Notes under the pieces: model-generated | Seen by the model: the letters and a program-made list of their open reading frames with translations, nothing else | Databases searched by the model: none | What the model was told of the DNA's origin: nothing | Shown: positions 1-64,000 of the stretch, one piece after another | How positions within the stretch are numbered: the stretch's first letter is position 1 | How the letters are laid out: each line of letters begins with the position of its first letter | NCBI GenBank assembly: GCA_019637295.1 | Contig: JAHBVX010000006.1 | Span: 248,001 to 312,000 of the forward strand | Source of the DNA: Polyangiaceae bacterium | Lineage (GTDB): Bacteria; Myxococcota_A; Polyangia; Polyangiales; Polyangiaceae | Direction: 5' to 3' | Length of the DNA stretch: 64,000 nt | Position numbers and translations under genes: made by a program

Positions 1-608
1 CGGCGCTGCGGCCCGAGGCCTTCAAGGCCTTCGTCGAGGTCACCGACGACCAGTCGTCCGTCACCGCGGCAGTGTTCGACACGTTCCTGCTCACCGGCAA
101 CGGCGTGGGCTACTTCGGGACCTCGGCCAAGCGCGAGTACGTGTTCCACTCCATCGTGGGCGTGAACGCACCGCTCGGTCCCACGGATCCCAAGACGGCC
201 ACGAAGTGCGGCAGCGCGGTCAACGCGGGCCCGCAGTACCAAGACTTGAGCATCTTGACCGGCGGGCTGCGGCACCCGGTGTGCGACACCAACTACTCGA
301 CGGTGTTCAACAACATCGCCGCCAGCATCGTCAAGGCGGTCGCCTGCGAGCTGAACACACCCACCGTGCAGCTCGAAGCGGGCGTGATCGACTGGAGCAA
401 GGTCGACGTGCAGTACACGCCGGGAGGCGGAGGCAACCCGAGCGTGTTCCCGCAGGTGCCGAACCTCGCCGCCTGCACCGGCGACGGCTTCTTCTACGAC
501 AACCCGGCCAACCCGACCAAGGTCACCCTCTGCCCCCAGTCCTGCACCACGGTGCAGAACGACAGCGCCGCCAAGGTGGAGCTGTTGCTTGGTTGCCTGG
601 GGAGCTGA
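1..608 (+). CDS. C-terminal part of a VWA-type surface protein (5' end outside window)
   Basis: The reading frame is open from the first bases and ends at TGA 606-608, so the gene starts upstream. The visible part has conserved-looking Cys residues and the C-terminal pattern GFFYDNP...LCPQSC...LLGC, which I recognise from secreted myxobacterial von Willebrand factor A proteins. The opening residues (AFVEVTDDQSS) fit the late part of a VWA fold, but the MIDAS motif is not in the window. A hairpin follows the stop. The family call rests on pattern recognition only, and the substrate or ligand is unknown. Confidence 0.6.
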   Translation, partial: ALRPEAFKAFVEVTDDQSSVTAAVFDTFLLTGNGVGYFGTSAKREYVFHSIVGVNAPLGPTDPKTATKCGSAVNAGPQYQDLSILTGGLRHPVCDTNYSTVFNNIAASIVKAVACELNTPTVQLEAGVIDWSKVDVQYTPGGGGNPSVFPQVPNLAACTGDGFFYDNPANPTKVTLCPQSCTTVQNDSAAKVELLLGCLGS

Positions 609-612
609 CGGA

Positions 613-640
613 CCACCGCCTTCGGTGGACCGGATCCACC
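613..640 (+). terminator. Possible terminator with two alternative hairpins
   Basis: Five bases after the stop of the first gene, CCACCG (613-618) pairs with CGGTGG (623-628). An overlapping alternative pairs GGTGGA (624-629) with TCCACC (635-640). There is no T-tract. The short gap to the next start at 661 makes either termination or transcript-end protection plausible. Confidence 0.35.
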
Positions 641-660
641 CGGCGCCCTAAGCTGGTGCC

Positions 661-2891
661 GTGATCCACAGACTGCTCACGGCCACGCTCGCTTGCGCGT
701 CGCTCAGCGGCGCCGCACAGGCTCAGGTCCAGCCGCACCGCTCAGCGCCCATGCTGGTCTCATCCAACGGACGCAGCGTGGTCGGGTATGACGTCGACGC
801 CCGGCGGGTCAAGAGCTTCCTCGAACATCCCTACCAGGCCCGAAGCGACGGCAGCCACACGCGTAACCTGGCGTACGACCTGTACTCGGGGCTGCGCGTG
901 GGTGGCGCCGGACAGCCCGGAACCTGGCTCACGGAGGTCGCCCCCGCTCGCATCGACTACGAGACGGGCACCGGCGTCATCGTCGTCGAGCGCGAGGTGC
1001 AGGGGCTGAAGGTGATCGAGTACCTGTACGCTCCCATCGAGCTCGCGGAGCACGCGATGTTCTCGATCCTGAGCGTCGAGCGGACCAGCGGCGCGCCTCA
1101 GCCGGTCGATGGCTACACGCTGTTCAACTTCAGGCTCGGCAGCGGCTCACCGTCACCCGGGGCCGAGGGCGAGACGATCGCTTGGGACGACGACCGTCAG
1201 TCCTGGCTGGAGTGGGGGCCGGGCGGGCTGACGCTGGCCTACGGCTCGTTCACCCCGGTCGCTCGGCGCTCCGCCAGCCCCGACAATCCGTTCCCCGCGC
1301 TCGACGCTGGCGCGGACCTCAGCAACAACGACGGCACCGGCGGTGGCTTCGACGACGCGGCGGCCGGCCTGCAATGGTCGCTGGGCTCGCTGGATGTGGG
1401 CCAGACGGGCTGGTTTGGCTCCTTCGTCGTGCTCGACGCGGCGAGCGACGTCGCGCCGCGCATCGACGCCGTCAAGGCGTTCGTCGCCGGACGCTCCCCG
1501 GAGCAACTGCTCAGCGACGAGAAGGCGGCGTGGGACGCCTGGCACGAGAGCGCGCCTTCCGGCCTGAGCTCGCTCGAGGCCGCGCTCTATCGCCACTCGA
1601 TGGCGATCTTGCGCATGGGCCAGGTGAGCGAGCCCGGCAAGAGCGATGGTCAGATCCTCGCCAGCCTCCCGCCCGGCATGTGGAACATCTCCTGGGTGCG
1701 CGACATGGCCTACGCCGTCGTCGCGCTGGCGCGCTCGGGGCACCACGCCGAGGTCAAGCGGGCCCTCGCCTTCCAGCTCGGCGCCGAGAGCGGCAAGTAC
1801 CAGGAGTACGTCGGCCACCCGTATCAGATCAGCATCACGCGCTACTACGGCGACGGCGTGGAGGAGACGGATTTCAACGAAGACGGCCCGAACATCGAGT
1901 TCGATGGCTTCGGCCTCTTCCTATGGACCCTGCACGAGTACGTGGAGGCGTCCAACGACAGCGCTTCGCTGTCGACGTGGTGGCCCGAGGTCAGCAGCAA
2001 GATTGGAGACGTGCTGGTGAAGTTGCAGGAGCCGAGCGGGCTCATTGCCCCGGACTCGAGCATTTGGGAGGTGCACTGGAACGGCAAGCAGAAGCGCTTC
2101 GCGTACACCACCATCACGGCGGCCAACGGCCTGTGTCGCGCGGCGAAGCTCGCCGAACGCGTGGGCGACGCGGAGCGTGCTCAGAGCTACCTCGCCGCAG
2201 GGCGCAAGGCACGGGACGCCGTGGTTAGTCAGCTCAGCGCACCCGATGGCACCATCGCTCAGAGCCTCGAGGAGCTGAACGCCGGGCACGGCTTCCTGGA
2301 CGCGGCCGCGATCGAGGCCGTCGGACTCGGTCTGGTCAACCCCAAGGGCCGGGCCGCTCAGGCTACGCTGGCGTCCATGAAGGCCGCGCTGGTGCCTCCG
2401 AGCGGGCGCGGCTTCTTCCGCAACGACGACGGTGGCTGGTACGACAGCCAGGAGTGGGTGTTCGTGGACCTGCGCACCGCGCAGGCCATGCGCAAGTCCG
2501 ATGACTCGGATCGCACGTCGCTGGTGCAGTGGATCACGGACCAAGGCGCGGAGAACTTCAACTTGATCAGCGAGCTGCACGACGCGGTGACCGCGGACTA
2601 CCGCGGCGAGATGCCCATGGTGGGCTTTGGCGCGGGGGCCTACGCCATCGTGCTCTGGGACCGCGTGAATCCGGACGACCTCGTGCCCTGCGGCGACTTT
2701 GCGCCCGAGGCCCAAGCGCCCGGCAGCGGCGGCGCGGGCGGAGGAGCAGCGAAGCCGAAGGCCGCGGACGACGACGGCGGATGCGGTTGCCAGCTCGCTG
2801 GCAGCGGCGAGAGCCGGGCGCTGCTCGGCGCATGGCTCCTCGCGGCCCTGTGGCTGCGGCGATGGCTACGACCGCGGGACGGAGGTGCTCG

Positions 2892-2895
<4 letters not shown>
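661..2895 (+). CDS. GH15-type glucoamylase-like glycosidase with MYXO-CTERM-like tail
   Basis: Starts at GTG 661 with a signal peptide (residues 1-21, ending AAQAQ). Residues about 30-290 look like the N-terminal beta-sandwich of bacterial glucoamylases. From about 300 an (alpha/alpha)6-type GH15 catalytic domain follows, with MWNISWVRDMAYA near 341 and an acidic DFNEDGPNIEFDGFG stretch near 404. GH15 enzymes release glucose from non-reducing ends of starch or glycogen-type glucans. The C-terminus has GGCGC, a hydrophobic helix and an Arg-rich end, resembling MYXO-CTERM, which implies cell-surface sorting by a myxosortase. The stop overlaps the next start (ATGA). The exact substrate is not provable here. 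Confidence 0.75.
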
Positions 2896-3709
<814 letters not shown>

Positions 3710-3713
<4 letters not shown>

Positions 3714-4570
3714 GGCTGCGGCTCCTGGTGCTCGACGCCTACGACGACGCGGGGCGGCGCGCGCTGTCGAGCGTTGGCGCTACCCATGCGGGTGTGCTCT
3801 ACGCGCGCCTGCTCGAGCGCCTCTGTCCGGGCGCGACCGTCGACGTGGCCTCGTTTCGCGAGCCCGGGTTCGCGTTGCCCAGCGGCAGCACCGTCGCCGA
3901 CTACGACGGCGTGGTGTGGACCGGCTCGAACCTGACGATCCATCAGGATACGCCAGCGGTGCGCGATCAACTGGCCTTCGCGCGACAGTCGCTCGCCGCT
4001 GGCCTCTCGAGCTTCGGCAGCTGTTGGGCGGCGCAGGTCGCCGTCACCGCCACCGGCGGGCGCTGCGCGGCGAATCCCAAAGGTCGCGAGTTCGGCATCG
4101 GGCGACAGATCGTGCTCACGGCCGCCGGACGCGCGCACCCCATGTTCGAGGGCAAGGCATCGGTCTTCGACGCCCCCACCAGCCACGAGGACCACGTCGT
4201 GGAGCTCGGACCACACGCCACGCTGCTGGCCAGCAACGAGTTCTCTGTCGTGCAGGCCGTCAGTGTGGAGCACGGCCCGGGCAGCTTCTGGGCGGTGCAG
4301 TACCACCCGGAGTTCAGCCTGTTCGATGTCGCGCGACTTGGCGTGCTGCGCGCGCCGCAGCTCGTGGCGCAGGGCTTCCTGCGCAGTCGCGAAGAGGCGG
4401 AAGCCTATGCGGCCGAGCTCGAGGCGCTCGAGCGAGACCCTGCGCGCAAAGACATCGCCTTTCGCTTGGGGATCGGGCCGGACGTGCTCGACGTGGAGCG
4501 TCGTACGCGGGAGGTAGCGAACTGGATTCGGCGGAGGGTCGCCTCGGGGTCGCCGAGTCACGAGCGGTGA
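3710..4570 (+). CDS. Class I glutamine amidotransferase (GMP synthase-like)
   Basis: GTG 3710 overlaps the dioxygenase stop (GTGA). The 286-residue protein has the class I triad: nucleophile Cys105 in GSCWAAQ, and His199/Glu201 in YHPEFS. It matches stand-alone GATase1 proteins annotated as 'GMP synthase glutamine amidotransferase domain', but there is no synthetase domain, so it is not GuaA. About 60 extra C-terminal residues are charged and probably helical. Likely cytosolic, either hydrolysing a gamma-glutamyl bond or supplying ammonia to a partner. Coupling to the dioxygenase suggests both act on one small nitrogenous metabolite, which is inference. Confidence 0.8.
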
Positions 4571-4584
4571 GGTAGAGTGCGGGC

Positions 4585-5424
4585 GTGCAGCGACTCATCG
4601 CCTCGGCCTTGCTCGTGCTCGTCTCAGCCTGCGGCGGGGACGATTTCTCCACGGCTGCCGCAGGGGGCAGCGCGGGAGCGGGCGGCGGCGCAGTATCCGG
4701 CGGCAGCGGCGGGCTGGCAGGTGCGGCGACGGGCGGGTCGGGAGGTTCGGGGCTCGGGGGCGCGGCGGCCGCAGCGGCCAGCGGAGGCACCGCCGGTGTA
4801 GCGCCAGAAGCCACGTGGTGTGAGGAGCAAGAGGGGTTCGTGTTCTGCGAGGACTTCGACGGCCCCACCAGCGAGATGACGGTGCTCGAGGCCGGTGGGG
4901 GAGCGACCAAGCTGTCGACCGACTCGCCACACTCGGCGCCCAACTCGTTCCTGGGCACCATCCCGTCGGCCACCACGCCAGGCAATGTCCGCGCGGAGGC
5001 CAGCCGCGTCGAGAACCTCGGCGGCCAGACGCTCTCGTTCTCGTTCGCGCTCGCGCCCAGCACCGAGTCAATCCCCACCGGCGGCTGGCTCCAGTTCGCG
5101 CGCCTTCAGTACGCCGGTACTCAGGAGCTCAGGCTGCTGTACGGGCTTGGCTGGAGGCTAGAGCATCGCAAGGATGCCACGCCCTCGTCGGCGCCGATCG
5201 TGACCAACGCGATCGCCACCGACGCGTGGAACGAGATCTCGATCGTCATCGACAAGACCGGCAAGATCGCGCTGTGGGTCAACTCGAATCTGGTGGGGTC
5301 CCAGCAGGGCGCGGCTGCGGCGGCAATGGGCGCCGTCACGCTCTGGGTTGGCGCCGCCTCGGCGGTGAGCCCAACCCTCGGCGCTTCTGGGCAGTTCGAC
5401 AACGTGCTGCTCAGCACCGAGTGA
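4585..5424 (+). CDS. Lipoprotein with Gly-rich linker and LamG-like domain
   Basis: GTG start followed by a signal peptide with lipobox LVSAC (lipid-anchored Cys16). Residues 20-70 are a Gly/Ser/Ala linker. After WCEEQEGFVFCEDFD comes a roughly 190-residue beta-rich region with the style of a concanavalin/LamG fold, including the DFD entry motif and SFSFAL and WNEISIVID strands, the latter typical of laminin G-like domains. Probably an outer-membrane surface lipoprotein that binds a ligand. It begins 14 bases after the amidotransferase gene and may be read through from it. No catalytic motif was seen. Confidence 0.65.
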   Translation: MQRLIASALLVLVSACGGDDFSTAAAGGSAGAGGGAVSGGSGGLAGAATGGSGGSGLGGAAAAAASGGTAGVAPEATWCEEQEGFVFCEDFDGPTSEMTVLEAGGGATKLSTDSPHSAPNSFLGTIPSATTPGNVRAEASRVENLGGQTLSFSFALAPSTESIPTGGWLQFARLQYAGTQELRLLYGLGWRLEHRKDATPSSAPIVTNAIATDAWNEISIVIDKTGKIALWVNSNLVGSQQGAAAAAMGAVTLWVGAASAVSPTLGASGQFDNVLLSTE

Positions 5425-5443
5425 CCTCTCTCGGAGAGCCGAC

Positions 5444-5472
5444 TTGACACGGCCGCGAGCGGGGGGAAGATT
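5444..5472 (+). promoter_or_regulatory. Possible sigma-70-type promoter
   Basis: A perfect TTGACA (5444-5449) is followed at 17 bases by a weak -10 AAGATT (5467-5472), about 100 bases before the lipoprotein start at 5570. The -35 match is exact but the -10 is poor, so this is a candidate only. Confidence 0.3.
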
Positions 5473-5569
5473 CGGGCACCGCGGGCGCCCCATGGCGGTA
5501 GGTGCCCAGCGGTATCGGCCCGCCGACCCGGGAGGCGCTCGTGCGCTTCCTTCTTCAGGAGACAGAACC

Positions 5570-6343
5570 ATGTTGCGAGCAATCACTCCGGCGCTCATCG
5601 TCGCCTCTTCGTTCTTTTGGCTCTCGGCGTGCGCCAGCAGCGGCGGCGGTGGCGGCGGCGCGACCGGCGGCACGGGTGGTGGCGGCGGCTTCGGCGCGAT
5701 GGGCACGGGCGGTAGCGGCACTGGTGGGTTCGGCGCGGGGACGTCCAGCGGAGACTGCCAGACGGCCTGCAACAAGGCGGCGGCCGCACAGTGCCCCAAC
5801 GATGACGCAACGACCTGCGTGAGCGATTGCCAGCAGACGCCGTCGATGTGTCAAAGCGAGTATTCGGCGCTCATCAACTGCGCCGCGACCTCCGGAACCT
5901 TCCAGTGCGACACCGACGGCGAGGCCGAGCTGCAAGGCTGCGACGCGCAGGGCAGCGCGTTCGTCGGCTGTCTGCAGAGCGGCACGGGCGGCTCCGGCGG
6001 TGGCACGGGCGGCGGCACCAGCACCCTGCCCGCGGGCTGCGTCACCGCGTCGATCACCATCGGCTGTAACCCCGTGACCAACGAAGGATGCAACACGGCG
6101 GCCGGCCAGGCGTGCGATCTGGGTCAGGACTCGCAGGGGCAGCCGGGCCTCGGCTGCTTCGATCCGCCGAACGACGCTCAGCCGGGCGCCGCCTGCAACA
6201 ACGAGACGGGCCCGTTCTGCGTTCCTACCCACAACTGCTCGGAGAACGTCTGCAAGCGCTTCTGCTGCAGCGGCACCGACTGCAACGGCGGGACCTGCAC
6301 GGCCCTGGACCCCAACCTCGGTACGCTCGGCGTCTGCAACTGA
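5570..6343 (+). CDS. Cys-rich lipoprotein
   Basis: ATG 5570 is preceded by an AGGAGA ribosome-binding site (5557-5562). Lipobox SAC at about residue 20, then a Gly-rich linker to about residue 60. Two Cys-rich modules follow: one with CQTACNKAAAAQCP...CVSDC spacing, and after a second Gly/Thr linker one with many Cys pairs (CFDPP, CKRFCCSGTDC). The protein ends LGTLGVCN. The family is common in myxobacteria and has no known function. Likely disulfide-stabilised on the cell surface. A strong hairpin follows the stop. Confidence 0.7.
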   Translation: MLRAITPALIVASSFFWLSACASSGGGGGGATGGTGGGGGFGAMGTGGSGTGGFGAGTSSGDCQTACNKAAAAQCPNDDATTCVSDCQQTPSMCQSEYSALINCAATSGTFQCDTDGEAELQGCDAQGSAFVGCLQSGTGGSGGGTGGGTSTLPAGCVTASITIGCNPVTNEGCNTAAGQACDLGQDSQGQPGLGCFDPPNDAQPGAACNNETGPFCVPTHNCSENVCKRFCCSGTDCNGGTCTALDPNLGTLGVCN

Positions 6344-6354
6344 GCTCGACGGCC

Positions 6355-6380
6355 GGCGGGGTCCGCTCGCGGATCCCGCC
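6355..6380. terminator. Bidirectional terminator hairpin
   Basis: Between two convergent genes, GGCGGG (6355-6360) pairs with CCCGCC (6375-6380) and, after one mismatch, TCCGC (6362-6366) pairs with GCGGA (6369-6373). The long GC stem without a clear T-tract fits termination on either strand in a high-GC genome. Confidence 0.6.
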
Positions 6381-6387
6381 GCCAGGC

Positions 6388-7110
6388 TCAGATGTACTGA
6401 CCCGCGTCCACCCGCAGCACCTCTCCGGTGATGCGCCGGGCGGCCTCCGAGAGCAGGAACACGATCGCCTGCGCCACGTCCTCCGGCTCCGCGAGCACTC
6501 CGAGCACCGCCTCGGCGTGGGCGCGGTCGAGGACGTCCGCGGGCAGGTTCCTCGCCAGCTCCGTCAGCACCATGCCGGGCGCGACCGCGTTGACCGTGAC
6601 TCCGTAGGGACCGAGCTCGCGCGCTGCGCTCTTGGTCAGGCCGATCAAGCCCGCCTTCGCTGCCGCGTAGTTCGCCTGACCGAGCTTGCCGCGAAGCCCG
6701 TTGATGCTGGTGACGTTCACGATTCGCCCCTGGCGCGCCTCGCGCATGCGGGGAGCGAGCGCGCGGAGCAGGTGAAACGCGCCCGTCAGATTCGTGTCCA
6801 GCACCACCTGCCACTCGTCGTCCGTCATTCGATGCAGCATGCGGTCCCGCGTGATCCCAGCATTGTTCACCAGTAGCGTGGCGTCATCCGGGACCCGAGC
6901 GCAGGCCGCGTCGACGGACGCGCGATCAGTGACGTCCGTCTCCAGGAAGGTCGCGCCGCTGGGTAGCCCCGTGGCGGGCTCGAGATCGAGCACCGTGACG
7001 GCCGCTCCGAGGGCGACCAGCGCCTCCGTCACGGCTCGGCCAATCCCGCGTGCTCCCCCGGTGACCACGGCGCGCCTTCCTTCGAAGCTACTCGCGGAGA
7101 ACATGCGCAT
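6388..7110 (-). CDS. Short-chain dehydrogenase/reductase (FabG/PhaB-like)
   Basis: A 240-residue classical SDR. It has the nucleotide-binding motif TGGARGIG at the N-terminus, the NNAG motif, catalytic Ser in NVTSINGLRG, and the YAAAK Tyr/Lys pair. The C-terminus ends GEVLRVDAGQYI as in 3-oxoacyl-ACP or acetoacetyl-CoA reductases. It probably reduces a 3-oxoacyl thioester with NADPH in the cytosol. ATG 7110 is used (an in-frame ATG lies at 7104). It is transcribed divergently from a diiron protein gene across a perfect FNR-type box. The exact acyl carrier (ACP or CoA) cannot be decided. Confidence 0.85.
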   Translation of the reverse strand: MRMFSASSFEGRRAVVTGGARGIGRAVTEALVALGAAVTVLDLEPATGLPSGATFLETDVTDRASVDAACARVPDDATLLVNNAGITRDRMLHRMTDDEWQVVLDTNLTGAFHLLRALAPRMREARQGRIVNVTSINGLRGKLGQANYAAAKAGLIGLTKSAARELGPYGVTVNAVAPGMVLTELARNLPADVLDRAHAEAVLGVLAEPEDVAQAIVFLLSEAARRITGEVLRVDAGQYI

Positions 7111-7158
7111 CGTGTAGCAGCCGCTCGGCGCCGTCGCAGCCCCATCCGACAGCCCAGC

Positions 7159-7172
7159 TTGATCACGATCAA
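7159..7172. promoter_or_regulatory. FNR/CRP-family operator (TTGAT-N4-ATCAA)
   Basis: TTGATCACGATCAA is an exact match to the FNR/ANR/DNR/FixK consensus, and the flanking C and G extend the dyad to CTTGATC-AC-GATCAAG. Its centre lies about 56 bases from both divergent start codons (7110 minus, 7222 plus), a suitable distance for activation with short leaders. The family knowledge is established; control of these genes is inference. Confidence 0.75.
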
Positions 7173-7221
7173 GTTAGGCTGCCGCCGCGCGGACCACCAT
7201 GGACTGGCAGGAGGCGATTCA

Positions 7222-8382
7222 GTGCACTTCCAGAAGCTGGCGATCAACGAGCGGGCCGCAGCCGTGAACAGAAACCTCGAACGAGCCGTGAACGCATGGG
7301 TCCGGGGGCGAGACCTCTTCCGCTCGCGGATTGGGCTGCGCGGGCGCGCCGCCGCCTACGACGATCTGCACTACGAGTTCCTGGGTGGCCCGAGCGACGA
7401 GCTCCGCCGCAAGCACTACGACAAGAGTCTGCGTCTGCTGTGGAAGGCCCAGGGCGCTCTGCCCTGGTCCACCTTTCGGGATCAGTCGGCGCAGGAGCGC
7501 CGCGCTGCGCTGGTGGAGCTGGACGCCCTGGCCGAACGCGCGCTCAACGAAGAGGAGCGCGAGCTCCGCGAGCGCATCACTAGCCGGGAGTTTCGTGACC
7601 TACTCGACCGCGAGTACACGGCGCGGCAAAAGGAAGCCGTCGTCGCCATCCTGACGGCGATCGGTCACGGCGAAGCGTACGCCTGGCTCGTGTCCGCGAG
7701 CTTACTGCCGCACGTGCAGAGCACCGGCGCCCGCGCCGCGCTCACGATGCAGGTGCTGGAGGAGGCCAAGCACTTCGTGGTGATGCGGGAGCTGGTGCTG
7801 GCCTTCGGGATTCAGCCGCCGCGCCAGAGCGCGTGGGAGTACCTGCTGCTGGAGGGCACGCTCAAGTCCAAGGGGCTCGACCGCTTCTTCGGCATGAACA
7901 TACTGGTCGAGTCGATCGCGCTCAGCATCTTCGGGGGGCTGTCCACGCTGCCAGGCCTCGAGGTGTTGCGCCTCTTTCACCTGGACGAGTCTCGACACAC
8001 GGCGCTGCCGGCCAACTACTTCAAGGAATTTCCCATGAGCGCGCGGCAGCGGAGCAGCGCGCGCTCACGGCTGCGGCGACTCGGGATGGCGCTGCCGACA
8101 CTTCCGCTCATCATGCTGCTCGAGCCCGACCTCGCCGAGCTCGGCATCGACGCCTTCGACTTCGCGGGTTCGGTGATGCGCAAGGTGACGCACCTCTCGC
8201 TGCGCGCGGGGTTCTTGAACGAGCGCGAGGCGGCCAGGCAGAACCGGCTGTTCAACGAGGCCTTCAACGCCTACTGCCGGCTCACGCGGCCAGACCATGA
8301 GCGCCGCGACTTCATGAGTGCAGAGACGACCGCAGGGCGCGCCGAGCTCGCTGTCGAGCGCGAGGTGTTCGGAGCACACTGA
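7222..8382 (+). CDS. Ferritin-like diiron protein, possible oxygenase
   Basis: GTG 7222 sits 7 bases after a perfect AGGAGG (7209-7214), which decides the start against longer frames. The 386-residue all-helical protein carries the diiron carboxylate pattern: Glu in GHGEAYAW (~150), EEAKH (~181), Glu in NILVES (~230) and DESRH (~255). This EExxH/DExRH signature is typical of ferritin-like oxygenases or desaturases (AurF, AcsF and stearoyl-ACP desaturase superfamily). A hydrophobic stretch (LPTLPLIMLLEPDL) may associate with membrane. Divergent to a FabG-like reductase and beside an FNR-type box, it may act on an acyl substrate under oxygen- or NO-responsive control. The reaction is unknown. 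Confidence 0.7.
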   Translation: MHFQKLAINERAAAVNRNLERAVNAWVRGRDLFRSRIGLRGRAAAYDDLHYEFLGGPSDELRRKHYDKSLRLLWKAQGALPWSTFRDQSAQERRAALVELDALAERALNEEERELRERITSREFRDLLDREYTARQKEAVVAILTAIGHGEAYAWLVSASLLPHVQSTGARAALTMQVLEEAKHFVVMRELVLAFGIQPPRQSAWEYLLLEGTLKSKGLDRFFGMNILVESIALSIFGGLSTLPGLEVLRLFHLDESRHTALPANYFKEFPMSARQRSSARSRLRRLGMALPTLPLIMLLEPDLAELGIDAFDFAGSVMRKVTHLSLRAGFLNEREAARQNRLFNEAFNAYCRLTRPDHERRDFMSAETTAGRAELAVEREVFGAH

Positions 8383-8416
8383 CCGGCTTCTGGCGGCCCG
8401 GAGCGCGGAGGAGCAA

Positions 8417-8444
8417 GCGGCGCGGCCTAGAGCCGCCGCGCCGC
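8417..8444. terminator. Bidirectional terminator hairpin
   Basis: Between convergent genes, GCGGCGCGGC (8417-8426) pairs, with a small bulge, to GCCGC...GCCGC (8432-8444) around a CTAGA loop. It is a GC-only stem without a T-tract. Confidence 0.5.
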
Positions 8445-8459
8445 CACACGCCGCGTTCG

Positions 8460-8768
8460 TCAGTCGGTGCCGGCGTCGCCCGGTGCGCCGCTGCTGCCCG
8501 CGGAGCCTGCGCTGCCCGCGGAGCCTGCGCTGCCCGCAGAGCCTGCGCTGCCCGCAGAGCCCGCGCTGCCCGCGCTGCCCGCGCTGCCCGCGCTGCCACC
8601 GCCGCTGCCGCCGCTGCCGCCGCTGCCGCCGCTGCCGCCCGTGCCACCGGTTGCGCCGGTGCCACCACCACTACCGCCGCCTCCGCCTTTGTCCTCGTCG
8701 TCGCTGCACGCAGCAGCGCCGCCAAGGGCAAGACAGGAAGCAAGCACCAAGAGCCAAGTTTTGTTCAT
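8460..8768 (-). CDS. Linker-only lipoprotein (Gly/Ser/Ala repeats)
   Basis: ATG 8768 opens a signal peptide with lipobox GGAAAC and an acidic SDDEDK stretch that would direct sorting after lipidation. The remaining ~75 residues are only GGS/GGT and then GSA repeats, ending GAPGDAGTD. No globular domain is present. In neighbouring lipoproteins this kind of sequence links the anchor to a domain, and here the domain is absent. It may be a spacer or surface brush lipoprotein, or the remnant of a truncated gene. The DNA repeat is an 18-base unit decaying to 9-base units, prone to slippage. A real gene by signal peptide, but of unknown function. Confidence 0.55.
   Translation of the reverse strand: MNKTWLLVLASCLALGGAAACSDDEDKGGGGGSGGGTGATGGTGGSGGSGGSGGSGGGSAGSAGSAGSAGSAGSAGSAGSAGSAGSAGSAGSSGAPGDAGTD
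8494..8640. repeat. Tandem 18-base/9-base repeat inside lipoprotein gene
   Basis: Four copies of an 18-base unit (CTGCCCGCGGAGCCTGCG with few changes, 8494-8565) are followed by three exact 9-base CTGCCCGCG units (8566-8592) and further CTGCCGCCG-type units. Lengths are multiples of three, so copy-number changes preserve the frame. Confidence 0.85.
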
Positions 8769-8851
8769 GACTACTTAATGACGCACGTCGCCGCGTCGGT
8801 CAAGCAAACGGAAGCGATCTTCGACTGCGCTGCGCGTGTACGAAATCCGCC

Positions 8852-8910
8852 CATGACATCGCTGTCACGCTGCGCGTCGGTGAGCTTGCAGATCGCAGAA
8901 CTTCTCGACC
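8852..8910. repeat. 59-base direct repeat, copy 1
   Basis: Begins CATGACATCGCTGTCACGCT and ends CAGAACTTCTCGACC. It matches copy 2 except for a CT/TC swap near the middle. The two copies are separated by 45 bases. Each would read MTSLSRCASVSLQIAELLD on the plus strand, without a preceding ribosome-binding site. Confidence 0.85.
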
Positions 8911-8955
8911 ACAGTCTGGGTCCCACGCACTCCGTGCGCGTCGACGACGACCATG

Positions 8956-9014
8956 CATGACATCGCTGTCACGCTGCGCGTCGGTGAGTCTGCAGATCGC
9001 AGAACTTCTCGACC
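8956..9014. repeat. 59-base direct repeat, copy 2
   Basis: Second copy of the unit at 8852-8910 with two adjacent base differences, giving a 104-base period. It runs straight into the decamer repeat at 9021-9050. Its origin, whether local duplication or a dispersed element, cannot be judged from one window. Confidence 0.85.
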
Positions 9015-9020
9015 GTGCGC

Positions 9021-9050
9021 ACCGCCGCGCACCGCCGCGCACCGCCGCGC
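9021..9050. repeat. Three-copy decamer repeat
   Basis: ACCGCCGCGC occurs three times exactly in tandem, directly after the second 59-base repeat. Confidence 0.85.
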
Positions 9051-9184
9051 TTGCGTGCGCAGCGCGATCCTCGCGCCGGTGTCGGTACCGCGAGCGGAGC
9101 TCGTTACGTTGCGGCAGCTATGCCCCGGATCCAGGGGATTCTGCCCCGCGAGCGTCGCTGGGGACTCTGGCGTATACTCGGCCC

Positions 9185-9841
9185 GTGGCTCTTCCTTCGC
9201 TCGGGCGCTGGCTGCGCTGTCTCCCTCTTCTGGCGCTCGCCGTCGCGCTCGGCTGCGAGCTGAACCCTCAACCCGAGGTTCCCGGCGGGGGCCTGGGCGG
9301 GACCGGTGGAGTGGGCGGCTCGTACGCAGGCAGCGGCGGCAGCGGCGCGCTCGGCACTGGCGCTGGGGGCTCGGGCGGCGGCTCGGGTGGCGGCATCGCA
9401 GCAACGCCGTGCGGTGGTGAGTGCGAGTCGGGCGAGCTATGCGCGACCGGAAAGTGCGTCGATGATCCGTGCGAGCCGAACGCGTGCGACGCGAGTGAGG
9501 CGTGCAAGCCAACCGCGGACTTCGCTGCAGCTGGTTGTTTCTCGTCCTGCGCCAACGTCACTTGCGGAGACGGTGAGACGTGTGTCGACGGCGACTGCCA
9601 GCCCACCGGGTGTGCGACGGCGTGCGCCCCAGGCGAAGCGTGTTCCGCTTCCGGGGACGGTGGCTTCGCCTGCATGAACGATCCATGCAGCAGTCAGTCC
9701 ACCAGCTGCGCGCCGGGCGACGTCTGCGATCCGGTCAGCGGCACCTGCATCGCCGATCCCTGCACCGGCGTGAAGTGCCCGACGGGCCAAGCCTGCGTGC
9801 TGGGGCAGTGTCTGGCCGCCACCGACGCGGGCACCGACTGA
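9185..9841 (+). CDS. Cys-rich lipoprotein with EGF-like spaced repeats
   Basis: GTG 9185 gives a clean signal peptide (MALPSLGRWLRCLPLLALAVALGC) with lipobox ALGC. A longer frame upstream crosses the repeat region and has no signal peptide, so it is rejected. A Gly/Ser linker follows, then about 140 residues of repeating Cys modules (CxxGExC...GxCxxDPC), seen at least four times and ending CLAATDAGTD. The spacing is like small disulfide-rich EGF/TIL-type modules found in myxobacterial surface proteins. Probably an adhesive or structural surface lipoprotein. No enzyme motif is visible. Confidence 0.7.
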   Translation: MALPSLGRWLRCLPLLALAVALGCELNPQPEVPGGGLGGTGGVGGSYAGSGGSGALGTGAGGSGGGSGGGIAATPCGGECESGELCATGKCVDDPCEPNACDASEACKPTADFAAAGCFSSCANVTCGDGETCVDGDCQPTGCATACAPGEACSASGDGGFACMNDPCSSQSTSCAPGDVCDPVSGTCIADPCTGVKCPTGQACVLGQCLAATDAGTD

Positions 9842-9896
9842 GCGGCACCTGATTCGCTGGACTCGACGCCCGCGCTGGCTACCCTTGCCGCTTCGC

Positions 9897-12146
9897 ATGA
9901 AGAACGCCGTCTCCATCCTCTTGCTGGCGCTGGCCTGGCTCGCTCTGGGCTGCTCCGACGACGCGGATCCGAACAAGCCCAAGGGCTTCACGGGCACCGG
10001 GGGCACCGGCGGCGGCTCATCGCAGCGCTGCGCGACCGAGTTTCTGTTCCAGCCCCCCGCGGGGCTGGCTCCGCACAGCGTCGCGCTAGCGGGCGAGTGG
10101 AACGCCTTCGACAAGGCTGCCTTGATGGAGGGCCCGAACGCCAGCGGCGCCTTCACCGCGACGGTGGACCTCGCTCCCGGACTACACGGCTACAAGCTCG
10201 TGCTCAACGGCACGGACTGGATCCTCGACCCGGCGCAGGGCTACCGGAAGTACGTGGCCGGCTCCGAGAACTCCGCGCGCCGCGTGGAGGACTGCGCCAA
10301 GCCACGGCTCGCCGTCGTGTCGACGGACAACCAGCGCCCCTCCGCGGGCTCGGGCAACTACACGGTGGTCCTGTCGTTCTCTGCGGGCAGCAGCGGGGCG
10401 GCGCTCGGCACCGTGACGGCGACCCTCGACCATGCCGGCACGTCCACTCCGCTGCAGGACAGCCAAGTGTCGGTCACCGAGAGCGCGATCACGGCATCCG
10501 TCGATGGCCTGGCGGACGGCAAGTACACGCTGCGGGTCGTGGCCAAGGACAAGAACGGGCAGGAGAGCCGCGCGCAGCGCTTGGTGTTCTGGATCGAATC
10601 CGAGGCCTTCGACTGGAACGACGCGCTCGTGTACATGATCCTGACGGACCGCTACCGGAACGGGGATCCGCAGAACGACTCTCCGCCGACGCCGAACGTG
10701 CAAGACCCGCGAGGGGACTTCGGCAATGGCGATCTCGAGGGGGTTCGGCAGAAGATCGCAGACGGGACCCTCGACCAGCTGGGGGTGCGCGCCATCTGGC
10801 TCACCCCGTTCCAAACCAATCCCCCGGATGCCTACGTCGCCGCGGACGAGGTGCACCTCGTGACTGGCTACCACGGCTACTGGCCCGTCAAGGCGCGGGA
10901 GGTGGAGCCGCGCCTGGGCGGGGAAGCCGCGCTGCATGCGCTGGTGAAGGAGGCTCACGCTCACGGCATTCGCATCCTGATGGACTACGTGGTCAACCAC
11001 GTGCACCAAGACCACGAGTACTTCAAGACGAACCCGGAGTGGTTTCGCACCGGCTGCGTGTGCGGGACCGCAGGCTGCGACTGGACCGCACAAGCTCTGG
11101 AGTGCCTGTTCACGCCCTACCTACCGGACGTCAATTGGTCGAACACTGCCGCGGCAGAGCAGTTCGTACAGGACGCCGTGTGGTGGCTCGACACGTTCGA
11201 TTTGGACGGCATCCGCGTGGACGCCGTCAAGCACGTCGAGGACCTGGCCATCACCAACATGTCCACCCGCGTGCGGGAAGAGTTCGAGGCGGGCGGCACC
11301 AAGTACTTCCTCATGGGAGAGACGGCGATGGGCTGGGGCGACTGCGGCGTCGACTGCAACAAGGACCAATACGGCGTCATCAGCCGCTATATCGGACCGC
11401 ACGCCCTGGATGGCCAGTTCGATTTCGTGCTCTACCACGCGGTCCCGTACCGCGTGTTCGCCTATGACGACTCCGGCATGTTGCACGCGGACTTCTGGTC
11501 GAAGACGAGCCTCGAGCAGTACCCCAAAGGCAGCATCATGACGCCGTTCATCGGCAGCCACGACTCCCAACGCTTCGTCTCTCTCGCTACGTACCGGGGA
11601 CAACCGGGCTTCGACAAGAACATCCCCTACAACCAATGGGACAACGTGGCCGGACCGCCGCAGGACTCGGAGCCTTACGCACGACTCGGCTCGGCCCTCG
11701 CGTGGCTCTACGCCCAGCCGGGCGCCCCGCTCTTGTACTATGGCGACGAGTACGGCGAGTGGGGTGGCTCGGACCCGGGCAACCGCAACTTCTGGCGTGG
11801 TGACTCCGCCCTGTCGGCGGATGAGCAAGCCGTGCTCGCGCTCACGCGCAAGCTCGGCGCGGCCCGGCGCGATCTGAAGGCCTTGCGCCGCGGTGGCTAC
11901 CGCTCGGTACACGCCACCGAGACGGTGTTGGTCGTCGGCAGGCAGACCGAGCAAGGCGATGTCGCGCTGGTCGCCGTATCGCGGGACGGTGGGCCGACCA
12001 CGACCACGATCACCGTGCCTCCCTCCCTTGGCATCGCGGCCGGCACCACGTTGACGGATCGCTTGGGCGGGCCGTCCGTGACGGTGAGCGGCGGAACCTT
12101 CGAGCTCTTGCTTCCCGCGCGCGGGTCCGCCATCTACGCACCCTGA
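9897..12146 (+). CDS. GH13 alpha-amylase-family lipoprotein
   Basis: ATG 9897 opens a signal peptide with lipobox LALGC, then a Gly/Thr linker. Residues ~45-140 resemble a CBM48-type glycogen-binding domain (VALAGEWNAF...GLHGYKLVLNG), followed by an Ig-like domain. The (beta/alpha)8 catalytic barrel starts with DALVYMILTDRYRNGD. GH13 regions are intact: DYVVNHVH, nucleophile Asp442 in GIRVDAVKH, acid/base Glu475 in LMGETAMG, and Asp556 in GSHDSQRF. A C-terminal beta domain ends SAIYAP. It hydrolyses alpha-1,4-glucans at the cell surface, and with the GH15 gene it would complete starch breakdown to glucose. A maltogenic or neopullulanase-type specificity is possible. Confidence 0.88.
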   Translation: MKNAVSILLLALAWLALGCSDDADPNKPKGFTGTGGTGGGSSQRCATEFLFQPPAGLAPHSVALAGEWNAFDKAALMEGPNASGAFTATVDLAPGLHGYKLVLNGTDWILDPAQGYRKYVAGSENSARRVEDCAKPRLAVVSTDNQRPSAGSGNYTVVLSFSAGSSGAALGTVTATLDHAGTSTPLQDSQVSVTESAITASVDGLADGKYTLRVVAKDKNGQESRAQRLVFWIESEAFDWNDALVYMILTDRYRNGDPQNDSPPTPNVQDPRGDFGNGDLEGVRQKIADGTLDQLGVRAIWLTPFQTNPPDAYVAADEVHLVTGYHGYWPVKAREVEPRLGGEAALHALVKEAHAHGIRILMDYVVNHVHQDHEYFKTNPEWFRTGCVCGTAGCDWTAQALECLFTPYLPDVNWSNTAAAEQFVQDAVWWLDTFDLDGIRVDAVKHVEDLAITNMSTRVREEFEAGGTKYFLMGETAMGWGDCGVDCNKDQYGVISRYIGPHALDGQFDFVLYHAVPYRVFAYDDSGMLHADFWSKTSLEQYPKGSIMTPFIGSHDSQRFVSLATYRGQPGFDKNIPYNQWDNVAGPPQDSEPYARLGSALAWLYAQPGAPLLYYGDEYGEWGGSDPGNRNFWRGDSALSADEQAVLALTRKLGAARRDLKALRRGGYRSVHATETVLVVGRQTEQGDVALVAVSRDGGPTTTTITVPPSLGIAAGTTLTDRLGGPSVTVSGGTFELLLPARGSAIYAP

Positions 12147-12154
12147 CAGGTTGC

Positions 12155-12859
12155 ATGGGCAAGCCAACCTTTGCTGTCATCGACGCCGACGTCGGTCTGT
12201 ACGAACTCGAGAAGGTCGTCGCGAGCGGCTGGTGTTTTCGCGCGCTGGCTCAGAGGCTCGTGGGTGGCGGCTCGCTGCTCGTCAGCCCAGTGCGCGGCAC
12301 GATGACGGGCAGCGCTGCGTCCCTCGAGGCCGTCGGCGCGCCGGCCTTCGCGCTCGCGCCGAACCACTTCCACTACATGGGCCTGGCGGAGACCATCAAC
12401 CACTACCCCGAGGTGCGCGCGATCGCCTCCGGGGTCGCGCTCCGCAGGCTGCGCAGCAAGTGTCCCCACGACCTCGACGGGCTCGATGCGGTCCGTGAGC
12501 GCTTGCCGGCGGGTGTCTCTCTGCTCGAGCCCCCGGGACTGAAGACGGGTGAGGTCTGGCTGCGGTTCGAGAGCGAGCGTGGCGTCGGGTGGGTGGTGTC
12601 GGACGCGTTCTTCAACGTCAATCGTGCCTTGAGCGGGACGATGGGCCTCGTGCTGCGCGCGACGGCGACGGCGCCCGGCCTGCGCATCGGCAGTACGTTC
12701 TTGTGGCTCGCGCTCGCGGACCGGCAGGCCTACAAGCGCTGGCTCCTCGCTCGACTCGAGGCGGACGCTCCGCGCTTGTTGATTCCGAGCCACGGAGATG
12801 TCGTGGTTGACGACGACCTGCCGGCGCGGCTGCGCGAGCTCGCCCGGCGACGCCTGTGA
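12155..12859 (+). CDS. Metallo-beta-lactamase-fold-like protein
   Basis: ATG 12155, 8 bases after the amylase stop, encodes 234 residues without a signal peptide. The pattern LVSPVRGT...LAPNHFHYMGL and a late IPSHGDVV resemble metallo-beta-lactamase-fold proteins of the DUF4336 sort, where metal-binding His residues sit in NxxHH/HxH and a later His in SHG. The canonical HxHxDH motif is not complete, so catalysis is uncertain. The close spacing suggests co-transcription with the amylase, but no functional link is obvious. Confidence 0.5.
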   Translation: MGKPTFAVIDADVGLYELEKVVASGWCFRALAQRLVGGGSLLVSPVRGTMTGSAASLEAVGAPAFALAPNHFHYMGLAETINHYPEVRAIASGVALRRLRSKCPHDLDGLDAVRERLPAGVSLLEPPGLKTGEVWLRFESERGVGWVVSDAFFNVNRALSGTMGLVLRATATAPGLRIGSTFLWLALADRQAYKRWLLARLEADAPRLLIPSHGDVVVDDDLPARLRELARRRL

Positions 12860-12932
12860 CGCTCGCGATCTCGTCTTGCGGCCTGCCGGCCGAGCGACTG
12901 CCTCGGAGGCTGACGTCCGGGGTGCAGCCGCG

Positions 12933-14330
12933 TCAGCGGCTCGCGGTGGTCCGCTTTCGCGCCGGACCCCCGGCCACTTTGGCTCCCGATGGGCCCGAGG
13001 CGACTATCTCGCTGAACTCGTAGCCCAGAGTCTGGGACTGTCCATCCTGAACCGTGACGCGGAGGACCCAAGGTCCGGCGCCTCGGCGAGGCTCGACCAC
13101 CCCCCGCAGCCACTCGCCCCGACGAACGAAGGTCACAGCCAGGGTCTCGGTGTTGAGCACGACCTTGGGCTTGACCACAGCCGACTTGGGCACTGGCTCG
13201 CCGCTCGGATCCTCCAGTCGGACGCGGATCTCGATCGGGTCCCTGGGCCACTGCGCGTTGCGAGGCAGGATCTCGATACGTGAGCGCAGCGTGCGCAGCG
13301 CCATCTCGAGGGTCACGGCGTCCGCCGCGCCGGGCAGACGAAGGTGAACCGCGCGGCGTTCCTCTCGCGTCATGTGCAGACGACTCGCAGCGTCCACCCA
13401 CCTACCCGCGCCGAAGCTCATCTCGAGGCCTTCTGCCCCACGAAGCCGGAGGCTCTGTCCGCGCGCCAGCCGGTAGGCGCCCGAGCCGTCGACGGTGCTC
13501 CCCGGGGGGCGATCCACGCCGATGATCCGGAGCGGGGAGTCGAGTGGACGCGGGTCCACCACTCCAGAGGGATCCTTGGCCCACACCCGGAGGTGATAGC
13601 GACCCACGGGCTGGGGACCAAAGGACGACCCGAGCGCAGGCTGCACACCTTCCGCGACGGCGACCACCTGGCGGGTCGCCTCGCTGACCAGCTCCGCGCG
13701 ATAGCCGACCGCGCCCGGCACCGGGTCCCAGCCAAGCCCGTCGAGACGCGCCGGGCCCGCGTCGGCGAGCCGCAACCGCTGTCCGCGAACAGCACGCGGA
13801 GCGGACACGAGCCCGCGCACACCCTGCGACGTTGCCGTAGCCACGAACACCTGTCCCGCCGCGAGCGGACGGTAGGGGCGATCTTGGATCGAGATGGTGG
13901 ACTCACCCTCGATGTTGGCCAGCGCCACGCTGCCCGCAAGCGCGGCGACGTGGAACGTGCCCGAGCGAACGATCGCGCCGCTCTTGCGCGGTGCAACCAC
14001 GATGATCGCGCTCTTGGCCCCCGCGGGAACGCTCACCTCGACCTTGCCCGAACGAATCACGAGGGCATAGCCCGCCACCGAGGCGCCGGGCCCGAGCTGC
14101 AATGGCTGCGGAGTCTGGTTGAGGCGCAGCACCGCACCCGCCTCGGCGCGGACGCTTGGGCCTCCGGGTACGCGCCACTCGGCACCCTCGGACCCCACCT
14201 GCAGGCCGTGCACCCCGGTGCCGGCCACGCCTCTGGACAAGGTGGGACGGGTCGGCTCCGGGGCCTTGGCCGCGGCCAACTGCGTGAACGCGAGAGCGAA
14301 GAGCAACGAGGAGAGCCGCCTGTTTGCCAC
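12933..14330 (-). CDS. FecR-domain-like exported protein
   Basis: GTG 14330 gives a signal peptide (MANRRLSSLLFALAFTQLAAA). The longer open frame upstream runs into the lipase gene and is rejected. Residues ~30-190 show the FecR-type beta-helical pattern (GAVLRLNQTPQPLQLGPGASV, SGKVEVSVPAGAKSAIIVVAP, SGTFHVAALAGSVALANIEG, LAAGQVFV). The C-terminal half has Ig/fibronectin-like segments (YRAELVSEATRQVV, YHLRVWAKDPSG). In myxobacteria such proteins are periplasmic or envelope-associated. No TonB receptor or sigma factor gene is near, so a FecR signalling role is not supported. Confidence 0.6.
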   Translation of the reverse strand: MANRRLSSLLFALAFTQLAAAKAPEPTRPTLSRGVAGTGVHGLQVGSEGAEWRVPGGPSVRAEAGAVLRLNQTPQPLQLGPGASVAGYALVIRSGKVEVSVPAGAKSAIIVVAPRKSGAIVRSGTFHVAALAGSVALANIEGESTISIQDRPYRPLAAGQVFVATATSQGVRGLVSAPRAVRGQRLRLADAGPARLDGLGWDPVPGAVGYRAELVSEATRQVVAVAEGVQPALGSSFGPQPVGRYHLRVWAKDPSGVVDPRPLDSPLRIIGVDRPPGSTVDGSGAYRLARGQSLRLRGAEGLEMSFGAGRWVDAASRLHMTREERRAVHLRLPGAADAVTLEMALRTLRSRIEILPRNAQWPRDPIEIRVRLEDPSGEPVPKSAVVKPKVVLNTETLAVTFVRRGEWLRGVVEPRRGAGPWVLRVTVQDGQSQTLGYEFSEIVASGPSGAKVAGGPARKRTTASR

Positions 14331-14382
14331 GAGAGTCTCAACGGCCACCGTGCGCCGACCTTGAGGGTAGCCGGCCGCTTTC

Positions 14383-15669
14383 TCAGCCAGCGGTGCTGGG
14401 CTCACCCGAACACACGCGCCGCACCTCGTCGTAGACCGCGGGGTGATTCTGCAGCTGATGGTGCAAGACCCCGCCGAAGCGCTTCGTCTCGATGGCGAAG
14501 GTTCGCCGGCTGAGCTTGGGCCCGGACGCGCTCGGCACCCGCACGAGCAGATCCCCCGCCAGACGCCCGAGGGGGTGCTCGGGGTCCTTGGTGAGGGTCG
14601 CCGACAGGAAGCAGAAGCTCGCCCGGCAGCGCGGTGGGAGCTCGGTCTCGAGGGCCTCGGGCTCCGACACGAGCCAGTCCTCGTCGACAATCGCTCCGTG
14701 ACGCAGATCCCGGATACCCGCGCTGCGCCGGTCGAAGATGCGCGCTCCGATCCGAGCGGCGGGCACGTCGATCGCGCCGAGGACGCCGCCGAGCGCGTGC
14801 GCGACCTTGGCCAGCGGCGCACCCTGGTGCGGTGCTCCGAGACACACGATGCGTCGGGTAGCCTCGGCCCAGCGCAGGTTCTCCACGGCAGCGTAGTGGT
14901 AAGCGCTGCGCACCACCAGTCCGCCCATGCTGTGACCCAAGAGCACGATCTGCTCGATGCTCACCGGGTACGCGGAGACGAGTCGCTCGAGCTCGCCAGC
15001 GAGCAAGCGGCCATTCTCGGACACATGACGACCCGCGTTGTAACGGAGATATACCGGCGTGAAGTCGAGGTCCCGCGCGAGCAGCGTGCCGAAGCTCGTG
15101 CTCGGATCGCCATGGTAAGCTTCCGACTCGAGGCACCAGGACCACTCGGTGGTCCCGAGGCCGTGGACGAAGACCGCGAGCTTGGGCGTCGCGCTCGGCA
15201 GCGCGCGGCGCAGCGGCTCGGGTTCGGGCGCGACATAGTGGTCCCCGACTCGGAACCGCATCCCCAGATCGAGCCCGTTGCCCCGAGCATGCAGGTGATC
15301 CCCCACCGCAGCGTTCACCAGTGCGAGCGCCGCGTCGCCCAGCCACGGCGCCGTCGCGGCGACATCCGAACGCATCGGCAAGGCCGACTGCGCGCCGGGC
15401 TGGGCCCTGCGCCTACCCTCGGCCAGGTCCAGCCCGCGATCCGTCACGTTCTCGACGATGCGATTGACCAGCCCGATGGTCCCGAGCACTCCGCCCGTGG
15501 ACAGTCGACGCACGCCGTCCACGGCTCGCGCGGGCTCCCTCAGCGGCTCGAACTCGTCCGTGACGCGGAGCACGGACCGGGCAGCCGAGTCGTGCCCCTC
15601 GCGCACCAACTCGAGCGTGGCGTCGACCGCGTCGTGTACGAGCCCCTTGAGACCACGCCAGCGCTGCAT
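14383..15669 (-). CDS. Alpha/beta-hydrolase, lipase/PGAP1-like
   Basis: ATG 15669 is preferred because the 23 residues upstream are unstructured and lack a ribosome-binding site. The 428-residue protein has KLAVFVHGLGTTEWSW (oxyanion region), the nucleophile elbow GHSMGGLV, and LGAPHQGAPLAKV just after it, a feature of triacylglycerol lipase and PGAP1-type hydrolases. A late GGVLHHQLQNHPAVY supplies the likely catalytic His. The first 120 residues are helical and of unknown role. No signal peptide is clear. The substrate is probably an acyl ester, not determinable here. Confidence 0.75.
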   Translation of the reverse strand: MQRWRGLKGLVHDAVDATLELVREGHDSAARSVLRVTDEFEPLREPARAVDGVRRLSTGGVLGTIGLVNRIVENVTDRGLDLAEGRRRAQPGAQSALPMRSDVAATAPWLGDAALALVNAAVGDHLHARGNGLDLGMRFRVGDHYVAPEPEPLRRALPSATPKLAVFVHGLGTTEWSWCLESEAYHGDPSTSFGTLLARDLDFTPVYLRYNAGRHVSENGRLLAGELERLVSAYPVSIEQIVLLGHSMGGLVVRSAYHYAAVENLRWAEATRRIVCLGAPHQGAPLAKVAHALGGVLGAIDVPAARIGARIFDRRSAGIRDLRHGAIVDEDWLVSEPEALETELPPRCRASFCFLSATLTKDPEHPLGRLAGDLLVRVPSASGPKLSRRTFAIETKRFGGVLHHQLQNHPAVYDEVRRVCSGEPSTAG

Positions 15670-15772
15670 TCGAGCGCAGCGTAGCACGGCTGCGCACGAC
15701 GCGGCGGCGACGCGCCCAGTCGAGTAATCAATTGGCATCGGGTCACGCGCTGGTGGTAGTAACCGAGGCGGC

Positions 15773-17377
15773 GTGGCTCGACCCTCCAGGCGGCAACTGA
15801 CTTTGTGGCTGCGTTCACGCGCGGGCCACGCTGTCGTCGCCGCGCTCGCGCTCGGAGTCGTTGGCTACGTGATCGCGTATCCGCTTGCGGTGGTGCGTTA
15901 TCCGCCGATGACGGACCTACCGTTCCACGCGGCGAGCACCAGCATCCTTCGCCACTACTTCGACCCGGCGTTCGGTTTCCGCGAGCAGTTCGGGATCCAT
16001 CTGCTGGAGGTGCCCTACGTCTCCATGTACCTGCTCGGCGCGCTGTTCGCGCTGGTGCTGCCCATCTCCGTCGCCGTCAAGGTCTCCGCGGCGGTCATGC
16101 TCGCGCTGCTCCCAGCGGGGCTCGCGGTGCTGTTCGCGGGCATGAAGAAGACCCCGCTGTGGGGCCTGCTGGGTCTTGGGCTGGTGTGGACCAACCTCAC
16201 CCACTGGGGCTTCCTCAACTTCATGGGTGCGATCGGGCTCTACGCCATGAGTCTGGGGCTGACCTTGATGGTGGTCGACCGACCCACGCGCCGCCGGCAG
16301 CTCGCCCTCGCGCTGTGTCTGCTCGCGGTGTTCTTCACGCACGTCTATCGCTATCCGTTCGCGCTCCTCTCCTGCGTTGGAGTCGGCGTCTTCATGTGGC
16401 CTGCCACCCGTCGCTTCCTGCCGCTGGTCTGGCCGCTAGTGCCGAGCCTTACGGTGTTTGGCGCCTGGCAGTGGGTGCGGAGCGACGCCATCGGTGGCCC
16501 GACGCCGAAGCTGGCCCTGCACCCGAATCGAATGGCAGAGCTCCCCGACCACGTCGTGTCCGGCTTCGTCGGCCCCGTGGGACAGCAAGAGCAGGCTCTG
16601 TTCGCTGCGGCCGTCGGCGCGCTGTGGGTGGTGGCGTTCACCGCGCTGGCGTGGTTCTTCTGGTTCGGTCGGCACCGCCGGCGCAGCGGTCGCGAGGTCT
16701 GGTGGGGCGCTAGCGTCACGCTCCTGCCGCTGATTCTCGCCGGAGCCTATCTGCTGACCTACCTCGTCCTGCCCATGGAGATCGGACTCTGGTGGTACGT
16801 GTACCCACGCGAGGCGACGACTGCGATCTACATCGCGCTAGCGGCGGTCCCCGACATGCCCCGACAGTGGTGGCTTCGCCTTCCACTCGTCGTCATCGTG
16901 GGCGTAGCGACAGGGCGTGTCGGCTTCCTGGTCGCCGAGCAGTACTTTGCGTTCGCGCAACAGACCAAGGACTTCGAGGCGGTGGTGGCACACATCCCGC
17001 AGAGACCCAAGCTCTCCTATCTGGTGTTCGATCACGATGGGAGCTTTCGCCGAACGACACCCTTCATTCACTTGCCTGCTTGGGTGCAGGCAGAGAAGGG
17101 CGGCACGCTGTCGTTTCACTTCGTCGCGTGGCATCACAGCCCCATCCGCTACCGCGAAGGCTCGCCACACGTCCCGCCACCCACACCGCTGCGCTGGGAG
17201 TGGACCCCGCAGCGCTTCCGAATGCAGCAGCACGGCGCGTTCTTCGACGAGTTCCTGGTGCGGAGACACAGCGACCCGTCGAACTTGTTCGCGAGCGATC
17301 CGAGCGTACGGCTAGTCGTCAACGAGGGCGCCTGGTGGCTGTTCCGACGGCAAGCACGTAGTGAGCCGCAGGACTGA
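15773..17377 (+). CDS. Polytopic membrane protein, possibly GT-C-like
   Basis: GTG 15773. The 534 residues begin with a basic N-terminus and contain roughly ten hydrophobic segments up to residue ~390, then a soluble ~140-residue C-terminal domain (HLPAWVQAEKGGTLSF..., HHSPIRYREG). The layout of a first loop with MTDLPFHAAST after the first helix is reminiscent of membrane glycosyltransferases and 'DUF' membrane proteins that place acidic residues there. No definite family motif was recognised. It lies between a lipase and a kinase gene, both on the other strand, so it is transcribed alone. Confidence 0.5.
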   Translation: MARPSRRQLTLWLRSRAGHAVVAALALGVVGYVIAYPLAVVRYPPMTDLPFHAASTSILRHYFDPAFGFREQFGIHLLEVPYVSMYLLGALFALVLPISVAVKVSAAVMLALLPAGLAVLFAGMKKTPLWGLLGLGLVWTNLTHWGFLNFMGAIGLYAMSLGLTLMVVDRPTRRRQLALALCLLAVFFTHVYRYPFALLSCVGVGVFMWPATRRFLPLVWPLVPSLTVFGAWQWVRSDAIGGPTPKLALHPNRMAELPDHVVSGFVGPVGQQEQALFAAAVGALWVVAFTALAWFFWFGRHRRRSGREVWWGASVTLLPLILAGAYLLTYLVLPMEIGLWWYVYPREATTAIYIALAAVPDMPRQWWLRLPLVVIVGVATGRVGFLVAEQYFAFAQQTKDFEAVVAHIPQRPKLSYLVFDHDGSFRRTTPFIHLPAWVQAEKGGTLSFHFVAWHHSPIRYREGSPHVPPPTPLRWEWTPQRFRMQQHGAFFDEFLVRRHSDPSNLFASDPSVRLVVNEGAWWLFRRQARSEPQD

Positions 17378-17384
17378 GCCGGGG

Positions 17385-18467
17385 TCAGTCTTCGTCGGGA
17401 AAGAGGCGCCGGGTTTGCTCCGCGGTGATCGGTGGCGTGGTGGAGATCCGTGTCGTCTCGCCGTCGTCGATCCTCACGGCGACGAGGGTGCCCGAGGTGG
17501 GGCGATGCTCGCGCAAGTCTCGGGTGTGAAGCGCGTCCGTCTCGATCAAGGCCGAGAGTTCGGCCAGGAGCGCAGCCGCGCTCGGGTAGCGCGCGGCGGG
17601 TTCCAAGCGGGTACAGCGATCGATGACGCGCGCCACCTCCGGTGGGACGTGTGGCAGCGCGGCGCACAGCGACGGAAGCTGCTCGCTGCACAGCGCCTCG
17701 AGGAACGGCAAGAGACCCGCCCCAAGATCCCTTGGCGGACGTCCGAGCAAGCAGCGAACCAGCACGATGCCGAGCGAGAAGACGTCGCTGCGAGGATCGA
17801 TGTCGCGATCACCACGAGCTTGCTCGGGCGAGAGATAGAGCGGCGTGCCCACCACTTCGCCCATGGCCGTCAGCACCGTGCGCTGCGCGCTGTCACGTGG
17901 TTTGGCCAGGCCAAAGTCGACCAGCTTCACCGTCACCACTCCCCCGCGGCCGAGGCTCAGGAACAGGTTGCCCGGCTTCAAGTCACGGTGCAGGTAGCCC
18001 GCGTCGTGCGCCGCGCGTAGCCCAAGGCACGCTTGAGCGCCGATCCTGAGCACGGTGTCGATGCCCAGACCGCTGATCGGCGCCAGCAGCCCGGCCAGGT
18101 CCATTCCACGGAGTCGCTCCATCACCAGGTACTGCGCCCCGAGGGCTTGGTCGTGACCACTCGAGATCACACGCACCACGTGGGGAGTGTCGAGCGCGCT
18201 CATCGCCTCTGCCTCGCGCTCGAGGCGGCGGGCCTGGTGCTCTTGCGCGTCCTGGCGGTGGAGCTTGAGCGCGACGACTTCGCCGGAGTCCTGATCGACG
18301 GCCTCGTGGATCACCCCCATCGCCCCGCTCGCGAGTTGCTGGACGATGCGGAACCGTCCGCCGATGACCCGGCCCACGAGCGTCGGCGCGCGGGAGCCCT
18401 CGACGGGGGCGCGCTCGGCGGCTCTGGGATGGAGGGGAGCCATGGGTGTCCGGTGATACGGGCGCAC
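17385..18467 (-). CDS. Soluble Ser/Thr protein kinase (Hanks type)
   Basis: GTG 18467 lies 9 bases after GGGAGG, supporting it over the ATG at 18443. The kinase domain spans residues ~32-300: glycine loop LASGAMGVIHEA, Lys in VVALKLHRQ, catalytic loop YLHRDLKPGNLF, DFG motif in KLVDFGLAKP, activation segment ending TPLYLSPEQARG, and DVFSLGIVL. The tail of ~50 residues is polar with no transmembrane helix, so the kinase is cytosolic, unlike PknB-type receptors. Targets are unknown. It is divergent to the KefF/KefC pair across a hairpin with a G-tract. Confidence 0.9.
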   Translation of the reverse strand: MRPYHRTPMAPLHPRAAERAPVEGSRAPTLVGRVIGGRFRIVQQLASGAMGVIHEAVDQDSGEVVALKLHRQDAQEHQARRLEREAEAMSALDTPHVVRVISSGHDQALGAQYLVMERLRGMDLAGLLAPISGLGIDTVLRIGAQACLGLRAAHDAGYLHRDLKPGNLFLSLGRGGVVTVKLVDFGLAKPRDSAQRTVLTAMGEVVGTPLYLSPEQARGDRDIDPRSDVFSLGIVLVRCLLGRPPRDLGAGLLPFLEALCSEQLPSLCAALPHVPPEVARVIDRCTRLEPAARYPSAAALLAELSALIETDALHTRDLREHRPTSGTLVAVRIDDGETTRISTTPPITAEQTRRLFPDED

Positions 18468-18510
18468 CTACTTGAACCTCCCTTTGCCTACCTTGGCACA
18501 CATCTGATCG

Positions 18511-18537
18511 CCGCCACCGGCAGTGGCGGGGGGGGGG
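18511..18537. other. Hairpin followed by a run of ten G
   Basis: CCGCCAC (18511-18517) and GTGGCGG (18523-18529) form a perfect 7-base stem with a 5-base loop, directly merging into a G10 run (18528-18537). It lies in the 100-base gap between the divergent kinase and kefF-like genes. It could influence either promoter, and G-runs are slippage-prone. Confidence 0.6.
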
Positions 18538-18567
18538 TGGCACGCGGATGAGGCATCCTGAGTCGCC

Positions 18568-19125
18568 ATGCTCAGCCTCATCTTCGCTCATCCCTACCCG
18601 GACCGGTCCCGCGCGGGCCGCCGTCTGTTCGACGCCGCGACGGCGCTGCCGAACGTCGAGGCTCGGTCACTGTACGACCTCTATCCCGATTTCGGCATCG
18701 ACGTGGCCGCGGAGCAAGACGCGCTGCGACGCGCCGACGCCGTGGTGTGGCAGCACCCCATGTACTGGTACTCCGTACCCGGGCTGCTCAAGCACTGGTT
18801 CGATAAGGTGCTGACTCGGGGCTTCGCCTACGGTGGCGCCACAGCCGCGCTGCGTGACAAGCGCTGCTTGTGGGTCGTGACCACCGGTGGCGACGAGAGC
18901 GCGTTTCGGCCCGACGGCATGCACGCTCACGAGCTCTCGGCGTTCGTGCCGCACGTGCGTCAGACGGCGGAGTTCTGCGGCATGCACTGGGAAGAGCCCA
19001 TCGTCGTGCATGCCGCGCATCGGATCGACGACGCGGCCCTCGACCACGCCGCGAGCCGCTATCGCGACCGACTCACGGCGCTGCTCGACACGATGAACGA
19101 GACGGCCAAGGAGACTTCGTCGTGA
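18568..19125 (+). CDS. kefF: KefF/KefG-type NAD(P)H quinone oxidoreductase, antiporter partner
   Basis: 185-residue flavodoxin-fold protein. It begins [17 protein letters not shown] (FMN phosphate loop), has [23 protein letters not shown], the hallmark of the KefF/YheR/MdaB group, and GFAYGG and TTGGDESAF. In enterobacteria KefF and KefG are cytosolic flavoproteins that bind and activate KefC or KefB. The gene overlaps the following antiporter by GTGA, which strongly supports that pairing. FMN binding and quinone reduction are inferred from family knowledge. Confidence 0.85.
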
Positions 19126-20960
19126 GCGAAAAGTCGCTGTTGATCGACGCCATCGTCTACCTGGGCGCGGCCGTCGTGTGCGTACCGCTCGCCGCCCGGC
19201 TCAAGCTCGGCTCGGTGCTCGGCTACTTGGCTGCCGGTTGCCTGATCGGCCCGTTCGGTCTGCGTGTCGTCACCGACGCGAGCGCGACCCTGCACTTCGC
19301 CGAGATCGGCGTGGTGCTCATGCTCTTCGTGATCGGCCTCGAGCTCGATCCCTCACGCCTGTGGGCCATGCGCCGCGCGGTGTTTGGCGGCGGCGCGGTG
19401 CAGCTGCTCGTTTGCGGCCTCCCGCTGGCCGCGATCGCGCTCGTGCTCGGCTTTCCTTGGCAAGCCGCGGTCATCGTCGGCCTGAGCCTCGGCCTGTCGT
19501 CCACCGCGGTGGTGATGCAGACCATGACCGAGAGGAACATCGGCTCCACCCCCATGGGTCGCAGCGCGTTCTCCATCCTGCTCTTCCAGGACATCGCGGC
19601 GATCCCCATCGTCGCGGTGGTGCCGCTCTTGGCGGCAGCCGAGGCCAACGCTTCCGGATCGGGCTGGCTCGGCGCGGGAAAGGCGCTGGGCGCCATCGTC
19701 CTGGTCGTCGTCATCGGACGGTTCTTGACGCGTCCAATCCTGCGCGCCATCGCCAAGACACACTTGCGCGAGGTGTTCACTGCGTTCGCCCTCTTGCTCG
19801 TGCTCGGCATCGCCGAGCTGATGGCCGCGGCCGGCGTGTCCATGGCGCTCGGCGCGTTCTTGGCCGGGGTGTTGCTCGCGAGCAGCGAGTACCGGCACGC
19901 CCTCGAGACGGACATCGAGCCCTTCAAGGGTCTGCTCATGGGCTTGTTCTTCATCGCCGTGGGCATGAGCATCGACTTCGGGCTGCTCGCCTCGAGGCCG
20001 CTGGTCATTCTGAGCCTGGTGGGCGGGTTTCAGCTGGTGAAGGGGCTCGCGCTGCGCTGGCTGGCGGGCAAGCTCGAGATGGCGCCGGCCCAGCGCTGGC
20101 TCTTCGCGGCGTTGCTCGTGCAGGGCGGCGAGTTCGCGTTCGTGGTCTTCGGCGTGGCGCGAGCGGCCCGCCTGCTACCTGGCGACTGGGATGGACTGCT
20201 GACCTTGACCGTGGCGCTGTCGATGGCCCTCACGCCAGTGCTGCTCATCGTCCTCGAGCGTGTGGACATGAAACGCACCAAGGACGCTCAGGAGGCGGAC
20301 GCGATCGACGACGAGCACCCGCCCGTCATCATCGCTGGGTTCGGGCGTTTCGGGCAGATCGTGGGACGGCTGCTGTTCGCCGGTGGCTTCAGAGCGACGG
20401 TGCTCGATCACGATCCGGACCAGATCGAGATGCTCCGAAAGTTCGATTTTCGAGTGTACTACGGTGACGCGACGCGCACCGACCTGCTCGAGGCCGCCGG
20501 CATCGCGCGCGCCCGGGTCTTGGTGAACGCCATCGACGACCCGCAGAAGAGCATCGCGCTGGTGGACGCCGTGCAGGAGCACTTCCCGAGCTGCCGCATC
20601 GTGGCCCGAGCCCGCGACGTGGGCCACTTCTTCGAGCTGCGCCGGCGCGGCGTTGAGATCGTCGAGCGGGAGACCTTCGAGTCTGCGCTGCTCCTCGGCC
20701 GTCGCGCCCTCGAGGCCCTCGGCGTGGGCGCCTACGAAGCCCGTGAGTCCGCCGACGCGTTCCGCCGTCACAACGTCGCCATGGTGGAGTCTGCCATCCC
20801 CCACGCGCAGAGCGAGGAGCTGCGGCGGGAGCTCGCTCGGGCCGCGCGAAGGCAGCTCGAGCAGCAATTCGAGCAGGACCGCGCCGCGCTGGCGCAGCAC
20901 GGCAAGGCCGGATGGCACAAGGAGCTCGCTGACGCCGACGATGCTCGGGCCGCGAAGTAG
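19122..20960 (+). CDS. kefC: KefC/KefB-type glutathione-gated K+/H+ antiporter
   Basis: GTG 19122 overlaps the kefF-like stop. The 612-residue protein has about 12 membrane segments of the CPA2 family (residues ~5-380). It includes the regulatory-loop signature [25 protein letters not shown] and [42 protein letters not shown]. From ~405 a cytosolic RCK (TrkA-N) Rossmann domain follows: [17 protein letters not shown], with ADP-binding [15 protein letters not shown] and YYGDATR. The family effluxes potassium during electrophile stress and is held shut by glutathione. Organisation and length match the family. Confidence 0.9.
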
Positions 20961-20981
20961 GCGCCGCGACGAGGCCGCGAC

Positions 20982-22454
20982 TCAGAAGCGCGTGGGGCGG
21001 CCGTCGGCGGCCCAGCGAAACAGCGCTGCGGTGGGACGATCGTCGACGAACTGGACGACCAGGTGCGTGCGGGTCGCGGGCAAGCGCGACGCCTCGCCCT
21101 CGTCCACCTCTTCCTCCGCCCACGCGCCCAGGTTCACATAGCAGGACTCGGCGCTGGTCTCGAAGCGCTCGGGCAAATGCGTGTGACCCATCACCACGAA
21201 GGCAGCCGGAAACACGGTCGCTACCTGCGCTGCTCGCTCCCGAAGCGATGCGCTGGCGTCGATGCTCCCACGCACGCGACGCCACGCCCAAGCAGCAATC
21301 GCGAGGGCGGCCATGATCACCGCCACGGTGACACCGAGCGCCGGAGTGAAGCTCGTGGCCAACAGGCCGAGCCCCGTGAGCACGAGCGCCACGCCGAAGG
21401 CGACTCGATCGATCATCACGCCGGCCAGGAGCCGAAGGACGCTCTTGGTGATGGGTGGCCGCTGTAGCGAAGCCAGCGCTTGCAGCTTCACCAAGCTCAG
21501 CTGTCGCGCCTCGGCCAGGAGCGCCATCTTCCGATCGTGCTCCCGGCGGACCCACTGGGCCGCTTCGCTCATGTGCTCCCGCCAGATGCCGAGCAGAGTG
21601 GCGACGGCGACCAGGAAGCGCCGGCCGAGCCCAAAGAGTCCGCCAAAGCCCAGCTGCATGGCGAAGCGCAGGTAGTCGAGCGCGCTCTTGGTGTCGTGCC
21701 CCGACTCCCGCATGCCGCGGGTGGGGCGCACGACCATGCGCAGCAGGATGTCCGACAGGGACCGCGCCGAGCGGCGAGGATCCGACGGCACCACGGGGTG
21801 CAGCACGTGCTCGTAGGAGCAGAAGTCGTCGTACTGATGCCCGTGCTCGATGTAGACGTTACCCTCTTCGTAGTAGAACCAGTCCGCGAACTCGATGGCT
21901 TCGCTCGTCGCTCCGTGCCCCGTGAGCACGTCACGGAACGCGTCCTGAACTGCCTCCCAGTGGAAATCCACGTCGTGGTTGCCACGCACTATCACCAACG
22001 TGTGCCCGGCGGCCATGAACCGTCCGAGCGCCGCGAACACCTCCCGGTGGTGCTCCGCCACGCGACGCAGCTTGGCCAGCGTGTGGTCGGCGGCGCTGCC
22101 CAAGCCGTAGGAGCACTCTTCGGGGCTGTGCTCGGTGACGAACTGCTCGGCTCCGGGGGAGACGCTCATACCGACGAAGTCGATCAGATCCCCCGCGATC
22201 ACCAGGCGCCACGGGCGACCCTGGCTGGGTCGCTCCCGATACCAATCGAGCAAGGCCGTCAGGTCGCGGTCCCGCCGCTCGCTGGTCGCGCTCTTGAGGG
22301 GCGCGCCCGGCTGGCTGTGCTGTACCAACTCACTGCCGAGATGGACGTCGGATAGAACCAGCAGATTGTGAGCGTGACCGGGCAGAGGGAACCTCGAAGC
22401 TAGTATGGCCTCGAACGCGGCAGTGTCACGCCCGCGCCGGCCTGCCAGGGTCAC
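20982..22454 (-). CDS. Membrane-associated metallophosphoesterase
   Basis: GTG 22454 overlaps the GtrA stop (GTGA). The 490-residue protein has the calcineurin-like dimetal motifs: VLSDVHLGS, AGDLIDF, RGNHDVDFHW, EHGHQYD and, after a long insert, VMGHTHLPE. The insert (~200-390) includes two adjacent hydrophobic helices (VALVLTGLGLLATS, VTVAVIMAALAIAAWAW), unlike soluble LpxH. As last gene of a lipid operon it is a good candidate for a lipid phosphate or nucleotide-lipid phosphatase. The substrate is inference only. Confidence 0.75.
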   Translation of the reverse strand: MTLAGRRGRDTAAFEAILASRFPLPGHAHNLLVLSDVHLGSELVQHSQPGAPLKSATSERRDRDLTALLDWYRERPSQGRPWRLVIAGDLIDFVGMSVSPGAEQFVTEHSPEECSYGLGSAADHTLAKLRRVAEHHREVFAALGRFMAAGHTLVIVRGNHDVDFHWEAVQDAFRDVLTGHGATSEAIEFADWFYYEEGNVYIEHGHQYDDFCSYEHVLHPVVPSDPRRSARSLSDILLRMVVRPTRGMRESGHDTKSALDYLRFAMQLGFGGLFGLGRRFLVAVATLLGIWREHMSEAAQWVRREHDRKMALLAEARQLSLVKLQALASLQRPPITKSVLRLLAGVMIDRVAFGVALVLTGLGLLATSFTPALGVTVAVIMAALAIAAWAWRRVRGSIDASASLRERAAQVATVFPAAFVVMGHTHLPERFETSAESCYVNLGAWAEEEVDEGEASRLPATRTHLVVQFVDDRPTAALFRWAADGRPTRF

Positions 22455-22879
22455 GGTTTGGTCACGACGGCTCGCGCGAACACGAAGTCTCGTTGCAGGG
22501 GGAAGTTCCAGAACAGGAAGACCACGCCGCGGACCGCCACCCAAGCCAGGGGGTAGGGCACGTCTGCCAGCCACAGCACCGCGCCCACGCCGCCGGCGTT
22601 GAGCCACGCGCTACTACCCGAGACGAGGACGTAGCGGCCGAGCTCGGGCACCCGCGCGCCCCGACTCCGGAAGGCCCAGCTGCGGCTCAGGGTGAAGTTG
22701 ACGGCACCGCCGGCGATTGCCCCAGCCAGCGTCGCAGTCGGTGCCGACAGGCCGGCCCCGGAGACCAACACGACCACGCACAGGAAGTCGATGGCGGTGG
22801 CCAGGGCTGCGGCGGTCGCGCTCCTCAGCACGGCGCCCCGAGGCGCGCTGCCGGGCGCGAGCTCCGGCTCCCGGCTCAT
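22451..22879 (-). CDS. GtrA-family membrane protein
   Basis: 142 residues from ATG 22879, which overlaps the MMPL stop (ATGA). Four hydrophobic helices with the GtrA pattern: FLCVVVLVSGAG, GAIAGGAVNFTLSRSWAF, WLNAGGVGAVLWL and VVFLFWNFPLQRDFVF (the N-x-x-x-x-R-x-W-x-F motif). GtrA-like proteins are thought to help move polyprenyl-phosphate-linked sugars across the inner membrane. In this operon it may help flip or modify a lipid headgroup. Confidence 0.8.
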   Translation of the reverse strand: MSREPELAPGSAPRGAVLRSATAAALATAIDFLCVVVLVSGAGLSAPTATLAGAIAGGAVNFTLSRSWAFRSRGARVPELGRYVLVSGSSAWLNAGGVGAVLWLADVPYPLAWVAVRGVVFLFWNFPLQRDFVFARAVVTKP

Positions 22880-25368
22880 GGCGTCGCCTCCAACCTGGTC
22901 TCGCCTGGCGCGACGCCACCGCGCCCCCGTAGCCAACCGAGCGCCGCCGGCAGCGCGATGACCGCGGTCGCGAGGCACGTTACCTCACCGACCGCGGCAA
23001 ACAGTCCAAAGGAGTACAACGCCTGATTCTGCGCCGCGAGCAGGGAGCCGAAGCCGATGATGGTCGTGGCCGAGCACAGCGCGACAGCACCCCCAGTCGC
23101 AGCAACAGCCCCGAGATCGCCAGTGCTGGAGGTCGAAGCGCCGTCGCGCCAGCGGGCGAGCACGTTGATCACGTAGTCTGCCGAGATCCCAAAGGAGATG
23201 ATCACGGCGATGAAGTTGGAGAAGTTCAGCTTCTGGCCGGACCACGCCAGGGCGCCGAGCATCAACACGACCCCCGAGAAGAGCGCAGCCATGGACAACA
23301 GCGACGCCTTCAAAGAGCGGAACGTGAGCAGGCAGATCAGGAGCACGAACCCGAGCGAGACGAGCAGCGCCCGTGGTCCATCCGACTTCATGGCGTCAGC
23401 GATGTCGTTCGAGAGCAAGAGGGAGCCGGCGACCGGCGCGGGCTCTCCGTCGACGGTGGCGGCCTGGCGTACGTCCCGGGTGAACTCCGCGATCACGCCG
23501 CTATCCCAGGTGTTTCCACCCAGCTTCGGAAATACCAGCACGTTGCGGTCCACCCGACCGTCGTGTTCCCGCAGCCCGGCGAGCAGCACCGGAGGCACGC
23601 GCTCCGCGCTGAGCGGTGTGAGCGCTTCCGACGAAAGCGCTCGGTCGATCAGTCGTCGGTCGTCTGCGCTCAGCTCTGCGAGCAGACGCGGGGTGACGGT
23701 CTCGGCGATGCGCCTTGCCTCCACGAGGGACTCGCTGCGATGGGCTGGCAGGACCAGCGTGGCGCTTCGCACGGACGCGATCAGATCGCCCGCGCCTCCG
23801 CGCTCGCGCAGCTTGCCCAGCTGGGCCTCCACCCGCGCCGCGTGGGTGGCGTTCGGCGACAGGACGATGGTCGGCGTCAAGTAGCGGCCGAGGGTCGCGT
23901 CCATGCGGGCACCCCAGTAGCGCTCGCCGTTCTCCCAGGAGTCCGCGCGGCGCAGCTTGGAGAAGTCGTGCTCCATCCAATCTCGACTGCGCGAGGCTAC
24001 CCCCACGCCGCACAGCACCGTGAGCAGCGTCGTGGCGACGACGATGCTCCGGGGCCGCGCGAGGAGCGCCGCCGCGAACCGCCTGCCCACTCCCCGGTCG
24101 CCTTCTGTCGCGCGGGGCGTCAAGCGCCGCCCCCAGAGCGCCAAGAGCGTCGGGAGCAGCGTCATGGCCGAGGCCCAGCACGCGAGCATCCCGAACAGCC
24201 CGATCCAGCCGAACTGACTGAAGCCGCGAAAGTCGGTGACCACGAGCGAGCCATACGCCGTAGCCGCCGCGGTAGCGGCAGCCAGCGTCGGGCGCCAGGT
24301 CTTGTCCAGCGCCTCGGCGATGGCGGCCTCGAGCTTCAGGGTCCGCCGCGCTTCGACGAACCGCGCGAGCAGGATGATGCCCGAGTTGATGCCGTTGCCC
24401 ACCACGATGGACCCGAGAAAGGCAGTGTTCGAGTTGAGGTGGCGGATGGAGAACGGCGGCAGCGCCGCGAGCCCGAACGCGTACACGGTACCGAATAGCA
24501 GCGGCACGCCTAGCAGGGGCAAGGCCAGAAAGCTCCGGAAGTAGCTGACGAGTGCAGCAGCCACGAGCACGACCACGATCAGCCCCGACAGCCCGAGGTC
24601 GGCGCCCAGGCCCTCCATCTCTTCGACCCGCGTGGCGACGTCTCCAGCGAATCCGACCGTCATCCCGGGCGCGAAGCGCTCCGGAAAGCCCAGCGAGGCG
24701 ATGTCGATTCGAACCCTCTCGAGCAACGCCTTGTCTGCCGCGTAACCCGTCGCGTTGGAGCTCGCCTGGACGAGCAGAACCACCGTCCTGCCATCCTCCG
24801 ACACGAAGCGATCGCCCGGCAGCGCGCGCTGCTTGCCGTAGCGAGCTTCGTACTTGGTACGCAGCTCGGCGAGCGGCAGCTCGGGCGGTGGATCCTCGTC
24901 GTCATCCAGCAGATCCGCGCCCGTGGCACGCGTGACCTGCCAGTCCCGCCGCTCTTGCACCGCCTTGCCGAGCAACGCCACGTCCCTCGGATCGAGCAGC
25001 TGCAGCGCGAACGTCTCGGCGAATTCTCGCTCGGCGAGCGCGTCCTTCCTCACGGCGCCGACGAGCTGCTCCGGGTACTCGCTCACCCGCTCGGCGAGCG
25101 CGTCGACGAAGCGGTTCGCGGCGCCTACGTTGTGCGCGCCTGCAGTGTCGACCACGACGCCAAGGTGGCGAATGCCGTGAACTCGACCCCTCACCTCGGC
25201 CAGCGCTCCCACGCTCGGAGCGTGCTCGGGAAGCAACTCCTCCAGGTCACTGCGAAGATCCGAGTACGTCAGCACCGTTCGCACGCCCGCCGCCAGCGCG
25301 AGGGCCGTCATCGCCACCAGCACGAGCGCGCGATGGCGCACCAACCAGTCGGCGAACCGCGCGCTCAT
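22876..25368 (-). CDS. MMPL/RND-family lipid exporter
   Basis: ATG 25368 overlaps the PAP2 gene's stop. 830 residues show the duplicated RND layout: one N-terminal helix (ALVLVAMTALALAAGV), a large periplasmic domain to ~245, a cluster of about five helices including GNGINSGIILLARFVEARRT, a second helix and periplasmic domain, and a second cluster with FGISADYVINVLARW and SATTIIGFGSLL. This is the MMPL/HpnN-like class, which exports lipids such as hopanoids or glycolipids. No adaptor or outer-membrane factor is adjacent. It probably moves the operon's lipid product outwards. Confidence 0.85.
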   Translation of the reverse strand: MSARFADWLVRHRALVLVAMTALALAAGVRTVLTYSDLRSDLEELLPEHAPSVGALAEVRGRVHGIRHLGVVVDTAGAHNVGAANRFVDALAERVSEYPEQLVGAVRKDALAEREFAETFALQLLDPRDVALLGKAVQERRDWQVTRATGADLLDDDEDPPPELPLAELRTKYEARYGKQRALPGDRFVSEDGRTVVLLVQASSNATGYAADKALLERVRIDIASLGFPERFAPGMTVGFAGDVATRVEEMEGLGADLGLSGLIVVVLVAAALVSYFRSFLALPLLGVPLLFGTVYAFGLAALPPFSIRHLNSNTAFLGSIVVGNGINSGIILLARFVEARRTLKLEAAIAEALDKTWRPTLAAATAAATAYGSLVVTDFRGFSQFGWIGLFGMLACWASAMTLLPTLLALWGRRLTPRATEGDRGVGRRFAAALLARPRSIVVATTLLTVLCGVGVASRSRDWMEHDFSKLRRADSWENGERYWGARMDATLGRYLTPTIVLSPNATHAARVEAQLGKLRERGGAGDLIASVRSATLVLPAHRSESLVEARRIAETVTPRLLAELSADDRRLIDRALSSEALTPLSAERVPPVLLAGLREHDGRVDRNVLVFPKLGGNTWDSGVIAEFTRDVRQAATVDGEPAPVAGSLLLSNDIADAMKSDGPRALLVSLGFVLLICLLTFRSLKASLLSMAALFSGVVLMLGALAWSGQKLNFSNFIAVIISFGISADYVINVLARWRDGASTSSTGDLGAVAATGGAVALCSATTIIGFGSLLAAQNQALYSFGLFAAVGEVTCLATAVIALPAALGWLRGRGGVAPGETRLEATP

Positions 25369-26294
25369 TCGGCTGGCTCCGCCGCGAGAGCTGGCCCACG
25401 CGAAAGTTCGAAGTGCGCAAGCGCACGCTTCGCAGTCCAGGTTGCGACCCCAGCGACCGCGATGCCGGCCAGCGCGTCCCACACCCAGTGGTGATCGAGG
25501 TAGACCGCCGCGCTCACCATCAGCGCGCAGTAGGCCATGTGGATGGGGCGCGTCCGCCAGCTCGCCGCGCGCCAGGCGGTCAAGAGGCCGATCACCGGGT
25601 ACGCGCAGTGCATGGAGGGCATGGCGCCGAACACGGACGCAGCGCGGGAGTAGAAGCGCGCGAAGTAGTCGATGCCGAGCAGCGCGTCCACGCGCGCGAG
25701 GGCTGCCGGGCTGGGGGCGGCGGACAGATCGATGGCGCAGCCAAACTCGCGAATGTACCAAGGTGGCGCTGCCGGGATCACGAGCCACATCGCGAACGAG
25801 ATGAAGTTGGCGATGGCGAAGGCCCACAGATAGTGGCGCATGCGCGGGCGATCGACGAAGAAAAGGTACGCCGCGTAGGCGAGCGCGACGTAGACGAAGA
25901 TCGCATAGGGGATCGCGAACAACAGATCGAAGAGCGCGCTATTGTGAGCGGCGAAGTAGTCCTGCAGCGTCACGCCGGGCGCGACCGCGAAGGTGCGCAG
26001 CTCCAGCTCCCGCAGGCCACAGCCCCACACTTGCTCTGGGGTCAGCACCCACGCCCGCGCGTAGCGCACCAGATCGTAGCCGATGCCCACCGCCAGGTAG
26101 GGGCTGGCGTCCGAGAAGAAGCGCTTGGTCCGAGGCGTCGCGTACGCCATCACACAGGCCAGGAGCGGGATCACGACGTGCTCGATCCTGAGATCGCCGA
26201 TGGCGAACATCGCCGCCGCATAGGAGGCGAGGATGAGTCCGGGCAGCGGCCAGTACGCTCCCCAGAGCTTTCGCGGGTGCCCGAGTACTCTCAC
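25365..26294 (-). CDS. PAP2-superfamily, Aur1-like inositolphosphotransferase candidate
   Basis: 309 residues, GTG start 26294 three bases after the previous gene. Multi-helix membrane protein with the PAP2 motifs in the Aur1/PAP2_3 arrangement: PAAPPWYIREFG, then FGAMPSMHCAYPVI with the catalytic His, and YLDHHWVWDALAGI with the second His. Aur1-type enzymes transfer phosphoinositol from phosphatidylinositol to ceramide. Next to a CDP-alcohol phosphotransferase this suggests inositol-lipid or phosphosphingolipid synthesis. A plain lipid phosphatase is the alternative. Confidence 0.7.
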   Translation of the reverse strand: MRVLGHPRKLWGAYWPLPGLILASYAAAMFAIGDLRIEHVVIPLLACVMAYATPRTKRFFSDASPYLAVGIGYDLVRYARAWVLTPEQVWGCGLRELELRTFAVAPGVTLQDYFAAHNSALFDLLFAIPYAIFVYVALAYAAYLFFVDRPRMRHYLWAFAIANFISFAMWLVIPAAPPWYIREFGCAIDLSAAPSPAALARVDALLGIDYFARFYSRAASVFGAMPSMHCAYPVIGLLTAWRAASWRTRPIHMAYCALMVSAAVYLDHHWVWDALAGIAVAGVATWTAKRALAHFELSRGPALAAEPAE

Positions 26295-26297
26295 CGC

Positions 26298-26978
26298 TCA
26301 CTCCGCTGCGCCTCGAGCCGCGCGCAGCGCGACGAGCAGTCCAACGAAGCTGACTGCACCGAGCAAGCCGACACCGATCAGCGTGAGGGGTGCGGGCGGT
26401 CCGTGTTCCAGCGCCACTTTGCCTAGCAGGAGGCTCACGAACAAGAGCACTACTCGCTCGGCGCGCCGCATGAAGAGCGGCGGCAGGTTGAAGCCGAGGC
26501 CCTCCGCCCGAGCGCGGACGTAGCTCACGGAGAAGCCGGCGATCATGGTCATGACGGGGACCACGGCTGCTTTGCCGTGGCCGAGGTAGAACAGGCACAG
26601 TCCGGTCAGCGGCAGCGCGTCCGCGAGTCGGTCCACGGTCGAGTCCAGAAGCGCGCCGTAGCGCGACGAGGTCCCGGTGGCGCGAGCGACGACGCCATCG
26701 AGCACGTCGAGCGCGCCGCTGAGCAGGAGCAGCAGCGCAGCGGACGGGAACCGACCCGACGCCGCCGCGGCGCCGGAGAGCAGCGCGAACCCCAACGAGC
26801 CCCAGGTGAGCGCTTGCGCGGACACCCCAGAGCGCCCCAGGATTGCGCCCAGGAGGAGCAGCGCGGAGTAGCCCCAGCGCGCGACGGGCACGCTCTGCCA
26901 CACGGTGCCCCGAAGCCGGGCGCTGGCGTAGTCGAAGCGAGCCTTGGACTCTGCTTTGGCCAATGACCGAGCACTCAT
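26298..26978 (-). CDS. CDP-alcohol phosphatidyltransferase
   Basis: 226 residues with about six hydrophobic helices. It carries the complete family signature D-x2-DG-x2-AR-x8-G-x3-D-x3-D, from ALDVLDGVVARATG to YGALLDSTVDRLAD. The enzyme transfers a phosphatidyl group from CDP-diacylglycerol to an alcohol such as inositol phosphate, glycerol phosphate or serine, in the inner membrane. It is the first gene of a five-gene operon. No substrate-specific residue set could be assigned by eye, so the headgroup is open. Confidence 0.85.
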   Translation of the reverse strand: MSARSLAKAESKARFDYASARLRGTVWQSVPVARWGYSALLLLGAILGRSGVSAQALTWGSLGFALLSGAAAASGRFPSAALLLLLSGALDVLDGVVARATGTSSRYGALLDSTVDRLADALPLTGLCLFYLGHGKAAVVPVMTMIAGFSVSYVRARAEGLGFNLPPLFMRRAERVVLLFVSLLLGKVALEHGPPAPLTLIGVGLLGAVSFVGLLVALRAARGAAE

Positions 26979-27159
26979 CGCAGCACCAGGACCGCTCGGC
27001 GGAGCTTAGGTCTGAAGAGTCGCAGCGCAAGGCCCCACGTCGATCCGGGACGAATGCACGGCAGAGCCGGACCCACGACGCAGTAGCTTGTCTCGCGGTC
27101 CACACTCTTTGGTCGCGCGTCCACGACCCTCGAGGATGCGCGCCGTCAGATTCGGTGAG

Positions 27160-28311
27160 TCACAGCCGAGCCTGGAGGGCTCGGGCTACGGCTCGTGCAG
27201 GCTGCACGACGCCCCAGCCCTGGCGATCCACCTCCACGCCGGGGATGCGCAGCGCGGTGTCGATCAGGATCTTCTTCACCTGCGGGGGCGTGAGGGCGGG
27301 GTTGGCCTCGAGCATTTGCGCCACGACTGCGCTGACGATCGGCGCGGCGAAGGAGGTGCCGTCGACGTGCTTGTAGTGACCGGACACGATCTTCTGATCC
27401 CGATACTTCAGCTCCACCAGACTGCGAATCAGGTACGCCTCGCCACCGGCGATCGCGTCCAGCTCCGGATCGATGCCGGCACCGTCGCGCAACAGCTCGC
27501 GCACGGCGTCGTCGCCGTCGGCGTTGGCGAGCGCGTGAAGCAGCTCGACGTGGCGAGCCGTCGGCGTCTCGGGCAGGACCGGCGCGGCCACCCAGATGGC
27601 CTGGGCGATGAGCTCGGGCTTCTGCAGCCCGTCGACCGTGGGTCCGTGGGAGGAGTGGTACATGCTGTGGGAGTTCTGGTTCGACGTGTCGTCGAACCCC
27701 CCCACGCTGATCACGCTGGGCGCGCTGGCGGGCGGCAGCACTCGGCTCCCATGGCGTCCCGAGTTCCCGACGGCCGCCACCACCACGATGCCCGCACGTA
27801 CGGCGTCCTCCGCGGCGCGGCTGAGCGAGTCGGTCAGGTAGCTCTCTTCGTAGTCTCCACCACAGGAGATGTTGAGCACGCGGATGCCGTACTGCTCGCG
27901 GTGAGCGATGGCCCAGCGGATGCCGTCGCGGATTGCGTGGTGCTGGATGCGCTGGATCGAGCCGACCTTCACCAGCACCACGAGCGCGTCCGGTGCGAGG
28001 CCCCGGTACTTCCCGCCCGACAGATGTCCGTTACCGGCGCAGACCACGCTCGTCATCATGCCGTGCCACGAGGAAGCGTTCGGTGGCGGCGTGCCGCGCA
28101 GCGTCGTCTCGTCCGTCAGCACGTCGTGGTGCGCGAGGATGCGACTCTCGGGCTCGACCAGATCCGCGTGGGCGAAGAAGCCCGAGTCGAGGAAGCCGAT
28201 GGTGACGCCGCGCCCCGTGACGCGCTCGTCGATCTCGAGTCGAGCCGGGATCGGACGAATGCTGGGCGGCTTCGCCGAGGGTGGAGGAACGGAGTGCAGC
28301 GCGTGGGGCAT
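27160..28311 (-). CDS. S8-family subtilisin-like serine protease
   Basis: 383 residues from ATG 28311. The catalytic triad is intact: Asp42 in GFLDSGF, His83 in SSWHGMMTS, and Ser320 in HVDGTSFAAPI, with oxyanion Asn183 in AAVGNSG. An insertion of about 80 residues (~235-315) precedes the Ser motif, longer than in simple subtilisins. There is no signal peptide and no long propeptide, so it may be cytosolic or exported by an unusual route. Preceded by about 180 bases without a gene and followed at 80 bases by a lectin-like lipoprotein on the same strand. Confidence 0.85.
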   Translation of the reverse strand: MPHALHSVPPPSAKPPSIRPIPARLEIDERVTGRGVTIGFLDSGFFAHADLVEPESRILAHHDVLTDETTLRGTPPPNASSWHGMMTSVVCAGNGHLSGGKYRGLAPDALVVLVKVGSIQRIQHHAIRDGIRWAIAHREQYGIRVLNISCGGDYEESYLTDSLSRAAEDAVRAGIVVVAAVGNSGRHGSRVLPPASAPSVISVGGFDDTSNQNSHSMYHSSHGPTVDGLQKPELIAQAIWVAAPVLPETPTARHVELLHALANADGDDAVRELLRDGAGIDPELDAIAGGEAYLIRSLVELKYRDQKIVSGHYKHVDGTSFAAPIVSAVVAQMLEANPALTPPQVKKILIDTALRIPGVEVDRQGWGVVQPARAVARALQARL

Positions 28312-28391
28312 GGGATTCGAGGTGCGGAGCTTGCCAGAGAATGAGCAGAAGGAAAGTACGGGCGCGCGTTACCCCGGGCAGCGAACCCCTG

Positions 28392-29084
28392 TCACTGAAA
28401 TGAGGGCCCGACTTCGCACACGAACTGCCGCGTGGAACTCTGCGACGAGTCACGCCACTCGCCGTCGGACCGGAGGCGCGCGCCGTGCGGAGAACCACCG
28501 CTGCACTCCGGATAGCCGGCTTCCCACAGATCCACGGTACTGGGTTCGGCCGTGAGCCAGCTGAAGTTGGCCTTGGCGCACGGTCCATTGTTGCGCGCCA
28601 GGCCGATCCACACGTCGCTGGTGCCAGCCAGGGCGCGCACGAACGCGTTCTCCTCGCTCGACTGGATCGTGACCAGGTAGCCACCTTGCGCCTGGCACGC
28701 AGCCTCTGCTTGCTGGAAGGGCAGCTCGTCCGTACGGTGCCAGTAGCAGTGCACTTGACCCTGGACCTGCAAGCCCTGGGCGCCCGTTGGGTGCGCGGCG
28801 CAGTCGGGACCGCTGCCGGCCGAGCCGCCGCTGCCACCCGCGCCCGCCGCGCCGACCCCACCGGCTCCCGCGGCTCCCGCGCCGCCGCCCGCCCCAGCAC
28901 CACCCCCCGCGCCGCCTCCGGCCGGCCCGGGCCGCACGCAGCGCTGAGTGCCCGCGTCGCAAACCCAACCGACGGCGCACGGACACTCGCGACCCGCGAG
29001 ATCGACGGGCGTGACCGAGCACGCGGCCACGGCCGCGCTCAGGAGCACCGAGGGGAGGCGCCTGGTCGGCACGAGCGTCATCAT
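28392..29084 (-). CDS. C-type-lectin-domain lipoprotein
   Basis: ATG 29084 overlaps the DUF2891 gene stop. Lipobox AAVAAC, then CPCAVGWVCDAGTQRC, a Cys-rich knot common in myxobacterial lipoproteins, and a 45-residue Gly/Ala linker. The C-terminal ~120 residues match a C-type lectin fold: CYWHRTDELPFQQAEAACQAQGGYLVTI, VWIGLARNN, WLTAEPSTVDLWEAGYPE and a final CEVG. The typical calcium-binding WND is not evident, so carbohydrate binding is uncertain. Probably a surface ligand-binding protein. Confidence 0.75.
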   Translation of the reverse strand: MMTLVPTRRLPSVLLSAAVAACSVTPVDLAGRECPCAVGWVCDAGTQRCVRPGPAGGGAGGGAGAGGGAGAAGAGGVGAAGAGGSGGSAGSGPDCAAHPTGAQGLQVQGQVHCYWHRTDELPFQQAEAACQAQGGYLVTIQSSEENAFVRALAGTSDVWIGLARNNGPCAKANFSWLTAEPSTVDLWEAGYPECSGGSPHGARLRSDGEWRDSSQSSTRQFVCEVGPSFQ

Positions 29085-30142
29085 ACCCCAGTCGTCCGCC
29101 CCGCACGCGCGGTGAGTGCGTACACCGCGAAGCTCCCCTGCCAGTGGCTGCCTTCGTAGTGCGCGCCGTCGAGCTCGGCGAGAGCCGTGTCTCGGTGCTC
29201 GCGCGCGCAGCTCCGCAGCGCCTCGCCGCGGGGATCCGCCTGCGGGAGCGCGCCTGCGACGCCCTCGAGCATCCACGCCCGGCTGAGGTTCAACGCGCCG
29301 AGGTGTGCGAGGTGTCCGTCGGACGCGTCGGGACAACGAACCGGGCGCGGGCCGTCGCTCCGGCCGAGTCCCGGCAGCCAGCCGTCGAGGAAGACCTCGA
29401 ACTCCCGCTGCGGCAGCACGCGCCGCATCAGATCCGCCTCGGCCAGGCAGGGTGAGAGGAAGTCGTGAGCAGACGGCTCGAGGTGAAGGGGGCCGTCGCG
29501 ATCCGCGGAGTAGAGGCGCAGCGTCGCAGCGCGCAGGCGCGACAGTGCGTCCGAGTCAGGCGCCGAGGCAGCGAGATAGTCCAGCGTCAGCCCGAAGGCG
29601 AACGCGCTCTGATCGTGCACACCCGACCGGGTCGGACAGGGCAAGCGCTCCGCCCAGCTCACTAGCCGCGAGCTGGCGAGCTCGGCGAGCGGACCGAGCG
29701 CGCGTTGCCAGCTCAGGACCTGCGGTGGCGCTCCTGAGCTGCCCCACTCCTGCAGCTCGAGCGCCAGGGTCAGCAGCCAGGCGAGGCCGTAGGGCCGCTC
29801 GAAGCTCGCGCGCCCGGGCGCCTCGAGATACTCGCTCTCGCGGCGCAGGGGCTCGTCCCGCAGGCGCGCGTCGATGGCGTCCTGACACTGCCGTGCCCGC
29901 GTCGCGCCAACCAGACCGAGGCGCACCAGGCGGGTGAGGCTCCAGACCGAGTGCACCGCCGAGTGCCAGTCGTAGCAGCCCCAGAACGCCGGATTGAGCT
30001 GCGCCGGCGCGACCACGTCCGCGGGCCCCGACAGGTGATGTGCCAGCTTGCACGGGTACTCCCGCGAGAGGCCGTCGAGGGCCCAGCGAGCGTAACGCTC
30101 GTACAGCTCCGGGCGAGTCACTGTCGCTCCTGCCGGTGACAC
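29081..30142 (-). CDS. DUF2891-family protein
   Basis: 353 residues. The conserved pattern YPCKLAHHLSGPADVVAPAQLNPAFWGCYDWHSAVHSVW, shown here only in part (positions ~30-70), together with LEPSAHDFLSPCLAEADLM and HLGALNLSRAWML identifies DUF2891. The all-helical fold resembles an (alpha/alpha)-toroid as in lyases and glycosidases. No signal peptide. GTG 30121 is an alternative start that fits the family N-terminus better. Function unknown. Coupled to the lectin lipoprotein downstream. Confidence 0.75.
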   Translation of the reverse strand: MSPAGATVTRPELYERYARWALDGLSREYPCKLAHHLSGPADVVAPAQLNPAFWGCYDWHSAVHSVWSLTRLVRLGLVGATRARQCQDAIDARLRDEPLRRESEYLEAPGRASFERPYGLAWLLTLALELQEWGSSGAPPQVLSWQRALGPLAELASSRLVSWAERLPCPTRSGVHDQSAFAFGLTLDYLAASAPDSDALSRLRAATLRLYSADRDGPLHLEPSAHDFLSPCLAEADLMRRVLPQREFEVFLDGWLPGLGRSDGPRPVRCPDASDGHLAHLGALNLSRAWMLEGVAGALPQADPRGEALRSCAREHRDTALAELDGAHYEGSHWQGSFAVYALTARAGRTTGV

Positions 30143-30280
30143 CGCTCGGACACTAGACTCGACTTGGCCACAGAATCCCGGGTGGATTCGGGTTCGCTGG
30201 AGCTCGACCAGCCGGGATGGGCAGAGAACGAGCCTCGATGAGCCTTCAGCTGTCCGACCGGGCGTGATACTGCGCGGGGC

Positions 30281-31501
30281 ATGACTGAGAAGCTCCGTCT
30301 CTCCCGCTCGAGTTTGATCTCATGCGCCGTCATCGTAGCCGCGCTGCTCGCCTGCAAGAAGGACGACCAAGCCAAGGCCGAGCCTGCGGCAGCAGACCCG
30401 GTGGCGCAAGGGGCCGCTGATCTCGAGGCCTGGGTCAATGACGACAGCAAGTCGCTGACGCCGGAGATCTACGAGCAGCTGCTGCTGTCGCTGAAGAGCT
30501 GCGCACTCACCGAGCACGGCATCGACTCGAAGTGCGCCGAGTACACGCGCTTTCAGAAGGCTCGCAACCGCAACACGTCGATCAAGGACGTGGTGGGCAT
30601 GAACTCGCAGGTGGGCGCCAAACACCTCGGCCACGAGAGCCCGACGGTGCGGTATCAGGCCGCGTCGCTCATGAGCTCGCTGTTCGGCGCCGGCGGCGGC
30701 ACCCAGAAGCTCTTCCTCGAGGCCGCCGAGAAGGAGCAGAACGACGTGGTGCTCAGCAAGCTGGTCAACGTCGTCGGCTCCAGCCACGCCAAGAACGCAG
30801 AGGTCAAGACGCTGCTCATGAAGATGGCGGACCACTCGTCGGAGCGGGTGCGACGCGAGTCCATGAGCTGGTTCTTGACCAGCTTTGGCAAGGGCGTGGA
30901 CGGCACCTTCGACAAGGTGCTGCTCAAGATCGAGCAGGATCCGTCGCTCGCGGTGCGCAAGTACCTGTGCAGCCGACTGTACGGCAGCACGGACCAGCGC
31001 GCGCTGCCGGTGTTCAAGAAGTACCTGATGGGCAAGGACAGCCCCAAGGAGATGGTCGAGGGCTGCTGGGAGGGCGTGATCAACGCCTGGACTGGCTTTC
31101 CCAAGCCCAGCGAGCCGAGCCGGGAGGCCTACGAGCTGACCCTCGCGTTCCTCAAGCGCACGCCGCGCTCGGATCACATCCCGCCGTGGCAGAGCATGAG
31201 CAGTCTGCGGGCCTCGCAGACCGAGTTCAAGGACAACGACAGCTTCGGCAAGGCCTGGCACGACAAGGTGAAGGGTTGGTACAAGAAGCCCGCCCTGCTC
31301 GCGGCGCTCGAGGAGGTCGTGCACGACAGGAACGCGCACTGGATGGCGCGCACCGGCGCGCTCAGCGTCATGAACGAGCTGAGCGTGGGCAAGGCAAAGC
31401 TGGAGGCCATCGCCAAGCAGTACGCCGGCGCCAAGGCCAGCGATGGCGGCGACTACCACGTCAAGTCTGCGGCGGAGCGTCACGCCAAAGAGCCAAAGTG
31501 A
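30281..31501 (+). CDS. HEAT-repeat lipoprotein
   Basis: ATG 30281. Signal peptide with lipobox ALLAC followed by KKDD. From ~70 to 400 the protein is helical with HEAT/ARM-type repeats: HESPTVRYQAASLMSSL, DHSSERVRRESMSWFL, DPSLAVRKYLCSRLYG and NAHWMARTGALSVMNEL. It is rich in Lys, unlike many neighbours. Probably a periplasmic or surface scaffold. A related short repeat lipoprotein occurs at the right edge of the window. No enzyme motif. Confidence 0.75.
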   Translation: MTEKLRLSRSSLISCAVIVAALLACKKDDQAKAEPAAADPVAQGAADLEAWVNDDSKSLTPEIYEQLLLSLKSCALTEHGIDSKCAEYTRFQKARNRNTSIKDVVGMNSQVGAKHLGHESPTVRYQAASLMSSLFGAGGGTQKLFLEAAEKEQNDVVLSKLVNVVGSSHAKNAEVKTLLMKMADHSSERVRRESMSWFLTSFGKGVDGTFDKVLLKIEQDPSLAVRKYLCSRLYGSTDQRALPVFKKYLMGKDSPKEMVEGCWEGVINAWTGFPKPSEPSREAYELTLAFLKRTPRSDHIPPWQSMSSLRASQTEFKDNDSFGKAWHDKVKGWYKKPALLAALEEVVHDRNAHWMARTGALSVMNELSVGKAKLEAIAKQYAGAKASDGGDYHVKSAAERHAKEPK

Positions 31502-31557
31502 GCTGAGGCGCGGCGCGACGCTTGCAATGTCCGCCGCGTCGTCGCACCGTGCGCGCC

Positions 31558-32148
31558 GTGAGTCGCATTCGGTCGGTCACGGTGTTCTGTGGTTCGAGCA
31601 GCGGCAACAGGCCCGAGTACGGGTCCGCGGCCGACGCGCTCGCGCTCGCCATCGCGCGCCGCGGTCTGCGTTTGATCTACGGCGGCGCCGCGGTGGGGCT
31701 CATGGGGCGCCTCGCGAGCACGGCCCTCGCTCGGGGTGCCCACGTCGTCGGCGTCATCCCGGAGTCGCTGCGCTCCAAAGAGATCGCTCACGATGGACTC
31801 TCGGAGCTGCACGTCGTCGACTCGATGCACACCCGCAAGCGCATGATGTCGGAGCTGGCCGACGCCTTCATCGCGCTGCCCGGCGGCATCGGCACGCTGG
31901 AGGAGCTGTGCGAGATCTGGACCTGGGCGCAGCTCGGTCACCATGACAAGCCCTGCGGGCTGCTGGACGCCGCCGACTATTACGCGGGGCTGACCGCCTT
32001 CTTCGACCACTCTGTGGCCGAGGGCTTCGTGCGCGAGCAGCACCGCTCGATGCTGCTGTACGACACGGAGCCGGAGCGCCTGCTCGACGCCTTCGAGCGC
32101 TATGAAGCGCCCGTCGTGTCCAAGTGGCTGCGCACGCGCGAGCTGTGA
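31558..32148 (+). CDS. LOG-family protein (TIGR00730-type phosphoribohydrolase)
   Basis: GTG 31558 places the start just before VTVFCGSSSG; GTG 31549 and TTG 31522 are possible alternatives. The 196-residue Rossmann-like protein has YGGAAVGLMG, HVVGVIPE and the active-site motif PGGIGTLEELCEIWTW. LOG proteins cleave nucleoside 5'-monophosphates to base and ribose 5-phosphate (cytokinin activation in plants, nucleotide salvage in bacteria). Cytosolic. Confidence 0.88.
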   Translation: MSRIRSVTVFCGSSSGNRPEYGSAADALALAIARRGLRLIYGGAAVGLMGRLASTALARGAHVVGVIPESLRSKEIAHDGLSELHVVDSMHTRKRMMSELADAFIALPGGIGTLEELCEIWTWAQLGHHDKPCGLLDAADYYAGLTAFFDHSVAEGFVREQHRSMLLYDTEPERLLDAFERYEAPVVSKWLRTREL

Positions 32149-32152
32149 CGAC

Positions 32153-32713
32153 TCACGGCGCGTCGGCGCTCGCGTCCATGGTGGCCGCGGCGTCGCCCGC
32201 GTCACTCGCATCCGCGTCGCTCGCGTCGTCCGCCGCGTCCGTTCCCGCGTCGCTCCCACACAAGGGCGGCAGAGGCGTACAGAGGCAGGTCGGGCTGCAC
32301 ACCACGTCCCCCGGCTTCTCGGCGTCGTTGGAGCACGCGAAGCACGCGAACGGGTTGCCGCAGAAGCCGATCTTGAAGATGCCGCCCTGAGAGTCGATTT
32401 CGGACTGGGTCACGCACGGCCCGAAGCCGGTGTTGGGGCCCGTGTCGGCGCCGACCTCGGCCACGGCGTCCGTGATCGCCGCGTCCGTGCTGGCGTCGGC
32501 TCCGCCGCCCGTACCACCGCTGCCACCGAGGCCGCCGGTACCTCCGAACGCGCCTCCACCACCGCTGCTACTCGCGCCGGTGCCACCAACGGCGGGGAAC
32601 CCGCCGAAGGACGCGCCGCCGCTGCCCCCGCCGCCAGAACTGCCTCCCACATCGTCCTCCGGGGAGGCGCACCCGACCCCGGCGATGAGCAGGATGACCG
32701 CGGCGCTGCGCAT
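32153..32713 (-). CDS. Lipoprotein with Gly-rich linker and Asp/Ala tail
   Basis: ATG 32713. Lipobox GVGC, a 60-residue Gly/Ser/Thr linker, then a small Cys-rich domain (FCGNPFACFACSNDAEKPGDVVCSPTCLC) of about 60 residues, and a low-complexity tail of Asp/Ala/Ser repeats ending ASADAP. The long open frame upstream has no signal peptide and is rejected. The Cys pattern might hold a metal or disulfides. Function unknown. Converges on the LOG gene with 4 bases between the stops. Confidence 0.65.
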   Translation of the reverse strand: MRSAAVILLIAGVGCASPEDDVGGSSGGGGSGGASFGGFPAVGGTGASSSGGGGAFGGTGGLGGSGGTGGGADASTDAAITDAVAEVGADTGPNTGFGPCVTQSEIDSQGGIFKIGFCGNPFACFACSNDAEKPGDVVCSPTCLCTPLPPLCGSDAGTDAADDASDADASDAGDAAATMDASADAP

Positions 32714-32882
32714 GAGGCCAGTGTGCCAGAGGACGGCGCCGCTGTGCACCGTTACGCAACGCGTGCCTGACGGATCGTCCGATGGTGGGGCGTCGTGCGA
32801 CAGTTCGTCACTCTCCCGGGAGGCCGCCGTCGCTTGCCCGCAGCATTTCGGGCTGGCACGACCCTCGCTAAGCAGGGAGGGG

Positions 32883-33410
32883 ATGACCCGCTCGACTCGA
32901 TGGCAGACCGTCGAGGTGTTGCTGTTTGCGACTGTCGTGAGCCTGTCGCAGCTCGTCCTGTCTGCGGGGCTGACCTGGCTCGAGCGCACCATCGACGCGG
33001 CGAGCAGCGCGACGCCCGTGACGCCGCTGGGCGTGACCTCGCGCGCTCCGCCGGTCGCACCGAGGCCCAGCCTGGTGGCGCCGAGAGGCAGCCAGGAGCC
33101 GCGCCCGGGCGCGCCTCGCCGCGTCACGCTCGAGCTCGAACCAGCCGCCGAAGCGCAGCCCCGATACCGGCGGGAGGCTCCACGCGTCGCACTCGATGAC
33201 AGCGGCCGAGCCGTGCTGTCACGAGTCGACGGTACGCTCGCCGCGCTCGGCCTTCGCAGCGGAGACCGCCTGTTGGACATCAACGGGATCCCGCTCGTGG
33301 GCCCGAACGACGCGCTGCGCGCCTACTCCGAGGTTCGTCGAGCTCCGCGACTGAGCCTGGGCATCGAGCGCGGGGGCGCCCGAGTGGAGCTGCTCTACCA
33401 CTTCCACTGA
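32883..33410 (+). CDS. Membrane-anchored PDZ-domain protein (GspC-like)
   Basis: ATG 32883 follows a GGGAGG ribosome-binding site. 175 residues: an N-terminal membrane anchor (VEVLLFATVVSLSQLVLSAGL), a Pro/Ala/Arg-rich linker, and a C-terminal PDZ domain (~105-170) with LGLRSGDRLLDINGIPLVGPNDAL. The order resembles the C-terminal half of type II secretion GspC, but no other secretion gene is near. The 3' end overlaps the convergent metalloprotease gene by 16 bases. Confidence 0.7.
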   Translation: MTRSTRWQTVEVLLFATVVSLSQLVLSAGLTWLERTIDAASSATPVTPLGVTSRAPPVAPRPSLVAPRGSQEPRPGAPRRVTLELEPAAEAQPRYRREAPRVALDDSGRAVLSRVDGTLAALGLRSGDRLLDINGIPLVGPNDALRAYSEVRRAPRLSLGIERGGARVELLYHFH

Positions 33411-35683
33411 GCAGAGCGCGCTCGGCGTCGCCGCCGCTTGCCAAGCAAGAGCGCGACGCCGGCGAGGAGCGTCCACAGCAGCGAGGTGCCCGGCGCGTCG
33501 CCCCCCGCGGTGCGGCATCCGCAACCGTCGTCCTTTGGCTTCGTGGCGGACGGTGGCACCCCGGCGTCGGCGCCCCCGTCCGAGCCGGCGTCCGGATCCA
33601 CGGCTTCGCCGCTCTGATCGAACTTCACCGCGCGATACCTGCCCGCGCTCTGACCCGAGTTCACGATCATCACGAACGCGCGGGTCGCGCCCAAGGGGAC
33701 GTCGACGGTGGCGCTGCCTTGGTTGTTGGTCACCTCCGCGGGTACGGTCACGTCCGCCTTGGCCTCGAAGGGCTGATAGCCAAACTGGATCGGCTCTTCG
33801 CCGAAGCGCACCAGGACCTCGGGCTTGAAGGGCGTGCCGCCGCCGAAGATCGAGGAGGTGTCGCCCCCGGGGATGACTTGGAAGCCCACCGTGAGCTGCT
33901 CCGCAGAGCCAGTGAGGGGCACCTCGAACTGCAGCACGCCGGGCGCGTAGGGCGCGGGTCCGGCGTTCATGGACTGGGTCCCGGGCGCCTGAAACGTGCC
34001 GGCGAGCAGCGGATCGACGCTGCTGAGCGGCGTGCCGCTAAACTCCAGAATCCGCCGGCAGGTAGGCAGGACGCCGCGCGCAGTCAGCTCCGTCTCGAGC
34101 GCGTCCGCGACCGTCTGGCTGAGCGCGCTCTTCACGGACGCCACGAACAGCTCGCTCAAGCCTTCGTAGGACAGATCGCCGCCGGGGGCGGCGGCCATCA
34201 CGTCGAACAGCGCCTTGTCGAAGGCGGGCCGATCCGTCTCGGGCAACGCTTGTCGAGTCTTCCACAGCGCGGCGGTCCAGAACTTCGAGTCCACGTGGAC
34301 CTCGCCCGAGAGGTTCTTGGGGCAGGTCTCGTCGTTGTCGATGTCGCGGATCGCCGTCATCCCGGGCGCCAGGTCCGTGGAGGCGTACTCGCCCACCTTC
34401 GAGTCCCCGGTGATCGCGGAAGAGAAGTAGTCCGCGAGTCCTTCGTTCATCGCGCCGGGCGAGCCCACGAGACCCTGCTCGTCCGCGAAGTAGGTGCCCA
34501 CCAACTTCAGCGTGTGGTCGACCACCGCGTGCCCGAACTCGTGATACACCACGTCACCGTCGTAGGCGAAGTCGGCCTTGGGGCCCTGCCCGAACCACAT
34601 CGCGGCGCCGGGCAGACCGAAGACCGTCGAGAAGATGGGGTTGGCCGGCGCGAAGAAGGCGTTGGAGAACGGGACGAAGGGCAGGTTCGGATCGGCCATC
34701 TTCGCGAAGTCCTGGGTCTGAAACCCATCCGGCATCATCAGGTTGGCGACCGCCGGCAGCGGCTTGGTCGACAGATCCGTCATGCCCAGGGACTCGAAGA
34801 AGGAGTAGGCGCGGCTGGTGTGATGGAAGATCTGGACCTCGCTGAACTCGTCCTCGGGCGTGAGCGCCGCGGCCGGCGGATCGTAGAGGAAGTCCTCGCC
34901 GCTGGTGGGAGCAGCCACCTGCTGGAGCTCGCAGACGTGGACGGTGAGCGTCACGCCGAAGTTGATCTGCTTGGTCTGCTTCGTGTCTATGCAGTTGAGC
35001 GCCTTGACCCGCTCGCTCTCGAGCTTCGTCGCGCCGGGAGGCAGGTCGAGGGGTAGATCCACCAACGTCGGAGTGGAGACCGGGTTGGCCGGATAGACTC
35101 GCCCGGTCGCGAAGCGCACCGCGTTGTAGCGAATGAGCAGCTCGCCCGAGAGCGCGTCGAAGACGAGCACCGGCACATAGGGGACTCCCTGGAGGCGCTC
35201 GCTCGGTACCACGACCCAGGAGAGGCGCGCGCCCGACGCCAGCGGGTAGATGGCCAACGTCGCGTCGCTCTCCTTCACGGGCAAGCGCGCCGCGCTCTCA
35301 CTCAGGGCGCGGACCGCGCGGCGGGACACACGGGGCGTCACCCCGGGCAGCTCCGGCTCGGTGCGATCGATGGTGAGGACCGGCCGACCTTGCGCATCGA
35401 GCAAGGCTCCCGCGCCTCGGAACACCACCGGCACGCCCTCGTGTAGCTGCTGGAAGCGCACCGCCCGACGCCCACCCACGTCCCGCGACGTCCCCGAGTG
35501 CGTGAGGGTAGCCGCCCGCGCCGGGGGCGCAGCCGCGCGGATCGCCTCGAGCGCCGCCGTCGTCCCGTCCGTGGCCGGGGACGCCGTGAACGGCCCGTGC
35601 GACACGAGCGCCCGTCCAGGCGGCGCGGCCCAAGCGACGCTCGCCGAGAGAAACACCCAACTCGCCCACTGCACTCGTCGCAT
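33395..35683 (-). CDS. Fungalysin-like (M36-type) metalloprotease with MYXO-CTERM-like tail
   Basis: ATG 35683. Signal peptide (WVFLSASVAWA), an N-terminal propeptide-like region (~30-210, FTP-like RAVRFQQLHEGVPVVFRGAGA), then a gluzincin domain: zinc ligands His381 and His385 in YHEFGHAVVDH and Glu414 in MNEGLADYFSS. After ~560 there is a beta domain. The C-terminus has DGCGC, a helix (LLWTLLAGVALLLG) and a RRRRR cluster, a MYXO-CTERM-like surface-sorting signal. Secreted proteases of this type digest prey or matrix protein. Divergent from the ATP-grasp operon. Confidence 0.82.
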   Translation of the reverse strand: MRRVQWASWVFLSASVAWAAPPGRALVSHGPFTASPATDGTTAALEAIRAAAPPARAATLTHSGTSRDVGGRRAVRFQQLHEGVPVVFRGAGALLDAQGRPVLTIDRTEPELPGVTPRVSRRAVRALSESAARLPVKESDATLAIYPLASGARLSWVVVPSERLQGVPYVPVLVFDALSGELLIRYNAVRFATGRVYPANPVSTPTLVDLPLDLPPGATKLESERVKALNCIDTKQTKQINFGVTLTVHVCELQQVAAPTSGEDFLYDPPAAALTPEDEFSEVQIFHHTSRAYSFFESLGMTDLSTKPLPAVANLMMPDGFQTQDFAKMADPNLPFVPFSNAFFAPANPIFSTVFGLPGAAMWFGQGPKADFAYDGDVVYHEFGHAVVDHTLKLVGTYFADEQGLVGSPGAMNEGLADYFSSAITGDSKVGEYASTDLAPGMTAIRDIDNDETCPKNLSGEVHVDSKFWTAALWKTRQALPETDRPAFDKALFDVMAAAPGGDLSYEGLSELFVASVKSALSQTVADALETELTARGVLPTCRRILEFSGTPLSSVDPLLAGTFQAPGTQSMNAGPAPYAPGVLQFEVPLTGSAEQLTVGFQVIPGGDTSSIFGGGTPFKPEVLVRFGEEPIQFGYQPFEAKADVTVPAEVTNNQGSATVDVPLGATRAFVMIVNSGQSAGRYRAVKFDQSGEAVDPDAGSDGGADAGVPPSATKPKDDGCGCRTAGGDAPGTSLLWTLLAGVALLLGKRRRRRARSAQWKW

Positions 35684-35790
35684 GCGGTCACCTCGGGCGG
35701 CCTGGCCGCCGTTCAATCGCCGGCGGGGAGCTTAGGTGGACGGCCGGCATCGGGCAATGCGTCCGCGCCCCGCCGCCGCGTGTAGTCCGA

Positions 35791-35805
35791 TGTGGGAGTC
35801 CCACA
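35791..35805. promoter_or_regulatory. Perfect inverted repeat, candidate operator
   Basis: TGTGGGA-G-TCCCACA is a perfect 7-1-7 dyad in the 176-base gap between the divergent protease gene and the four-gene ATP-grasp operon. TATAGA (35835-35840), a possible -10, lies 20 bases before the operon start, which would place the dyad near -48. The regulator is unknown. Confidence 0.5.
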
Positions 35806-35859
35806 GGATCGTGGTCCAGCGGGCGGACTCGGGCTATAGAAGGCGCCTTTCCTAGAGCC

Positions 35860-36777
35860 ATGCCCGCGTCCGCCCCCCTCCGCATCGTGTTCATCGACAT
35901 GAACGCCGGCGTTCAGAACCAGGCGATGCGCTGCCTGGCGTCCGTGGTCTCACACTTCGAAGCGGCCGCCCGCCGAGACAATCCGGGGCTTCGCATCGAA
36001 GAGCGTCGCGTCTCCCCGCGCGACACGGGCGAGGCACCGCCGCGCGACGGCGATCTGTACATCGCGACCGGGGGGCCCGGCTCACCCTGGGAGGGACCGG
36101 GCACGCGTTGGTACGACGACTTTCGTCGCTTCGTGGACGTGGTCCTCGACGAGCAAGAGCGCGGGCTGGCCGTCGCGAAGTCACTGTTCCCCATCTGCTA
36201 TTCCTACGAGCTCCTGACCATGCACCTCGAGCTCGCGCGCGTCGAGGAGCGGGACGATCGCAAGTTCGGCGTGATGCCGGTGTACACCACGACCGCGGGG
36301 CGGGTGCATCCGTTGCTGGCTCCCTTCGGCGACCGCCTGTTCGCGTTCGAGCATCGCCACTGGGAGGTCGTGGACTTCGACGAGGCCAAGCTCGCGCGCT
36401 TGCACGGCCAGGTGCTCGCGACGGAGAGCCGGGAGGGCCGGAGCGACAAGGGCTCGGCGGTGCTGGGGTTCCACATCGGCCGAGCGATCGAGACCGTGCA
36501 GTTTCACCCCGAGGCGGATCTGTCGGGCATCTTCCACTGGCTGGATCAGCCCGAGCACTCACAGGCGTTCCGCGATGCCTACGGCGAGGAGACCTACCAG
36601 CGCATGTTGCGCACGCTGCACAACCCCAGGCGGGTTCAGCGCGTGCATGCCGAGCTGATCCCCGGCTGGATGCGCCGCCGGTTCAACGCCATGGCGGAAG
36701 AGCGCGGCTACAATCGAATCGAGGAAGACCCCCCCATCGAGTCGAGCGTGCTGGCCTCGCCGATCCCCCTGGCATGA
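35860..36777 (+). CDS. Class I glutamine amidotransferase-like protein of ATP-grasp cluster
   Basis: 305 residues from ATG 35860. GATase1 fold with nucleophile Cys113 in FPICYSYELL and His216/Glu218 in VQFHPEADLSG; the Gly loop reads YIATGGPGSPWEG. The triad appears complete although the elbow (PICYSY) differs from the usual GxCxG. The C-terminal ~70 residues are extra. Cytosolic. Its stop overlaps the esterase start. Either it supplies ammonia or it removes gamma-linked glutamate in the pathway of the downstream ligases. Unrelated in detail to the amidotransferase at 3710. Confidence 0.78.
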   Translation: MPASAPLRIVFIDMNAGVQNQAMRCLASVVSHFEAAARRDNPGLRIEERRVSPRDTGEAPPRDGDLYIATGGPGSPWEGPGTRWYDDFRRFVDVVLDEQERGLAVAKSLFPICYSYELLTMHLELARVEERDDRKFGVMPVYTTTAGRVHPLLAPFGDRLFAFEHRHWEVVDFDEAKLARLHGQVLATESREGRSDKGSAVLGFHIGRAIETVQFHPEADLSGIFHWLDQPEHSQAFRDAYGEETYQRMLRTLHNPRRVQRVHAELIPGWMRRRFNAMAEERGYNRIEEDPPIESSVLASPIPLA

Positions 36778-37484
36778 ACCGCGAGCATCACGCCTGGTAC
36801 AGTCCCTCCCTCGGGCGGCACATGGATCTGGTCGTCTTCGGACACGCGGGCGAGCCCGTGATCGTGTTCCCGTCATCCTGCGGGCGCTTCTTCGAGTGGG
36901 AGAACTTCGGGGTGATCGAGAGCGTCCGCCACAAGCTCGACGAGGGCCGACTGCAGCTCGTGTGTCTGGACTCGGTGGACGCGGAGAGTTGGTACAACAC
37001 GGGGGTCCACCCCGCGGTGCGGATCGCGCGGGACGACCAGTACGACCGTTACCTGGTGCACGAGGTGGTCCCGTTCATCGCGGGCAAGAATCACCGGCCC
37101 ATCACCCTGGCGGGCGCCAGCTTCGGCGGTTATCACGCCGTGGACAAAGGCCTGCGCCACCCGGACGTGTTCCGCAAGATCTTGAGCCTCAGCGGGGCCT
37201 ACGACATGCGGAGCTTCCTCGACGGACACGAAGACCTCGGGACGTTCCTGCACCAGCCGTTCCAGTACCTCCCGGACCTGGCGGATCCGTGGTTCCTCGA
37301 CCGCATGCGGCAGCAGACCGTGGTGCTCGCGGTAGGCGATCAGGACTTCTTGCTCGGCCAGAACCAGGGGCTCTGCGCCCTGCTTCGACACAAGGGCGTG
37401 GATTGTCACTTGGACGTGTGGGGCGGATACGTGCACGATTGGCCGGCCTGGAAGGGGATGCTCGGCAAACACGCCGGGTGGTGA
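36774..37484 (+). CDS. Esterase D-type alpha/beta hydrolase
   Basis: ATG 36774 overlaps the previous stop (ATGA); a longer frame upstream is a shadow of the amidotransferase gene. 236 residues with nucleophile Ser in LAGASFGGYHAV, acid in AVGDQDFLLGQN, and His in WGGYVHDWPAW, the pattern of the putative esterase (PF00756) family. No signal peptide. In this operon it could hydrolyse an ester or thioester intermediate, or release the finished product. Confidence 0.8.
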   Translation: MNREHHAWYSPSLGRHMDLVVFGHAGEPVIVFPSSCGRFFEWENFGVIESVRHKLDEGRLQLVCLDSVDAESWYNTGVHPAVRIARDDQYDRYLVHEVVPFIAGKNHRPITLAGASFGGYHAVDKGLRHPDVFRKILSLSGAYDMRSFLDGHEDLGTFLHQPFQYLPDLADPWFLDRMRQQTVVLAVGDQDFLLGQNQGLCALLRHKGVDCHLDVWGGYVHDWPAWKGMLGKHAGW

Positions 37485-37497
37485 TGGAGTCTCAGGG

Positions 37498-38499
37498 ATG
37501 ACGGAAAAGATTGGTCTCTTGGTCGGGTGGGAGGACACGTTTCCGGCTGCGTTCATCGATCGGGTGAACCGCGAGCCCGGGGTGCGCGCCGAGCTCGCGA
37601 AGATCGGCGGGACGCCCGTCGGCTTCGACCCGCCCTATCGGGTCTTGATCGACCGCATCAGCCAGGAGATCCAGCACTATCGGCTGCACCTCAAGGCCGC
37701 GGCCCTCGCCGGTACCTACGTGATCAACGATCCCCTGTGGTGGCAGGCGGACGACAAGTTCTTCGGCTTCTCGCTGGCGGACCGCATCGGCGTCGCGACG
37801 CCGCGCACGGTGCTCTTGCCGCAGCGGGACTACCTGCCGTCGATCGACCGCGAGCGCTCGCTGCGGAACCTGGAGTACCCGCTCGACTGGGAGGCCATCA
37901 CTCGCTACGTGGGCTTCCCCGCCATCCTCAAGCCCGCCGAAGGCGGCGGTTGGAAGAACGTCTCGCGCGTCAACGACATGAACGAGCTGCTCCGCGACTA
38001 CGACGCGAGCGGCTCCCTCGTGATGACGCTGCAAGAGTTCATCGACTTCGAGGACTACGTGCGCTGCATTTGCATCGGACGCGAGTTCATCCTGCCCATT
38101 CGCTACGACCCCCGGCGGCGCTGCTACCTCGTCGAGCACGAGTTCATGTCCCCGGCCCTCGGCCAGCGCGTCGTGGACGACGCCTGGAAGCTCTGCAATG
38201 CCCTCGGCTACGACATGAACTCGGTGGAGTTCGCCATCCGGGACGGCGTTCCGTACGCGATCGACTTCACGAACCCCGCGCCTGACATGGACTACCACAG
38301 CATCACCCCGCACTACTTCGAGATCGTGGTCGAAGAGATGGCGCGCTTCGCCATCAGCTGCGTGAAGGAAGAGAAGCGCCCGAACCGACGCTACAACTTC
38401 GGCGATTTCTTGCCGGGCGGCTCCCGCGCCGACGAGCTCGGGCCCGTCGCTCGCGCCGCCGCCAGCGCCAAGCCGAAGAAGCGGAGTAGCAAGGCGTGA
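37498..38499 (+). CDS. ATP-grasp ligase (RimK-like)
   Basis: 333 residues, ATG 37498 after a 13-base gap. ATP-grasp features: FPAILKPAEGGGWKNVSRV (ATP-binding Lys and Gly loop), LVMTLQEFIDFEDYVRCICIG (purine-binding strand), and the metal-binding end NSVEFAIRDGVPYAIDFTNPAPD, where Glu/Asp/Asn coordinate magnesium. The N-terminal LVGWEDTFPAAFIDRVN is the pre-grasp domain. Such enzymes join a carboxylate to an amine through an acyl phosphate. The last ~30 residues are Lys/Ala-rich. Coupled to a second ATP-grasp-like gene. Confidence 0.8.
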   Translation: MTEKIGLLVGWEDTFPAAFIDRVNREPGVRAELAKIGGTPVGFDPPYRVLIDRISQEIQHYRLHLKAAALAGTYVINDPLWWQADDKFFGFSLADRIGVATPRTVLLPQRDYLPSIDRERSLRNLEYPLDWEAITRYVGFPAILKPAEGGGWKNVSRVNDMNELLRDYDASGSLVMTLQEFIDFEDYVRCICIGREFILPIRYDPRRRCYLVEHEFMSPALGQRVVDDAWKLCNALGYDMNSVEFAIRDGVPYAIDFTNPAPDMDYHSITPHYFEIVVEEMARFAISCVKEEKRPNRRYNFGDFLPGGSRADELGPVARAAASAKPKKRSSKA

Positions 38500-39872
38500 C
38501 CGCGTCGGACAGGCCCCCGGCGGAGCTCGCCATCGACGAAGCCTGCGCCGACTACGACCGAGTGCTCGAGCGAGTCGAGTCCGAGACCCCGGGCTTCTGC
38601 CAGGCGCTGCTCGATCGCCTGGTCGCGGAGCGCGCGAGCTACGCGGCGCGGCCCATCTGCCCGTTCCTGCGTCCGAACTTCGTGACCCAAAGCCAAACGG
38701 AGTACGTCGAGCGCGTGCTCGGCCTGTTCCGCAGCGCGGTGGTCAAGGCGAAGGACGCGATGCTCGCGGACCCTGCGCTGTTCGCGCTGGCGGGTCTCAC
38801 GGACGGCGAGCGCCGCTTGTTCGACATCGACCCCGGGTTTCGGCACATCGGCATCACGACGCGCATCGACACCTTCTTGATCGGCACTCAGATGCGCTTC
38901 GTAGAGCTCAACGCCGAGTGCCCGGCGGGCATGCACTACGGCGAGACGCTGGCGCGGGTGTTCCTGGACACCCCGGTGATGGCGGACTTCCAGACCCGCT
39001 TCCGCTTGAGCCGTCCCAACCCGGCGGATCTGCTGCTCCAGAGCCTGCTGGCGACTTGGGCCGAGTGGGGCGGCCAGGGCAGCCCGCGGGTGGCGGTCGT
39101 GGACTGGAAGGAGGTGAGCACGCGCACGGAGTTCGACCTGGTGTGCGAGCACTTCCAGAGCGCCGGCCTCGAGGCCGAGTTCGCGGATCCACGCGACCTG
39201 GAGTTCTCCGGCGGGCGACTGCGTTCAGGCGGCAAGCCCATCGACGTGGTCTACCGCCGCTTGCTCACCAACGAGCTCTTGGCACGAGAGAGCGAGTGCC
39301 GCGCGCTGGTCACCGCGCTCGAGCAGCGGGCCGTCTGTCTCTTCAACTCGTTCCGGGCCAAGCTCCTGCACAAGAAGACCCTGTTCGCCATTCTGCAGGA
39401 TCCGCGCATCATGACGCTGTTGTCCCCGGATGAGGCCGCGGTGATCCGCGATTGCGTACCCTGGACGCGGCTGGTGCGCGAGGGCAAGACGGACGGCCCC
39501 ACGGGCGAGACGATCGATCTGATCGAGTGGGCGCGAGACCACCGCGAAGACCTGGTGCTCAAGCCCAACGACGAGTACGGCGGGCGCGGCGTCGTCGTGG
39601 GACACAACGTCGAGCAAGACGTGTGGGAGCGCGCCCTCGCGGTGGGCCTGGCGGACCTATCCATCGTGCAACAGCGGGTCGCGGTGCCCACCCGAGACTT
39701 CCCGGTGCTCGACGATGGACGACTGGCCTGGTCACGTCGCTACGTGGACTTCGATCCGTACCTGTTCCGCGGCCGCGTGGGCGGGTATCTCACGCGCTTG
39801 AGCGCTTCGTCGCTGTGCAACGTCACCGCGGGGGGCGGCACCACGCCGACCTTCGTCCTCGACGGCTGCTGA
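38496..39872 (+). CDS. Circularly permuted ATP-grasp protein
   Basis: GTG 38496 overlaps the previous stop (GTGA). The 458-residue protein has MRFVELNAECPAGMHYGETLARVF and, near the C-terminus, DLVLKPNDEYGGRGVVVGHNV followed by IVQQRVAVP and FDPYLFRGRVGGYLTRLS. The order of these blocks is that of circularly permuted ATP-grasp families (glutathionylspermidine-synthase-like), known or predicted peptide-bond ligases. The substrate is unknown. Two different ATP-grasp enzymes plus an amidotransferase suggest stepwise amide-bond chemistry. Confidence 0.72.
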   Translation: MTASDRPPAELAIDEACADYDRVLERVESETPGFCQALLDRLVAERASYAARPICPFLRPNFVTQSQTEYVERVLGLFRSAVVKAKDAMLADPALFALAGLTDGERRLFDIDPGFRHIGITTRIDTFLIGTQMRFVELNAECPAGMHYGETLARVFLDTPVMADFQTRFRLSRPNPADLLLQSLLATWAEWGGQGSPRVAVVDWKEVSTRTEFDLVCEHFQSAGLEAEFADPRDLEFSGGRLRSGGKPIDVVYRRLLTNELLARESECRALVTALEQRAVCLFNSFRAKLLHKKTLFAILQDPRIMTLLSPDEAAVIRDCVPWTRLVREGKTDGPTGETIDLIEWARDHREDLVLKPNDEYGGRGVVVGHNVEQDVWERALAVGLADLSIVQQRVAVPTRDFPVLDDGRLAWSRRYVDFDPYLFRGRVGGYLTRLSASSLCNVTAGGGTTPTFVLDGC

Positions 39873-39927
39873 GTGACGCCGGAGGGCCGACTCGACCGAG
39901 CGTGGCTTCTGACCTAAGCTCCGGCGC

Positions 39928-40956
39928 ATGCGTCGTCTTGGGCTCTTCGTCGCCGCAGTGCTGTGCGCTGCCTGTTCGAAAAGTGCGAGCGCGCCGGGTG
40001 CGCCGTCGGGTTCGGACTCCGGAGCCGACTCGGGCCTCGAGTGCTCGGGCGGCAGCGCCGAGGTGCGTGAGTGTGTGAGCCGACCGCGGCTCGAAGCGGA
40101 CCTACAATTCGTGGCCCAGCCGCGCTCTCCGGGCAGCCCGCACTGGCAGGCCGTCCAGGATCTTTGCAAGTCGCGCTTCGAGCAGTACGGCCTGACCGTG
40201 GAGCTTCACGCCTATTCGGGTGGCGTGAACGTGATCGGCACTCGCGCGGGGACGACCGACCCGAGCGAGCACGTTCTGGTGTCGGCGCACTACGATCACA
40301 TCCCGGGCTGCGCGGGGGCGGACGACAACGCCACCGGCGTCGCCGCGCTGCTCGAGACGGCACGCGTCACACAGGGCAGGTCCTTCCCGCGAACCTTGGC
40401 GCTGGCGTGCTGGGATCAAGAAGAGGACGGCCTGCTCGGCGCCAAAGCCTACGCCCTGCGCGCGCGCCAGAACGACGAGAGCATCGTGGTCATGTACTCC
40501 CTGGAGATGCTCGGCTTCAAGACCACCGCACCGGACACTCAAGCCGTGCCCGCGGGCATCGACATCCTCTTTCCGGAGCAGTACGCGGAGCTAGAGGCCG
40601 CCGGCTTCGTGGGTGACTTCTTGACCATCATCGCGGACACACCCGCCATGAAGGCAGGCAGCCGCGTCGCTGCGCACGCCAAGGACATCGGCCTGCGCAC
40701 CGTGTCCCTCGAGATCTCGGCGAACCTCAAGTCGAGCCCGCTGGCGGGGGATATCCGCCGCTCGGATCACGCCGCCTTCTGGGACCAAGACTTCCCCGCC
40801 ATGATGCTCACGGACACCTCCGAGTTTCGCAACCCGAACTACCACTGCAGAAACGGCCTCTCGGACACGGTCGATACGCTGGATCTGCAGTTCTTGACGG
40901 ACAACACCCGCGCGGTGGTCGGCTCGGTGGTCGACGTGCTCATGAAGACCGAGTGA
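39928..40956 (+). CDS. M28-family zinc peptidase lipoprotein
   Basis: ATG 39928, lipobox CAAC near residue 16 and a short Ser/Gly linker. The catalytic domain shows the M28 zinc ligands: VSAHYDHIPG, GADDNATG and WDQEEDGLLGA, with a later SDHAAFWDQDFPAMMLTDT. The family are aminopeptidases or glutaminyl cyclase relatives acting on short peptides. It begins 55 bases after the ATP-grasp operon on the same strand and could be a surface scavenging enzyme, independent of the operon. Confidence 0.85.
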   Translation: MRRLGLFVAAVLCAACSKSASAPGAPSGSDSGADSGLECSGGSAEVRECVSRPRLEADLQFVAQPRSPGSPHWQAVQDLCKSRFEQYGLTVELHAYSGGVNVIGTRAGTTDPSEHVLVSAHYDHIPGCAGADDNATGVAALLETARVTQGRSFPRTLALACWDQEEDGLLGAKAYALRARQNDESIVVMYSLEMLGFKTTAPDTQAVPAGIDILFPEQYAELEAAGFVGDFLTIIADTPAMKAGSRVAAHAKDIGLRTVSLEISANLKSSPLAGDIRRSDHAAFWDQDFPAMMLTDTSEFRNPNYHCRNGLSDTVDTLDLQFLTDNTRAVVGSVVDVLMKTE

Positions 40957-40974
40957 GGCCGTCGTTCGTTCGGC

Positions 40975-41478
40975 ATGTCCCGATCTGCTCCCGCTTCACG
41001 CTGGCTGTTCATCGCCGCGGCGTCGTCGATGACCGCGTTGCTCGTCTGGTCCGCCAATCGGCCGCGCACCGCACCGCAGCCGGCGCCGCAGATCGAGGCC
41101 GAGGCCGCGCCGCCGAGCCGTTACCCGAACCCCTGGCCCGACCCGCCACCCGCGGACGTCGCCGCGCTGCTCGATGGACTCGCGCCCGGCGCGCCGCTGC
41201 CGGCAGGTTTCGTGGTGCGCGGCATCAGCCCCGTGCACGAGCAACGAATCGTGATCGACGTCGAGCGCGGGGAGCTGGGGTTCCGGGTCTGGGTGGTGCA
41301 GCGCGGAACCGACGACCGGCGTCCACCCGGTAGCAGCGAGCACTACGCCGTGTACTTCGTCCAGCCGCGCCCCACCGTGGACGCCATCGACGACGACGCC
41401 CGGCGCGAGGTGCTGCGCGAGGTGCTGCGACGCGTCCGCAAGACGGAGGCCACGACGGCGATGCCCGCGGGGCTGTGA
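40975..41478 (+). CDS. Hypothetical membrane-anchored protein
   Basis: 167 residues from ATG 40975, 18 bases after the peptidase stop. An N-terminal hydrophobic segment (WLFIAAASSMTALLVW) is followed by a Pro-rich linker and an alpha/beta domain of ~100 residues with VVRGISPVHEQRIVIDVERGELGFRVWV and a charged C-terminal helix. No family recognised. Likely an inner-membrane-anchored periplasmic protein co-transcribed with the peptidase. Confidence 0.55.
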   Translation: MSRSAPASRWLFIAAASSMTALLVWSANRPRTAPQPAPQIEAEAAPPSRYPNPWPDPPPADVAALLDGLAPGAPLPAGFVVRGISPVHEQRIVIDVERGELGFRVWVVQRGTDDRRPPGSSEHYAVYFVQPRPTVDAIDDDARREVLREVLRRVRKTEATTAMPAGL

Positions 41479-41481
41479 GCG

Positions 41482-42978
41482 CTAGGGCAGCAGTCGATAG
41501 CGACGCAGGTGGACGAGCTCCGAGCCGCCCGAGCCGGAGATCCACGCGACGAACACGCGATCCCCCACTACGAGTACCGCGGGGTAGTCGGCGGTGCTGC
41601 CCGCCGGCCCGGTGTCCGTCTTGACGATGACGGTCGGGTACGCGCCGGAGCTGGCGTCATCCGCCACGTCGGCGAAGCCCGTGTTCAAGTACAGGTTGGT
41701 GGTGTTGCCGGTCACCGCGGGGAACACGCTGGCCAGGCGCACGCGCACACCCTGCTTCGGCTTGGCGCTCGTCAGCACGCCGTGGATGGCCGGATTGCGC
41801 ACGAACTCGGTCGAGATCGACGGGCAATCGCTGGCGGCCGTCGGGACCACCAGGCAGCCCGTCGTGTCGCAGAAGAACGCGCGCGCGTCGGTCCGATAGC
41901 TGCCGAAGGTGTTCGAGGAGTACACGCTGAAGGTGAGGCCGGGCACCGGGCTGGTCACGCTCAGCGGACTCCAGCTCGTGCCTTGCTGGTAGCACGCCGT
42001 GTGCTCCTGGGTCGTGCCGCCCACTCGCCAGGCGTAGGTGCTGCTGTTCGACTTCAGGTAGGCCAAGCCCGAACCGCCCGGGACCGAGACGGGCGCGACG
42101 TAGTCTGCGCCCACGTCGAAGGTGCCGTAGCCGCCGGTCGGCCCGCGCAGCTCCACGTTGCCGTTGTACCGGACGTAGGCCGCGGCGACTTGGTCGTTGT
42201 TCACGATCACCGGCAGCGGGACCTGACGCGACTGTGCCGTGAGCCCCACGTCGTAGGTGAGCGCGTTTGCCGGCGTGGTGACCAGGGTGGGCGAGCCAAC
42301 GAGGCCGAGGCTCGAGTCGAGCAACACGTGCCATACCTTGGTGTGAACCACGGACTTGAAGGTGGTGAAGAAGGCGTGCAATTGGCCGGCGACCTCCAGC
42401 ATCCCGACCGCGCTGCCTGGCGACTCGTCGCTCACGCCACCGTCCGGGAGCGAGACCAAGAGACTCAGCACGTCCGTGGTCGCGTCGAAGACGGGATTAG
42501 GGGCCTGTGCCGCGAAGGTGTGGAGCTTCGTCTCGCGCACGCCGACGCCGGCAGCGAAGGTGGAGACCACGACTTGATCGCCGAAGGACGCCAGCGTCAC
42601 TCGCAGCGCACGGGGCGTCGGCTGGTCGAGCACGAACCCGTCCACCACGGCGGTCCCCACCGGAGCGTACACGCAGCGGCTGGCGTCGCAGGCGTCCGAG
42701 GTCAGCGGATCGTCGTCGTCGCAGTCGCTCGCCTGCTGGCACTCGGGCGGGCCGCCGTCGCTACCTCCTGCACCGCCGCTGCCGCCGGCGCCCGTGCCGC
42801 CGCTGCCCGCCGCGGCGTCTCCGGCGGAGCCCGCGCTCCCGCCGGCGCCGCCAGAAGACGTGCCCCCGAGGCTCGCGTCCTGACCGCCGCCCTGCAGCTC
42901 CTCGAAGTCCAAGAGCAAGGCGCAGGACGCGACCACGGCCGCGAGCGAGACGCCGACGAGAGCTCCGAGCCTCTTCAT
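41482..42978 (-). CDS. Large lipoprotein with Cys-rich motif, function unknown
   Basis: ATG 42978. Lipobox ASC, a Gly/Ser/Ala linker, then CQQASDCDDDDPLTSDACDASRCVY, a metal- or disulfide-type knot common in myxobacterial surface lipoproteins. The remaining ~370 residues are beta-rich with repeated blade-like segments (TLASFGDQVVVSTFA, VGDRVFVAWISG), possibly a beta-propeller. No catalytic residues seen. It converges on the hypothetical gene at 40975 with a 3-base gap. Confidence 0.6.
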   Translation of the reverse strand: MKRLGALVGVSLAAVVASCALLLDFEELQGGGQDASLGGTSSGGAGGSAGSAGDAAAGSGGTGAGGSGGAGGSDGGPPECQQASDCDDDDPLTSDACDASRCVYAPVGTAVVDGFVLDQPTPRALRVTLASFGDQVVVSTFAAGVGVRETKLHTFAAQAPNPVFDATTDVLSLLVSLPDGGVSDESPGSAVGMLEVAGQLHAFFTTFKSVVHTKVWHVLLDSSLGLVGSPTLVTTPANALTYDVGLTAQSRQVPLPVIVNNDQVAAAYVRYNGNVELRGPTGGYGTFDVGADYVAPVSVPGGSGLAYLKSNSSTYAWRVGGTTQEHTACYQQGTSWSPLSVTSPVPGLTFSVYSSNTFGSYRTDARAFFCDTTGCLVVPTAASDCPSISTEFVRNPAIHGVLTSAKPKQGVRVRLASVFPAVTGNTTNLYLNTGFADVADDASSGAYPTVIVKTDTGPAGSTADYPAVLVVGDRVFVAWISGSGGSELVHLRRYRLLP

Positions 42979-43271
42979 GACTTGCGTCGAACGAACCTAG
43001 CACGCGCCCCGCTGCGCCGACAGCCCGGCGGTTGATCCGCACCTTCGATGATCGGTGGTCCCCGGGGCGAGTCCGGACCCCCGCCGCGCGATGTGACTGA
43101 TCATCAGGGCACGCCCCAACGTGCCGGTCACCGTGGACAGGGAGCCCGAGAGTTGACGGCGAGGCTCGTCGCCGTCTCACGCTTGACAGCGACTAGGCGG
43201 CAGTGTGCACGTATCGGCCGGCGATGGCGTCCCCGTACCGCAACCGCGCGACCGATCGCAACGCACCGCGG
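42979..43271. other. Intergenic region, no gene seen
   Basis: Divergent gap between two envelope-protein genes. It contains TTGACA (43183-43188), but no acceptable -10 at 16-18 bases. In-frame starts for the right-hand gene exist at 43203 and 43224. Nothing else was recognised. Confidence 0.5.
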
Positions 43272-44165
43272 ATGCTCACGTTCTTCCACCACCGCATCGC
43301 GCTCGTCGCGGCGCTGGCGCTCCTGGCCTGCGCGCTCTCGGTCTCGTGCACGACCTGGCCCCGCGACGTGACGTTGAGCTGTGCCCCCAGGGACGGGCCG
43401 GCGCTCGAGTGTGAGTCCGAGTCCCGCTCCGTTTGGGGGCGCTCCCGCCCGCTTCGCGTCCGAGTCGTCCCCGCGTCGGACCGACCTGCGGCTGCGGCGC
43501 TCACCTCGCCGAGCCCACGGCTCGATGTGGACGTCGAGTACAGCCGACGCGGACGCGAGTCCTGGTCTGCCGTCAGAGCGCGTTATGAGCACGGCCCACC
43601 CGTCCGACTCACGGACAGCCTGCCGACTCGGTTCGGCGACACGGTGTTGCGGGACCTGTTCGTCTTTCGCGAGGCGCTCGGGCGTGGCCAGTCCGCGACG
43701 CTGCAGTACCGGAGCGGCTGGGGCGGCGTGCTGTTCTTCTCGATGCCCGGGATCCTGCTCTTGGTGGTGTTCATGGTCTCGGGACGCACGCGGCTCTCGG
43801 TCGCACCGGACGAGGGCGAGCTCACCCTCGAGACCCGTCGCTACGCAGGCTCTGCTCCAGCTCGGCGGCGGCTGTCGCGCTCGGAGGTCGAGCAGGCGCT
43901 CGTCAACCCGGAGCCCCTCGGAGCGCGGGTGGCCCATCGGCCCGCGCTGCGCCTGCGTGATGGCCAGCTCGTGGCGCTGACCCCGTCGCCCTTCGCCGCG
44001 CCCCAACGCGCCCTGCACATCGCCGCGCGCGTCGCGGAGTTCTTGCAGCTGCCCGGCCCGAGCGTGAGCCCACCGGGCGTGCCCTCAGCGCCGGCCCCGA
44101 ACCAGCCACGCGGCGGCAGCGCCGACCAGGGTGACGGCGACGGGAAGCCAGACCGCGTCCCGTGA
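43272..44165 (+). CDS. Hypothetical membrane protein
   Basis: ATG 43272 opens with a signal sequence (ALVAALALLACALSVSC) whose LSVSC could be a lipobox; ATG 43224 would add 16 residues. A beta-rich region (~30-130) precedes a transmembrane helix (VLFFSMPGILLLVVFMVSG, ~140), then a cytosolic-like domain and a Pro-rich tail. No family recognised. The last 81 bases overlap the convergent gene at 44085, so the true C-terminus or the neighbour's should be viewed with caution. Confidence 0.5.
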   Translation: MLTFFHHRIALVAALALLACALSVSCTTWPRDVTLSCAPRDGPALECESESRSVWGRSRPLRVRVVPASDRPAAAALTSPSPRLDVDVEYSRRGRESWSAVRARYEHGPPVRLTDSLPTRFGDTVLRDLFVFREALGRGQSATLQYRSGWGGVLFFSMPGILLLVVFMVSGRTRLSVAPDEGELTLETRRYAGSAPARRRLSRSEVEQALVNPEPLGARVAHRPALRLRDGQLVALTPSPFAAPQRALHIAARVAEFLQLPGPSVSPPGVPSAPAPNQPRGGSADQGDGDGKPDRVP

Positions 44166-44633
44166 GTGAGGCGTGAGAGCGCGCAGGGGTTCGAGACGCG
44201 GGGCCGCGGGAGCGCCCCAGAATCTTCCCGCGTCGTTGGCGCGCACGCGCTCGACGATGCCGTCGGCCGCGGCCGCGCCAGCTCCGCTTCGCAGCGACTC
44301 ATCGCGCTGCACCACGAAGCTCGGTGTGCGCTCCGGCGAGCTGACGTCGTCCGGGTGTGACAGCCGGAGCTCGGCGCTGTTCGCCTCGGACCGAAGTTGG
44401 ATCACGATCCCGCGTGGTTCGATGCGGACATCGCCCAGGCGCCAGCCCGGTGAGACCTCCTGGCTCGGCTTCAGCGGCGCCATCAGTCCGAGGATCTCCG
44501 CCTCGCGTCCGGGGCCGATCACCTCTGCGCGCCCCTGCGACCACCCGGTCGCCGGCGTGCTCGCCGCCAGGAGGGCCAGCACGCACATCGCTCGTCGACC
44601 CGATCGCTGCCCGGGTTCGCCTCGCGGGCTCAC
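44085..44633 (-). CDS. Small exported protein with C-terminal membrane helix
   Basis: GTG 44633 overlaps the VWA gene stop (GTGA), which supports the start and co-translation. 182 residues: signal peptide (CVLALLAASTPATGWS), an alpha/beta domain with WRLGDVRIEPRGIVIQL, and a C-terminal helix (VWLPVAVTLVGAAAAWLV) ending in RGRR. No family recognised. As third gene after transglutaminase and VWA genes, it may anchor their products. It overlaps a convergent gene by 81 bases. Confidence 0.55.
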   Translation of the reverse strand: MSPRGEPGQRSGRRAMCVLALLAASTPATGWSQGRAEVIGPGREAEILGLMAPLKPSQEVSPGWRLGDVRIEPRGIVIQLRSEANSAELRLSHPDDVSSPERTPSFVVQRDESLRSGAGAAAADGIVERVRANDAGRFWGAPAAPRLEPLRALTPHSRDAVWLPVAVTLVGAAAAWLVRGRR

Positions 44634-45841
44634 GTGGGCAGTCGCGGCGGCGCCGTCCGCGACAGGTGCGCCATCGCCTCCGACAAGCCGTCGAGAGTGA
44701 GTGGAAACATCGGAAACACCTCGGCGACGGCCTTGGACGTACCCCCACCCCAGTACTGCGGCGGGTCAGGGTTGAGCCACACGCTGCGCTCGAAGCGCTC
44801 TGCGACGACCCGCAGCCAGTCGAGTCCACTCATGACGCTCGCGCCTGACGGCGAGCCCCAGGGCCCAGTGCCCAAGAGCTCACCCGGCGCCATCGCGGCG
44901 TCCCCGACCAGCACCACCTTCCAGCGCGGACTCAGCTGGTCGAGCAGCGAGGTCACGTCGATGGGCTCCATCAGCGCGTCCGTGGAGTACACCCGGCCGT
45001 AGATGGTGTTGTGGAAGTAGTAGGTGCGTAGCTCCCGGAAGTTGGAGGCACGCTTGGAGGCGCTGAAGAGCTGCGAGCACGTCTGCGCGTAGGGATCCAT
45101 CGAGCCTCCCACGTCCATGAGCAGCAGCACGCGCACGTTGCTGCGACGAGGGGGGCGCAGGACAATCTCGAGTTCTCCGCCGTTCTTCGCGGTGGCGTCG
45201 ATGGTTGCGTCGATGTCGAGCTCGTCGATCACGCCCTCACGGGTGAACGCGCGGAGCTTGCGCAAGGCGACCTCGATCTGTCGTACGTCGAGCACGACGT
45301 CCGAGCGATAAGGTCGGTAGCGCCGCGCGTCGGCCATGCTCATTGCGCTCCTCCCGCCGCGGCCCTGGGATCCCGCCCGCATGCTGATGCCGCTCGGGTG
45401 GTGCCCTCCGGTGCCGAAGGGGCTCGTGCCTCCGGTGCCAATCCAGCGGTTACCGCCCTCGTGCCGCTCGGTCTGCTCGCGCAGCCGCTGCTCGAGGAGG
45501 TCTCGGAGCTCGTCCAGCGAGAGCTCCTGCAGCATGGCCTTCTGCTCGTCCGTGAGAGACTCGAGGATCTTCGGATCCCGGAGCCACTCTTCCAGCTCCG
45601 AGAGCGCACGCGTGGTCTCGAAGACCACGCCGCGAAAATGCGACAGGAAGGCCTCGTCGAACTTGTCCAGATCGCTCTCGCGATGCACGACCAGGGCGCG
45701 GGCCAGGTAGTAAAAGCCATCCATCGTGTGGCCGTGCAGCCCGAGCTCGAGGCCGCGGGCGAGCTGGACGGCCTCCTGCGTTCCCACGCTCAAGCGCCGC
45801 TCCCGCAGGGCAAACAGGAAAGGGACGACCAGCGAGCTCAA
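44630..45841 (-). CDS. VWA-domain protein, CoxE-like
   Basis: TTG 45841 overlaps the transglutaminase stop (TTGA). 403 residues. The N-terminal half is helical (VQLARGLELGLHGHTMDGFYYLARALVVH), with a Gly-rich middle. The C-terminal VWA domain has a MIDAS of the form VLLLMDVGGSMDPY, then Thr/Asp positions in YYFHNTIYGR and VLVGDAAMAPGEL. CoxE-type VWA proteins usually work with a MoxR AAA+ ATPase that activates a metal enzyme; none is visible here. Probably cytosolic. A role in complex assembly is inference. Confidence 0.78.
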   Translation of the reverse strand: MSSLVVPFLFALRERRLSVGTQEAVQLARGLELGLHGHTMDGFYYLARALVVHRESDLDKFDEAFLSHFRGVVFETTRALSELEEWLRDPKILESLTDEQKAMLQELSLDELRDLLEQRLREQTERHEGGNRWIGTGGTSPFGTGGHHPSGISMRAGSQGRGGRSAMSMADARRYRPYRSDVVLDVRQIEVALRKLRAFTREGVIDELDIDATIDATAKNGGELEIVLRPPRRSNVRVLLLMDVGGSMDPYAQTCSQLFSASKRASNFRELRTYYFHNTIYGRVYSTDALMEPIDVTSLLDQLSPRWKVVLVGDAAMAPGELLGTGPWGSPSGASVMSGLDWLRVVAERFERSVWLNPDPPQYWGGGTSKAVAEVFPMFPLTLDGLSEAMAHLSRTAPPRLPT

Positions 45842-47490
45842 CGGCTCTCGCCCTTACCGCAACGCGCGTTGCCGTGGGTGGAGACCACCAGCTCGTAGTC
45901 GCCCACGTCCACGCCGCTCCAGACCACGAGCGCGCCGCGATACGTGCCATCCGCGTTGGCCGGCAGCGACTGAATGGGGATGGTGCGACCGTCGCTGGCA
46001 CGCAGCGCGAAGTCCACGCGCACGTTGGCGCAGCCTTGACCGTCGGCCTCGACCCGCCCGTGCACCGGCAGCGGCTCACCCCGGCGCGCGGTGCCCGTCT
46101 TCACGCTCACGGTCACCCGAGCGGGAGGCCGCTCGTCCGCCGGCTCTTCGGCGGGAGCCTCGGGCTGCTGCCCAGGTTCGATGGGCGCGGCAGGATCCGT
46201 CGCGCCCCCATCCGCAGTGGTCGCCGGTCCGGCGCTCGCCGCGGTCGGCGGCGCCGGCGGCTGCCCGGGGGCGCTGCTCGGCGCACCGCTGCCGGTTCCC
46301 GCTCCGCCGCCCGGCTGGCCCGCACCGAGGGCGCGAGTGACCATCTCTTGTCCGCTCTCGCTGCCCTCGGGCCACTGGTACGGATCCTCCGGCGGCTGGT
46401 GCAGGGGCTGGCTGGGATCGTGCTCGGTCTGCATGTTGCCGGCGGCTCCGCCCAAGTCGATGCGATGCCACAGCTTACCGTCGAACACCTCGACCCAAGC
46501 GTGCGCCTCGTTGCGCACCATGCGCGTGGGGATGCCGAGCGCGCGCGCGGTGATCACGAAGGCGTAGGCCCGGTGACGACAAACGCCCTTCTGTTCGAGC
46601 GCTAGCTCCTTGTACAGCTGTACACCCGTGGAGCGCGGCCGCGCCGTCGAGGGCGAGAACGCGCGGAAGTGCTGCACGAGCTGGCGCAGGGCGCTCCGAG
46701 GCCCCTGTGCGCGACTGATCCCCAGCCGCGCTAGCACCTCGGAGGCCGCAACCTGGGCCTCCGGGGGCAACGCGGGGACCGGGCCCAGCGCGCCGAAACC
46801 GACGTCGGGGTAGTCGCTGCCGAACACCGCGCGCGGGATCGCGAGCTGAACGACCAGTCGCACGCGTTGACGCGACGCTCCCCGAATGAACCAGTTGTCC
46901 GCGCCGTCGCGCAGCAGCTCGAACTTGACCGCCGGACGCGTCGTGGCTCCCAGCACCCGCGCGCCGGGCCCAACCGAGGGGATGCGCACCGGCGTGTCGT
47001 CCGCCAAGTCCACGACGATGTCACCGTAGAACTGGTCGTCGCCGCTAGCCACCTTGCCGCCGATCGGCAGCTGCTCCAGCCGCTTGTCGTGAACCACCAG
47101 CTCGAGCTGTGAGTCCACGGCGTCGTAGGCCACGAGCCGCTTGAAGGGCATGACCGCCGGGATGAACGGGTCGTCGTAGCTGACCAGGTCCGGACGGCTC
47201 GTGTCGCTGTCGATGCGGTAGGTGGAGTCTTGATCGCTCGCCGTAGACGGCCCGCCGTAGACCGTCTCGCTCTTGTCCGGGCTGCGCTCCACGTCCGGCG
47301 CCTGCACGGTGCCGCTCGGCGTGTCGAGGGCCGCCGGCATCTCGCCCCCGGCCACCTGCGCTCGGAACGCGAGATCTTCCTCGGGATGTGGCTCGAAGTA
47401 GCTGTGCGCCACAGGTCCACGCGCGACGGCGGGGCCGACGAGGATCAGGCTCGCCCCGAGCAAGCCGAGCAGTGAGCGGAGGGAGCGCAT
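45838..47490 (-). CDS. Transglutaminase-like exported protein
   Basis: ATG 47490, signal peptide (LLGLLGASLILVGPAVA). The transglutaminase core lies at ~295-345 with the Cys-His-Asp triad: Cys in KGVCRHRAYAF, His in NEAHAWVEVF, Asp in HRIDLGG. After it comes a low-complexity Gly/Ala/Pro region (~380-440), then an Ig-like domain with RVTVSVKTGTARRGEPLPVHG. Bacterial proteins of this type are proteases or acyltransferases in the periplasm. First gene of the operon with VWA and small membrane proteins. Confidence 0.8.
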   Translation of the reverse strand: MRSLRSLLGLLGASLILVGPAVARGPVAHSYFEPHPEEDLAFRAQVAGGEMPAALDTPSGTVQAPDVERSPDKSETVYGGPSTASDQDSTYRIDSDTSRPDLVSYDDPFIPAVMPFKRLVAYDAVDSQLELVVHDKRLEQLPIGGKVASGDDQFYGDIVVDLADDTPVRIPSVGPGARVLGATTRPAVKFELLRDGADNWFIRGASRQRVRLVVQLAIPRAVFGSDYPDVGFGALGPVPALPPEAQVAASEVLARLGISRAQGPRSALRQLVQHFRAFSPSTARPRSTGVQLYKELALEQKGVCRHRAYAFVITARALGIPTRMVRNEAHAWVEVFDGKLWHRIDLGGAAGNMQTEHDPSQPLHQPPEDPYQWPEGSESGQEMVTRALGAGQPGGGAGTGSGAPSSAPGQPPAPPTAASAGPATTADGGATDPAAPIEPGQQPEAPAEEPADERPPARVTVSVKTGTARRGEPLPVHGRVEADGQGCANVRVDFALRASDGRTIPIQSLPANADGTYRGALVVWSGVDVGDYELVVSTHGNARCGKGESR

Positions 47491-47542
47491 CGACGTCTAT
47501 GCGAGCTGCGACTCTAACGCAGGGCCCGGGCCGAGGCCAGCC

Positions 47543-47570
47543 GGGCCACCCGCCGCTCCGAGGGTGGCCC
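47543..47570 (-). terminator. Hairpin terminator after the NmrA-type gene
   Basis: GGGCCACCC (47543-47551) pairs perfectly with GGGTGGCCC (47562-47570) around a 10-base loop, starting about 10 bases downstream of the minus-strand stop at 47580 and ahead of the transglutaminase operon. Confidence 0.6.
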
Positions 47571-47579
47571 GCCGGCAGC

Positions 47580-48521
47580 TCACTGAACGGGAATGCGCGC
47601 GCCCTGCTGCTGCAGCCAAGCCTCGAACGACTGCAGCTCCGGGTTGAGGGAGCGCGAGAACGCGACGTCGCGGGCGGCGCAGAACTTGGTCTCGAAGTCC
47701 CGCTTGTACTGGAACATGTTGCCCAGATCGTCCGCGCCGGGAAACCCGAGGGTGCGGTAGATCTCGGGGGGTACGTAGCGGTAGACGATCTCTTGCCCCA
47801 GGGCCTGAGACAGCCCCCGAGCCATCTCGTCTCCCGTCAGGTGCTCGCCCGCGATCCCGACGGTCTTGCCGACGAGCTCGGCGCCGCGATTGAAGATCCC
47901 GTAGGCACACTTGCCGATGTCCTCCGCCGCGATACCCGGCAGCTTCTTGTCCGCCATGGGCAGAGCGAAGCCGAGCTTGCCGTCTTCGCCCTTGGTTGGG
48001 CCCATGCCGAAGTGGATCAGGTTGTCCCAGTAGAACGAGGTGAGCAGGAAGGTGGTCGGCACGCCGGCCTCGGTGAAGTACTTGTCCGCCTCACCCTTGG
48101 CGTCGAAGTGCGGGACCTTGTACTTCTCGGCGAGGGTCGGCATGCGATCGTCGGACAGCGGCACATCGAGCCGAGTGTCTTCCAAGGTGGACCACACCGC
48201 GTGGGCCACGCCGGCGCTCTTCGCGGCGTTCGCCAAGGTCCGGGCCTGGGCCAGCTCCTTCTCGGGCGAGAAGTGCTCCCAGAAGTTGGTGACGCAGAAC
48301 GCGCCGTGCGCGCCACGGAATGCGCTGACCAGGCTGGCGGCATCGTCCAGATCCGCGGCCACGACCTCAGCCCCTAGCCCGGCCAGCTCCCTCCCTTTGT
48401 CCGAGTCGGGCTTGCGGGTGATCGCCCGGACCGCGAAATCCCCCCGGGCAAGGATTGCCCGGACCAGCCCACCACCCTGGGCCCCGGTGGAGCCGACGAC
48501 TGCAATCACTTTCCTGCTCAT
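47580..48521 (-). CDS. NmrA-family NAD(P)-binding protein
   Basis: ATG 48521 is preceded by an AGGGAAG ribosome-binding site. 313 residues with Rossmann motif VIAVVGSTGAQGGGLVRAIL, then TRKPDSDKGRELAGLGAEVVAADLDD, FCVTNFWEHFS and HAVWSTLEDT, the pattern of NmrA/HSCARG atypical SDRs. Such proteins sense NADP(H) or reduce small substrates. The catalytic Tyr-x3-Lys of classical SDRs is absent or displaced, suggesting a sensor or isoflavone-reductase-like enzyme. Cytosolic. Confidence 0.82.
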   Translation of the reverse strand: MSRKVIAVVGSTGAQGGGLVRAILARGDFAVRAITRKPDSDKGRELAGLGAEVVAADLDDAASLVSAFRGAHGAFCVTNFWEHFSPEKELAQARTLANAAKSAGVAHAVWSTLEDTRLDVPLSDDRMPTLAEKYKVPHFDAKGEADKYFTEAGVPTTFLLTSFYWDNLIHFGMGPTKGEDGKLGFALPMADKKLPGIAAEDIGKCAYGIFNRGAELVGKTVGIAGEHLTGDEMARGLSQALGQEIVYRYVPPEIYRTLGFPGADDLGNMFQYKRDFETKFCAARDVAFSRSLNPELQSFEAWLQQQGARIPVQ

Positions 48522-48657
48522 CTTCCCTCTTTGTTCCCGACGGTACGGGAGTGGGTGCCTAGGGCGGACCTGAGCCGAGCGACACCCCCGGACCGAGAAA
48601 TGCCCCGGACCCGCACAAAAACTGGCCACGCCCGGGGCCGCGGGCGATGATCGTCCC

Positions 48658-49437
48658 GTGCGCCGCTCCCCGCTGCTCTGCCTGATCGCGACGGTGTCCT
48701 TCTCTGCAGCCGTCGCCCAGGCACAGGCCGGGGAGGTCATCGAGGTGCTGCCGCCCAAAGACGACGGGGAGGGGGAGTCGACACCTGCAGAAGAGGAGGG
48801 TCAGGACGCCGACAGCTCCTCGGAGTGGGACTACCAGGAGAGCTACGACGTGCAGGCCGGCGGCTCGGGGAGCCTGCAGCTGGGCTTGCGCCTCGGGTTC
48901 GGCCTCCCCGGCGGCGAGGCGATCGACGGCTCCAAGCTGAGTGACTCGCTGATCGGCCAGCTGCCGATCTGGCTCGACGTGGGCTTCAAGCTGAGCCCGC
49001 ACTTCGTGCTCGGAGGCTACGCGCAACTCGGCTTCTTGCTGTTCAAGAGCGCCAACGCGCGCGGCGGATGTCCCGACGATGTGGACTGCTCGGGGACCGA
49101 CCTGCGCTTCGGCGCGCAGCTCCAGTACACGTTTGCGCCCGCTGCGCCCACCCGGGTGTGGTTGGGCGCCGGCGCTGGCTACGAGATCTTGCGAACGTCC
49201 TTCGACGGCGACTCGTTCTCCTATCACGGCTGGGAGTTCTTCAATGGCCAGGTCGGCGTCGACTTCGCGACCGGGCCAGCGGCAGCGGTAGGACCGTTCT
49301 TCGCGTTCACCTCCGCGCGCTTCGACCGTTACAGCTCGGACTTCGGCGGCCAGACCGACTCCGGCAAGATCACCAGCGGCTCGCGCGCCTTCCACAACTG
49401 GGTCTTCCTCGGTATCCGCGGCACCACGGATCTGTGA
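48658..49437 (+). CDS. Outer-membrane beta-barrel-like protein
   Basis: GTG 48658. Signal peptide ending AVAQAQA, an acidic linker (PPKDDGEGESTPAEEE), then ~190 residues of alternating amphipathic strands (SLQLGLRLGFGLP, FVLGGYAQLGFLL, WLGAGAGYEIL, HNWVFLGIRGTTDL). The strand pattern and aromatic girdle fit an eight-strand outer-membrane barrel of the OmpW/OmpX sort. One Cys pair (CPDDVDC) sits in a loop. Ligand unknown. Converges on the small lipoprotein at 49441. Confidence 0.65.
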   Translation: MRRSPLLCLIATVSFSAAVAQAQAGEVIEVLPPKDDGEGESTPAEEEGQDADSSSEWDYQESYDVQAGGSGSLQLGLRLGFGLPGGEAIDGSKLSDSLIGQLPIWLDVGFKLSPHFVLGGYAQLGFLLFKSANARGGCPDDVDCSGTDLRFGAQLQYTFAPAAPTRVWLGAGAGYEILRTSFDGDSFSYHGWEFFNGQVGVDFATGPAAAVGPFFAFTSARFDRYSSDFGGQTDSGKITSGSRAFHNWVFLGIRGTTDL

Positions 49438-49440
49438 GCG

Positions 49441-49731
49441 TCACCGCGCCCAGCTCGGTTGCCGGCGTTGCCAGCGTCCGGGCTGCCACACGTAGCGCAC
49501 GCCGTCCCAGTGCCAGGAGCCGGGCACCCACTCGGCGTCCTCGCTGGGTTTGGGCGGCGCGACTTCGGCCTCTGGCGGGGGCGGCCCGGGCGCGAACAGC
49601 TCGCTGGCGGTGCGCTCGTCGCTCGGTCGAGGGGGGGTGCTCTGGCTCTCGGCGCGCGTGGGACGCGTCTGCCGTCCAATCACGCAGCCCTGGAGCAGCA
49701 CGACCGCCACGACGATGAGCACACGGTTCAC
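49441..49731 (-). CDS. Small YXWGXW-like lipoprotein
   Basis: GTG 49731, 96 residues. Lipobox LLQGC, a Pro-rich middle and a Trp-rich C-terminus (VPGSWHWDGVRYVWQPGRWQ), the spacing of WxxGxW/YXWGXW repeat proteins of the proteobacterial envelope. Role unknown. Longer upstream open frame rejected because it lacks a signal peptide and overlaps the UDPGP gene. Confidence 0.65.
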   Translation of the reverse strand: MNRVLIVVAVVLLQGCVIGRQTRPTRAESQSTPPRPSDERTASELFAPGPPPPEAEVAPPKPSEDAEWVPGSWHWDGVRYVWQPGRWQRRQPSWAR

Positions 49732-49818
49732 TCGCCCAGCTCTAGCACGGACTTGCGTCAGCCCGACAAGACTGCCCACGTCGAGCCAAGTGCCCGCCGA
49801 TTCAGTTGTCGCTACCCC

Positions 49819-50970
49819 ATGGAGCTGTGTAAGTTCGTCCCGATGCCCGCTCTCGATGCCATGCTCGACGCGCTGCCCGAGCCAACGAAGCGGCTGCTGG
49901 ACGAGCATCATTTCGATCGCTCGCGCTTCTTGCGCTTGGCCGCCAGCGTGAGCGCGGGCGTGAGGAGCAATCAGGTCAGCGGCGCGCTCGCTCCGCCCGA
50001 GCCCGGGGACGTGCTGAGCCCGCCGGAGCCCGGCAGCGCCCGCTGGCAAGAGCTCGAAGCCCGAGGCCTCGACGCGTTGGCGCGGGGCAAGGTCGCCCTC
50101 GTCGTGCTCGCCGGCGGCATGGCTACCCGCATGGGCGGCGTGGTCAAGGCGCTCGTGGAGGCGTTGCCCGGAGAGACGTTCTTGGACTTGCGGCTCGGGG
50201 AGATGCGCGCGCTCGCCGAGCGTGTGGGCCGCCCGGTGCCTCTGTGGCTCATGACCAGCCTGGCCACACGCCAGCCCATCGAGCGTGCGCTCGCGGGCCG
50301 ACTCGACGACGAGCTCCTGGCGGTGTTCCCCCAGCATGTATCGCTGCGGCTGACCCCAACCGGCGAGCTGTTCCTGGATGGGGACGGTCACCCGAGCCTG
50401 CAGGCGTCCGGTCACGGCGACCTGCCGGACGCGCTGCGCGACTCGGGGCTGCTGCCCCGCTTCGTCGACCGCGGCGGCACGACCCTACTGGTGACCAACC
50501 TCGACAACCTCGGAGCAACGCTCGATCCAGTGCTGGTAGGGCTGCACCTCGAGCACGGACTACCGGTGACCTGCGAGGTCGTCGACAAGGCCGACGGCGA
50601 TCGCGGCGGCATCCCCGTGCGCCTCGACGGCAGGGCCGTGGTCCTCGAGGAGTTTCGCATCCCCCCCTCGTTCGATCCGAGCACGGTGCGCGTGTTCAAC
50701 ACCAACACGTTCCACTTCGACGCGCGCCGTTTGCTCGACTTACGCGCCGACTGGTCCTTCTTCACGGTTGAAAAGAAAGTGAATTCATCGATGGTGGTGC
50801 AGTTCGAGCGCTTGCTCGGGGAGATCACGAGCTTCTTGGAGACGCGTTTCGTGCGCGTGCCGCGTCAGGGCGCGCAGTCTCGCTTCCTCCCGGTCAAGGA
50901 CGAAGCGGAGCTGCTCGCGCGGCGAAGCGAGATCGAGCTCGTGGCGCGCGGCCGGGGGATGTCATCATGA
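49819..50970 (+). CDS. UDPGP-family nucleotidyltransferase
   Basis: ATG 49819, though the ATG at 49843 is also possible. 383 residues with the nucleotide-binding loop LVVLAGGMATRMGGVVK, a variant of the GGxGTRLG...PK motif, LVTNLDNLGATLD and RVFNTNTFHFDARRLL. The family makes UDP-sugars from UTP and a sugar 1-phosphate (glucose or N-acetylglucosamine). The uridine-binding loop has Met in place of Gly/Thr positions, so specificity is uncertain. Overlaps the SppA gene by ATGA. Confidence 0.8.
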   Translation: MELCKFVPMPALDAMLDALPEPTKRLLDEHHFDRSRFLRLAASVSAGVRSNQVSGALAPPEPGDVLSPPEPGSARWQELEARGLDALARGKVALVVLAGGMATRMGGVVKALVEALPGETFLDLRLGEMRALAERVGRPVPLWLMTSLATRQPIERALAGRLDDELLAVFPQHVSLRLTPTGELFLDGDGHPSLQASGHGDLPDALRDSGLLPRFVDRGGTTLLVTNLDNLGATLDPVLVGLHLEHGLPVTCEVVDKADGDRGGIPVRLDGRAVVLEEFRIPPSFDPSTVRVFNTNTFHFDARRLLDLRADWSFFTVEKKVNSSMVVQFERLLGEITSFLETRFVRVPRQGAQSRFLPVKDEAELLARRSEIELVARGRGMSS

Positions 50971-53474
50971 AGTGGCGCGCGTGCATCGCGAGGTCGGGTC
51001 TCTTCGCCGCGCTGCTGTCGAGCGCCGCCTCTGCGCAAGAGGTCGTGCAACGCCCCACGCGCTTGCCCGCCTTCGGTCGCAGCGTCGCGGGTACGGACGA
51101 CACCACGGCCCTGGCCCACAACCCCGCCAACCTCGCCTTCATGCCTGGCGCGGAGTTCCGCTGGAGCGCGATCTTCCTCGACGACCACAACCAGGTTCCC
51201 TGGCAGGGGCACGCCATCGCGCTCGGGTTCCCGTTGCCCTTCATCCCCGTGGCCACGGGGGTGCGCCTCGACTTCGTCGACCCACCGGATGGCTCGGTGA
51301 GCGCTCCCTACGGACCGCACAACTACCAGTGGTTGACCTGGGGTCTCGCGATCGGCGGGGACACGAGCGCCGTCGGGTTGAGCCTGCAGCGCACCTACTC
51401 GGACGCGCATTTCCTCGATCAGCTCTCCTCGTTCTCGCTGGCGTACTCGAGTCGCCCGTGGGACGCGCTGGGCGTCTCGTTCGTGGCGCATGACGTCAAT
51501 CGCCCCACCAACGGCGTGTACAGCCTCGATCGCAGCTACGACCTGGCAGCCGCGTTCCGGCCCCTCGGCACGCGCGGCCTCGAGCTCGGGCTCGAGGCCA
51601 AGTTCGTGGATCGAACCCGAGACACCTACTGGATCCCCCGCGCGGTGCTGGGCGTGGACATCCCCGTCGGCCGCCTGCGTGGCGACTTCGCTGCCAGTCG
51701 CTTCGACGACTCGGAGCGTCGTGCTTGGCTGGCGAGCGTCGGCATCGACCTCTACTTCAACGGCGCCTACGGCTCGGCGGCGGCCGGCGGCGGCGTCGTC
51801 ACGGGCAACGGCCTCGGCAGCAAGGACTCGCTCGGCTACCACATGGACGTAGTCCCGGGGCGCGGCTTCCGCGAGACCGCGGGGCCGGAGGTGCCGCGCT
51901 ACGCGCTGCGCCTGCGGATCGAGAACGGGGCGAGCCCGCGCGCCCACTTCGCGCGGCTGCAGCAGCTCTGGGAGATCGCCCGCGAGCCCGCGGTGGACGC
52001 CGTGGTGCTCGAGCTCCGGACCACGCCGGCCGAGTCGCTGGCCCACGTGCAGGAGCTTCGGGATGCCATCCATCACCTGCGCCAGAACGGCAAGCGCGTG
52101 CTGTGCTCCCTGGAGGACAACGGCGGCGCAGAGCTGTACTTGTGCTCGGCGGCCAACCGCATCGTCATCAACCCGGCGGGAGGCATTCGCTTCGCGGGTC
52201 TGAAGACGCAGCGGACTTACCTGAAGAACCTGCTGGGCAAGCTCGGCATCGGCGCGGACTTCGTGCGCATTGGCGCACACAAGAGCGCACCGGAGCGCCT
52301 GACCCGAGAGGGCGCTTCCGAGACCGCTCGCGCGGACGCCATCGATCTGCTGCAACAGTACGAGCGCCAGTTCGTGGAGGGCGTGGGCACCGGGCGCAAC
52401 ATCGCCTACGCGGAGCTGCGCAAGCGCATCGCGACGGGACCCTTCATCGCCAGCGAGGCGAAGTCTGCGGGCCTGGTGGACGGCTACGCCTTCGACGACG
52501 AGCTCGAGGCCGAGGTGCGGAGGCTCGTAGGCCGCGATTTGCCGCTGATCGAGGACAAGCGCGCGCCGCGGGCCAAGGAGCGATTCGGGCGACAGCGCAG
52601 CGTGGCCGTGGTGTACCTGGACGGCGACATGGTCGACGGCCGCAGCCAGACCATCCCGCTGCTCGGCCTGAAGCTCGCCGGCTCCTACACCATCGCCGAG
52701 TCACTCAAGCAGGTACGAGAAGATCCGAGCGTGGGCGCGGTGGTGCTGCGCGTCGAGACGGGCGGCGGTTCAGCCATGGCGGCGGACGTCATCTGGCGTG
52801 AGGTCCAGCTCACGGCCAAGGTCAAGCCGGTGATCGTGAGCATGGGCTCCGCAGCGGCGAGCGGCGGCTACTACGCGGCAGCGCCAGCCACGCGCATCTT
52901 CGCGAACGGCCTGAGCATCACCGGGAGCATCGGAGTGTTCTACGGCAAGGCGGACGTCGCCAAGCTGTTCGAGAAGATCGGCGTGAACGTGGAGACCTAC
53001 AAGACAGCTCCGCGCGCGGACGCCGAGAGCATCTATCGTCCGTTCACGGACGACGAGCGCAAGGAGCTCCAGCGCAAGGTCGGGCAGTTCTACGACACGT
53101 TCCTCAGCCGCGTCGCGCAGGGGCGCAGCATGACGCGGGAGCAGGTCGACAAGGTGGCCCAAGGCCGGGTGTGGACCGGGGAGCAGGCGAAGGACCGAGG
53201 GCTGGTGGACGAGCTCGGAGGCATCCGTCAGGCGCTCGCCTTCGCACGCGCCTCCGCCGGGCTCCCGGATCACGCACCGATCCTGGAGCTCCCGCCTCCA
53301 GACACGTCGTTGATCGGGCGTCTCCTTGGCCTCGAGGGCGTCTCCGAGCGGGAGCTGTCCACCATCACGCTGCCGCCAGCGCTGCGGGAGCTCGCGCGGA
53401 GCCTGGCCCCCATGGTGATCTACCCACCGGACAAGCCGCTCGCGCTGCTCGAGCTGGTTTCTGTCACGCCCTGA
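50967..53474 (+). CDS. sppA: SppA-type signal peptide peptidase with barrel-like N-terminal domain
   Basis: 835 residues. After a signal peptide (ending ASAQ), residues ~30-275 are beta-rich with [20 protein letters not shown], a start typical of outer-membrane barrel proteins (FadL/PorV-like). Residues ~315-520 form the first S49 domain with the general-base Lys439 in [10 protein letters not shown]. Residues ~545-750 form the second with nucleophile Ser632 in [11 protein letters not shown]. Both catalytic residues of the E. coli-type SppA are present, so it should be active. The extra N-terminal domain is unusual. Confidence 0.88.
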
Positions 53475-54397
53475 TGCACCTGCGACTCGACGACGCTCGC
53501 CTCGGTATCGACGGGGTCACCGCCTTGGACGGGCTGTCGTTCCAGGCCGAAGGCGCGCTCGTGGTGTGGCTGGGCGACTTCACACCGCTGTTCTCGCTGC
53601 TCGCCGGCAGAGCGGAGTTGCTGAGCGGCAGCGCGCTGCTGGACGGCGGGCCACTGTCGCATGCGGTCGGCCGCGGCCACGTCGGGCTGGCGCTGGCCAA
53701 TCCCAACCTGCCCAAGGGGTGGACCGTAGAGACCGTCCTGGAGCACTCGGCTCGCTTGACCGGGATGACCCGGCGGCAGGCGCGCGTCGCGGCCGCGGAT
53801 GCGCTCGCGCGCGTCGGTTTCTCCGCGCTGACGACCCGACGCTTCGAGACGCTCACGACCGGTGAACAGCGCGTGATGATGCTGGCCCACGCCCTGATCG
53901 GTGAGCCTTCGGTGATCGCGGCGGAGCGACCGTTCAGCGGACTGGACGGCCCGAACGAGGCGCTGGTCGACAGCGCACTCACCCGCGCCAGCGAGGGGCG
54001 CAGCCTCGTGCTGTCCTTCGACTCCATCGACGAGACGGGGATGGGACGCGGTTGGGTGGACCGCGCCGACTGTGTCGTGTGCGTGCAGGGCGGCGTGGTG
54101 GTCGCCTCGGGACCCCCGGCGGTGGTGCTGGGGGGCGCCAGCCACTTCGTGTTGACCGTCGCGCGCAACGCAGCTGCGCTCCTCAGCGCGCTCTCCGAGC
54201 GCGACCTGTCCGTCACCGATCGGGCGGTCGATCGCTCCCTGCTCTTGGAGCTCCACAGCGCCGACGTGCCAGCCTCCTTCGTGGTGGGGGGCGAAGGCGC
54301 AGACGTCGTCGAGCGCATCGTGAGCGCCGCCGTCGACACGGAGGCACCCCTGCTCGAGCTCAGACCCGCGCTCCGGGTCGCAGGGCCTCGGGCTTGA
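53474..54397 (+). CDS. Degenerate ABC ATPase-like protein without Walker A
   Basis: ATG 53474 shares one base with the SppA stop. 307 residues follow the ABC domain order: LGIDGVTALDGLSFQAEGALVVWLGD at the N-terminus, signature-like LTTGEQRVMMLAHAL, and AAERPFSGLDGPN in the Walker B/D-loop position. The P-loop is missing: G34-DFTPLFSLLAG replaces GPNGAGKTTLL, with no Lys. Walker B Asp-Glu reads Ala-Glu. It probably cannot hydrolyse ATP and may be a regulatory or structural pseudo-ATPase. The C-terminal ~80 residues are a separate domain. Confidence 0.7.
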   Translation: MHLRLDDARLGIDGVTALDGLSFQAEGALVVWLGDFTPLFSLLAGRAELLSGSALLDGGPLSHAVGRGHVGLALANPNLPKGWTVETVLEHSARLTGMTRRQARVAAADALARVGFSALTTRRFETLTTGEQRVMMLAHALIGEPSVIAAERPFSGLDGPNEALVDSALTRASEGRSLVLSFDSIDETGMGRGWVDRADCVVCVQGGVVVASGPPAVVLGGASHFVLTVARNAAALLSALSERDLSVTDRAVDRSLLLELHSADVPASFVVGGEGADVVERIVSAAVDTEAPLLELRPALRVAGPRA

Positions 54398-54434
54398 CAG
54401 CTCAGGCTCGGCGGGTGCACACCGGCGCACCGCC

Positions 54435-55541
54435 ATGACGAGTCGCGCTTCGCTGTCCAAGGCCCGCCGGCTGGTGATCAAGATCGGCTCGCGCGCCCTG
54501 GCGCAGCAGCCGGAGTTGCCGCGCGCGCTGGCCGCACAGATCGCAGGCTTGGGCAAGGATCACAGCGTCGTGCTGGTCACCAGCGGAGCGATCGCCCTGG
54601 GGCTGCGGCGGCTGGGCTACCGCGCCCGGCCCGGTGAGATGGCGCGGCTGCAAGCAGCTGCGGCAGCGGGCCAAGTCGAGCTGATGCAGAGCTGGAACGA
54701 CGCGTTTGGCGCCGCGGGCCTGACCGCGGCGCAGGTGCTCTTGACGCACTCGGACCTGGCGGACCGCGAGCGTCTGAACAACGCGCGCGACGCGCTCGCC
54801 GCGCTGCTGGATGCCGGTGCGGTACCCGTCGTGAACGAGAATGACACCGTGGCCACCGACGAGATCCGATTCGGGGACAACGACCAGCTGGCCGCCATGG
54901 TCACTCCCCTGGTCGGCGCAGAGGTCCTGATCCTGCTCACGGACGTGGAGGGTGTGCTGGACCGCGACGGCATGCGCATCAGCGTGATGACCGCGTCCAC
55001 CGTCGTGGGAGAGCTCGCGCCGCGTGGAGAGCGGCTCGGCAGCGGTGGGATGCAGAGCAAGCTCGACGCGGCGGAGAAGGCGCGGCGCTCGGGCGCGGCG
55101 GTCGTGGTCGCGTCAGCGTTCCACCCGGACGTCATCTCCACGCTGGTGGCCGGGCAGGACGTCGGCACGCTGTTCCCCCCAGCGGGGGAGGCGCTCCGGG
55201 CGCGCAAGCACTGGATCGCCTTCACCCTGCGCCCCCGTGGGACGTTGATCCTCGACGCCGGCGCCGCGCGGACCCTCGCGGCGGGTCGCAGCAGCCTGCT
55301 GCCGGTGGGCATCTTGGGGCTGCGAGGGCAGTTCAACCCGGGGGACTCGGTGCGACTCGTGGATCCAGCAGGCGACGAGGTAGGGCGAGGTCTCACCCGA
55401 CTCGGTGCGCTGGACGTGGCGCGGGCTGCCGGGAAGAAGGGAGCCGAGCTGGAGCTGGCCTTCGGGCCGCAAGCGCGGGATCTGGTGGTCGTTCACAAGG
55501 ATGATCTCGTCCTGGGGGGCAGCAGCGCGAAATTCTCGTAG
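54435..55541 (+). CDS. proB: Glutamate 5-kinase
   Basis: 368 residues, ATG 54435. Amino-acid kinase domain with RLVIKIGSRAL, VVLVTSGAIALG, PVVNENDTVATDEIRFGDNDQLAAMV, LILLTDVEGVLD and GSGGMQSKLDAA, followed by a C-terminal PUA domain (~270-368). Full family length. It phosphorylates glutamate in the first step of proline synthesis. No proA or proC was seen nearby. Confidence 0.93.
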   Translation: MTSRASLSKARRLVIKIGSRALAQQPELPRALAAQIAGLGKDHSVVLVTSGAIALGLRRLGYRARPGEMARLQAAAAAGQVELMQSWNDAFGAAGLTAAQVLLTHSDLADRERLNNARDALAALLDAGAVPVVNENDTVATDEIRFGDNDQLAAMVTPLVGAEVLILLTDVEGVLDRDGMRISVMTASTVVGELAPRGERLGSGGMQSKLDAAEKARRSGAAVVVASAFHPDVISTLVAGQDVGTLFPPAGEALRARKHWIAFTLRPRGTLILDAGAARTLAAGRSSLLPVGILGLRGQFNPGDSVRLVDPAGDEVGRGLTRLGALDVARAAGKKGAELELAFGPQARDLVVVHKDDLVLGGSSAKFS

Positions 55542-55634
55542 AATGGAGCCAAGGGCGCAGGATTGTTGCGCGTCGAAGCACTCGCCTGGGAACTTCTCTC
55601 TGGCGGGAGTTGTCTCACGGGGTTTCGAGGCCGT

Positions 55635-56165
55635 ATGCGAGATCTAGGTTGGGTGCTGGCGGCGGGGGCGGTGGTCGTGGGGGTCACGGTCTCCGCCACC
55701 GGCCCTACGCCGCCCCGCCCCGCGCTGACCATGGCGCACCCGAGCAGCACCGCCGAGCTGGTCGCACTCGAGGCCAAGGTCAGCAAGGACCCAGCAGACG
55801 CTGACGCGCTCGCCACCCTGGCCACGGAGTATCTCGGTCGCGGAGCGCCCGGCATCGCCGTGGCCGCCCTGGATCGCTCACCCGAGCCGGTCCGCCGGCG
55901 CGCGGCCGTGCTCGACCTCCGAGCCCGCGCCCTGACCGAGCTGGGGGCACCTCGCGCCGCCCTCGAGAGCCAGCGTCAAGCGCTGGAGGCATGCGCGTCC
56001 GAGCCGTGCGGCCGAGCGCTGTGGGGCCGGGGCGAGCGGCGCGCTCGATTTCTCGAGGAGATGGTCCGACTCGGGGTGGAGGACCCGGCGCGGGATCCGA
56101 ACGGTGCGCTGGCCGCGTATCGGCTCGCCATTCGCGAAGTTGGACTGGAGATGAACGCGCGATGA
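55635..56165 (+). CDS. TPR-like membrane-anchored protein
   Basis: ATG 55635 begins a hydrophobic anchor (LGWVLAAGAVVVGVTVSAT); the open frame extends upstream to 55563 without a clear ribosome-binding site. Residues ~45-170 are helical, with Ala-rich TPR-type pairs (DADALATLATEYLGRGAPGIAV, VLDLRARALTELGAPRAALE). 176 residues. Probably periplasmic or membrane-anchored. Its stop overlaps the protease gene start (ATGA). Confidence 0.55.
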   Translation: MRDLGWVLAAGAVVVGVTVSATGPTPPRPALTMAHPSSTAELVALEAKVSKDPADADALATLATEYLGRGAPGIAVAALDRSPEPVRRRAAVLDLRARALTELGAPRAALESQRQALEACASEPCGRALWGRGERRARFLEEMVRLGVEDPARDPNGALAAYRLAIREVGLEMNAR

Positions 56166-57007
56166 CGCGCACGGCCGCGTCGCTCGTACCGGTCGCGGCC
56201 GCGCTGGCCGCGCTGGCGAGCGTGTCGTGCGGCAGTCTCAAGCCCTTTCGCGTCGTCGATCGTCCGGAGCCCTCGCCGGCGTCGTTGCTCGATACACACA
56301 GCCGCGGCCTCCCGGACCTGCCCTTCGGTTTCGCACGGGAGGACGACTACGTCGTGCGAGTCGTTGCCGGCAGTGTCACCTGCTCGGGCACGTTGATCGA
56401 CGACGACCAAGTGCTCACCGCGCACCACTGCGTGAGCGAGCGCGATCACAACGGTGACTTCGTGGCGCAGACGGTGAGCCCGTCCAAGGTGCAGGTCGAG
56501 CTCGGCGGAGACTACCTGCCATGGGGTGAGGTCAGCGTGCGTGCGATCGTCGCGCCGCCCTGCGGGCACGCTGCGGGCATCGGGGACATCGCCGTGCTCG
56601 TGTTGTCGCGGAAGTTGATCGGTGTCGCGACGATCACCCCGCGTCTCGACGCCTCGGCGGACGTCGGCGAAGCGGTGGAGCCCGTGGGCTTCGGGCGCTG
56701 CGCGCTCTCGGACGACGGCGTCCGACGCAAGGAGCGCATCGGCGGCAAGGTCACGGACCTGCTGGAGAGTCGATTCCGGCTCACCGCCGCCATCTGTCCG
56801 GGGGACTCCGGGGGTCCCGCGCGCTCGGCTCGCGGCGACGTGGTCGGCGTGATCTCGCGAGCCGTCATGGATGGCAGCGAGCACACCACCGCGCGCGCCG
56901 AGTTCACTCGACTCGATCGCTGGCGCAGCGTCTTCTCTACGGCCAAGCTGATCGCCGCGGGCGCGAGCCCCTCGGAGCTGCCGCCGCTCGCGGGCTGCCC
57001 ACGCTGA
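56162..57007 (+). CDS. Trypsin-like serine protease lipoprotein
   Basis: ATG 56162 overlaps the upstream stop. Lipobox SVSC (lipid Cys23), then an S1-type domain with full triad: His89 in LTAHHCV, Asp142 in GDIAVLVL, Ser216 in CPGDSGGPA. Cys pairs consistent with a disulfide-bridged fold. 281 residues. Located on the outer side of the membrane. Coupling to the TPR-like protein suggests a partner or inhibitor role for that protein. Confidence 0.85.
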   Translation: MTRTAASLVPVAAALAALASVSCGSLKPFRVVDRPEPSPASLLDTHSRGLPDLPFGFAREDDYVVRVVAGSVTCSGTLIDDDQVLTAHHCVSERDHNGDFVAQTVSPSKVQVELGGDYLPWGEVSVRAIVAPPCGHAAGIGDIAVLVLSRKLIGVATITPRLDASADVGEAVEPVGFGRCALSDDGVRRKERIGGKVTDLLESRFRLTAAICPGDSGGPARSARGDVVGVISRAVMDGSEHTTARAEFTRLDRWRSVFSTAKLIAAGASPSELPPLAGCPR

Positions 57008-57088
57008 GGGCCGGAGCGAGTCCCGAGCGCCGCCCGCCGGAAAAGTGCTCCGCGCCGAGGGCTCGGCTACGATGGGTGTGACGGGTTC

Positions 57089-57733
57089 ATGCGCAAGGTC
57101 CTGCGGTTTTCGTTGTGGACGGTGATCATCCTGGCAGCGGTGGTGGCGCTCGCGCGCGCCACCGCCCTGCGCTGGTGGCGGGTGCCCGAGGGAGATCCGT
57201 ACTTGGAGGCGTCCGTCGCCCCGACCCTGCGGGGGGGTGATCTGGTGCTGCTCTGGCGGCTCACCAAGCCGAAGCCGGGCGATCTCGTGGTCTGCCCCGA
57301 GCCCGAGGCCCCGGAGCGCGTGGTGATTGCCCGGGTCGCCGCGGAGGGGGGAGACTCAATCGAGGTCACGGGCTCCGACATCACCCTGAACAATCGCCGG
57401 GCCGGCACGACGGAGGCGTGCAAACAGCAGAAGTTCACCGTCGCCCACCCGAGCACGGGAGCCGAGGTCGAGCAGACCTGCCAGATGGAAGTACTGCATG
57501 GGCGGGCGCACATGCGGGGGTCAGCCGCGGGCCACGGCGTGCAACCTGCGCAGGTGAACACCATCGTCGACCGCGGGAAGCTCTTCCTGGTGAGCGACAA
57601 TCGGCTCCTCACCTACGACTCGCGCGAGTTTGGTCAGGTCGAGGCCGAGAGCTGCACGGAGTTCGTGTTCTTCCGGCTCGTGAGCCGCGCCGGCTTCTTC
57701 GACGTCGAGAGCCGCATGGTCTACGTTCGGTAG
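57089..57733 (+). CDS. Signal peptidase I-like (S26) protein lacking catalytic Lys
   Basis: 214 residues with one N-terminal membrane helix. S26 boxes are recognisable: Ser42 in LEASVAPTLRGGD (nucleophile position), PGDLVVCPEP, RVVIARVAAEGGD and FLVSDNRLLTYDSREFG. In the third box the conserved general-base Lys (usually K-R-V) is Ala81. Two extra Cys residues occur at ~110-135. It may be inactive, use another base, or have a non-protease role. The fold assignment is firmer than the activity. Confidence 0.7.
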   Translation: MRKVLRFSLWTVIILAAVVALARATALRWWRVPEGDPYLEASVAPTLRGGDLVLLWRLTKPKPGDLVVCPEPEAPERVVIARVAAEGGDSIEVTGSDITLNNRRAGTTEACKQQKFTVAHPSTGAEVEQTCQMEVLHGRAHMRGSAAGHGVQPAQVNTIVDRGKLFLVSDNRLLTYDSREFGQVEAESCTEFVFFRLVSRAGFFDVESRMVYVR

Positions 57734-57797
57734 GCCAGGGGGGCCGCGATGTCGCCATTTCTCCCAAAGCGCGATAGGTTCGCCCGCGGAAGACACG

Positions 57798-58916
57798 ATG
57801 CTCAGCGGGGACATCCAGCTTGGAATCGTTTGCGGCGGCTGCGACGGCTACGCCCCCATGGGCACGGCGGCTTGTCCGCGCTGCGGGCGCAATCTGGCGC
57901 TGGGGCCGGCTCGTCCCAGCCTGCGCGCCCCCGCCCCGGCGCTGGTCGCGCCCCGGGACTTGGACGAGGAAACCGTCGCGTACGAGGACCCGGAGGGGCT
58001 GCCCCCCGACGTCGTCGCGGCGGCCGGGACGATCGGACGTTCACAAGAGCTGGAAATTGATCGAGTCTCTCGGGGTCCCGGCCCCCGGCGTGCGGACCTG
58101 GGCCCTGCTGGGCTCAGCGAGGAGGAATTGATGGATCAAGCAAGAAACTACGTTTGCGAGTCGTGCATGACCCCGGTGCCCAGCGGGCACAAGTTCTGCG
58201 GTCGCTGCGGGACTCCGGTGCCCGAGTACATCCTCCACCTGCAAACGAGCTTCTTCAGCGATCTTCAGGACCCGACCAAGGCGCGGCTGGTCCTGGTGCG
58301 CGCTCAAGACATGGAAGGCGTCTCGTTCCACCTGAACGCCGAGCAACACATCATTGGCAAGGACGGCGACCTGGATGGATTCGCAGACGATCCGTTCATC
58401 TCGCCCAAGCACGCCAACTTCCTGTATCGGTCGAACAAGCTGGTGGTGCGCGACGAGGGCTCGCTCAACGGCGTGTACGTCCGCGTCCGGGGCAGCGTCG
58501 ACTTGTCGCCCGGCGACTACTTCCTGACGGGCGAGCAGCTGTTCCGCCTCGACCCCACTCCTCGCGCGTCCGACGGTGCGGACTCGGAGGGCACGATGTT
58601 CTACTCTTCACCCAAGTATCCGAGCGCATTTCGGCTCAACCAGATCTTGGAGAGCGGTTCCCTCGGCATGACGGTGTGCGCGCGAGAGACTTCGCTCCAC
58701 ATTGGCCGGGAAGACGGTGACCTCAACTTCCCGGGCGACGTCTACATGTCCGCCAAACACTGCAGCGTGACCGAGCGAGACGGCAAGTTCACGCTCACGG
58801 ACCACGACAGCCGCAACGGAACCTACGTCCGCATCAAGGCCGAGCGCGAGCTGTCCCATGGGGACTACCTGTTCCTCGGCAAGAAGCTGCTGCGCGTCGA
58901 GGTCAACGTCAACTGA
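57798..58916 (+). CDS. Zinc-ribbon protein with two FHA domains
   Basis: 372 residues, ATG 57798. Two zinc ribbons: CGGCDGYAPMGTAACPRCGR (~12-31) and CESCMTPVPSGHKFCGRCG (~119-137). Two FHA domains follow: one around 180-250 (IIGKDGDLDGFADDPFISPKHANF, SLNGVYVRV) and one around 295-370 (LHIGREDGDLNFPGDVYMSAKHCSV, DSRNGTYVRI). FHA domains bind phosphothreonine, so this protein is a probable reader of Ser/Thr kinase signals. No catalytic domain. Converges with the regulator gene at 58920. Confidence 0.85.
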   Translation: MLSGDIQLGIVCGGCDGYAPMGTAACPRCGRNLALGPARPSLRAPAPALVAPRDLDEETVAYEDPEGLPPDVVAAAGTIGRSQELEIDRVSRGPGPRRADLGPAGLSEEELMDQARNYVCESCMTPVPSGHKFCGRCGTPVPEYILHLQTSFFSDLQDPTKARLVLVRAQDMEGVSFHLNAEQHIIGKDGDLDGFADDPFISPKHANFLYRSNKLVVRDEGSLNGVYVRVRGSVDLSPGDYFLTGEQLFRLDPTPRASDGADSEGTMFYSSPKYPSAFRLNQILESGSLGMTVCARETSLHIGREDGDLNFPGDVYMSAKHCSVTERDGKFTLTDHDSRNGTYVRIKAERELSHGDYLFLGKKLLRVEVNVN

Positions 58917-58919
58917 CGC

Positions 58920-59537
58920 TCACTTGCGCGATAGGCGCTCGCTGATGTCCATGGCACCCCGCGCGAGCTGCGCGAGGGTCTGAAGCAGCTGCTTCGGCAC
59001 TCGCGTCAGCAAGCGCTCGAGATCCACCGGGCCCGCCTGACCCGGGAGCAGCGTGTCGAACACCTCCCCGAACAGCTCGTACTTCCGCCCGAGCTCGTCC
59101 AGGCGGGAGCGCAGCACGCTCGCGTCCGGCCCCTTGGCGTCGCCCAGCAGCGACAGCGCCTTGGAGACCAGCTGGCGCTTGTCCCCCACGACGTTGCGAA
59201 GCCGGGTGATGTACGCGCCGATGATGACGTCCGGGTAAGCGCCCTTGAGCGCGAAGCGGTCGTGTCGGGCACCGGGCTCGCGCGTACGCTCGACGATGTG
59301 CGCCGCCTCCAGGGCACGTAGGTTCGAGAAGATGTTGCTCTTGGAGCGACCCAGCTCCTCGGACAGCTCGTCCATCGAGCGCGGACCACCCGCGAGGTAG
59401 AGCGCCGCGACGATCTGGCCACCCAGCCGCGTGATGCCCGGGAAGGACGCCGCGACCTCGCGACCGACACCCTCGAGCAAGGTCACCCGCGCCAGCTCGA
59501 CCGGACCAGGCTCCGTCTGGGCGCGCTTCGTCTTCAT
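58920..59537 (-). CDS. GbsR/MarR-type transcriptional regulator
   Basis: 205 residues. ATG 59537 overlaps the PcnB stop. The winged-helix region is typical of the GbsR/MarR group: ITRLGGQIVAALYLAGGPRSMDELSEELGRSKSNIFSNLRALEAAHIV, of which only parts are quoted here in order. A long helical C-terminus follows. Probably a dimeric DNA-binding protein. Co-translation with poly(A) polymerase is unusual. Target genes unknown. Confidence 0.75.
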   Translation of the reverse strand: MKTKRAQTEPGPVELARVTLLEGVGREVAASFPGITRLGGQIVAALYLAGGPRSMDELSEELGRSKSNIFSNLRALEAAHIVERTREPGARHDRFALKGAYPDVIIGAYITRLRNVVGDKRQLVSKALSLLGDAKGPDASVLRSRLDELGRKYELFGEVFDTLLPGQAGPVDLERLLTRVPKQLLQTLAQLARGAMDISERLSRK

Positions 59538-60931
59538 GCTTCCTCGGCCGTCCTCCGGCGCCGACGTCGGCGCCGCTTGGGACGAGCCGGCTCCGCTGCG
59601 CCCTGCGGGGGCGTGGTCTCCGGCTCCGGCGGCGCGGATTCGCGTTCGCCGCCCCGCGCGCGGCGCACCAAGCGCAGGAAGTCCGCCGAGACTGCGAACA
59701 GCGGCGTCTTGCCGAATCGTCCCACCCGACCGGACTCGAGACGTGGGAGCAAGGCGACCAAGCGCCGAACGGCGTCGGCGATCCGCCGAGGAACGTTGAG
59801 GCGATCGATCACGGGCTCCAAGAACTCGTGGGCTGCCGACACTCGATCACGCTCACCCGCACACGCTTCACGCATGGGCCCGTACAGCAGAGCCGTGAAG
59901 AGCACCACGTCATCCAAGGCCTCGTCACGCTCGGCGACCACGTCGTCCACCGCCGTGAGCAGTTGCCAGACCTCCTGAGCGCTGGCTTCGTCGTCCGAGA
60001 GGTAGGTGGCCAACTCGGGCAGGAGCACGTCGAGCACACCTGTCTCCCAGCACAACCACATGGAGCGATGCGCGGCACCGCCGCGCATCAGGCGCAACAG
60101 CTCCTCGAACAGCCGAGGACGCGCGGCCATCGCGAGCGAACCGCGACACTGGACGATGGCGTCGTACACCGGGGGCGCGATGCCGAAGTCGAGGCGTGCG
60201 CTGAACTTGATCGCCCGCAGGATCCGCACCGGGTCCTCCAGAAAGCGTACGGTAGGATCGCCGATGGTGTTGACGACACGCCCCTCGATGTCCGGCATGC
60301 CGCCGACCCAGTCGAGCACCCGACGCTTCTCCAGATCGTAGAACAGCGCGTTGATGGTGAAGTCCCGGCGCAGAGCGTCTTCGTCGGCACGACCGAACAC
60401 GTTGTCGTTGCGGATCAGCAGGCTGTCGCCCTCGCGTTCGTCCTCCGGGCGGGGGCTCTGTCGGAAGGTGGCCGTCTCGATGACCTTGCCGGCGCCGAAC
60501 AGGACATGCACCAGGCGGAAGCGGCGCCCGATGATACGGGAGTTGCGAAACAGCTGGCGCACGTCATCCGGGCGCGCGCTGGTGGCAACGTCGAAGTCCT
60601 TGGGGCGACGATCGACCAGTAGATCGCGCACGCAGCCACCGACGAGGTAGGCCTCGTACCCGTGACGCACCAGCCGGTGCACAACCTTCGCGGCGTCGGA
60701 GTCGATCCGCTCCTCGGAGAGCTCGACCTCGATCACCGCCGGCGCGGGCGCTGGCGCGAGCGAGACCGCAGGACCCGGCTCGTCGAGGGGGGCGTCGCTG
60801 ACGGTGTAGCGGATGGTGTCGTCGGAGTCGCGCGGTTCCTCGGGCTCGAAGCGCCGGCGACGGCGACGAGGGCGGGGCTCTTTTGGCGCGGCGCGGCCGG
60901 CTGTCGAGCGAGGCGACGGCGGGGAAGCCAT
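59534..60931 (-). CDS. pcnB: Poly(A) polymerase I / tRNA nucleotidyltransferase family (PcnB-like)
   Basis: 465 residues. Nucleotidyltransferase head with YLVGGCVRDLLVDRRPKDFDVATSA (the DxD in DFD), RIIGRRFRLVHVLFGAGKVIETATF, RRDFTINALFYD and RFLEDPVRILRAIKF. The RIIGRRFRLVHV...ATF block favours PcnB over CCA-adding enzymes. Both ends are unusually basic (RRRRRRFEPEE and RRRRRRRRTAEEA-like tails), which could bind RNA. Adds 3' poly(A) and thereby promotes RNA decay. In operon with a GbsR-like gene. Confidence 0.85.
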   Translation of the reverse strand: MASPPSPRSTAGRAAPKEPRPRRRRRRFEPEEPRDSDDTIRYTVSDAPLDEPGPAVSLAPAPAPAVIEVELSEERIDSDAAKVVHRLVRHGYEAYLVGGCVRDLLVDRRPKDFDVATSARPDDVRQLFRNSRIIGRRFRLVHVLFGAGKVIETATFRQSPRPEDEREGDSLLIRNDNVFGRADEDALRRDFTINALFYDLEKRRVLDWVGGMPDIEGRVVNTIGDPTVRFLEDPVRILRAIKFSARLDFGIAPPVYDAIVQCRGSLAMAARPRLFEELLRLMRGGAAHRSMWLCWETGVLDVLLPELATYLSDDEASAQEVWQLLTAVDDVVAERDEALDDVVLFTALLYGPMREACAGERDRVSAAHEFLEPVIDRLNVPRRIADAVRRLVALLPRLESGRVGRFGKTPLFAVSADFLRLVRRARGGERESAPPEPETTPPQGAAEPARPKRRRRRRRRTAEEA

Positions 60932-60989
60932 GGTTCAGGGGGAAAGCCGCGTGACGGAATGCCGCCACGTGGGAAAGCTGATCGTTCGT

Positions 60990-62888
60990 CTAGTCTACTC
61001 CCCGGCCCACCGCAACCGAGGGTGCAGCGCGGCGTGGCGCCGCGCCGGGCCGGACCGCGGCGCGAGGGCTCCGGGCCGGCTCCGCGCCCAGGCGGCGGAG
61101 GGCCGCGCAGAGCGTGGCGTCGCTGCAGGTGCCGAGGGCGCCGGCATGGGGCGGCCACGGGGGGCCGCCGATCGAGGTCGGGCGGCGCACGTCGGGGCCC
61201 GCCCAGGCCGCCAGGGCGCCGGGCAGGTTCAGCTCCCGTTCCCGCGGCGAACCGACCTGCAGGGGGAGCGTGGGGGTCAGGCCGTGCCCCTGCAGCGGGC
61301 TCCCATCCGGCAAGGAGAACACCATCGTGGTCAGGCGCAGCACACCCACTCCGGACAGATCGTCGAAGTACTCCTGAACGCACCCCTTGCCGAACGTCCG
61401 CGCGCCGATCACGCTGCCGCGTCGATAGGCCGAGAGACCGCCGGCGATCATCTCCGCCGCGCTCGCCGTGTAGCCATCCACCAGGGTCGCGACGGGCCCG
61501 GACCAGGTACCCTCCGGGGGTCTTGCGGCATGTTGGATCTCGATGCCGCCGCCCCGGCGGCGGAGCGGGAAGATGGGGACGCCAGGCAAGAACACCCCGA
61601 TTACCCCAGCCGCGCCGTCGATGGATCCTCCCCCGTTGCCGCGCAGGTCGAGGAGCAGCGCGCTGGGCTGTTGCCCCGAGCTGCGCCGCTCCGCGATCCA
61701 CGCCGCTAGCTCCTCGCCGGCGTCGTGCGGGACGTCGCGCAAGCCGACGACGACGACGGCCCCGGCAGCATACTTCACCGTCTCGATCTCGAAGGGAGCG
61801 CTCTTGGACTCGGTCGGCGCTGCCTCGTCGATGGGAACGCCCAGGGTGATGGACTCCGACTCGCCAGCTCGCAACACCACCACGTCGCGGACGGCCTCGC
61901 CTCCGACGGCCTCGAGGCGGGACAGTTGCTCGCCCTGCTCCACGCTCAGCCCCGCCGTCGCGATGCCCCCCACGGACAGGACGAGATCATTCACCGCCAG
62001 TGGCGGCGAAGCGTCGTCGAGCACGCGAATGCCAAGCGCCGTCCGCATCATGCGGCCCCAGAGGCGGGGCCCCACGTCCAGCGCCGCATCCACCGCGTAC
62101 AGCGACCACTCCTCGTCGAGCGGCGCCCACTGGCCATGCGCATCCACCGCGGGCACGTAGGCGCGCACCGCCGCGGCCAGCACGACCTGCTGCCAGTCCG
62201 AGAGCGCCAGGCGAGGGAGCAGGCGCTCGTCCAAGGCGGCGCGAGCCGCTGCAGCCTTGGGGAAGTGCCGCGCAAAGGCCTTCGCGCGGCCACCCACGTC
62301 GCGCGCCAGAGCGCGTCCGGGGCGAGTCACCGGGTCATCCTGGAACACGCTCGCGGAGGCCAGCTCGAACGCGGCGGCTGCCCCCCCCGGGTGCTCCGGC
62401 GCCGCGTCGTACACGACGCGCAGCGTCTCGACCCACTTCTGGAGCGGTCTGGCCACGCGCAGGGACGCCGCACACTCGCTCGAATCCCGGGGCGACGCCT
62501 CCAGCTCCGCGATCAGCTCCCGTGCGTGCTTGGCCAGCACGCCGCGCATGGGTGCGTCCGGCGCCGCCGCCCACAGTCCATGGGGGTCGAGCCAGCCGGC
62601 GGTCGCAGTGGCGAAGCCGCGCGCATCGGGACGAACGGCTGGAGTCGCGAGGCGCGCACGTGCCTCGGTGATGATCCGGCGCGCGTCCCGGCACGTGAGC
62701 ATGGCGGGGAGCCCCGTCGGCAGCTTCAGGGGGCGCACGGAGCAGTGCTCGCCGGCGCCGTAGTCGCTGACCGCGGGCGCGAGCTGCTCTCCGAGCTTGG
62801 CGAGCAGCGGCGGCCTCGAACGGCCGCTCTCGCTCGCGTTCGCGAGGAGCCCGAGGGCGAGGCCCAGGACCCGAGACACTTGCCGCAT
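60990..62888 (-). CDS. S41-family C-terminal-processing-type protease
   Basis: ATG 62888, signal peptide (VLGLALGLLANA); the upstream open frame lacks a signal and is rejected. 632 residues. A helical N-terminal region (~40-310) precedes a PDZ-like domain, and an S41 core has nucleophile Ser476 in DGYTASAAEMIAGG and base Lys501 in GARTFGKGCVQ. The 25-residue spacing equals that of the family. PDZ-like LVLSVGGIATAGLSVEQG. The Ala/Pro/Arg-rich C-terminus is extra. Acts in the periplasm on protein tails. Confidence 0.85.
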   Translation of the reverse strand: MRQVSRVLGLALGLLANASESGRSRPPLLAKLGEQLAPAVSDYGAGEHCSVRPLKLPTGLPAMLTCRDARRIITEARARLATPAVRPDARGFATATAGWLDPHGLWAAAPDAPMRGVLAKHARELIAELEASPRDSSECAASLRVARPLQKWVETLRVVYDAAPEHPGGAAAAFELASASVFQDDPVTRPGRALARDVGGRAKAFARHFPKAAAARAALDERLLPRLALSDWQQVVLAAAVRAYVPAVDAHGQWAPLDEEWSLYAVDAALDVGPRLWGRMMRTALGIRVLDDASPPLAVNDLVLSVGGIATAGLSVEQGEQLSRLEAVGGEAVRDVVVLRAGESESITLGVPIDEAAPTESKSAPFEIETVKYAAGAVVVVGLRDVPHDAGEELAAWIAERRSSGQQPSALLLDLRGNGGGSIDGAAGVIGVFLPGVPIFPLRRRGGGIEIQHAARPPEGTWSGPVATLVDGYTASAAEMIAGGLSAYRRGSVIGARTFGKGCVQEYFDDLSGVGVLRLTTMVFSLPDGSPLQGHGLTPTLPLQVGSPRERELNLPGALAAWAGPDVRRPTSIGGPPWPPHAGALGTCSDATLCAALRRLGAEPARSPRAAVRPGAAPRRAAPSVAVGRGVD

Positions 62889-62985
62889 CGCCGCCGAGGC
62901 TAGCTCGAAAGCTCCGGGCGGGCGATGTTCGTGACGAGCGCGGGTCGCTCCGAATGGTCTTGGTTCAGACCTCGCTGCCTGCGCT

Positions 62986-63504
62986 ATGGTTTGCCGCGTG
63001 TCCGCCGACGCCATCGTCCTGCTCGGGTGCCGCATCGAACCGCGGGGCGTCCCGTCGCCAGCGGCGCGGCGGCGCTCACGCACGGCGGCCCGCGCGTTTC
63101 ACCGCGGGGTCGCGGCGCGGGTGATCACCAGCGGCGGGCGCCGCTGGTTCGGTGTGGCGGAGGCGACCGCCCTACGCCACGAGCTGGTGCGCTTGGGCGT
63201 GCCCGACTCAGCGATCGAGGAAGAGCTCTGCAGTCTGTCGACCTGCGAGAATGCCCGCTACGCCGCCGAGGTATTGAGGCGCGTCGACCACGCGCGAGTC
63301 GTGGTCGTCACCTGCGACTGGCACCTGCCTCGGGCGCTCTCTTGCTTTCGCCGCGCCGGGCTTCGAGCCCGCGGAGAGCCAGCCTGGTCACCGCCCGTCG
63401 GCCTCGGTCGCAGCATCCGTCGCGCGGTGCGCGAGCGGGTGAGCCTCGCGCTCGATCAGCTGGGCACCTTCGGCCTGCGCTCGCGGGAGGATGCCGCGTG
63501 GTGA
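62986..63504 (+). CDS. DUF218 (SanA/YdcF/ElyC-type) protein
   Basis: ATG 62986, with GTG 62998 an alternative. 172 residues. Pattern DAIVLLGCRIEP...ARVITSGG...EATALRHELVRLGVPDSAIEEE...CENARYAAEVL...VVVTCDWHLPRALSCF is that of DUF218. ElyC and SanA affect envelope polymer synthesis in E. coli, but their reaction is unsettled. This version lacks the usual N-terminal membrane helix. Overlaps the lipoprotein gene (GTGA). Confidence 0.8.
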   Translation: MVCRVSADAIVLLGCRIEPRGVPSPAARRRSRTAARAFHRGVAARVITSGGRRWFGVAEATALRHELVRLGVPDSAIEEELCSLSTCENARYAAEVLRRVDHARVVVVTCDWHLPRALSCFRRAGLRARGEPAWSPPVGLGRSIRRAVRERVSLALDQLGTFGLRSREDAAW

Positions 63505-64000
63505 CGAGCAGGATCGCCCTCGGGCTGCTGGCGGTCGCCGTGGCATCGGGCTGCGACCGCGGTCAGGGCAGCCAGGCCACCCCCAGCGCGGCCCCCCCCA
63601 CTGCGTCAGCCGCGGTGACGTCGGACGCGCTGCTCGACGAGCGCATCCTGAGCGCGGAGCAGCGGCGGGTCACCGCTGACGTGCCCCACGAGGCGCTGTT
63701 CAGTCGAAACGTCGCCGTGCGACGGCGCGCCGTGGCGGCTCTCGCACGGATCGCCGATGGGCCCGCCCACGAGTCGCTGCTGAGCGCGCTGGCGGACGAA
63801 GAGCCATCCATCATCAGCTGGGCGGCGTACGGCCTGGGCTTCGCGTGTCGGGGGCAGGAGGAAGCGACCGTCGCCGCGCTGGTCTCGCGCGCTGCGTCGC
63901 TCGTGGAGCGCGACACGACGACCGCCGCTCCGCTCTCGGATCCGGTGGCCGCCATCGCCGACGCTTTGGGCCGCTGCGCCACGCAGACGTCCGAGGCAAC
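63501..64000 (+). CDS. HEAT-repeat lipoprotein, 5' part (3' end outside window)
   Basis: GTG 63501 overlaps the DUF218 stop. The frame stays open to the window edge (166 codons). Signal peptide with lipobox ASGC. Helical repeats follow: RNVAVRRRAVAALARIADG and DEEPSIISWAAYGLGFACRG, of the HEAT type. A related protein is encoded at 30281. Function unknown. Confidence 0.75.
   Translation, partial: MTSRIALGLLAVAVASGCDRGQGSQATPSAAPPTASAAVTSDALLDERILSAEQRRVTADVPHEALFSRNVAVRRRAVAALARIADGPAHESLLSALADEEPSIISWAAYGLGFACRGQEEATVAALVSRAASLVERDTTTAAPLSDPVAAIADALGRCATQTSEA

What the first reader, a model, noticed from the sequence alone, without database searches (positions are those of the whole stretch)
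35860..39872. Four-gene ATP-grasp / amidotransferase / esterase operon, a candidate undescribed amide-forming pathway
Seen: four same-strand genes with ATGA, 13-base and GTGA junctions encode a class I amidotransferase (Cys113, His216, Glu218), an esterase D-type hydrolase, an ATP-grasp ligase and a circularly permuted ATP-grasp protein. Known: ATP-grasp enzymes make amide bonds through acyl phosphates, and clusters pairing normal and permuted ATP-grasp with amidotransferase-like enzymes are predicted to build small peptides or modify metabolites. Inference: two successive ligations, with the amidotransferase supplying ammonia or trimming a glutamyl group and the esterase releasing product. 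No carrier protein or precursor peptide gene is in the operon.
Basis: partly seen in the sequence, partly recalled or inferred. Interest (0 to 1): 0.75.

Follow-up and report, generated by a model that had tools for sequence, protein, structure and literature searches.

The report
Myxobacterial amide-ligase operon, modular type
Four overlapping genes in a soil-type bacterium encode two amide-bond-making enzymes and two bond-cutting enzymes. Related genomes always carry the same core pair and swap the second ligase, so this is a real but uncharacterised variant of a known kind of small-peptide (or peptide-tag) pathway.

Summary
In detail: four same-strand genes (35860-39872; ATGA overlap, 13-base gap, GTGA overlap) encode a class-I-GATase-like enzyme (Cys113/His216/Glu218), an esterase-fold hydrolase, a RimK/LysX-type ATP-grasp and a circularly permuted (CP) ATP-grasp. 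Ligase and triad residues are conserved in relatives, the esterase acid residue excepted.

The exact quartet was seen only here, but its parts are tightly linked elsewhere. In 59 relatives the ATP-grasp and GATase-like genes occur in the same 16 genomes (16/16 and 0/43), though often at separate loci. A cytoplasmic-looking subtilase follows them in 13 of 16; its copy here is at 27160-28311 (-). All 16 also carry a second ligase, usually beside the ATP-grasp: GCS2 in 13, a PGM1-like ATP-grasp in two, and the CP ATP-grasp alone in the window genome.

The GATase-like protein lacks the glutamine-site Gln and the GxCxG elbow. It has Glu at Cys+4 in 13 of 14 members, as in gamma-glutamyl hydrolase. 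I therefore favour amide hydrolysis or trimming over ammonia supply.

Best reading: two successive ATP-dependent ligations plus hydrolases that trim the product. This is a new variant of the linked-peptide-ligase clusters reviewed by the Aravind group. Substrates are unknown.

The parts
35860..36777 (+). GAT: class-I GATase-like (peptidase C26-like) enzyme, 305 aa; triad Cys113-His216-Glu218; Glu117 at Cys+4, Ser115 at Cys+2
36774..37484 (+). EST: alpha/beta-hydrolase (PF00756), 236 aa; GASFG nucleophile elbow with Ser116, His221-Asp222-Trp223
37498..38499 (+). GRASP: RimK/LysX-type ATP-grasp ligase, 333 aa; Lys145, GGG149-151, Glu244, Asp256, Asn259 invariant
38496..39872 (+). CPG: circularly permuted ATP-grasp ligase, 458 aa; Arg123-x-Asp125, Glu137-x-Asn139 in the N-terminal half, Lys356 and GG362-363 in the C-terminal half
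27160..28311 (-). SUBT: subtilase (PF00082), 383 aa, no evident signal peptide (by eye); Asp42/His83/Ser320; ortholog of the subtilase that is divergently adjacent to GAT in several relatives
39928..40956 (+). M28 peptidase lipoprotein 55 bp downstream; possibly co-transcribed, not conserved at related loci, so probably not part of the module

Best explanation
A small non-ribosomal amide-ligation module. GRASP (RimK/LysX-type) and a second ligase carry out two successive ATP-dependent carboxylate-amine ligations through acyl phosphates, building a short peptide-like or gamma-glutamyl-type product or adding residues to an acceptor. The second ligase here is CPG, whose slot is held in relatives by GCS2 (glutamate-cysteine-ligase-type) or a PGM1-like ATP-grasp. 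The GATase-like protein does not feed ammonia; it cuts a gamma-glutamyl or similar side-chain amide of the intermediate or product, the way gamma-glutamyl hydrolases (C26) do. The cytoplasmic-looking subtilase and the esterase-fold hydrolase do further trimming or release. Shown: gene structure, intact ligase residues, a phyletically obligate GRASP-GAT pair, strong association with the subtilase, the exchangeable second-ligase slot. Inferred: the chemistry, the order of steps, the hydrolytic role of GAT, the role of EST. Unknown: substrates and product.
For: Active-site residues of both ligases are conserved in all homologues that cover them. The RxD/ExN set of CPG matches the four residues whose mutation abolished or strongly reduced Cp1B of the E-64 pathway, and Cp1B and Gsp-synthetase-like proteins are its PDB profile hits. 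The GRASP model (pLDDT 84.6) is closest to RimK (Z 21.5, 3.2 A, 261 aligned) and LysX/ArgX (Z about 20). GRASP and GAT occur in the same 16 of 59 relatives (Fisher 9e-15, not corrected for phylogeny) and the same 8 of 284 phylum genomes. Subtilase (at least 54% identity) is in 13 of the 16 and none outside. GCS2 is in 13 of the 16 and 1 of the other 43; the remaining three carry a PGM1-like ATP-grasp (G013, G042) or CPG (window) next to GRASP. CPG neighbours GRASP and/or GCS2 in L043, L044, L045, L059, L061, L079, L080. GAT has Glu at Cys+4 in 13/14 and Ser at Cys+2 in 14/14, against CLGFE in human gamma-glutamyl hydrolase 1l9x and CLGAQ in a glutamine amidotransferase.
Against: GAT's best named hits are all 'glutamine amidotransferase' models, below cut-off, and no PF07722 (C26) hit appeared; one residue does not settle hydrolase versus amidotransferase. 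No substrate evidence exists. EST is in the operon in only two genera seen here (window, L056), so its role may be incidental. The CPG fold model was too poor to use (pLDDT 49.8). The p-values ignore shared ancestry.
Confidence: 0.55

Rival explanations
1. True amidotransferase: GAT hydrolyses glutamine and passes ammonia to one of the ligases, making a primary amide.
For: Complete Cys-His-Glu triad and a GGPG oxyanion strand; the nearest named families are glutamine amidotransferases; obligate pairing with one ligase is what a synthetase-glutaminase pair would show.
Against: The GxCxG elbow and the Cys+4 Gln of amidotransferases are replaced by x-[IV]-C-[YHF]-S-[YF]-E. GAT lies away from GRASP in most of the 16 genomes (on another contig or over 10 kb away), and its steadiest neighbour is a peptidase, not a ligase.
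Confidence: 0.17
2. Protein-tagging system: GRASP, like RimK or LysX, adds residues to a protein's C-terminus or side chain, the second ligase extends the tag, and GAT plus subtilase remove or process it.
For: Closest folds are RimK (protein glutamylation) and LysX/ArgX (act on the carrier protein LysW); a subtilase without an evident signal peptide is nearly always present; peptide tagging has been proposed for related ATP-grasp clusters.
Against: No acceptor protein or carrier gene recurs next to GRASP in the loci clustered; the fold alone does not separate protein from metabolite acceptors.
Confidence: 0.2
3. Degenerate or transitional cluster: the window genome lost the GCS2 partner, and CPG/EST are leftovers with little function.
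For: The exact quartet is unique to this genome; CPG is a remnant with an internal deletion in L058 and absent in L052, L057 and L062; the sister species G001 has none of these genes.
Against: All four genes are open, with overlapping junctions and intact ligase residues.
Confidence: 0.08

Closest known systems
Linked ATP-grasp / COOH-NH2 ligase peptide-synthesis clusters (Iyer et al. 2009, cited in PMC4431377 and PMC5666114)
   Same: Two or more different amide ligases adjacent with hydrolases/peptidases; CP ATP-grasp with GCS2 in L045, L059, L061, L079, L080, L086
   Different: The GATase-like protein with atypical elbow, the subtilase and the exchange of GCS2, CPG and PGM1-like ligase beside one GRASP. 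The 2009 paper itself could not be read here, so prior description of this variant cannot be excluded
Cp1B, ATP-grasp of fungal E-64 biosynthesis (PDB 9cjn)
   Same: Stand-alone ligase without carrier; RxD and ExN catalytic residues match CPG; works with a second, separate amide-forming enzyme
   Different: Partner in E-64 is an adenylating (ANL) synthetase, not a second ATP-grasp; similarity only at profile level (E 1.9e-7)
Glutathionylspermidine synthetase / YgiC / YjfC
   Same: Circularly permuted ATP-grasp core, profile hits (3n6x 4.5e-14; YgiC 8.6e-5; GspSA 0.0027)
   Different: No amidase domain; genomic partners are other ligases and hydrolases
RimK, LysX/ArgX
   Same: GRASP fold match Z 21.5 and about 20; weak sequence match
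   Different: 14-20% identity, far below family cut-off; D-F-T-N in place of E-x-N at the second Mg site (RimK motif from own knowledge)
Gamma-glutamyl hydrolase (C26, PDB 1l9x)
   Same: Cys-His-Glu triad with Glu at Cys+4
   Different: No detectable overall sequence match; elbow Gly residues mostly absent; extra C-terminal region

Membership tests
Class I glutamine amidotransferase (PF00117) | Cys-His-Glu triad | tested here: met
   C113, H216, E218 invariant in 14
Class I glutamine amidotransferase (PF00117) | GxCxG nucleophile elbow and Gln at Cys+4 | tested here: not met
   Cys-2 is Gly in only 3 of 14, Cys+2 is Ser in 14/14, Cys+4 is Glu in 13/14
Class I glutamine amidotransferase (PF00117) | Score above Pfam gathering cut-off | tested here: not met
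   12.9 vs 22.8 bits
Gamma-glutamyl hydrolase / C26 | Glu at Cys+4 | tested here: met
Gamma-glutamyl hydrolase / C26 | Match to PF07722 | tested here: not met
   no match
RimK family ligase (TIGR00768) | Score above curated cut-off | tested here: not met
   38 vs 143.4 bits
RimK family ligase (TIGR00768) | ATP-grasp fold of the RimK/LysX type | tested here: met
   AF2 model, Z 21.5, 3.2 A, 261 aligned; other ATP-grasps score Z 18-19
Circularly permuted ATP-grasp | Mg-binding RxD and ExN motifs precede the ATP-binding Lys/Gly-rich part | tested here: met
   R123, D125, E137, N139 before K356, G362, G363
Circularly permuted ATP-grasp | Predicted fold | tested here: inconclusive
   model pLDDT 49.8, not searched
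Glutathionylspermidine synthetase (bifunctional) | N-terminal amidase domain | tested here: not met
   Pfam on CPG shows only CP ATP-grasp
Linked peptide-ligase cluster | At least two different amide ligases plus hydrolase/peptidase genes in one neighbourhood | tested here: met
Linked peptide-ligase cluster | Amide ligase activity | not testable with these tools
   needs biochemistry

The most novel reading that the evidence does not exclude
GRASP, the GATase-like hydrolase and the subtilase form a new reversible protein- or peptide-tagging pathway of myxobacteria in which three unrelated ligase types (GCS2, CP ATP-grasp, PGM1-like ATP-grasp) are interchangeable for the second step.
Probability: 0.2. 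Interest if true: 0.65.

Novelty: new variant of a known kind. Interest (0 to 1): 0.45.

Why it matters
The GRASP-GAT pair is co-inherited without exception in the genomes searched, although most of the pairs are not neighbours, which is strong evidence for one shared pathway not named by Pfam, NCBIfam or the papers searched. The exchangeable second ligase would be a natural experiment in how short peptides or tags are diversified without NRPS or ribosome, and CP ATP-grasps are of practical interest as amide-forming biocatalysts (PMC12568646).

Tried and rejected
Glutathionylspermidine synthesis: rejected, no amidase domain and only distant similarity. GCS2 hidden elsewhere in the window genome: the only GCS2 (C22:180947) is not of the cluster's family. 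M28 gene as a fifth member: no homologue in the related loci. Plasmid homologues of CPG: only remote ones, under 60% identity. CPG structure: model too poor, not used. PDB profile search with the GAT alignment: nothing at E 0.01. Promoter/terminator scan: no promoter-like site; one terminator-like hit, fewer than in shuffles, uninformative. Literature searches for the cluster found no description; Iyer et al. 2009 is not held.

Full report
Observation. Searches confirm four same-strand genes at 35860-36777, 36774-37484, 37498-38499 and 38496-39872, with ATGA, 13-base and GTGA junctions. I call them GAT, EST, GRASP and CPG. The window lies in a 7.65 Mb genome; named hits from other genomes are Myxococcales/Polyangiaceae MAGs, so this is a myxobacterium of the Polyangiales type (inference).

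Families. EST is PF00756. CPG hits CP_ATPgrasp_2 at 1e-5, below cut-off. GAT hits class I GATase models below cut-off. GRASP has no Pfam match and a below-cut-off RimK match. The CPG profile finds 3n6x, Cp1B, YgiC, GspSA and YjfC in the PDB. The GRASP model (pLDDT 84.6) is closest to RimK (Z 21.5) and LysX/ArgX (Z about 20), with other ATP-grasps at 18-19. The CPG model was too poor to use.

Active sites. In GRASP, K145, G149-151, E244, D256 and N259 are invariant in 24 sequences. In CPG, R123, D125, E137 and N139 are invariant in the 14 rows that cover them, and K356 and G362/363 in all 15; the first four correspond in motif to R139, D141, E163 and N165 of Cp1B, where alanine substitutions abolished or greatly reduced activity (PMC12568646). 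GAT keeps C113/H216/E218, but its elbow is x-[IV]-C-[YHF]-S-[YF]-E. Glu at Cys+4 occurs in 13 of 14 members, as in human gamma-glutamyl hydrolase 1l9x (CLGFE), where amidotransferases have Gln (CLGAQ in 9xfs). This points to hydrolysis of a gamma-glutamyl-like amide, but one position is not proof. EST keeps S116 and H221 in all seven homologues aligned; its candidate acid residue D191 is shared only with L056.

Neighbourhoods. Gene calls by a home-made finder and clustering show GRASP next to GCS2 (PF04107), CPG, a PGM1-like ATP-grasp (PF18105), GAT and EST. L056 has GAT-EST-GRASP-GCS2. L059, L061 and L045 have GRASP-CPG-GCS2; L058 has a CPG remnant between GRASP and GCS2. L079 and L080 carry CPG with GCS2. 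In MAGs named Sericytochromatia and Cyanobacteria (L043, L044) the order is CPG-GCS2-M29 peptidase-GRASP, preceded in L043 by a subtilase of another subfamily, 29% identical. A parallel cassette EST-GRASP2-CP-ATP-grasp (another family, hhalign probability 93%) occurs in L060 and, with an extra ATP-grasp, L065. So the exact quartet is unique here among genomes searched, but its parts recur as neighbours.

Subtilase. GAT is divergently adjacent to a subtilase in several relatives; the window's ortholog lies 7.5 kb upstream at 27160-28311 (-), 52-64% identical to the others. Its catalytic residues are intact and it has no evident signal peptide (by eye).

Co-occurrence. Close GRASP (E at or below 1e-110) and GAT occur in the same 16 of 59 relatives (Fisher 9e-15) and the same 8 of 284 phylum genomes (1e-15). 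Subtilase with at least 54% identity: 13 of 16 and 0 of 43 (1.4e-10). GCS2: 13 of 16 and 1 of 43 (1.8e-9). The three without GCS2 have a PGM1-like ATP-grasp (G013, G042) or CPG (window). P values are not corrected for ancestry; however, the set is patchy within one family (12 of 37 genomes) and the same-genus genome G001 lacks it.

Mechanism. The best reading is two successive acyl-phosphate ligations with hydrolytic trimming. Linked ligases are known to act successively (PMC4431377), and stand-alone ATP-grasps make peptide-like natural products. Rivals are ammonia supply, protein tagging and a decaying cluster; see the rival list.

Novelty. The class of system is known; this composition is not in the libraries or papers searched. 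The founding survey (Iyer et al. 2009) could not be read, so I rate it a new variant of a known kind.

Noticed in passing
L087 2984-13053 and L090: Larger Myxococcota cluster: glycogen synthase, ATP-grasp, S51-like protein, enterochelin-type esterase, distant GRASP (416 aa), EST, GCS2 with CBS domains, AstE/AspA peptidase. The distant GRASP type accounts for most of the 87 hit genomes of 284.
   Followed up: partly
L081 217-5740: Two CPG paralogues flank an N-formylglutamate amidohydrolase (PF05013) and a MATCAP/tyrosine-carboxypeptidase-like protein (PF08014): CPG-FGase-MATCAP-CPG.
   Followed up: no
L086 6069-9823: CPG between a class II GATase (PF13230) and a 500-aa GCS2 protein.
   Followed up: no
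L058 8539-9051: 171-aa CPG remnant (N- and C-terminal parts only, core deleted) between intact GRASP and GCS2, suggesting CPG is dispensable where GCS2 is present.
   Followed up: partly
window 33395-35716 (-): Large secreted M36-like zinc peptidase with a MYXO-CTERM-like tail, divergent from GAT where relatives carry the subtilase.
   Followed up: no
window 3710-4570 (+): Second class I GATase / C26 protein in the window (PF00117 1e-8), related to the GATase that replaces GAT beside GRASP in L038, L053-L055.
   Followed up: no
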